Virus record (IMG/VR): IMGVR_UViG_3300027969_000405
Coordinates: 1-24,828 of that record
Source: a virus
Strand: one strand, 5' to 3'
DNA length: 24,828 nucleotides
A model generated the notes under the pieces. That model was not told the DNA's origin. It was given only the letters and a program-made list of their open reading frames with translations, and searched no databases. Position numbers and translations under genes: made by a program. Of the stretch, positions 1 through 24,828 are shown one piece after another; position 1 is the first letter of the stretch; each line of letters begins with the position of its first letter.

Positions 1-1
1 A

Positions 2-127
2 TGTTTGGACTGTGCCAAACTTATCTACCAAAGTGGTATTGGCAGTGTTCTATATAGGAACTCTTATAGGGATACTAGTGGTGTCACGTTTCTTGAAAAA
101 TCGGGTATACAAGTAACGCAGATATAA
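2..127 (+). CDS. dCMP deaminase, C-terminal fragment (gene starts left of the window)
   Basis: Only the last 41 codons are present, in frame 2, ending at TAA 125-127. The visible peptide begins CLDCAK, which fits the second zinc-binding segment (PCxxC) of the cytidine/deoxycytidylate deaminase superfamily. It continues with a YQSGI stretch and an RNSYRDTSG segment typical of the dCMP deaminase C-terminus (GI...YR..YRD..G...L...GI.V). The enzyme converts dCMP to dUMP, the substrate of thymidylate synthase, and is a common nucleotide-metabolism gene in T4-like phages. The HAE catalytic motif would lie off the left edge and cannot be checked. A terminator follows directly. Identification rests on a short but characteristic segment. 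Confidence 0.75.
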   Translation, partial: CLDCAKLIYQSGIGSVLYRNSYRDTSGVTFLEKSGIQVTQI

Positions 128-157
128 AAATAGGGGCAACAACGCCCCTATTCTTTT
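127..157. terminator. Bidirectional intrinsic terminator between the deaminase gene and phoH
   Basis: A perfect 7-bp GC-rich stem, TAGGGGC (131-137) with GCCCCTA (144-150), encloses the loop AACAAC. On the plus strand it is followed by TTCTTTT. On the minus strand it is followed by a T-rich tract, because an A run lies at 127-130. It sits between the convergent deaminase (+) and phoH (-) genes and can end both transcripts. Confidence 0.85.
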
Positions 158-166
158 GACGTTGGT

Positions 167-883
167 TTAATCACCGTACAGCGATAACACCTCCTTGACT
201 GCATTGTGACGTTCAATATCTTTGTGGTCAAATTGCACAATGTCAATATGTTTTAGTGTCTTGCTGGTCAATAAGCCGCAAAAGTTCACTAATCCATTAT
301 CATTGACACGATCTGCTTGCGCCAAATCTCCTGTCACTACCATCTTAGACCCTTCTCCCAATCGAGTCAGTAGCATTTTCATTTGATTGATTGTCGCATT
401 TTGCATTTCATCTGCAATAATATAGGCATTCTTGAATGTGCGTCCACGCATATAGGCTAGTGGACTTATTTCTATCACTCCTTCTTCTAACATCTTAGCG
501 ATGTCTTTGGTTTGATAATACTCTCCTAGAACGTCGAATATAGGTCTTGTCCACGGTGCCATTTTTTCATTTAGCGTACCTGGTAAAAATCCTAGATCCT
601 CGTCCACACTGACGGCGGGTCTTGTAACAATGATCTTATCAACTAAACCTTCCTGAAACTGTTTGATACCATTTTGTACAGCCAACATGGTTTTACCCGT
701 GCCTGCTGGGCCAATAGCCAAGACGATACTTTTGGTTTCATCTTGTAACTTTTGGAGGTATGTTTGTTGGTTCGGGCTTCGCGCATACAGACTTACTCTC
801 TGCTTTTTCTGCGGAAGATATGGTTGAAAATCTAACACGTTAACTTCTGACGTAAAACGTTTTTTCACTCTTTGCTTACTCAT
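167..883 (-). CDS. phoH: PhoH-like P-loop ATPase
   Basis: The 238-residue product has a Walker A motif GPAGTGKT at about residues 58-65, a Walker B-like segment IIADEMQN at about 155-162, and the MVVTGDLAQAD sensor region near 181-191. These are the hallmarks of the phage PhoH family, which is predicted to be an RNA/ATP-binding helicase-like domain. PhoH is a widespread auxiliary gene in T4-like aquatic phages. Its role in infection is unsettled; a link to phosphate stress or RNA metabolism has been proposed. The ATG is preceded by a minus-strand GGAG about ten bases upstream. It is the only minus-strand gene seen here and forms its own unit, ending at the bidirectional terminator and diverging from the gene at 1045. 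Confidence 0.95.
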   Translation of the reverse strand: MSKQRVKKRFTSEVNVLDFQPYLPQKKQRVSLYARSPNQQTYLQKLQDETKSIVLAIGPAGTGKTMLAVQNGIKQFQEGLVDKIIVTRPAVSVDEDLGFLPGTLNEKMAPWTRPIFDVLGEYYQTKDIAKMLEEGVIEISPLAYMRGRTFKNAYIIADEMQNATINQMKMLLTRLGEGSKMVVTGDLAQADRVNDNGLVNFCGLLTSKTLKHIDIVQFDHKDIERHNAVKEVLSLYGD

Positions 884-1009
884 TGTTTAATGTCTCCTAC
901 ATTGGGGATGTAGAACGACTGTAGTGACCGCCCGATAACTACCGTTCGTCCTACATAGTATTTACAGAATACACAGAATAATAAAGTGATACGTTATGAT
1001 TTCGAACCA

Positions 1010-1017
1010 GCTAAATA
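1010..1017 (+). promoter_or_regulatory. Candidate T4-like late promoter octamer GCTAAATA
   Basis: The octamer differs from GATAAATA, found at two other gene-proximal sites here, at one base, and resembles the T4 late promoter TATAAATA. It lies 27 bases before the ATG at 1045 in a 161-bp divergent intergenic region. No good sigma70 promoter was found for this gene. Motif match only. Confidence 0.4.
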
Positions 1018-1044
1018 AGTATAGAAGCTTCTAGGACAAAAATA

Positions 1045-1641
1045 ATGCATGATATCATAGATGTTATTACAAACATACAAGAACTATACGAAAATAATAG
1101 TAGTTTAGCCGCGCTTAAAGACTTTGAACGTGTGCTTGACGAAATGGATATGTACGTATATAAAAACTGGAGTGACGGCGAATTAGCATCTGGGCCTAAA
1201 GTAGAGCGTCACTGGATCACTGCTAGTTTCATGTGGCCACGCGATAAGATGCCGGACCCGATGGCGGCTAAGAGATTGCAAGAAATTGGCTGTAAAATCA
1301 GCTATCAAAAGACACATTTAATGGAAGCTCGTCCTATTAAACAACCTAGCGATATTCGTCCAGGCACTAAGAAAGGATTCATGGATCGTAAACCTATCTG
1401 GGTTGTAGAAGTTACAATGCCAAAGAAATTAGTAGTTGATATTTACAAAGGTTACATGAACAGAATGCGAGAAGAATTAGGTGACGATGGATTGAAAACT
1501 CAACCACCAACTCCACTAGATACTAATGCGGCTAATCAATTGAATACAGCACCAGTAAGTCCTCCTCCGATGGCAGGCGGTATGCCGCCACCCGGAGCAC
1601 CAATGACGCCACCACCTGGTGGGGCACCGATGGCGGCATAA
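1045..1641 (+). CDS. Unrecognised protein with proline-rich tail, possible virion protein
   Basis: The product has 198 residues. Residues 1-150 look globular and mixed alpha/beta, with a conserved-looking core around HWITASFMWPRDKMPDP (about 56-72). The tail from about 151 is a low-complexity Pro/Gly/Met/Ala-rich segment (PPPMAGG, PPPGAPM and similar), probably flexible. No catalytic motif is visible. The gene starts a plus-strand run (1045 to 5288) that moves into the lysis block, and it follows a late-promoter-like octamer, so late expression and a structural role are inferred. The next gene begins two bases after its TAA. The family is not recognised with certainty. Confidence 0.75.
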   Translation: MHDIIDVITNIQELYENNSSLAALKDFERVLDEMDMYVYKNWSDGELASGPKVERHWITASFMWPRDKMPDPMAAKRLQEIGCKISYQKTHLMEARPIKQPSDIRPGTKKGFMDRKPIWVVEVTMPKKLVVDIYKGYMNRMREELGDDGLKTQPPTPLDTNAANQLNTAPVSPPPMAGGMPPPGAPMTPPPGGAPMAA

Positions 1642-1642
1642 T

Positions 1643-2386
1643 ATGAATATTAACGAATCACTTAAAGCGAAAGATCTTAGAAATCTTGTAGATGATATTT
1701 TTGAAATTGACAATTACAGAAGTAAAGTTGGCGATGATAGAGATACTGTTGTATTAACATTTACAGTTTTTGAGCAAGCTCCTGCAAAAGATTTAGAAAA
1801 TTTTATTGAGATGGGTTACGAATTTGTATTAGATTCTGAATCAACTAAGGGCGAGCTCGATGATGGAAAATTCCGAGTGTTTGTCGAGTTAGAACGTAAC
1901 AGACACGTACCTGAACAAATTGTAGAAATGTTAGATGGTATTAGTAAATTAACAGACATTGATGATTTTAAATTTCGTTACCATAAAGAATTCAAAAGTC
2001 AAGATGCTACACTAGAAAAATTAACTTCTAAGATTCCGCTGGATGGCGATGCATATGATACGTCTATTCAAACAGAAGGTTTGAATAACTTTAGTAAATT
2101 CTTTTCTAGTAGCTACGTTGACGATATCAAATTGTTAAGCGAAACAATTACACTAAAACGTGTTCACAAAGATCCAATTACTTTAAAAATTGTTGATTTT
2201 GGATCCAAACAAGAAATGCATGAACAGACAAAAGGGCCAATTATGTTAGAAGGTAACGGCATGGCTGAAACTATCTATCTAACAAAATACATTGGCAACT
2301 ATAATATAAACAAAGTAGGAACTAAATTTATATTAGAAAAAGACGGATATGCCTTAATATTGGAGAAAGCACATGGCGGATTTTGA
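1643..2386 (+). CDS. Unrecognised acidic protein, possible virion protein
   Basis: I take the ATG at 1643, giving 247 residues, two bases after the upstream stop. An in-frame ATG at 1619 would add eight residues (MGHRWRHN) that overlap the previous gene's low-complexity tail and look non-native. The product is acidic and soluble, with many Asp/Glu and Lys residues and no membrane segment or known motif. Hydrophobic beta-like segments alternate with polar loops, for example VVLTFTVFEQ near residue 33 and FRVFVELERNR near 80. Its 3' end overlaps the endolysin start by 14 bases, implying translational coupling. Position suggests a late virion protein. No function is recognised. Confidence 0.7.
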   Translation: MNINESLKAKDLRNLVDDIFEIDNYRSKVGDDRDTVVLTFTVFEQAPAKDLENFIEMGYEFVLDSESTKGELDDGKFRVFVELERNRHVPEQIVEMLDGISKLTDIDDFKFRYHKEFKSQDATLEKLTSKIPLDGDAYDTSIQTEGLNNFSKFFSSSYVDDIKLLSETITLKRVHKDPITLKIVDFGSKQEMHEQTKGPIMLEGNGMAETIYLTKYIGNYNINKVGTKFILEKDGYALILEKAHGGF

Positions 2387-3002
2387 ATTTAACTTTACTA
2401 AAGAAAAACTAGCACAAATTATTCCTGGTAACCCAAACTTGGATCATTGGTACGAATCACTTTGTGAAATTCTTCCAGACTATGATATTAATACAGTACA
2501 GCGTGTGGCCGCATTTTTAGCGCAATGCGCACACGAGTCTGGTGGCTTCCGTGCTATTAAAGAAAATTTAAATTATAAAGCAGAAAGTCTTTGTAAAGTA
2601 TGGCCACGTTATTTTCCTAATATCGACATAGCCCGTCAGTACGCACAGCAACCAGAAAAAATTGCCAATCGTGCTTACGGTGGACGTATGGGCAACGGCC
2701 CTGAAGAGTCTGGTGATGGTTGGAAATTCTGTGGACGTGGCCTTATCCAGTTAACCGGCAAGGACAACTACAGTCGTTATGCGGCCAGTACTGAACAAAC
2801 TCTAGACGAAGCCAGTGAACATCTAACAACATTTGAAGGTTGTGTACAAAGTGCGGCTTGGTTCTGGGAAGCTAACAACCTAAATCAATACGCAGATTCA
2901 GGCGACATTCTAACAATGACCAAACGTATTAACGGTGGTACATTAGGTTTAGAAGATCGTCAAAAACATTATACTCACGCAATACACGTACTACAAGGAT
3001 AA
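2373..3002 (+). CDS. GH19 (chitinase-fold) endolysin
   Basis: The 209-residue product carries the glycoside hydrolase 19 signature of phage lysozymes. It has the catalytic Glu in AHESGGF (E55), the AYGGRMGNGPEESGDGWKFCGRG stretch with GRGLIQLTG (about 121-129), and the motif ITKRINGG-like segment TKRINGGTLG near 183-192. Such enzymes cut the glycan strands of peptidoglycan in the periplasm. No signal peptide is visible, so export should depend on a holin, and a holin-like gene lies at 4394. The length matches single-domain GH19 endolysins. It overlaps the previous gene by 14 bases, and the next gene starts three bases after its stop. An A-rich GGAGAAAGC sits just before the ATG. Confidence 0.93.
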   Translation: MADFEFNFTKEKLAQIIPGNPNLDHWYESLCEILPDYDINTVQRVAAFLAQCAHESGGFRAIKENLNYKAESLCKVWPRYFPNIDIARQYAQQPEKIANRAYGGRMGNGPEESGDGWKFCGRGLIQLTGKDNYSRYAASTEQTLDEASEHLTTFEGCVQSAAWFWEANNLNQYADSGDILTMTKRINGGTLGLEDRQKHYTHAIHVLQG

Positions 3003-3005
3003 GCC

Positions 3006-3458
3006 ATGGGGCAATTTACTTGGATGTTTAGCATTATACCAGATGCAATACTCAATTGGGTCTACTGGGGTATCATTGCTGTTGGCCTTACCGGAGTATT
3101 TGCCGGATGGTTTGGCAAGTTTATACCTGTATACGGCAGATATGTTGAATATCTAAAACCTGTTGGCATTGTATTACTTGTGCTAGGTGTATGGCTACGC
3201 GGCGGCTATGATACAGAATTAGCATGGCGTGCCAAAGTTGCAGAAGCTGAAGCAAAGGTAGTGGCGGCTGAAGCTAAATCTAAAGAAACAAATACTGTTA
3301 TTCAGACACAATACAGAGACAAAGTAAAAACTGTCAAAGAAGTGCAAATAGTTGTACAAGAACGCATTGTTAAAGAAGCCGCAAAAATGGATGCAGAGTG
3401 CAAGGTCGATGCAGAAGCTATTAGTATTTTAAATCAAGCCGCAGGAGGTAAGAAATGA
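3006..3458 (+). CDS. Two-TM coiled-coil membrane protein, putative inner-membrane spanin
   Basis: The 150-residue product has hydrophobic segments at about 16-36 and 50-67. A long charged helix (about 75-150) follows, rich in Ala, Glu, Lys and Val (AEAEAKVVAAEAKSKE), predicted to be a coiled coil. A periplasmic coiled coil tethered to the inner membrane, followed by a small overlapping outer-membrane lipoprotein gene, is the classic i-spanin/o-spanin arrangement for the final step of Gram-negative lysis. Two membrane segments instead of one are unusual for an i-spanin, so an accessory lysis role is possible. Its stop overlaps the next start (ATGA, 3455-3458). Confidence 0.65.
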   Translation: MGQFTWMFSIIPDAILNWVYWGIIAVGLTGVFAGWFGKFIPVYGRYVEYLKPVGIVLLVLGVWLRGGYDTELAWRAKVAEAEAKVVAAEAKSKETNTVIQTQYRDKVKTVKEVQIVVQERIVKEAAKMDAECKVDAEAISILNQAAGGKK

Positions 3459-3721
3459 AATATATTATCATTGCACTAGCATTGTGCTTATCAGCTTGTG
3501 CTACTAGTGTTCCAGTAACTATGAATTTTCCACAAGTTCCTGAAGAATTAAAAGCATCTTGCCCAGACTTAAAAACTATTCCTGAAGGTACTACTAAACT
3601 AAGCGAAGTTGTTACAGTAGTTACTGAAAACTATGGACAGTATCAAGAGTGTAAGATTAAAATAGATGCATGGACTCAGTGGTATAATAGTCAAAAGAAA
3701 ATCTTTGAGAGCATCAAATGA
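3455..3721 (+). CDS. Small outer-membrane lipoprotein, putative o-spanin
   Basis: The 88-residue product starts with a signal peptide ending in the lipobox LSAC (Cys15), so it should be processed by signal peptidase II and lipidated. The mature part is short and contains TKLSEVVTVVTENYGQYQEC and a WTQWYNSQKKIF helix, a pattern seen in small lysis-cassette lipoproteins of T4-like phages. It overlaps the preceding coiled-coil gene by four bases and the next lipoprotein gene by four bases, so the three are probably co-translated. The role as outer-membrane partner of the upstream protein is inferred from the pairing. Unlike many Rz1 proteins it is not proline-rich. Confidence 0.7.
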   Translation: MKYIIIALALCLSACATSVPVTMNFPQVPEELKASCPDLKTIPEGTTKLSEVVTVVTENYGQYQECKIKIDAWTQWYNSQKKIFESIK

Positions 3722-4119
3722 AAAAATTATTAGTAATTTTAGCAGTATGGGGCTTGTCCGGTTGTGCATTAATTGATGCATACATGATGGCCCGATTTGA
3801 TAATAACGAATACATGTTAATTAATCGTGTACGCACACAGGCAAACTTAGGTGCGTCAAAATGTGGTAAGCCCGAAGTAGTCGAAGAAGTAGATAGCATT
3901 TGGCGTACTACTGTAGAACTGAAAAACTATACTCAAAGTATTCCGCGCAATGAAGAAGCTACTAAAATGAGCGCAGAGTTAGCAGAGATTGTTAAAGGGC
4001 TAAGTGACCGTTACAAAGGCACAGAACCAGTTAGCATGATGTACTGTACTACCAAGTTTAGTAGTATCGAACGGAACGCTGTTACTATACAAAACGTTAT
4101 AGGGAAGAAACCAAGATGA
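3718..4119 (+). CDS. Second lipoprotein in the lysis block
   Basis: The 133-residue product has an N-terminal signal peptide with lipobox LSGC (Cys16), then a mostly helical mature domain with three further cysteines (near residues 44 and 103 among them) and many charged residues. It is larger than usual for an o-spanin. It overlaps both neighbours by four bases, which places it inside the lysis operon. It could be the true outer-membrane spanin partner, a superinfection or envelope-modifying lipoprotein, or an auxiliary lysis factor. The sequence does not decide between these. Confidence 0.65.
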   Translation: MKKLLVILAVWGLSGCALIDAYMMARFDNNEYMLINRVRTQANLGASKCGKPEVVEEVDSIWRTTVELKNYTQSIPRNEEATKMSAELAEIVKGLSDRYKGTEPVSMMYCTTKFSSIERNAVTIQNVIGKKPR

Positions 4120-4364
4120 GCGTAGAACAACAATTAGAAGCCCTGTTTAATACAGGCGACCCAAGTTTACAAGACCTAGCTACTCGTGCAAATGACTTGA
4201 AAAATGCCTTGGCTAGTGGGCAAATTAGCAAAGGTGAATTTATGGAAATGCTAGAAGATTTAGCACATGAAAAGAATATTAATGAATCAGCACACGATTT
4301 ACAAGTAAAAATAGCAGTTAATGCGGCATTAGAAGCATTAGTTAATGTAGCAAGTATGTACTAA
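4116..4364 (+). CDS. Small acidic helical protein of unknown function
   Basis: The 82-residue product is predicted soluble, all-helical and acidic, with segments such as QDLATRANDLKNALASGQIS and FMEMLEDLAHEKNI. There is no signal peptide, membrane segment or recognisable motif. The start overlaps the preceding lipoprotein stop by four bases (ATGA). The stop lies in a small palindrome (4358-4374). Co-expression with the lysis genes is implied by spacing, but the function is unknown. Confidence 0.6.
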   Translation: MSVEQQLEALFNTGDPSLQDLATRANDLKNALASGQISKGEFMEMLEDLAHEKNINESAHDLQVKIAVNAALEALVNVASMY

Positions 4365-4374
4365 ATAATAGTAC
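4358..4374. repeat. Perfect 6-bp palindrome GTACTA-AATAA-TAGTAC at the gene junction
   Basis: GTACTA (4358-4363) pairs with TAGTAC (4369-4374) around AATAA. It covers the TAA of the preceding gene and contains the late-promoter-like octamer ACTAAATA (4360-4367), 26 bases before the holin ATG. The weak stem and lack of a T run argue against a terminator. It may be a promoter element or a protein-binding palindrome. Confidence 0.45.
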
Positions 4375-4393
4375 AAAGCCCAAGGAGCGAACC

Positions 4394-4936
4394 ATGGCCG
4401 AAGAAGTAAAGAGCGCAAGCGAACAAAAGAAAGAAGATTGGATGAACAGCAAGTGGCGTCCAATGATGGGTTGGATGTACATGCTAGTCTGTATGTTTGA
4501 CATGATTGTATTCCCAATCTTATGGAGTTTATTACAAACAGTAACTCATACTCCTATTACACAATGGAACCCATTAACATTGCAAGGTGCTGGATTATTC
4601 CACATTGCCATGGGTGCGGTCCTTGGTATTGCGGCATTTGGTCGTACACAAGAAAAATTAAACGGAGCAAACAATGGCGGAGCACAAATATCAGCACCAT
4701 CAAGCAACTTTACAGCACCTAGCGCACCTTCAGCAGGATTTGGTGCCCAGACTGGGGGCTTCGGTTCTCCAGCCGCGACAACAGCACCAAGTAGCTTTGG
4801 CGGAGGCGGGTTTGGAAGCGTATCTCCAGCGCCAGCAACAAGTTTTGCACCACCAGCAAGTTGGGGTACAACCCCAGTAGCAACAACAGCAACTGGCAAG
4901 AAGATTGTTCCACAAGACGATCAGCCAGCAATTTAA
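4394..4936 (+). CDS. Holin-like membrane protein with low-complexity Ala/Pro/Ser/Gly tail
   Basis: The 180-residue product has WRPMMGWMYMLVCMFD leading into a hydrophobic segment (about 24-49), then an amphipathic stretch and a second segment, GLFHIAMGAVLGIAAFGRTQEK (about 67-88). This WRP...FHxAxGAxLGxxAxxRxQEK pattern is that of the GTA-type 3TM holin group found in many T4-like aquatic phages. The holin should form inner-membrane lesions that release the GH19 endolysin. Residues from about 90 on are low-complexity, rich in Ala, Pro, Ser, Gly and Thr with repeated GFG and APS units. A strong AAGGAG lies seven bases before the ATG, and a late-promoter-like octamer lies 26 bases upstream. Confidence 0.8.
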   Translation: MAEEVKSASEQKKEDWMNSKWRPMMGWMYMLVCMFDMIVFPILWSLLQTVTHTPITQWNPLTLQGAGLFHIAMGAVLGIAAFGRTQEKLNGANNGGAQISAPSSNFTAPSAPSAGFGAQTGGFGSPAATTAPSSFGGGGFGSVSPAPATSFAPPASWGTTPVATTATGKKIVPQDDQPAI

Positions 4937-4948
4937 TAGGAGCAGTAT

Positions 4949-5071
4949 ATGTTAGATACATTATTTTGGGTAGCATTAGGAGCATTTGTAGGATGGAATT
5001 TTCCACAGCCTTTTTGGGCAAAGATTATTCAAGAAAAAGTTCAAGCTATGTTAGCTAAGAAAGGAGCATAA
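4949..5071 (+). CDS. 40-residue single-span membrane peptide
   Basis: A short open frame runs from ATG 4949 to TAA 5069-5071. AGGAG (4938-4942) is well placed as ribosome-binding site. The peptide begins MLDTLFWVALGAFVGWNFPQ, a likely membrane span, and ends in a basic amphipathic helix (KIIQEKVQAMLAKKGA). Size and topology fit small membrane regulators in lysis cassettes, such as an antiholin or second holin, but there is no sequence signature to prove it. The next gene begins two bases after its stop codon. Confidence 0.65.
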   Translation: MLDTLFWVALGAFVGWNFPQPFWAKIIQEKVQAMLAKKGA

Positions 5072-5072
5072 T

Positions 5073-5288
5073 ATGAAATTAATTTTAGCATTGATTTTAA
5101 CATTTGGCGTTGCCGTGTGTGCTTACGCAGGTGGCGAAACTAAAGAAGTTTGTACACCAAAAGTAGACAAAGCAGGCAAACCAGTAAATGATAAAAAGAC
5201 TGGGAAGCAAGTTCAAGATTGTAAAAAAATCAAAGTACACAAGAAAGTAGAAGGCGATAAAGTTCCAGAACCTGCCAAGAAAAAGTAA
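5073..5288 (+). CDS. Small secreted lysine-rich protein
   Basis: The 71-residue product has a signal peptide of about 19 residues ending AYA before GGE, fitting signal peptidase I cleavage. The mature peptide of about 52 residues is strongly basic, with Lys/Val/Asp repeats and two cysteines (EVCTPK, VQDCKK) that could form a disulfide in the periplasm. The sequence before the signal cysteine (VAV) does not make a good lipobox. AAGGAG lies about six bases before the ATG. It is the last gene of the block before the sigma70 promoter at 5298. A periplasmic role linked to lysis or the envelope is inferred from position only. Confidence 0.65.
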   Translation: MKLILALILTFGVAVCAYAGGETKEVCTPKVDKAGKPVNDKKTGKQVQDCKKIKVHKKVEGDKVPEPAKKK

Positions 5289-5297
5289 TTCAAAAAC

Positions 5298-5326
5298 TTG
5301 ACAGGTCTCCTTTAAGATAGTATAAT
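5298..5326 (+). promoter_or_regulatory. Perfect consensus sigma70 promoter for the dnaJ-def-clpA operon
   Basis: TTGACA (5298-5303), a 17-base spacer and TATAAT (5321-5326) match the sigma70 consensus exactly. The predicted start is near 5333, leaving a leader of about 27 bases before dnaJ. Such a promoter should be strong and used by unmodified host RNA polymerase, so early expression is inferred. Confidence 0.85.
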
Positions 5327-5349
5327 TACTATTATTAACTGAGACCTGT
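5301..5349. repeat. 9-bp inverted repeat flanking the operon promoter, putative operator
   Basis: ACAGGTCTC (5301-5309) and GAGACCTGT (5341-5349) are perfect reverse complements separated by 31 bases. The left arm overlaps the -35 box and the right arm lies just after the predicted start site. The left arm should not be in the transcript, so a DNA-binding site is more likely than an RNA hairpin. Centre-to-centre spacing is 40 bases. Confidence 0.55.
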
Positions 5350-5359
5350 TATTACGACT

Positions 5360-6217
5360 ATGACTGATTATTACCAAACCCTAGGAGTTAGCGAAACCGC
5401 TAGCCCAGATGAAATTAAACGAGCATATCGAAGCTTGGCTAATAAACATCATCCCGACAAAGGTGGTGACCAAGCCATGTTCAAAAATATTAGCGTTGCA
5501 AACGACACATTAAGCGACCCGCAAAAACGAGCTGAGTACGATCATCAGCGTAGACATCCACAAGGACAACAGTTTCATTTCCACACAGGTAATGGCGGGT
5601 TTGATCCATTTAGCCAGATGTTTGGTGGTGGCGCACATCCATTTGGAGATATATTTGGACAGATGCATCGACAGCAACAACGTAAAAATAGAGACTTGAA
5701 TATCCAATGTCAAATTACATTACTCGATAGTTACATTGGCAAACAGCTAGAAGCACAGTTCCAATTACCGAGTGGAAGAACACAAACTGTTGTAATTAAT
5801 GTTCCTGCTGGCATAAGTCACGGCGAAACTATTAGATACAACGGATTAGGTGACGATAGCGTACAAGGTATACAACGCGGTGATCTTAACGTAACTATTA
5901 TTGTGATGGGTGATCCTAATTTTGAACGCCGTGGTGACGACTTATATACTGTTGTTGAAATTACTCCTATTGAGTCACTAGTTGGTTGCAGAAAAAGTGT
6001 TAAAACTATCAGTGGTCAACATATTGATATTGACATCCGTGCAGGCGTTGACACCGGTGTTGAGTTTGCTAGTACCGGTCAAGGATTTATTAATGTACAA
6101 CGCCGTACTAAAGGACGATTTGTAGCAGTGGTTAAAATTAAATCTAAACCAGTTACAGATCCTATCTTAGTAGAAAGGTTAAGGCAACTCGATGCTGAAA
6201 TTACACAAAGAAGATGA
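5360..6217 (+). CDS. dnaJ: DnaJ/CbpA-type Hsp40 co-chaperone
   Basis: The 285-residue product begins with a J domain (about 1-65) carrying the essential HPD at 31-33, which stimulates the ATPase of Hsp70/DnaK. A Gly/Phe-rich linker follows (about 70-103), then a C-terminal substrate-binding domain (about 110-280) with GDLNVTI and DDLYTVVEI segments. The cysteine-rich zinc domain of classical DnaJ is absent, so the architecture is that of CbpA (type II). No DnaK is in the window, so it presumably works with host DnaK. The ATG lacks a strong Shine-Dalgarno sequence, although the promoter is a perfect consensus. Its 3' end overlaps def by 26 bases. Confidence 0.95.
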   Translation: MTDYYQTLGVSETASPDEIKRAYRSLANKHHPDKGGDQAMFKNISVANDTLSDPQKRAEYDHQRRHPQGQQFHFHTGNGGFDPFSQMFGGGAHPFGDIFGQMHRQQQRKNRDLNIQCQITLLDSYIGKQLEAQFQLPSGRTQTVVINVPAGISHGETIRYNGLGDDSVQGIQRGDLNVTIIVMGDPNFERRGDDLYTVVEITPIESLVGCRKSVKTISGQHIDIDIRAGVDTGVEFASTGQGFINVQRRTKGRFVAVVKIKSKPVTDPILVERLRQLDAEITQRR

Positions 6218-6680
6218 TCCAATTCTTAAACAACAAGCAGAGAATTGGGATTTTAAAAACCATGTTAATGCGGCTGTTATAGAACAAGAGATGATAGAAC
6301 TAATGCGGGCTAACAATGCTATAGGGTTGGCTGGTAATCAAGTTGGTCTATTACGCAGAGTGTTTGTTATGCGTACTACAGACGGACGAGAATTTGGATG
6401 TTTTAATCCATGGATCATGTTTGGTGACAATGATAAAATCGACGGTGAGGAAGGCTGTTTAAGTTTTCCAAATCTTTGGCTTAAGGTTGCACGACACAAT
6501 AAAATAACTGCCGCATATCTTGACAATACAGGAAAAAACTGTATAATAGAACTTGAAGGCCTTGATAGTAGATGTTTCCAACACGAATTGGATCATTTAA
6601 ATGGGGTGACATTTACAGAATACGTAAGTGATTTAAAATTAAAAATGGCACGGAAAAAACAAAGGAAACTAAATGGTTGA
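6192..6680 (+). CDS. def: Peptide deformylase
   Basis: The 162-residue product has the three peptide deformylase motifs: IGLAGNQVG (44-52, with the conserved Gln50), EGCLSFP (87-93, metal ligand Cys89) and HELDH (131-135, ligands His131 and His135, catalytic Glu132). It removes the formyl group from initiator methionines. All catalytic residues are present, so it should be active. Motif 1 has GN where most host enzymes have AP. Phage deformylases are known from aquatic T4-like phages. The start lies 26 bases inside dnaJ, and the stop overlaps clpA by eight bases, so translation is coupled through the operon. Confidence 0.95.
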   Translation: MLKLHKEDDPILKQQAENWDFKNHVNAAVIEQEMIELMRANNAIGLAGNQVGLLRRVFVMRTTDGREFGCFNPWIMFGDNDKIDGEEGCLSFPNLWLKVARHNKITAAYLDNTGKNCIIELEGLDSRCFQHELDHLNGVTFTEYVSDLKLKMARKKQRKLNG

Positions 6681-8958
6681 ACCAAGCGACAATTTACAAG
6701 CAGTATTTGAGAAAGCTATCGATACAGCTAAAAATCTCAATCACGAATATTTAACAATAGAACATCTTTTGTTTGCTATGCTGTGTGAAGAAGGATTTTC
6801 AAATGCTATTCAAGGGTATGGCAGTGATCCTGAATATATTAAAAAGAATCTCGAGCATTATTTAAAAAATAAATGCGATGAAATTACTGCGGCTGGCCCT
6901 GTAGCCAAGCCTAAAAAGACTCAAGTTGTTGAACGTGTACTTAATAAAGCATTTACACAAGTATTATTCAATGGACGTCAGCGTATTGAAAGCACAGACG
7001 TATTTCTTGCCATGATGAGCGAAAAACGTTCATGGGCACACTTTTACATTCAACAAGCAGAAATTGATAAAGAAAAATTTGCTGACTATATTAATAACAA
7101 CTTAGAAGGCGGCGAAGAAGAAGAGATGGATCAAGGTGATATGCAAGGTAATAAAGCCCTTAAAGCCTTTACAACTAATCTTAACGAGCTAGTTAAGAAA
7201 AGTAAGATTGATCCAGTTATTGGCCGTGTAGACGAACTGGAAAACATTGCATTGTCTATGGGACGTCGTAGTAAAAATAACGTTATCCTTGTAGGCGATC
7301 CGGGTGTTGGTAAGACTGCAATTGCTGAAGGCCTTGCTTTTAACATTGTTAAAGGTGCAGTGCCTGACTTCTTAAAAGAATATCAAGTGTTCAACTTGGA
7401 CATCAGTGCCATGCTTGCTGGTAGTAAGTATCGTGGAGACTTTGAAGAACGTTTTAAACTAGTACTCAAAGGATTAGCCAAGAAAGGTAAAACTATCTTA
7501 TTCATCGACGAAGCACACATGATCAGCGGTGCAGGATCGGCAAGCAACAGTGCCAACGATTTAAGCAACATGATGAAACCAGCACTAAGCAAAGGTACTA
7601 TCAAAGTTATCGCCAGCACTACATGGGAAGAATATCGTAAACACTTTGAAAAAGATCGTGCGCTTATGCGCCGTTTCCAACGTATCACAGTTGACGAACC
7701 AACTGTAGAAGTTACAATGCAAATTCTTAAGGGTATTAAGAAATACTACGAAGAACATCACAAAGTTAAAATTAAAGACGAAGCATTGCAAGAAGCGATC
7801 AAGCTGAGTGTAAAATATCAAGCAGATAAAAAGCTACCGGATAAGGCAATTGACTTGATTGATGTTGCTTGTTCACGTTTTAACTTGAAGATGCCAGATA
7901 GCGAACGAGTAGTCAATTCCGAAGGCATACGTTTTGAACTTGCTAAGATGGTTAAGATTCCAGAAGAGGTTGTTGCTGAACAAGAAAGCGAAGGACTTGT
8001 TAACTTGCAAGGACATCTTTCTAAAGAAGTTTATGGTCAGGACACAGCACTACAAGAAGTTGTAGATAAGATCATGGTGGCGCAAGCAGGATTGAAATCA
8101 GAAAACAAACCTATTGGATCATTTGTATTCATGGGTCCGACTGGTACAGGTAAAACTGAAACAGCTAAGGCACTTGCTAAACACATGGGTACTAAGTTGT
8201 TGCGTTTTGATATGAGTGAATATCAGGAAAAGCACAGTATCAGTAAGTTGATTGGTAGTCCTCCGGGCTACGTTGGCTTTGAAGAAAATGCTGGCTTGTT
8301 GATTACCCAGATTCAAGAAAATCCAAATGCTGTTCTACTGTTTGACGAAATTGAAAAATCACATCCGGATGTGGCCACAGTATTGCTACAAATGATGGAT
8401 AACGGTTTTATTACAGGATCAAATGGTAAACAAGCTGACTGTCGTCAACTTATCCTTATTCTTACAACCAATGCTGGCGCACAGTCAGCTGAAAAGAACG
8501 CTATTGGTTTTGGCGCACAAGACAAAGAATACAGTGATGTGGATTTGAAGAAATTCTTAACGCCGGAGTTCCGTAATCGATTAGACGGTATTATTACATT
8601 TAAGAAACTTGGCAAACCAGTTATGGTTAAGATCGTTAACAAGTTCATTGACGAAATGCGTGAGCAGGTTAAAGAAAAAGGTATCCGTATTAAAATTAAC
8701 AACGAAGCAATTGATTGGTTAATCGAAAAAGGCTTTGATGCTAAGATGGGTGCTCGTCCGCTACAACGTACTATCGACAAAGAAATTAAGCGTGACCTTG
8801 CTAAGATGATGTTGTTTGGAGAACTTAAAAACGGTGGCTGGCTACATATTAGCGTTGAGGAAGGCAAAATCTTGCTTACTGCTAAAGTAAAAACTCCAAA
8901 GCTACCATTGGTTGTAAGTGATGTTGAAACGGTTACTATAACAGAAAATGAAGTATAA
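6673..8958 (+). CDS. clpA: ClpA-type AAA+ unfoldase with intact ClpP-docking loop
   Basis: The 761-residue product has the full ClpA layout. The Clp N-domain is at about 1-145. AAA module D1 has Walker A GDPGVGKT (208-215), Walker B ILFIDE (275-280) and pore loop KYRG (252-255). D2 has Walker A GPTGTGKT (488-495), Walker B VLLFDE (554-559), pore loop GYVG (532-535) and the FRNRLD sensor region (about 633-638). IGF at 611-613 matches the IGL/IGF loop that docks on ClpP, and the long ClpB middle coiled coil is absent. Length is close to bacterial ClpA (about 750-760). No clpP is present, so host ClpP is the likely partner. AAAGGA precedes the start, which overlaps def. Confidence 0.95.
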   Translation: MVEPSDNLQAVFEKAIDTAKNLNHEYLTIEHLLFAMLCEEGFSNAIQGYGSDPEYIKKNLEHYLKNKCDEITAAGPVAKPKKTQVVERVLNKAFTQVLFNGRQRIESTDVFLAMMSEKRSWAHFYIQQAEIDKEKFADYINNNLEGGEEEEMDQGDMQGNKALKAFTTNLNELVKKSKIDPVIGRVDELENIALSMGRRSKNNVILVGDPGVGKTAIAEGLAFNIVKGAVPDFLKEYQVFNLDISAMLAGSKYRGDFEERFKLVLKGLAKKGKTILFIDEAHMISGAGSASNSANDLSNMMKPALSKGTIKVIASTTWEEYRKHFEKDRALMRRFQRITVDEPTVEVTMQILKGIKKYYEEHHKVKIKDEALQEAIKLSVKYQADKKLPDKAIDLIDVACSRFNLKMPDSERVVNSEGIRFELAKMVKIPEEVVAEQESEGLVNLQGHLSKEVYGQDTALQEVVDKIMVAQAGLKSENKPIGSFVFMGPTGTGKTETAKALAKHMGTKLLRFDMSEYQEKHSISKLIGSPPGYVGFEENAGLLITQIQENPNAVLLFDEIEKSHPDVATVLLQMMDNGFITGSNGKQADCRQLILILTTNAGAQSAEKNAIGFGAQDKEYSDVDLKKFLTPEFRNRLDGIITFKKLGKPVMVKIVNKFIDEMREQVKEKGIRIKINNEAIDWLIEKGFDAKMGARPLQRTIDKEIKRDLAKMMLFGELKNGGWLHISVEEGKILLTAKVKTPKLPLVVSDVETVTITENEV

Positions 8959-9586
8959 AGAAACTCGTAGCTTATTTTTAGGAAAATATCAGTACAAAAT
9001 TGCACTGATATGTTCCAGTGCTACCTTGTTCAGGGGAGGCGATATCGATAATGCTGTTATGGAATTGGCAAAGATTGATGTTAAGCATCCTGAACATTTT
9101 TCCTACTGGGCTAGTCGAATCAAATCAACCGAAGATTTAGAATATGTAAGATCCCTATGCAGTGATTTTAAAAAGATTATAGACTACGATTTGCGTGTGG
9201 AACAACCTATTATTAACATTTACACTAACGATATTAAGTCAGTTAGGTTATTTGAAAAAAAATACCCCGACACTATTAAATTTATCAGTAAGCCAGCAGA
9301 GGACGGTGTACTAACTAGCGATACTATCATTATGAATAAGATGAACTTCGAGTATCGTATTACTATGGGCGCAACCAAGCAGGAATACAGCAGTTTTGTG
9401 GAATGGGCTGAAAATAATGCTAAAATCAAGCTAACTAAGAGCTGTACACGAGATTTAAACCGTGGTAAAAGTTGGGGTGGTACACACTTCTATGTCACAG
9501 GAGACAACAATTTACTCATGACTAAAATGCATTTAGGCGGTACTATAAGCAAAGTACAGCGTATTATACACCAGGCCGAAGTATAA
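8948..9586 (+). CDS. Unrecognised protein, last gene of the dnaJ-def-clpA operon
   Basis: The 212-residue product starts 11 bases inside clpA and ends just before a strong terminator, so it is the fourth gene of the chaperone operon. It is soluble, mixed alpha/beta and basic, with no signal peptide or membrane segment. Notable stretches are LFLGKYQYKIALICSSATLFRGGD near residues 9-32 and a C-terminal GKSWGGTHFYVTGDNNLLMTKMHLGG region near 174-199. I recognise no family with confidence. By position it could be an adaptor or regulator of ClpA, or an unrelated gene sharing the transcript. Confidence 0.65.
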   Translation: MKYKETRSLFLGKYQYKIALICSSATLFRGGDIDNAVMELAKIDVKHPEHFSYWASRIKSTEDLEYVRSLCSDFKKIIDYDLRVEQPIINIYTNDIKSVRLFEKKYPDTIKFISKPAEDGVLTSDTIIMNKMNFEYRITMGATKQEYSSFVEWAENNAKIKLTKSCTRDLNRGKSWGGTHFYVTGDNNLLMTKMHLGGTISKVQRIIHQAEV

Positions 9587-9605
9587 AAGTCATTTTGTGT
9601 ATTAC

Positions 9606-9613
9606 GATAAATA
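9606..9613 (+). promoter_or_regulatory. Candidate late promoter GATAAATA nested at the left edge of a terminator
   Basis: GATAAATA fits the T4-like late promoter (TATAAATA) with one change. It shares three bases with the left arm of the terminator at 9611-9643. A start about a dozen bases downstream would fall in that left arm, so a late transcript would not carry a complete hairpin. It would drive the gene at 9661 and those after it. Confidence 0.6.
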
Positions 9614-9643
9614 CTCTAACTGCACCAGTTAGGGTATTTTTTT
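9611..9643 (+). terminator. Strong intrinsic terminator of the chaperone operon
   Basis: ATACTCTAACT (9611-9621) pairs with AGTTAGGGTAT (9627-9637) as an 11-bp stem with one G-U wobble around GCACC, followed by seven T residues (9637-9643). It ends the operon 25 bases after the stop of the gene at 8948. Confidence 0.9.
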
Positions 9644-9660
9644 GATAAACGGGCCAATAT

Positions 9661-10023
9661 ATGCGTATAAATGAACTCTGCGAAAGCATCGATTTAGAAT
9701 TAGAAAAAAATGGTAACAAGCACGGATTAGATTTCGATCTTAAAGATGATCTGTTATTCTACATGACACACAACGATAACGCATATCGACGTCATACTTT
9801 TCCAGCAATTATGGATTGTAGTGATATGCTAGAATCAGGTAAACAAACTAATCCTGCATTATTTAAAAAAGCTGTCAAAGAAGCCTATAACTCATACTGT
9901 AACGAATTTCAAATACGTGAACTTCCCGACGATATAGATCAAGAATTATTAGATGAAGTATCTAAACACATACACGATGATGAATGTGAAAAGATCAAAG
10001 ACGGTCATTACAAGAGAAAATAA
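9661..10023 (+). CDS. Small acidic protein of a T4-like late block
   Basis: The 120-residue product begins MRINELCESIDLELEKNGNK and continues with helical acidic segments (DLKDDLLFYMTHND, IRELPDDIDQELLDEVSKHI). No catalytic motif or membrane segment is visible. The overall pattern, including YRRHTFPAIMDC and the IRELPD segment, resembles a small uncharacterised protein I associate with T4-like aquatic phages; this is from memory and has not been searched. It is the first gene after the candidate late promoter at 9606. The short Arg/Glu-containing N-terminus resembles those of neighbouring late proteins. Only a few bases of intergenic sequence separate it from the next gene. Confidence 0.7.
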   Translation: MRINELCESIDLELEKNGNKHGLDFDLKDDLLFYMTHNDNAYRRHTFPAIMDCSDMLESGKQTNPALFKKAVKEAYNSYCNEFQIRELPDDIDQELLDEVSKHIHDDECEKIKDGHYKRK

Positions 10024-11238
10024 GTGCTACTTAGAGAATTATTCATCCGCGAAGAAGCAAAACCCAAAATCCCTCCTATGCTGGGGAGACCATTCAACCA
10101 CCCAGAACATTATGTAATATTTCACGGAGTAAGTGGCATCCTTGAAGCATTACAACATTTCGACGAAATCAAAGCTGAGCCTAAACAACTGAGATTCAAA
10201 TGGGACGGTAATCCTCAAATCTACTGGGGCAGAGAAAAGAAGAACGGCCCGTTAGTATTAGCAGGACACAACGGTTGGGGCAAGGGCGGTAGAAATACTG
10301 GTACCACAATGGACGACTTTACTAGTCCAGAAGCTGTGCAAAACTTCATCTTGAACAAAAGTGGTGAAGGTGCCAAAGGACAAGAAATAACGCCCGAACG
10401 TCAGCGATTTGCCACAGAGTTTGCAAATTTGTATCCTATATTTGATGCGGCCACTCCCAAAGACTTTGTAGGTTTTATATATGCAGATGCTATTTTTATG
10501 CCAGCTACCAAACCTGAAGTGGATGAAAGTGGTGTATACAACATGCATCCTAACCCACACAGTGCGACTGAATATCATGTCAGCAACGATAGCGATTTAG
10601 GTAAACGTGTAGCAGACGCACAGCTCATGATAGCCGCGCACGGCACATTTGATACATTTGGTGCTCCGGACTCTGCACAAAAACCCAGAGATGATTTCAG
10701 CGAGTTTAATGGCACAACAGACTTAATTGTGTTAGATCCAATTTATAATGGCACTGCACCTACTCAAGCAAAAAGCGGTGAAGAACTTACTGTCATAAAA
10801 GATGTAAAAACAAAACAAACATGGTTAGAACAAAACGGTCCAAAAATTGATCAGTTTGTTGGCAGTATTTCACATACTGACAAAAATGGAATATTTTATC
10901 CGTTCCTAAATCAAAAAAATGCGGCTGGCACGTTTGAACAAATTACCTCACAGGTATTTTTTGATTGGATGGCAGAACCACAAGCAAATGGTAAGCCACG
11001 TGTGTCGTTACCTAAACAACAAGCATTAGATGCTCTTGAAAAGCAGACGCAGGCATTAGGCGCAGTATTTCATGCTATGAAAGTTATTAGAGATATTAAA
11101 CACGACATATACAAAATAAGTAACGATACACACGATGCAGATGTGTGGTCAACCAATAGCGAAGGATATGTTCGTTACGCACAAGATAATCACAAACACG
11201 GCAATATGAAGATTGTTGCACCAGGGTGGAAAAATTGA
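10024..11238 (+). CDS. Putative KxDG nucleotidyltransferase/ligase-like virion-associated protein
   Basis: The frame opens with GTG directly after the upstream TAA and encodes 404 residues. The N-terminus, MLLRELFIREEA, resembles a T4 capsid-targeting sequence (T4 Alt starts with a similar ELITELFDE stretch). RFKWDGNPQIYWGR (about 57-70) contains K59-W-D61-G62, which fits motif I (KxDG) of DNA/RNA ligases and capping enzymes, where the lysine becomes nucleotidylated. FIYADAIFMP (about 151-160) and LTVIKDVKTK (near 257-266) could be motifs III and V. These are weak matches and the enzyme assignment is an inference. I recall related proteins in T4-like marine phages listed only as a domain of unknown function. 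Its 3' end overlaps the HxGH gene. Confidence 0.6.
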   Translation: MLLRELFIREEAKPKIPPMLGRPFNHPEHYVIFHGVSGILEALQHFDEIKAEPKQLRFKWDGNPQIYWGREKKNGPLVLAGHNGWGKGGRNTGTTMDDFTSPEAVQNFILNKSGEGAKGQEITPERQRFATEFANLYPIFDAATPKDFVGFIYADAIFMPATKPEVDESGVYNMHPNPHSATEYHVSNDSDLGKRVADAQLMIAAHGTFDTFGAPDSAQKPRDDFSEFNGTTDLIVLDPIYNGTAPTQAKSGEELTVIKDVKTKQTWLEQNGPKIDQFVGSISHTDKNGIFYPFLNQKNAAGTFEQITSQVFFDWMAEPQANGKPRVSLPKQQALDALEKQTQALGAVFHAMKVIRDIKHDIYKISNDTHDADVWSTNSEGYVRYAQDNHKHGNMKIVAPGWKN

Positions 11239-12596
11239 AAGCATATCACTTAACAGAATCTGAACAAGACCAAGCGGCCATTATATTTGGTCGATTTAAC
11301 CCTCCACACTTTGGTCACAAGGCCGCTTGGGATATTGCGGCTAGTTTTCCTATATGGTATGTGGGTACAAATCAAAGTACACAAGGTCCTAAAGATCCGC
11401 TTCCATTTGACATCAAAATGGAAGCTATGAAAACATTCATGCCAGAACTAGAAGATCACTTGGTGGCAGAACAAAGTTGGTTTACTCTAGCGTCAATGGT
11501 GTACAAACAACACGGTGCTGTTACATTACATATTGTTACAGATGCAACTGATGCAAAAATATTTGTACCTGCGTTACAAAAACAAAACGGGCTAGAAGGC
11601 CCCCACGGATTTTACAAATTTAACGATATTGTTTGGTCCGAGGCAGAAAGAAAAAGCGAAGCAAGCAAGGTTAGACAAGCAATCAAAGATAATAACCCAC
11701 AAGACTTTGAGAAGTATTCAGGAGTATCTGCTAATACAGAAGTAGCAGGACATCCTTATTTTAATCTAGTAAGACATTACATGATGCCTTATATGCAAGC
11801 TGAAATGGATAAAGAAAAGCAAAAAGTTGAAAGAGAAAAACTCAAAGCTGAAAAAGAACAACAAAAAGCAGAGAAAGCCGCTATGAAACAAACCAAAACA
11901 AAAGGGCCTGCACAAGAACTAGCGGAAAGAAATCTAAAGGAATTATCAACAGAACTATTAGGCAAGTATAAAAAGGCCGCGTATGCAGACGCTAAGAAAG
12001 CAGATGCAGAAGGTGATTATGCTCGCGGCGATAAACGTTTCAAAGGTATTAATCGAGCTACCAACAAACAGTTTGACAATGACCTCAAAAAACACGGACA
12101 GCAAAGTGTGTCAGAAGTAAAACAACGACTAGATCCCAAATGCTGGAAGGGCAAGCACAAAGAAGGAACCAAAATCAAAGGTGGTGTTCGTGTGAACAAC
12201 TGTGTGCCCAACGAAGGTCGGGTACGTATTGGTCAAGCATTGGAAGAAATTTACGAAGCTAAGGCCCGAGGCACAATTTCTAAAATAGATAAAGATGCGA
12301 TTCCCAACTTGACTCGATATGATCAATTGAATAACAGCGATTCATATACTTCTTATAGATTTGGTATTGCACTTGCTCCTAGTCCTGATTTTACAGACAT
12401 GGATCGTAAAAGTGCCATTGCCAACTCTTTTGCTATGGTTGATTATACCGAAGCTGATGCCAAGATTAGAAGAGGCGCCGAAAAAACAATGGGTGTTAAG
12501 TCCAATAGCAGTACGGGCAAAGGTTCTGTCGAAACAAATGATGTAAATACTGTTAGTCCAACAGCAAAATTAAAACGTAACAAATACGGTATATAA
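11226..12596 (+). CDS. HxGH nucleotidyltransferase-like protein with virion-type C-terminal modules
   Basis: Residues about 18-190 form a cytidylyltransferase/NMN-adenylyltransferase-like domain: GRFNPPHFGH (22-31) has the HxGH nucleotide-binding motif (H28, H31), and SEASKVRQAI (144-153) resembles the downstream SxxxxR motif. A charged coiled coil follows (about 192-222), then a GKYKKAAYADAKKADAEGDY module (246-265), a DPKCWKGKHKEGTK...NNCVPNE module (303-330) and a C-terminal domain ending TVSPTAKLKRNKYGI. That last domain is shared with the protein at 12891. The start is uncertain: GTG 11226 overlaps the upstream gene by 13 bases, while TTG 11235 gives a four-base TTGA overlap and MKAYHLTESE. 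Either start keeps the enzyme domain. Substrate unknown. Confidence 0.75.
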   Translation: MEKLKAYHLTESEQDQAAIIFGRFNPPHFGHKAAWDIAASFPIWYVGTNQSTQGPKDPLPFDIKMEAMKTFMPELEDHLVAEQSWFTLASMVYKQHGAVTLHIVTDATDAKIFVPALQKQNGLEGPHGFYKFNDIVWSEAERKSEASKVRQAIKDNNPQDFEKYSGVSANTEVAGHPYFNLVRHYMMPYMQAEMDKEKQKVEREKLKAEKEQQKAEKAAMKQTKTKGPAQELAERNLKELSTELLGKYKKAAYADAKKADAEGDYARGDKRFKGINRATNKQFDNDLKKHGQQSVSEVKQRLDPKCWKGKHKEGTKIKGGVRVNNCVPNEGRVRIGQALEEIYEAKARGTISKIDKDAIPNLTRYDQLNNSDSYTSYRFGIALAPSPDFTDMDRKSAIANSFAMVDYTEADAKIRRGAEKTMGVKSNSSTGKGSVETNDVNTVSPTAKLKRNKYGI

Positions 12597-12904
12597 TGAA
12601 ACAGTATAGAATAACCACTCAAGATCTAAATCAGGATAGTCCTGATGACTGTTATCTTGCACCCAACGATCCTGTACAAGAATTGAAGATATTATCTGGA
12701 ATGGGTGGATTAGGTGGTGAAGCAAGACTACACGAGTATCGTGCTGGCCAAGGTAGTAATATCAGCGTGACTGGCAGTAACAAGGGAGAATTGATGCGTA
12801 AAAACAATATCCAACCCGGAACCCCAGAATGGTTTAAATTATGGTTTAGTTTGCCTTATATGACAGGCGAAGCGCCAGTAGGAAACGATAATGAGAGCAA
12901 CTGA
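12596..12904 (+). CDS. Small late protein of unknown function
   Basis: The 102-residue product begins MKQYRITTQDLNQDSPDDCY and has a Gly/Met-rich centre (LSGMGGLGGEARLHEYRAGQ) and a GTPEWFKLWFSLPYMTG segment near 75-91. There is no membrane span or known domain. ATG 12596 shares the last base of the preceding TAA (TAATG), and the 3' end overlaps the next gene by 14 bases, so it lies in the late operon. The function is not recognised. A head-associated role is inferred from the neighbours only. Confidence 0.65.
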   Translation: MKQYRITTQDLNQDSPDDCYLAPNDPVQELKILSGMGGLGGEARLHEYRAGQGSNISVTGSNKGELMRKNNIQPGTPEWFKLWFSLPYMTGEAPVGNDNESN

Positions 12905-13238
12905 ATTTATTGCAGAAACAAGAAAAAAACTTGGTAAACCAACCGAGCGGGCCGCACCATATGCTAAAAGATATGACGATATGGATACGTATTACGATAT
13001 GTATCGATTAGGCATTGCTATTGCTGGTGATGGAAATGCTGATTCAGAAGGTCCAGCTGGGCATAGTCCAAGTGTTTGGATTACCAACAGCGTTGAAGAA
13101 GATAAAGTTAAGACTGCTGAACGAACACTTGGGAAGAAAGGTACAGTAATTGTTCCAAAAGGCCCTAGCGAAGAATTAGCCAGTACAAGCACTGTCAGCC
13201 CAGTAGCAAGTGTTAAAAAGAACCGATACGGCGTATGA
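12891..13238 (+). CDS. Putative head-targeted small protein sharing a domain with the HxGH protein
   Basis: The 115-residue product opens MRATEFIAETRKKLG. This closely resembles the N-terminal capsid-targeting sequence of T4 internal proteins (MKTYQEFIAEA, recalled), which the gp21 protease cuts after (I/L)xE. Residues about 27-115 match the C-terminus of the 11226 protein: RYDDMDTYYDMYRLGIAIAG aligns with RYDQLNNSDSYTSYRFGIAL, and both end in TVSPxAxxKxNxYG(I/V). A packaged head protein is inferred. The gene overlaps both neighbours, by 14 bases upstream and 4 downstream (ATGA). Confidence 0.7.
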   Translation: MRATEFIAETRKKLGKPTERAAPYAKRYDDMDTYYDMYRLGIAIAGDGNADSEGPAGHSPSVWITNSVEEDKVKTAERTLGKKGTVIVPKGPSEELASTSTVSPVASVKKNRYGV

Positions 13239-13495
13239 GATTAAGAGAAATCATATCAGAAACAGCCACTGCCGGCGCCACAAGCTCGGCTAGTATAGGT
13301 ACTGTAGTAAGCCCACATCTTGCTATTGGTAAGAAACGTGGTAAGAAAAGTTATACAGGAAGTCCAGGTAAGTCCGGCACAAAGGCTCCTAAACCTCCCA
13401 AAATTGTTCAGAAAAAGAAAAAAAACGGTACAGCTACAAACGCTCTTGACATGAAGGGCAACATCTTCGGTGGCGGCTCAGCCATCAAAAGATAA
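13235..13495 (+). CDS. Small basic late protein with capsid-targeting-like N-terminus
   Basis: The 86-residue product begins MRLREIISETATAG, with a possible gp21-type cleavage site (ISE). The rest is Gly/Ser/Lys/Pro-rich and strongly basic (KKRGKKSYTG, KPPKIVQKKKKNG), ending in NALDMKGNIFGG. Such low-complexity basic proteins suit a DNA-associated internal head role. Its start overlaps the previous gene by four bases (ATGA), and its TAA lies inside the late-promoter octamer at 13491. No enzymatic motif is seen. Confidence 0.65.
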   Translation: MRLREIISETATAGATSSASIGTVVSPHLAIGKKRGKKSYTGSPGKSGTKAPKPPKIVQKKKKNGTATNALDMKGNIFGGGSAIKR

Positions 13496-13498
13496 ATA
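13491..13498 (+). promoter_or_regulatory. Candidate late promoter GATAAATA overlapping a stop codon
   Basis: This is a second exact copy of the GATAAATA octamer at 9606. It contains the TAA of the gene at 13235 and lies 23 bases before the ATG at 13522, which has ACGGAG as ribosome-binding site. It would give the core-like protein gene its own late start. Confidence 0.6.
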
Positions 13499-13521
13499 TT
13501 ACAAGTTAACGGAGTCCTCAA

Positions 13522-14577
13522 ATGGCCAAACAAGATCTATATAAAACAGCACAACAAAGTGCAAAACTATTTAAATTAATCCAAGATGAAAATCTATTAG
13601 AAAGCTGGGTTAAGAACAAAATTATCAGTGCCGCTGAAGATATTTCTACGGTATATCAGTACTTGAACTATGAAAAACAGTTCAAAGATTACAGCAAAAT
13701 GATTTCTGAAAGTACTGACCTAAGCGAAAGCAAACGTGCTGTGTTAACCAGCAAACTTGCAGAAGCTAAAGAAAAGGTTAAAGAGCTTAAGAAGAAGGCC
13801 GCCAAAGACAAGTCTGAAAAGATGTCCGAAGATAAAGATGAAATGAAGGTCGGCGATACAAAGAAGACACGCACTGGCGAGTTGACTAAGACATCTACTG
13901 GTGTAGTTCATAAAAATACTAGCTATCATGATGACGGTGATGAAATTGCTTCAAACGCCAAATCAGGTAAGGGTGTTAAGAGCCACGCTAAAGCACAATC
14001 AGCCGCTGAGAAGAAAGAAAAAGCTCCAGCACAAAAGTTCTCTCCAAAGAGTGCTAAGACATGGGGCATGAAAGACAACGAAAAATTTGACAACCGTGAT
14101 AAAGAAGTTGACGAAGGTTCCTACTTAGGTAAGAAATTAACTGCTGAAGCTAAGATGTGTCCAATTTGCAAGAAAGATCCTTGCAAGTGCGGTAAAGGTA
14201 CTGTTAAAAAGAAAACTGTTAAAGAAGCCGATCTAGGTAAACACAACAACGGTAAGACAACTGGTTTCAAAGCAGTTGCTAAAGCCGCTGGCGGTGGCGA
14301 GAAAGGTGAAAAGATTGCAGGCGCACAATTGGCTAAGATGAAAACATCTGGTAAAATTAAAGAAGCTATTGCTCGTGCTAAAGATGTATTAGAAGGCAAA
14401 GGCAAGAAAGGCGACGGTAACTTAGCCAATAACGCAAAGCCTTATGACAAAGTAACACGCGGTGATGTTATCGCTGGACGTCTTGGTAAAGACGAAAAGG
14501 GTGGCAAGAAAGAAGTTGTTAAAGAGTCAGTGGAGTTGGATCGTTTGAAAGTGTTAACACAACGTCTAAACGGGTAA
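13522..14577 (+). CDS. Lysine-rich internal or core-like virion protein with a cysteine knuckle
   Basis: The 351-residue product has a compact helical N-terminal domain (about 1-60, LFKLIQDENLLESWVKNKI...VYQYLNYE) that I associate with T4-like aquatic phage proteins. A very lysine-rich helical region follows (about 75-170), then KMCPICKKDPCKCGKG with Cys213, Cys216, Cys221 and Cys223 arranged as a small zinc knuckle. Further repeated KxxKEA segments lead to the C-terminus. Several (I/L)xxE sites could be prohead protease sites. The composition suggests a DNA-condensing head or core protein. It has its own candidate late promoter. Not found: similarity to the T4 gp22 scaffold that I could defend. 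Confidence 0.65.
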   Translation: MAKQDLYKTAQQSAKLFKLIQDENLLESWVKNKIISAAEDISTVYQYLNYEKQFKDYSKMISESTDLSESKRAVLTSKLAEAKEKVKELKKKAAKDKSEKMSEDKDEMKVGDTKKTRTGELTKTSTGVVHKNTSYHDDGDEIASNAKSGKGVKSHAKAQSAAEKKEKAPAQKFSPKSAKTWGMKDNEKFDNRDKEVDEGSYLGKKLTAEAKMCPICKKDPCKCGKGTVKKKTVKEADLGKHNNGKTTGFKAVAKAAGGGEKGEKIAGAQLAKMKTSGKIKEAIARAKDVLEGKGKKGDGNLANNAKPYDKVTRGDVIAGRLGKDEKGGKKEVVKESVELDRLKVLTQRLNG

Positions 14578-14581
14578 TACC

Positions 14582-15478
14582 ATGGACATGAAGAAAATTT
14601 TACAGGCGATTGATAGCGGTTCTACAAAGCCTGTAGAAAATTCCAGCGACATGAAGAAATTTTTGTCAGTTGTGACAGAAGGTGCTAATCCACATAAAGT
14701 TGCATTGCCAGTACAAATGGCCATGCAACATTATTCAACACCCGCTGTTGCTCAACCAAGAACTATTAAAGAAGTTAAAAAAACAGCAATGTCCAGTATG
14801 TTGTATCAATACTATACAGAAGCTGAACAACAAATAGCCGAACAAGATACAGCTAAGAAAGAAATTATTAGCGAACAGGCACGCCGTATTGCTCAACGTG
14901 TACTCGCAAAAGAAGGCGCACAACAAGCGGCCATTGCCATTGCTAAGAAAGCATCTGGCAAATACAACAAAGACGGTAAGCGTATCAAAGAGTCATTCAA
15001 CGGTGAATACGACGACGAAGCAGGTATGGCGCAAGGTAGTTTACATACTTTGCAAAGAGCCGTAGACGGATTAATGAATACCATCGAAGATAAAGATAAT
15101 TTGCCAGAATGGTGCCAAGAGAAGATATCGCTAGCTGAAGATTATCTAGTTACTGTGTGGGATTATATACAAAGTGAAAAATCACAAGGTAATGATCCAG
15201 AAATTAATGAACACAAAGATGCGTATCAACGTGCTCAAGATGCGGCTGAATACGGCCTACGCGGAGAACATCACAGAGATTTTAAACGTCAAGAAATGGA
15301 ACATGAACTTGGCCATGAAACAAATAACTATGCTGTTAGTATTAATGGCAAATCATGGAAAGTATTTGGTTCACGTCAAGAAGCAAATCGTGTTTCAAAT
15401 GCTATGGAACGTAAATATCCAGATAAGAAAATTGGGGTACACGCAACCGGTGCGGCAGTAAGTGAAGGTGCTAAGTAA
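14582..15478 (+). CDS. Late virion-type protein with a C-terminal INGKxWKVF domain
   Basis: The 298-residue product opens MDMKKILQAIDSGS. A second in-frame ATG at 14588 is an alternative start, and no strong Shine-Dalgarno sequence decides. The middle (about 80-130) is helical and rich in Ala, Gln and Lys. Residues about 150-200 form an acidic helical domain (LQRAVDGLMNTIEDKDNLPEWCQEKISLAEDYL). The C-terminus (about 248-298) has NYAVSINGKSWKVFGSRQEANRVSNAMERK and a HATGAAVSEG ending, a small domain that I recall from T4-like marine phage proteins. The stop overlaps the Dps start by one base (TAATG). A structural or packaged role is inferred from the late block. Confidence 0.65.
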   Translation: MDMKKILQAIDSGSTKPVENSSDMKKFLSVVTEGANPHKVALPVQMAMQHYSTPAVAQPRTIKEVKKTAMSSMLYQYYTEAEQQIAEQDTAKKEIISEQARRIAQRVLAKEGAQQAAIAIAKKASGKYNKDGKRIKESFNGEYDDEAGMAQGSLHTLQRAVDGLMNTIEDKDNLPEWCQEKISLAEDYLVTVWDYIQSEKSQGNDPEINEHKDAYQRAQDAAEYGLRGEHHRDFKRQEMEHELGHETNNYAVSINGKSWKVFGSRQEANRVSNAMERKYPDKKIGVHATGAAVSEGAK

Positions 15479-15924
15479 TGGACGAACTAGTCAAAGCGGT
15501 AAAGATAGCATTTGCCAGTGAAAATGTCTACTATGTTAAGGCATCTTCTTTTCATTGGAACGTTGAAGGATCAAACTTTCCACAATATCATACTTTATTA
15601 GATACTATCTATAACGAAGTATACGGAGCACGTGATGCATTTGCTGAAAATATTCGTAAATTAGGTGCATACGCACTTGGTAGTAATACAGCATTTTTAA
15701 AATACAGTGCAATACAAGAAAGTAACTCAGTACCAGCACCAGAAGCAATGCTTGCCGAACTACTAGCAGACAGTGAAAAAATTGCTAAATTTATGAAAGT
15801 AGTATTCGATCTTGCAGAACAAAACGGCGAACACGGACTAAGTAATTTTATTGCAGATCGTCAAGACGCACATAAAAAACATGCATGGATGCTACGTAGC
15901 ACTTTAAAGAATACAGGAATTTAA
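15478..15924 (+). CDS. dps: Dps-like ferritin-family protein with complete ferroxidase site
   Basis: The 148-residue product is a Dps/ferritin-like four-helix protein. The ligands of the Dps inter-subunit ferroxidase centre all fit: His26 (HWNVEG), His38, Asp42, Asp53 and Glu57, with the spacing of Listeria Dps (H31, H43, D47, D58, E62). The family oxidises Fe(II) with hydrogen peroxide, stores iron in a 12-subunit shell and can protect or bind DNA. There is no lysine-rich N-terminal tail of the E. coli type, so DNA binding would need another mechanism. It sits between two virion-type genes, with a one-base overlap upstream and a one-base gap downstream, so it is a late gene. Confidence 0.9.
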   Translation: MDELVKAVKIAFASENVYYVKASSFHWNVEGSNFPQYHTLLDTIYNEVYGARDAFAENIRKLGAYALGSNTAFLKYSAIQESNSVPAPEAMLAELLADSEKIAKFMKVVFDLAEQNGEHGLSNFIADRQDAHKKHAWMLRSTLKNTGI

Positions 15925-15925
15925 A

Positions 15926-18673
15926 ATGGATTTGAAAGCACTTTTAAATAAATTAGATACTATTGATCAACGTCAAGTGTTGTTGGAAAGTGCCATTGTG
16001 ATTGAGGAAGTGCTAGATTACGATTTACAATTATTAAAAGAATCATATATTGCTTTGATGGAGCGAGTTCGTAGAAAAGAACTAGAAGCCATAGCAACCA
16101 TACAAGATGCTAATGCACGTAGAAGACAGCTTGGACAACTAGCAATGAAACACGACTATCCTGGAATATTTGATCCAGTGAATGGTAAGTGGGTCGATGC
16201 TAAAGGCGAGTATGCATGGTTCGGGCCTTATAAAGCCGAAGTTGAACAAATGGAAAAAGACGGTTTAGTTCCTGACATAGCAAAGACCAGTGCATTTTTT
16301 GGATTGATGGGCAAGGACGAACGTGAAGCGTTCAAAGCAAGTAATGTAAATCGTACTAAGTATGATTTGATTGACGATGCAGATGACATTATTACTCAAG
16401 CATTAAAAAGCAAAGCTGTTCGATATGATGAGTCTGCTCCTAATGGTAAACTTGCTCAAGCATTAACAGAAGGATTTGGTTATATATTTACACCTTTAAA
16501 AGAAAGCATTACAGTTGACCAAGCTAAAAAATTATACGGAATAATCGACATACTTTCCAAGGATGCAAAATATGCCGACGATAAAGAAGTACAAGAGTTA
16601 CTTACCAAATATCAAGAATATAAAAAATATAGAACTGTACTAGTAACAGCTATAAAATCAGCTATTGCTGAATTCAAAGCCGTATTAAATCCATCGGCTA
16701 CTCCACTTAGTGAATCAAAACAGTTTTTAAAAGAACAAGTATATCTTATTGAAACTGAAAATAACGGCATTAGCGCAGTACACATTTATTATGATGCTGA
16801 CGGAAACCCTGTTGAATACATTATTACAGAAGATATCGAAGCGTTTGGTCGCGGACTTGGTGCTGGACTTACATTTGGTTGGAGCGACAATGCTGTTGCC
16901 AAAATAATATCCATGTACAAAGGTACAAAATACGGTGATGAATTATTAAAGCAATTAGAAGCCAGCGAAGCGGCCAAGAAACGTAGTCCTGTTTGGTACT
17001 TCACCGGAAACGCCGCAGGAACCATAGGATCGACTGCTATTATTCCTGGCAGTGGATTGATTGTAGGTACAGCAAAAGTTGTAGGAGGGATCGCGGCACA
17101 AACCGCAAGCGATAAGTATCTGCGTGTTCCACACAATGCAAAATATGCCGGCGATGCAATGACTAAAAAAGATGCAGATGCCGTTAAAAAAGTACAAAAA
17201 TCTGTGGGCGTAAATCCAACTGGCGTACTAACTCCTGATGATGCAAATACTATTCAACAAAAAGGCACAGCTATTTCTAACACATCTGCAGGCGGTAAGT
17301 CGTACGTAGATACCTCTGGCACTACTGTAACATCTGATGCTTCAGCAGAAGGAGGGCCAGAACAACAAGCCGCTATGAAAGAATTCTTTGCTATGGTCGG
17401 TGTTAAAGACATGGCAGAATTAAAAACTAAACTTCCAAAAGATCTTAATCAAGCTGGCGAGTATGTGGCAAAAGTATTGGGTGTTACTGCTCAAGCTCCG
17501 GCCGCTAACGAATCTATAATTTATTCAAGTATGTCAGATACAGAACGTATGACTTACTTGCGTGATAAATTGTCACAATTTGATGAAGGTAAAGATCTTG
17601 GCGGGTTAGGAGTTTTAAGTCGATTTGCGGCTCGATTTGGAATTGGTACTGCCGAAGCCAAGGCATTGTATGCATTGGAAAAAATAGCTGGCAAAGAAGC
17701 AGACGAAATTGTCATAGCCGCGAGAGGTACTCCTGGTTTTGGTAATGTAACGCTTGGGCCAAGAGCCGCAGGTATTGACTCAGGTACATGGAAACTAGTT
17801 CCAGGCACCGACGGAAAGACTTGGATAAACACTACCACTCAAAGAAGAGCAGACGTAACAGATTTAGCAAAACAAGCAGAAGCAGATTGGAAATTATTAG
17901 GTAGCCCACGTCCAGTACCTGCACCAACAACTGCACCAACAACTGCACCAACAACTGCACCAACAACTGCACCAGCACCAGCACCTGGAGCAGGAGCAGT
18001 GACATTTAATGCTGGTAAACAAGTTGCATCTGCTGAAATACAAGGTGTAAAATATGTTAAAGACAAGGCAGGCAATTGGTTTAGAGCAGAAGCTAATGGT
18101 ACGTTTACACAAGTTACAAAAAACAAACTACTAACTAAGTTAGCGGCCGCGGAAGTTAAAACTCCTATAATGGCAAGAATGGCGGCTAAATTTCCTAAAA
18201 CAGTAGTCGCATTGGGTGCAATTGGAGCAGTTGCTAAATTTGGTTGGAATTACAAGTGGTGGTTAGTTATGGCTGGACTTGTAGCCGGTGCTTACTTTGT
18301 AAATCAAGATAACAACCCCAATCCTAACAGCAACGGTAGCGACTCTAACCAAAAAGTAGATGCAGAAGAAGTAGCTAGACGAGAAAAAGAAGAAGCTGAA
18401 AGAAAAGCCAAAGCGGACGCTGATGCAAAAGCAAAGACTGAACAAACAAGTAAAATACAAGCCAACGGTGCTAAACTACAAAAATTAATTACAGAATTGG
18501 TTGCTATGTATCCAGTCGATGATATCACTAATGAATTAAAGACTCAAGTAGACGAATTATTCAAACAGGCCAACTATGTGCCAAACAGCATGGGTTCAGG
18601 TGATGCGCCAAAAGCCGCTACCAACAGCAACAACAAAGGCAACGCAGACAATTGGTTAAACGCTAGGTATTAA
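15926..18673 (+). CDS. Large membrane-interacting virion-type protein
   Basis: The 915-residue product starts one base after dps. The N-terminal 300 residues are mostly helical with several (L/I)xES sites. Residues about 305-395 are Gly-rich and hydrophobic (GRGLGAGLTFGWSD; GNAAGTIGSTAIIPGSGLIV). Residues about 415-448 resemble a peptidoglycan-binding-1-type repeat (AVKKVQKSVGVNPTGVLTPDDA), a weak match. APTT repeats (667-683) form a linker. A second hydrophobic span (about 760-793) is followed by an Asn-rich and charged helical tail. Two membrane-capable regions in a late protein suggest an internal protein that contacts the host membrane during DNA delivery, but this is inferred. It is followed by a hairpin terminator. 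Confidence 0.7.
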   Translation: MDLKALLNKLDTIDQRQVLLESAIVIEEVLDYDLQLLKESYIALMERVRRKELEAIATIQDANARRRQLGQLAMKHDYPGIFDPVNGKWVDAKGEYAWFGPYKAEVEQMEKDGLVPDIAKTSAFFGLMGKDEREAFKASNVNRTKYDLIDDADDIITQALKSKAVRYDESAPNGKLAQALTEGFGYIFTPLKESITVDQAKKLYGIIDILSKDAKYADDKEVQELLTKYQEYKKYRTVLVTAIKSAIAEFKAVLNPSATPLSESKQFLKEQVYLIETENNGISAVHIYYDADGNPVEYIITEDIEAFGRGLGAGLTFGWSDNAVAKIISMYKGTKYGDELLKQLEASEAAKKRSPVWYFTGNAAGTIGSTAIIPGSGLIVGTAKVVGGIAAQTASDKYLRVPHNAKYAGDAMTKKDADAVKKVQKSVGVNPTGVLTPDDANTIQQKGTAISNTSAGGKSYVDTSGTTVTSDASAEGGPEQQAAMKEFFAMVGVKDMAELKTKLPKDLNQAGEYVAKVLGVTAQAPAANESIIYSSMSDTERMTYLRDKLSQFDEGKDLGGLGVLSRFAARFGIGTAEAKALYALEKIAGKEADEIVIAARGTPGFGNVTLGPRAAGIDSGTWKLVPGTDGKTWINTTTQRRADVTDLAKQAEADWKLLGSPRPVPAPTTAPTTAPTTAPTTAPAPAPGAGAVTFNAGKQVASAEIQGVKYVKDKAGNWFRAEANGTFTQVTKNKLLTKLAAAEVKTPIMARMAAKFPKTVVALGAIGAVAKFGWNYKWWLVMAGLVAGAYFVNQDNNPNPNSNGSDSNQKVDAEEVARREKEEAERKAKADADAKAKTEQTSKIQANGAKLQKLITELVAMYPVDDITNELKTQVDELFKQANYVPNSMGSGDAPKAATNSNNKGNADNWLNARY
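17921..17968 (+). repeat. Four perfect copies of a 12-bp tandem repeat GCACCAACAACT
   Basis: The unit encodes Ala-Pro-Thr-Thr and is followed by an imperfect Ala-Pro run. Copies are identical at DNA level, so the tract is probably prone to slippage. In-frame changes would only lengthen or shorten the linker. Confidence 0.95.
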
Positions 18674-18679
18674 TTAAAT

Positions 18680-18705
18680 AAATGGCAGATTAATTTCTGC
18701 CATTT
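18680..18705 (+). terminator. Hairpin terminator after the late block
   Basis: AAATGGCAGA (18680-18689) and TCTGCCATTT (18696-18705) form a perfect 10-bp stem with loop TTAATT, 7 bases after the stop of the 915-residue gene. The U tract is short (TTT then CC), so efficiency may be modest. The stem is symmetrical, with A residues on its left side, and it could act on either strand. Confidence 0.65.
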
Positions 18706-18718
18706 CCACCTCTAAAGG

Positions 18719-18747
18719 TTGCATTACATAGATAATTAGTATATAAT
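18719..18747 (+). promoter_or_regulatory. Sigma70 promoter for the dsbA-like and replication genes
   Basis: TTGCAT (18719-18724), a 17-base spacer and a perfect TATAAT (18742-18747) precede the ATG at 18772, which has AAGGAGA (18760-18766) as ribosome-binding site. The leader would be very short. It follows a terminator, so it probably starts a new, earlier transcription unit. Confidence 0.75.
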
Positions 18748-18771
18748 TAGGCTATAGTTAAGGAGACTTAC

Positions 18772-19029
18772 ATGTCAGGACGTTCATACGGTGCAGAAGA
18801 AAAGGCAAAACTAGAAAGATTGATTAGTGAAGGTTCTACAGTACTTCGCGAAATTGAAGATTTATCAGAAGGCTTGAAAGAAACAGTTAAGGCAGTGGCA
18901 GAAGAACTCAATGTGAAACCCAGCGTTATTAATCGTGCTATCAAGATTGCACACAAAGGTGATTGGACTGCGCATAATGAAGATTGGGCAGAAATTGAAG
19001 CTATTTTAGATATCACAAAACGTATCTAA
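18772..19029 (+). CDS. dsbA: DsbA-like dsDNA-binding protein
   Basis: The 85-residue product is helical and charged: about 1-45 is helical and acidic/basic (EEKAKLERLISEGSTVLREIEDL), followed by a VKAVAEELNVKPSVINRAIKIAHKGD segment that suits a helix-turn-helix-like DNA-binding unit. Length and pattern match T4 DsbA (89 residues), where a similar DELGVDGKMFNRLLALYHKDN segment occurs (recalled, not searched). T4 DsbA binds double-stranded DNA and can stimulate late transcription. It has its own sigma70 promoter and strong Shine-Dalgarno sequence. The assignment is moderate because the protein is small. Confidence 0.7.
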   Translation: MSGRSYGAEEKAKLERLISEGSTVLREIEDLSEGLKETVKAVAEELNVKPSVINRAIKIAHKGDWTAHNEDWAEIEAILDITKRI

Positions 19030-19035
19030 TAAATA
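19028..19035 (+). promoter_or_regulatory. Weak candidate late-type octamer AATAAATA before the polymerase gene
   Basis: AATAAATA overlaps the stop of the dsbA-like gene and lies 73 bases before the polymerase ATG. It fits the NMTAAATA pattern of other sites here, but is AT-rich and may be chance. Transcription from 18719 could also serve the polymerase gene. Confidence 0.3.
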
Positions 19036-19050
19036 TTATATGAAAGGTTG

Positions 19051-19095
19051 GCGGGCCATAAACCGCATCGAGGTATTTGCAAGCCGTAAATTGCA
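19051..19095 (+). promoter_or_regulatory. Tandem hairpins with matching 8-nt loops, putative gp43 translational operator
   Basis: Hairpin 1 is GCGG (19051-19054), loop GCCATAAA (19055-19062), CCGC (19063-19066). Hairpin 2 is TGCAA (19078-19082), loop GCCGTAAA (19083-19090), TTGCA (19091-19095). Stems differ entirely, but both loops are 8 nt and differ at one base. Hairpin 2 ends three bases before the GGAG (19099-19102) of the polymerase gene. T4 gp43 represses its own translation through a hairpin with a 5-bp stem and an 8-nt loop just before its start, the same geometry as hairpin 2. Confidence 0.65.
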
Positions 19096-19107
19096 TATGG
19101 AGAACTA

Positions 19108-21777
19108 ATGAGCTATGTAGACGCATGGTTTGACCGTAGTAACGATGTTATTAAAGTGGTCGAACGCAACAAGAAAGGTGAAAGGGAATTCAGAGACATT
19201 CCTGTACGCCACACATTTTACTATAAAGACGCCCGCGGAAAGTATCTTTCAATTTACGGTGACGCTCTAAGCAAAGTTGTAGTCAAAAGTACCAAAGAAC
19301 TACGCAAAGAACAAGCAATCAATTCAGGTAAACAATTATTTGAATCAGATATCAATCCAATCTTTGTAACACTTAGCGAAAATTATCTCAATGCAGACGC
19401 TCCTAAACTAAATGTAGCGTTCTTTGACATTGAGGTGGACTTTGATCCAGAACGAGGCTATAGCACACCAGATGATGCGTTTATGCCTATTACTGCTATC
19501 GCTGTTCACCTACAGTGGATGGAAACTATGGTGTGTTTGGCAGTTCCGCCTAAAACGCTGACCATGGAACAAGCTACAGCCATGGTGGAAGAGTTTCCAA
19601 ATACCATGCTGTTTAAAACAGAAGCGGAGATGCTGGATGTATTTCTAGACTTGATTAAAGATGCAGATATTTTAACTGGTTGGAATTCGGAAGGTTATGA
19701 TATTCCCTATACTGTCAATCGTGTTACTAAGTCACTAAGCAAAGATGATACCCGTCGTTTTTGTTTGTTTGATCAATATCCTAAACGCAGAGAATATGAA
19801 AAGTTTGGTCGAGATTCAGTTACCTATGACCTGGTAGGTCGTGTACACTTGGATAGTCTTGAACTGTATCGCAAATACACATATGAAGAACGTCACAGCT
19901 ACAGATTAGATGCTATTGCGGAATATGAACTGGGTGAACGTAAAACACAATACGAAGGCACACTGGATCAACTTTATAATCATGATTTTAAAAAATTCAT
20001 TGAATACAACAGGCAAGACTGTGCGCTTCTTGATCGCCTAGACAAGAAGCTTAAATTCCTAGACCTTGCCAATACATTGGCGCATGAAAACACAGTACTG
20101 CTACAAACCACAATGGGTGCTGTGGCTGTGACTGAACAGGCCATCATTAACGAAGCCCACAGACGTAACATGCAAGTACCCAATCGTACCAAGATGGACG
20201 ACCGTGAAGAAAACACAGCGGCCGCAGGTGCGTATGTTGCTTATCCTAAAGAAGGCATTCATGACTGGATTGGTTCCTTAGACATTAACAGTCTTTATCC
20301 CAGTGCCATTCGTGCGCTTAACATGGGGCCGGAAACTATTATTGGCCAACTACGTCAGACTATGACTCAAGAGTACATCGATAACAAGATGGCTAAAGGT
20401 TCTAGTTTTGCGGCATCGTGGGAAGGTATCTTTGGTTCATTGGAATATACTGCTGTGATGAATCAAGAGATTGGCACAGATATTACTATCGATTGGGAAA
20501 ACGGACAAACTGATGTCATCAGTGCGGCAGAAGTGTATAAGTTAATATTTGACAGTCATCAACCCTGGGTACTAAGTGCTAACGGCACTATCTTTACTTA
20601 CGAGAAGGAAGGTATCATTCCTGGATTGCTAAAGCGTTGGTATGCTGAACGTAAAGAGATGCAGGCCAAACTTAAAGACTGTATTAAGACAGGTAACAAG
20701 ATTGAAGAAGAATACTGGGATAAACGTCAGCTAGTTAAGAAGATTAACCTAAATAGTTTGTATGGTGCTATTCTTAATCCCGGCTGTAGATTCTTTGACA
20801 AGCGTATTGGACAGTCAACTACACTGACAGGTCGTCAGATTGTTAAACACATGGCGGCCAAAGTGAATGAGATTGTTGCTGGAGATTATGACTATCGCGG
20901 CAAGGCCATTATCTATGGCGATACTGACTCGTGTTACTTCTCAGCGTATAAGACGCTACAAAAAGATATTGATGCTGGCAACATCGAATGGACCAAAGAA
21001 AATGTAATTGCATTATATGATAATATCGGCGAAGAAGTTAATACAACTTTTCCGCAGTTTATGTTGGATACATTTCACGTGCCAAAAACACGCGGTGAAG
21101 TTATCAAAGCGGGTCGTGAGATTGTGGGTAGTAAGAGTTTGTTTATTACCAAAAAGCGTTATGCCGTGCTGTACTATGACAAGGAAGGCAAACGGGCAGA
21201 CGTAGATGGCAAACCTGGTAAGATCAAGGCCATGGGCTTGGATCTGAAGCGTAGTGATACGCCGGAATTTATTCAGAACTTTTTGAGCGATGTACTTGAA
21301 AAGGTCTTAACAGGAGCCACCGAAACAGATGTATTAGCACATATCAGTGAATTTAGATTGAGATTTAAAAGTAGGCCGGGTTGGGAGAAAGGCAGTCCAA
21401 AACGTGCCAACAAAGTTACTGAATATCAAGCTAAAGAAGAAAAAGCAGGTAAGGCTAATATGCCTGGACATGTTCGTGCAAGTATTAACTGGAATACATT
21501 AAAACGTATGTTTGGTGACAAGTACAGTATGAATATCACAGACGGGCAAAAAGTTATTGTTTGTAAACTAAAACAAAATCCTATGGGATTTACATCAGTC
21601 GCATATCCTGTAGACGAATTACGTTTGCCACAATGGTTTAAAGACATGCCGTTTGATCATGAAGAAATGGAACAGACTATTATTGATAACAAATTAGATA
21701 ACTTAATTGGCGTATTGAAATGGGACGTTCGTAGCACAGAAGAAAAGAATACTTTTAATTCACTATTCGAGTTTTAA
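19108..21777 (+). CDS. 43: Family-B replicative DNA polymerase (T4 gp43-like)
   Basis: The 889-residue product (T4 gp43 is 898) carries exonuclease and polymerase motifs in order: Exo I FFDIEVD (D107, E109), Exo II NSEGYDIP (D198), Exo III YNRQDC (D304), motif A DINSLYPS (392-399), motif B KKINLNSLYG (544-553), motif C YGDTDS (603-608) and a KKRYAVL segment after it. All catalytic aspartates of both active sites are present, so it should synthesise and proofread phage DNA. The C-terminus, NTFNSLFEF, resembles the clamp-binding peptide at the end of RB69/T4 gp43. The clamp is encoded downstream at 22596. GGAG lies six bases before the ATG. Confidence 0.98.
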   Translation: MSYVDAWFDRSNDVIKVVERNKKGEREFRDIPVRHTFYYKDARGKYLSIYGDALSKVVVKSTKELRKEQAINSGKQLFESDINPIFVTLSENYLNADAPKLNVAFFDIEVDFDPERGYSTPDDAFMPITAIAVHLQWMETMVCLAVPPKTLTMEQATAMVEEFPNTMLFKTEAEMLDVFLDLIKDADILTGWNSEGYDIPYTVNRVTKSLSKDDTRRFCLFDQYPKRREYEKFGRDSVTYDLVGRVHLDSLELYRKYTYEERHSYRLDAIAEYELGERKTQYEGTLDQLYNHDFKKFIEYNRQDCALLDRLDKKLKFLDLANTLAHENTVLLQTTMGAVAVTEQAIINEAHRRNMQVPNRTKMDDREENTAAAGAYVAYPKEGIHDWIGSLDINSLYPSAIRALNMGPETIIGQLRQTMTQEYIDNKMAKGSSFAASWEGIFGSLEYTAVMNQEIGTDITIDWENGQTDVISAAEVYKLIFDSHQPWVLSANGTIFTYEKEGIIPGLLKRWYAERKEMQAKLKDCIKTGNKIEEEYWDKRQLVKKINLNSLYGAILNPGCRFFDKRIGQSTTLTGRQIVKHMAAKVNEIVAGDYDYRGKAIIYGDTDSCYFSAYKTLQKDIDAGNIEWTKENVIALYDNIGEEVNTTFPQFMLDTFHVPKTRGEVIKAGREIVGSKSLFITKKRYAVLYYDKEGKRADVDGKPGKIKAMGLDLKRSDTPEFIQNFLSDVLEKVLTGATETDVLAHISEFRLRFKSRPGWEKGSPKRANKVTEYQAKEEKAGKANMPGHVRASINWNTLKRMFGDKYSMNITDGQKVIVCKLKQNPMGFTSVAYPVDELRLPQWFKDMPFDHEEMEQTIIDNKLDNLIGVLKWDVRSTEEKNTFNSLFEF

Positions 21778-21778
21778 T

Positions 21779-22552
21779 ATGAAAATTATAATTGCAGGAT
21801 ACGGATTTGTTGGAAGGGCGGTGGCTAGTGCGTTACAAACTAAACACGAACTAGTCATTATCGATCCAAAATATAACGATAATCGAATCACAGACCATAT
21901 AGATGCAGACGGCATTATCGTCTGCGTGTCTACTCCGACTACCGAAAATGGTATTTGTGATGTAAACAATATTGCCAATGTATTAGATGTAGTTCCATTT
22001 TTTATGCCTGTTATGATTAAAAGTACATTAACTCCTCCTAATGTACAAGGGTTCAAAGAGATTTACGAAAATCACAGTATTGTTTACAGTCCTGAATTTT
22101 TAAGGGCTAATAGTGCTGAGGCAGATTTTGCCAATCAAAAATATATTATCGTAGGTGGAGAAGATCCAGAAGGATTTTGGCACGAATTATTTACTACCAC
22201 ATTGCCCAATTGCAAAATGATTTTTCAATGCAGTGAGGAAGAAGCGTGTATGATCAAATATACTGTAAATTGTTTCCTTGCCCTAAAGGCCAGTTACTTT
22301 AATCAAATAGCAGACATTTGTGATAACAACAAAATGGACTACGATATCGTAAGACACATTGTAAGTCAGGACGCTAGGATTGGAGCAGGGCATACACTAG
22401 TACCGGGTCCAGATGGACAGCGAGGATGGGGAGGTGCATGTTTTCCCAAAGACACCAAAGCATTTTTGCAGTGGACCAACACTATTGGAATGCCGGCAAC
22501 ATTGGTAGAATCATCTATCCAATACAACAATAAAGTAAGAAAAAACTCTTGA
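21779..22552 (+). CDS. Nucleotide-sugar dehydrogenase (UDP-glucose dehydrogenase-like) without C-terminal domain
   Basis: The 257-residue product has a Rossmann NAD-binding motif GYGFVG (7-12), VCVSTPT (48-54), YSPEFLRANSAEADF (103-117), the IKYTVNCFLALK helix (159-170) and WGGACFPKD (217-225) with the catalytic Cys221. These are the motifs of UDP-glucose/GDP-mannose dehydrogenases, which oxidise the C6 hydroxyl of the sugar twice. Normal enzymes are about 390-440 residues. Here the third, sugar-nucleotide-binding domain is missing, and the frame ends cleanly shortly after the catalytic region. It starts one base after the polymerase stop. Its TGA overlaps the -35 box of the clamp promoter. 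It may be a minimal form or have another substrate. Confidence 0.85.
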   Translation: MKIIIAGYGFVGRAVASALQTKHELVIIDPKYNDNRITDHIDADGIIVCVSTPTTENGICDVNNIANVLDVVPFFMPVMIKSTLTPPNVQGFKEIYENHSIVYSPEFLRANSAEADFANQKYIIVGGEDPEGFWHELFTTTLPNCKMIFQCSEEEACMIKYTVNCFLALKASYFNQIADICDNNKMDYDIVRHIVSQDARIGAGHTLVPGPDGQRGWGGACFPKDTKAFLQWTNTIGMPATLVESSIQYNNKVRKNS

Positions 22553-22577
22553 CTTTAAACAAAAACCTAAATATAAT
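22549..22577 (+). promoter_or_regulatory. Sigma70 promoter of the sliding-clamp gene
   Basis: TTGACT (22549-22554), a 17-base spacer and TATAAT (22572-22577) precede the clamp ATG at 22596, with AAGGAGA (22584-22590) as ribosome-binding site. The -35 box overlaps the stop of the upstream gene. A late-type octamer CCTAAATA (22566-22573) overlaps the -10 box, so both early and late use are conceivable. Confidence 0.8.
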
Positions 22578-22595
22578 ACACATAAGGAGATTCAT

Positions 22596-23327
22596 ATGAA
22601 AGATATTTTACAGGACTTAGTAGCACATACGCATAGTCTAGGATTTTTACCGTTGGTTAAAATTTCTAGCACAGACCAAGAAACAATTATCGAAGGCATG
22701 GCAGAAGACCGTAGTGTTATTTTGCAAGCCAAGACAAATAAACCAGTTGGTCAATTTGACGGCACATTTGGTATGCCTAACTTGAACAAATTAGACCTAC
22801 ATCTTAAGTGTCCAGAATACAAAGAAGGTGCAAGTATTGAAGTGGTTACACAACAACGCAACGGCGAAGACATTCCAACTGGCTTGCATTTTGAAAATGC
22901 GTTCGGCGACTTTAAAAACGACTATCGTTTTATGAACGCTGAAATCATTAACGAACAAATGAAAACTGTCAAGTTCAAAGGCGCACAGTGGAACATTGAA
23001 TTTGAACCAGCAGTGGCCAGTATTCAAAAGTTAAAGTATCAGGCGGCCGCACACACTGAAGAAACTACTTTCCAAGTAACAACCAAAGATGATAATCTAG
23101 TGTTTAGTTTCGGTGATGCAACAACACACGCTGGATCGTTTGTATTCCAAGCAGGTGTTACAGGCAAATTAAAACAGACTTGGGCATGGCCAGTTAGTCA
23201 AGTGCAAAGCATTTTGAACTTGAGCGGTGACTGTATCATGCGTATTAGTGATGCGGGCGCATTACAAATTACAGTAAACAGTGGATTGGCTGAATACAAT
23301 TATATTTTGCCAGCGCAAGCTAAATGA
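22596..23327 (+). CDS. 45: DNA polymerase sliding clamp (T4 gp45-like)
   Basis: The 243-residue product (T4 gp45 is 228) matches the gp45 clamp in length and pattern: an N-terminal strand-rich domain (about 1-115) and a C-terminal domain with KGAQWNIEFEPAVASIQKLKYQA near 128-150 and a SGDCIMRISDAGALQITVNSGLAEYNY ending typical of the family. A trimeric ring would tether gp43 to DNA. In T4 the clamp also activates late transcription by sliding along DNA. No obvious catalytic motif exists in this family, so assignment rests on pattern and on location after gp43. A promoter (22549) precedes it, and its stop overlaps the next start (ATGA). Confidence 0.88.
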   Translation: MKDILQDLVAHTHSLGFLPLVKISSTDQETIIEGMAEDRSVILQAKTNKPVGQFDGTFGMPNLNKLDLHLKCPEYKEGASIEVVTQQRNGEDIPTGLHFENAFGDFKNDYRFMNAEIINEQMKTVKFKGAQWNIEFEPAVASIQKLKYQAAAHTEETTFQVTTKDDNLVFSFGDATTHAGSFVFQAGVTGKLKQTWAWPVSQVQSILNLSGDCIMRISDAGALQITVNSGLAEYNYILPAQAK

Positions 23328-23488
23328 GTCAAGTAGATCCAAAAATACTTGAACTAGAAAGACAGATACAGTTCTTAAAGGAACAAGTTATCCGTCTTTC
23401 TAAAATGTGTGAGTACTTAGATCGTGAACGGGTTCGTTCAAAAAATGATATAGGTCAAATCGTACAAGAAGTACGATCGAGGAGATAG
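23324..23488 (+). CDS. 54-residue coiled-coil protein
   Basis: This short frame runs from ATG 23324 (four-base ATGA overlap with the clamp gene) to TAG 23486-23488. The product begins MSQVDPKILELERQIQFLKE and is one long amphipathic, charged helix with heptad-like Leu/Ile spacing, ending in a basic IVQEVRSRR. The following gene's start is one base after the stop, and its ribosome-binding site GGAG lies inside this gene, so expression is coupled. No known family is recognised. It may be a small partner or regulator of the replication genes. Confidence 0.6.
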   Translation: MSQVDPKILELERQIQFLKEQVIRLSKMCEYLDRERVRSKNDIGQIVQEVRSRR

Positions 23489-23489
23489 T

Positions 23490-23843
23490 ATGAATTTAAC
23501 ACAGATTTTTTCAGCATGTGTAGTTTTTTTAGTGTTATGTGGATTAGTATATAATCACATAGGGTTTGCCAAAATGAAAGAATGTTATAGCATGTGGTTT
23601 AAAAAGGAATATTGGACTGACTACAATACTGTAGAGTTTGCCAGTTGGGCGGCCAAGGCCTGTATCATTATTCCAGGCTTGATATTTGGTATTAGCATTT
23701 GGTGGTTGTATTTCTTTACTCTAGCAACAAGCCTAACACTTATATGGGCTAGTGAAAAGAAACTGTTGCCAACACTAGTAGGATTTAATACTATTTGGGC
23801 ATGGATCAGTTGCATGGTATTAGCCCAGCACTTAGTAGGATAA
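23490..23843 (+). CDS. Small multi-span membrane protein
   Basis: The 117-residue product has an N-terminal hydrophobic segment (about 5-24), then a charged stretch FKKEYWTDYN, and further hydrophobic segments at about 55-80 and 90-114, so three or four membrane spans are predicted. No catalytic motif is visible and no family is recognised. GGAG (23481-23484) lies before the ATG. It sits one base after the small coiled-coil gene and one base before the transglycosylase-like gene. Other membrane-protein roles, such as transport or host membrane modification, cannot be excluded. Confidence 0.65.
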   Translation: MNLTQIFSACVVFLVLCGLVYNHIGFAKMKECYSMWFKKEYWTDYNTVEFASWAAKACIIIPGLIFGISIWWLYFFTLATSLTLIWASEKKLLPTLVGFNTIWAWISCMVLAQHLVG

Positions 23844-23844
23844 C

Positions 23845-24828
23845 ATGAATAAGAATCTAACAGCACATCAGAGCGATTACGCATATTTTTTACCAGCAAC
23901 GTCTGGTTTTTATAGTACATATATCGGCAAACAACGATATAGCAATTATGTAGATCCTGCACGTATTCCCAAGAGTTTTGGGCCTCTAGGTATAGAGGCA
24001 ATGAATTATTTGAATCCTAATGCGGCATTTTACTTTGACCACTGCTTGTATTCAGCTGGACATGCCAACTTGGATTTGACTAAACCTGATCCAAGCGAAG
24101 ATATGTTTCGTAACAGAGACCGTACAACTAGTTGGGTACTAGGCGACTCTGGAGGTTTCCAGATTGGTAAAGGTGTATGGGAAGGCGAATGGAACGATCC
24201 TACTGGGCCAATCGTTGCGCAACGCATGGCTGAAGCTGTTGCAAAAGGTATCGAACTAGTACCACAAGTACATCCAACAGGTCATCCTAAAACAGACAAG
24301 AATGGCAATCCCAAGTATACCAAAGTTGACCATGTTAAACTGTATCAAGCCAAACTGGATGCGGCACAAAAGAAACGTAGTCAAGTGTTAACTTGGATGG
24401 ACGCACTTATGGATTATGGCATGGTACTTGATATCCCAGCTTGGGTTGCTCGTAGTCCAGTTGGTGCTAAGAACAGTGGCATTGCTAGTTATGATCAAGC
24501 GGTTAGTGCAACCAAGTATAATAACGAATACTGGATCAAAAATCGTAACGGTAACTGTAAATTCTTAAACGTGCTACAAGGCGAGAATCACGCACAAGCA
24601 GAAGATTGGTATCAACAAATGAAAGACTTCTGCGATCCGACCAAATATGAACGGCCATTCAACGGTTGGGCCATGGGTGGGCAGAACATGTGTGATGTGG
24701 ACCTTGTATTACGCAGATTAGTGGCATTGAAGTTTGATGGCTTGTTGGAAAAAGGTCATCAAGATTGGATGCACTTCTTGGGCACCTCTAAATTGGAGTG
24801 GGCATTACTTTTAACTGACATACAACGA
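23845..24828 (+). CDS. TGT-superfamily (tRNA/DNA-guanine transglycosylase-like) enzyme, C-terminus missing
   Basis: The frame starts at ATG 23845, one base after the previous stop, and is open for 328 codons to the window edge. It shows the TGT fold pattern: LGDSGGFQIGKG (99-110) matches the DSGGFQ motif with the catalytic Asp (D101, equivalent to D102 of Zymomonas TGT), MVLDIPAW (193-200) fits the base-recognition region, LNVLQGE (241-247) the Q/G region, and FNGWAMGG (272-279) the G(Y/F)AIGG motif. TGTs swap guanine for a 7-deazaguanine. Bacterial TGT acts on tRNA, ArcTGT on archaeal tRNA and DpdA on DNA. Phage enzymes of this kind are usually DpdA-like. The nucleophilic Asp expected after FLGTSKLEWALLLTD is outside the window. 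Confidence 0.85.
   Translation, partial: MNKNLTAHQSDYAYFLPATSGFYSTYIGKQRYSNYVDPARIPKSFGPLGIEAMNYLNPNAAFYFDHCLYSAGHANLDLTKPDPSEDMFRNRDRTTSWVLGDSGGFQIGKGVWEGEWNDPTGPIVAQRMAEAVAKGIELVPQVHPTGHPKTDKNGNPKYTKVDHVKLYQAKLDAAQKKRSQVLTWMDALMDYGMVLDIPAWVARSPVGAKNSGIASYDQAVSATKYNNEYWIKNRNGNCKFLNVLQGENHAQAEDWYQQMKDFCDPTKYERPFNGWAMGGQNMCDVDLVLRRLVALKFDGLLEKGHQDWMHFLGTSKLEWALLLTDIQR

What the first reader, a model, noticed from the sequence alone, without database searches (positions are those of the whole stretch)
19051..19095. Two tandem hairpins with near-identical 8-nt loops before the gp43 start
The stems GCGG/CCGC and TGCAA/TTGCA have unrelated sequences, but the loops GCCATAAA and GCCGTAAA are the same length and differ by one transition. 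Loop conservation with free stem sequence is the mark of protein-recognised RNA hairpins. Hairpin 2 has a 5-bp stem and 8-nt loop, as in the T4 gp43 translational operator, and sits three bases from the Shine-Dalgarno. A tandem pair would be a new variant: two polymerase sites, or one site plus a decoy or cooperative site. The loop sequence differs from the T4 loop.
Basis: partly seen in the sequence, partly recalled or inferred. Interest (0 to 1): 0.75.

Follow-up and report, generated by a model that had tools for sequence, protein, structure and literature searches.

The report
Tandem pseudoknots before phage polymerase gene
Just before the start of its DNA polymerase gene, this phage and hundreds of uncultured relatives carry two small knotted RNA structures side by side, which evolution has kept in shape while changing their letters; they very probably control how much polymerase is made, perhaps by letting the polymerase switch off its own messenger RNA.

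Summary
Both hairpins sit at the stated coordinates, and their stems covary strongly across relatives (97.5% of cells paired, 9 pairs changed on both sides, 0 of 500 shuffles; slid controls 24-39%). It is complementary to the loop's GCC, so each unit can fold as a compact H-type pseudoknot (GGY/GCC 3 bp, stem 4-6 bp, A-rich loop 3). On a tree of 213 polymerase genes the distal loop changed GCC<->GCU seven times, each time with GGY<->AGY. Tandem and single-unit models hit only the gp43 leader in 15 contigs of 92-372 kb. The two loops lie 28-30 nt apart in 182 of 186 leaders, and the proximal unit abuts the Shine-Dalgarno, which some outgroup phages pair within the stem itself. This is probably a cis-acting element controlling gp43 translation, absent from Rfam. 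By analogy with T4/RB69 gp43 the most likely ligand is the polymerase itself, but no binding data exist and a metabolite or another protein is not excluded. It differs from the T4 operator (one hairpin, loop AAUAACUC, no pseudoknot known). Verdict: new variant of a known kind.

The parts
19046..19066 (+). Distal pseudoknot unit (PK1): GGU 19046-19048, L1 UG 19049-19050, stem arm GCGG 19051-19054, loop GCC 19055-19057 (pairs with GGU) + AUAAA 19058-19062, stem arm CCGC 19063-19066
   Evidence: The four stem pairs present here (and a fifth, outer pair present in about two thirds of leaders) all change on both sides in relatives; seven independent GCC/GGY <-> GCU/AGY co-changes
19072..19095 (+). 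Proximal pseudoknot unit (PK2): GGU 19072-19074, L1 AUU 19075-19077, stem arm UGCAA 19078-19082, loop GCC 19083-19085 + GUAAA 19086-19090, stem arm UUGCA 19091-19095
   Evidence: 4 of 5 stem pairs change on both sides, 100% of cells paired; GGU/GCC nearly invariant, but AGU/GCU in the L601 and L621 lineages
19099..19103 (+). Shine-Dalgarno GGAGA of gp43, 3 nt after PK2; in most relatives 0-4 nt after it, in some outgroup phages inside the pseudoknot stem
   Evidence: Sequence; spacing over unique leaders; overlap cases L648, L650, L670
19108..21777 (+). gp43-like family B DNA polymerase, 889 aa, the presumed target and presumed repressor
   Evidence: PHROG 262 DNA polymerase E=5e-197; Pfam DNA_pol_B; PDB 1clq E=1.7e-57; 26% identity to T4 gp43
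18772..19029 (+). Upstream DsbA-like gene (85 aa); not a required part: 46 of 180 tandem leaders have another gene here
   Evidence: phrog_12534 E=1.8e-17, phrog_639 transcriptional regulator; weak Pfam Phage_DsbA below cut-off; linkage count

Best explanation
The gp43 leader contains two tandem H-type RNA pseudoknots that act in cis on translation initiation of the DNA polymerase gene. In each, GGY pairs with the loop's GCC and stacks on a 4-6 bp stem whose sequence is free, with an A-rich loop 3 crossing the short helix. The proximal pseudoknot abuts the Shine-Dalgarno (in some outgroup phages its stem includes it), so when it is folded and held by a ligand the 30S subunit cannot land. The distal unit at a fixed 28-30 nt spacing most likely adds a second, cooperative contact. 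Most likely the ligand is gp43 itself, in excess over DNA primer-template, giving autogenous repression as in T4. Shown: covarying structure, conservation, gp43-exclusive location, spacing, SD adjacency. Inferred: repression, gp43 as ligand, cooperativity.
For: Stem covariation: 9 pairs changed on both sides, 161 double-change cells, 0/500 shuffles, slid structures 24-39% paired; RNAalifold agrees. Pseudoknot arm: distal unit GCC with GGY in 170 unique leaders, GCU with AGY in 13 plus L429 read by eye, 2 exceptions; a pattern blind to the 5' arm found 18 GCU leaders 5' of gp43, all with AGU; 7 of 7 independent changes go together on the tree. Exclusive to gp43: one tandem hit and two unit hits per contig in 15 contigs, none elsewhere below E=0.01. 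Kept when the upstream gene differs, 46 of 180. Kept 5' of small ORFs inserted before gp43; in L060, L063, L070, L075, L094 the ORF's stop overlaps the gp43 ATG. Loop spacing 28-30 nt in 182/186; SD mostly 0-4 nt from the stem or overlapping. T4 and RB69 gp43 are autogenous translational repressors with a hairpin operator at the same place (PMC3014915).
Against: No binding or expression data. Single-sequence folding does not favour the structure and no pseudoknot energy was computed. The GGY/GCC helix is only 3 bp, often with a terminal U-G pair. Two exceptions: L008 (UGU with GCC) and L180 (GGU with UCC). Some T4-related gp43s do not autoregulate (PMC3014915). L436, L442, L443 and L453 lack the element, so it is not essential. 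In L105, L428 and L031 gp43 follows an inserted ORF, and in L105 and L031 it appears to have its own SD, which would uncouple it.
Confidence: 0.66

Rival explanations
1. Tandem riboswitch: two small pseudoknot aptamers bind a metabolite tied to replication (for example a nucleotide) and gate the SD without any protein, as tandem aptamers do elsewhere.
For: Compact H-type pseudoknots abutting an SD, in tandem, with near-invariant loop-3 adenines, resemble small translational riboswitches such as preQ1-I (architecture from general knowledge).
Against: Found only 5' of gp43 whereas riboswitches usually serve several metabolic genes; no Rfam riboswitch match; loop positions 4-5 vary freely in the proximal unit.
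Confidence: 0.1
2. The pseudoknots are bound by another phage or host protein (an SSB, a RegA-like repressor or a ribosomal protein), not by gp43.
For: T4 gp32 recognises an H-type pseudoknot in its own leader and RegA represses replication genes in trans (PMC3014915).
Against: The T4 trans-repressor RegA binds many messages without RNA structure, whereas this element occurs once per genome, always at the gp43 operon.
Confidence: 0.13
3. The pseudoknots act purely in cis, as a fixed brake, a folding timer or an mRNA-stability element, with no ligand.
For: Position at the SD; overlap of stem and SD in outgroup leaders L648, L650, L670.
Against: A passive brake would not need a near-invariant loop (GCYNNAA) or a loop spacing of 28-30 nt across diverse phages.
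Confidence: 0.09
4. The conservation reflects a DNA-level function (replication origin, protein binding site or recombination hotspot) rather than RNA.
For: Inserted ORFs, among them a DUF723 ORF, between the element and gp43 show the spot takes insertions.
Against: Covarying stems with free sequence and strict coupling to the gp43 SD argue for RNA.
Confidence: 0.02

Closest known systems
T4 / RB69 gene 43 translational operator (autogenous repression by gp43 DNA polymerase)
   Same: Same gene and place, structure just 5' of the SD; 5-bp stem and 8-nt loop as in hairpin 2 (T4 hairpin AGCCU-AAUAACUC-GGGCU read); UAA-type bases in the loop (RB49 has UAAA, PMC3014915)
   Different: T4 has one hairpin and no evidence of a pseudoknot (PMC3014915); here two units, an extra GGY arm, and GCC in the loop; polymerases only 26% identical
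T4 / T2 / RB69 gene 32 pseudoknot operator
   Same: H-type pseudoknot in a phage replication-gene leader, translational autoregulation
   Different: Different gene and protein; a single pseudoknot about 67 nt upstream followed by UUAAA repeats that spread gp32 (PMC3014915, PMC535899); here two units, the proximal one abutting the SD
preQ1-I and other small pseudoknot riboswitches; tandem-aptamer riboswitches (e.g. guanidine-II, mini-ykkC)
   Same: Small H-type pseudoknot at an SD; tandem hairpins with conserved loops and free stems (general knowledge)
   Different: No Rfam match; gene context restricted to DNA polymerase

Membership tests
T4-type gp43 autogenous translational operator | Located in the gp43 leader, adjacent to or overlapping the ribosome binding site | tested here: met
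T4-type gp43 autogenous translational operator | Hairpin with UAAC-type loop (UAAC in T4/RB69, UAAA in RB49) | tested here: inconclusive
   Loop 3' part is NNAAA, UAAA in this window, but GCC occupies the 5' part and positions 4-5 vary
T4-type gp43 autogenous translational operator | Single hairpin, no pseudoknot known | tested here: not met
   Two units, each with a GGY arm that co-changes with the loop
T4-type gp43 autogenous translational operator | gp43 binds the RNA and represses translation | not testable with these tools
   Needs gel shift and reporter assays
H-type RNA pseudoknot | Loop bases of a hairpin pair with sequence outside it, supported by covariation | tested here: met
   7/7 independent GCC/GGY to GCU/AGY co-changes; AGU/GCU in the proximal unit of L601/L621
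H-type RNA pseudoknot | Three-dimensional fold shown by probing or structure | not testable with these tools
   No probing data; pseudoknot folding energy not computed
Known Rfam RNA family | Match above gathering score | tested here: not met
   no match; only sub-threshold chance matches
Gene 32 pseudoknot operator | Upstream pseudoknot plus UUAAA repeats over the RBS of gene 32 | tested here: not met
   The gene is gp43; no UUAAA series between the pseudoknot and the start codon
Metabolite riboswitch | Specific binding of a small molecule that switches the structure | not testable with these tools
   Needs in-line probing or SHAPE with candidate ligands

The most novel reading that the evidence does not exclude
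A two-site cooperative RNA switch: the tandem pseudoknots at fixed spacing bind two polymerase molecules (or a replication metabolite) cooperatively, giving an ultrasensitive shut-off of polymerase synthesis; the second pseudoknot takes the place of an unrelated distal hairpin seen in sister phage clades.
Probability: 0.3. Interest if true: 0.82.

Novelty: new variant of a known kind. Interest (0 to 1): 0.68.

Why it matters
[quoted passage not shown] Here is a strongly covarying pseudoknot family, in tandem, at the polymerase gene of a wide group of uncultured phages with genome contigs up to 372 kb. It gives a defined short RNA with natural compensatory variants (AGU/GCU) and natural single-unit variants (marine phages), so polymerase-RNA recognition and cooperativity in phage replication control become directly testable. 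It could also be added to Rfam.

Tried and rejected
Single-sequence folding gave no support. Rfam searches were empty or at chance level. Seven named phages with related polymerases (Phosso, Atu_ph07, PA5oct, Vibrio 2.275.O, RaK2, SCTP-2, XacN1) show no such element before gp43; whole-genome unit hits in them are weak (best E=0.035) and were not followed. blastn of the leader against named phages gave only chance matches. The GCU pattern scan was permissive: only the 18 hits 5' of gp43 are informative. Cross-pairing of GGY2 with loop 1 was considered: loop-1 changes track GGY1 while GGU2 stays GGU, and the geometry (GCC directly after the 5' stem arm) fits an upstream partner better. That the motif belongs to the dsbA-like gene was rejected because 46 of 180 tandem leaders lack that gene. 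The apparent lack of the motif in L031, L060, L063, L067, L070, L075, L094, L105 and L428 was traced to ORFs inserted between the motif and gp43. A distal hairpin in marine and outgroup leaders (GCUC..GAGC and similar) was checked by eye for a similar 5' pairing, which did not hold. Literature searches found no description of this element (open-licence papers only).

Full report
Observation. Seen alone the window gives no statistical support: the MFE fold of 19025-19125 is weaker than most shuffles and lacks hairpin 1, and the loop word is not over-represented. The window is a 24.8 kb IMG/VR virus record; the polymerase is 26% identical to T4 gp43 over 692 aligned positions and under 60% identical to every match among named phages, about 51% for the best of those listed.

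Comparative evidence for the stems. Related polymerases in IMG/VR were fetched with five protein queries and two DNA patterns. Nearly all close relatives carry both hairpins at the same place. In 49 diverse leaders (A1) 97.5% of cells pair; 9 pairs have changes on both sides with 161 such cells; no shuffle of 500 reaches this, and sliding the partner drops pairing to 24-39%. RNAalifold finds the same two stems unprompted. A pattern fixing only part of hairpin 2 returned 119 viral hits, all followed by gp43 (a few after an inserted ORF) and all 119 with complementary stem bases (48 distinct sequences); the same pattern in 257 Gb of bacterial genomes gave 32 hits, 4 with complementary stems and none near gp43, as expected by chance. 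This control also shows that the pattern itself does not force the result.

A missed third element: the units are pseudoknots. Each stem is preceded, 2-3 nt upstream in most cases, by GGY. The loop begins GCC. In the distal unit GCC goes with GGY in 170 unique leaders and GCU with AGY in 13, plus L429 (AGC...GCU) read by eye; two leaders break the rule (L008, L180; a third listed row, L447, is a mis-parse of a single-unit leader). A second scan, blind to the 5' arm, for distal loops with GCU found 18 gp43 leaders, all with AGU. On a tree of 213 gp43 DNA rows the loop changes seven times and the 5' arm changes in the same direction all seven times (sign test p = 0.016). The proximal unit is nearly invariant (GGY/GCC) but shows AGU/GCU in the L601 and L621 lineages; five rows that one search lists as unpaired are a parsing fault, since GGU precedes their stem. 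Order and lengths (GGY, L1 2-3 nt, stem 4-6 bp, GCC directly after the 5' stem arm, A-rich 5-nt L3) are those of a classical H-type pseudoknot; this geometric statement is from general knowledge, and no pseudoknot energy was computed. Some relatives have a one-base bulge in the distal stem (e.g. L065, L072, L087).

What it serves. Models of the tandem (R1) and the unit (R2) were run on 15 contigs of 92-372 kb: one tandem hit per contig (E 3e-14 to 3e-18) and two unit hits per contig, all at the gp43 leader; everything else has E above 0.01. The element stays with gp43 when the upstream gene is not the dsbA-like gene (46 of 180). In L060, L063, L067, L070, L075, L094, L105 and L428 it sits 5' of an ORF inserted before gp43; in L060, L063, L070, L075 and L094 that ORF's stop overlaps the gp43 ATG, so translation of gp43 may remain coupled to the element (coupling is inference). 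In L031 a reverse-strand DUF723/treble-clef ORF, homing-endonuclease-like by my reading, separates the intact element from gp43.

Geometry. Loop-to-loop distance is 28-30 nt in 182 of 186 tandem leaders. The SD starts mostly 0-4 nt after the proximal stem, and in the L648/L650/L670 group the 3' stem arm (CGGA or TGGA) is itself part of the SD. A marine sister group keeps only the SD-proximal unit, with an unrelated hairpin upstream, and L436, L442, L443 and L453 lack the element. Thus the SD-proximal unit is the more widely kept part and the distal pseudoknot is a clade-specific addition or replacement; the direction of change was not tested.

Mechanism. Shown: a conserved tandem pseudoknot-capable RNA, exclusive to the gp43 operon, coupled to its SD. 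Inferred: folding blocks 30S access, a ligand stabilises the fold, and gp43 is that ligand. The inference rests on T4 and RB69 gp43, which repress their own translation through an operator at the same place (PMC3014915; T4 sequence read), and on the lack of any second target in these genomes. I put roughly 0.97 on the structure being real RNA, 0.93 on the pseudoknot pairing, 0.85 on translational control of gp43 and about 0.66 on the whole including gp43 as ligand; these are judgements, not computed values.

Known kinds. It would work like the T4 gp43 operator and uses an architecture like the gene 32 operator, but is not shown to be a member of either: the single-hairpin feature of the first is not met, and the gene and repeat features of the second are not met. 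It matches no Rfam family. I found no earlier description in the open literature searched. Closed literature was not searchable, and the key T4/RB69 operator paper (PMC137073) was not held.

Noticed in passing
L031:204-947 (-): A DUF723/treble-clef zinc finger ORF (homing-endonuclease-like, my reading) inserted on the reverse strand between the leader pseudoknots and gp43.
   Followed up: partly
L060, L063, L070, L075, L094 just 5' of gp43: A small Cys-containing ORF inserted between the pseudoknots and gp43, its stop overlapping the gp43 ATG; longer ORFs of untested function in L105 and L428.
   Followed up: partly
L432-L467, L514-L593, L637-L673 leaders: Marine and outgroup phages have a different distal hairpin (GCUC..GAGC or CGCC..GGC types) upstream of a single SD-proximal pseudoknot; its function is unexplained.
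   Followed up: partly
window 21779-22552 (+): ORF starting 2 nt after the gp43 stop matches UDP-glucose/GDP-mannose dehydrogenase NAD-binding and central domains only.
   Followed up: no
window 15478-15924 (+): Ferritin-like protein, Pfam E=8e-22.
   Followed up: no
window 18680-18705: Hairpin AAATGGCAGA/TCTGCCATTT between the 915-aa ORF and the dsbA-like gene, scored as a terminator on the minus strand; several relatives (e.g. L060, L070) have a hairpin plus T-run there and a TTGACA-type promoter after it.
   Followed up: no
window 15926-18673 (+): 915-aa ORF with no PHROG or Pfam match.
   Followed up: no
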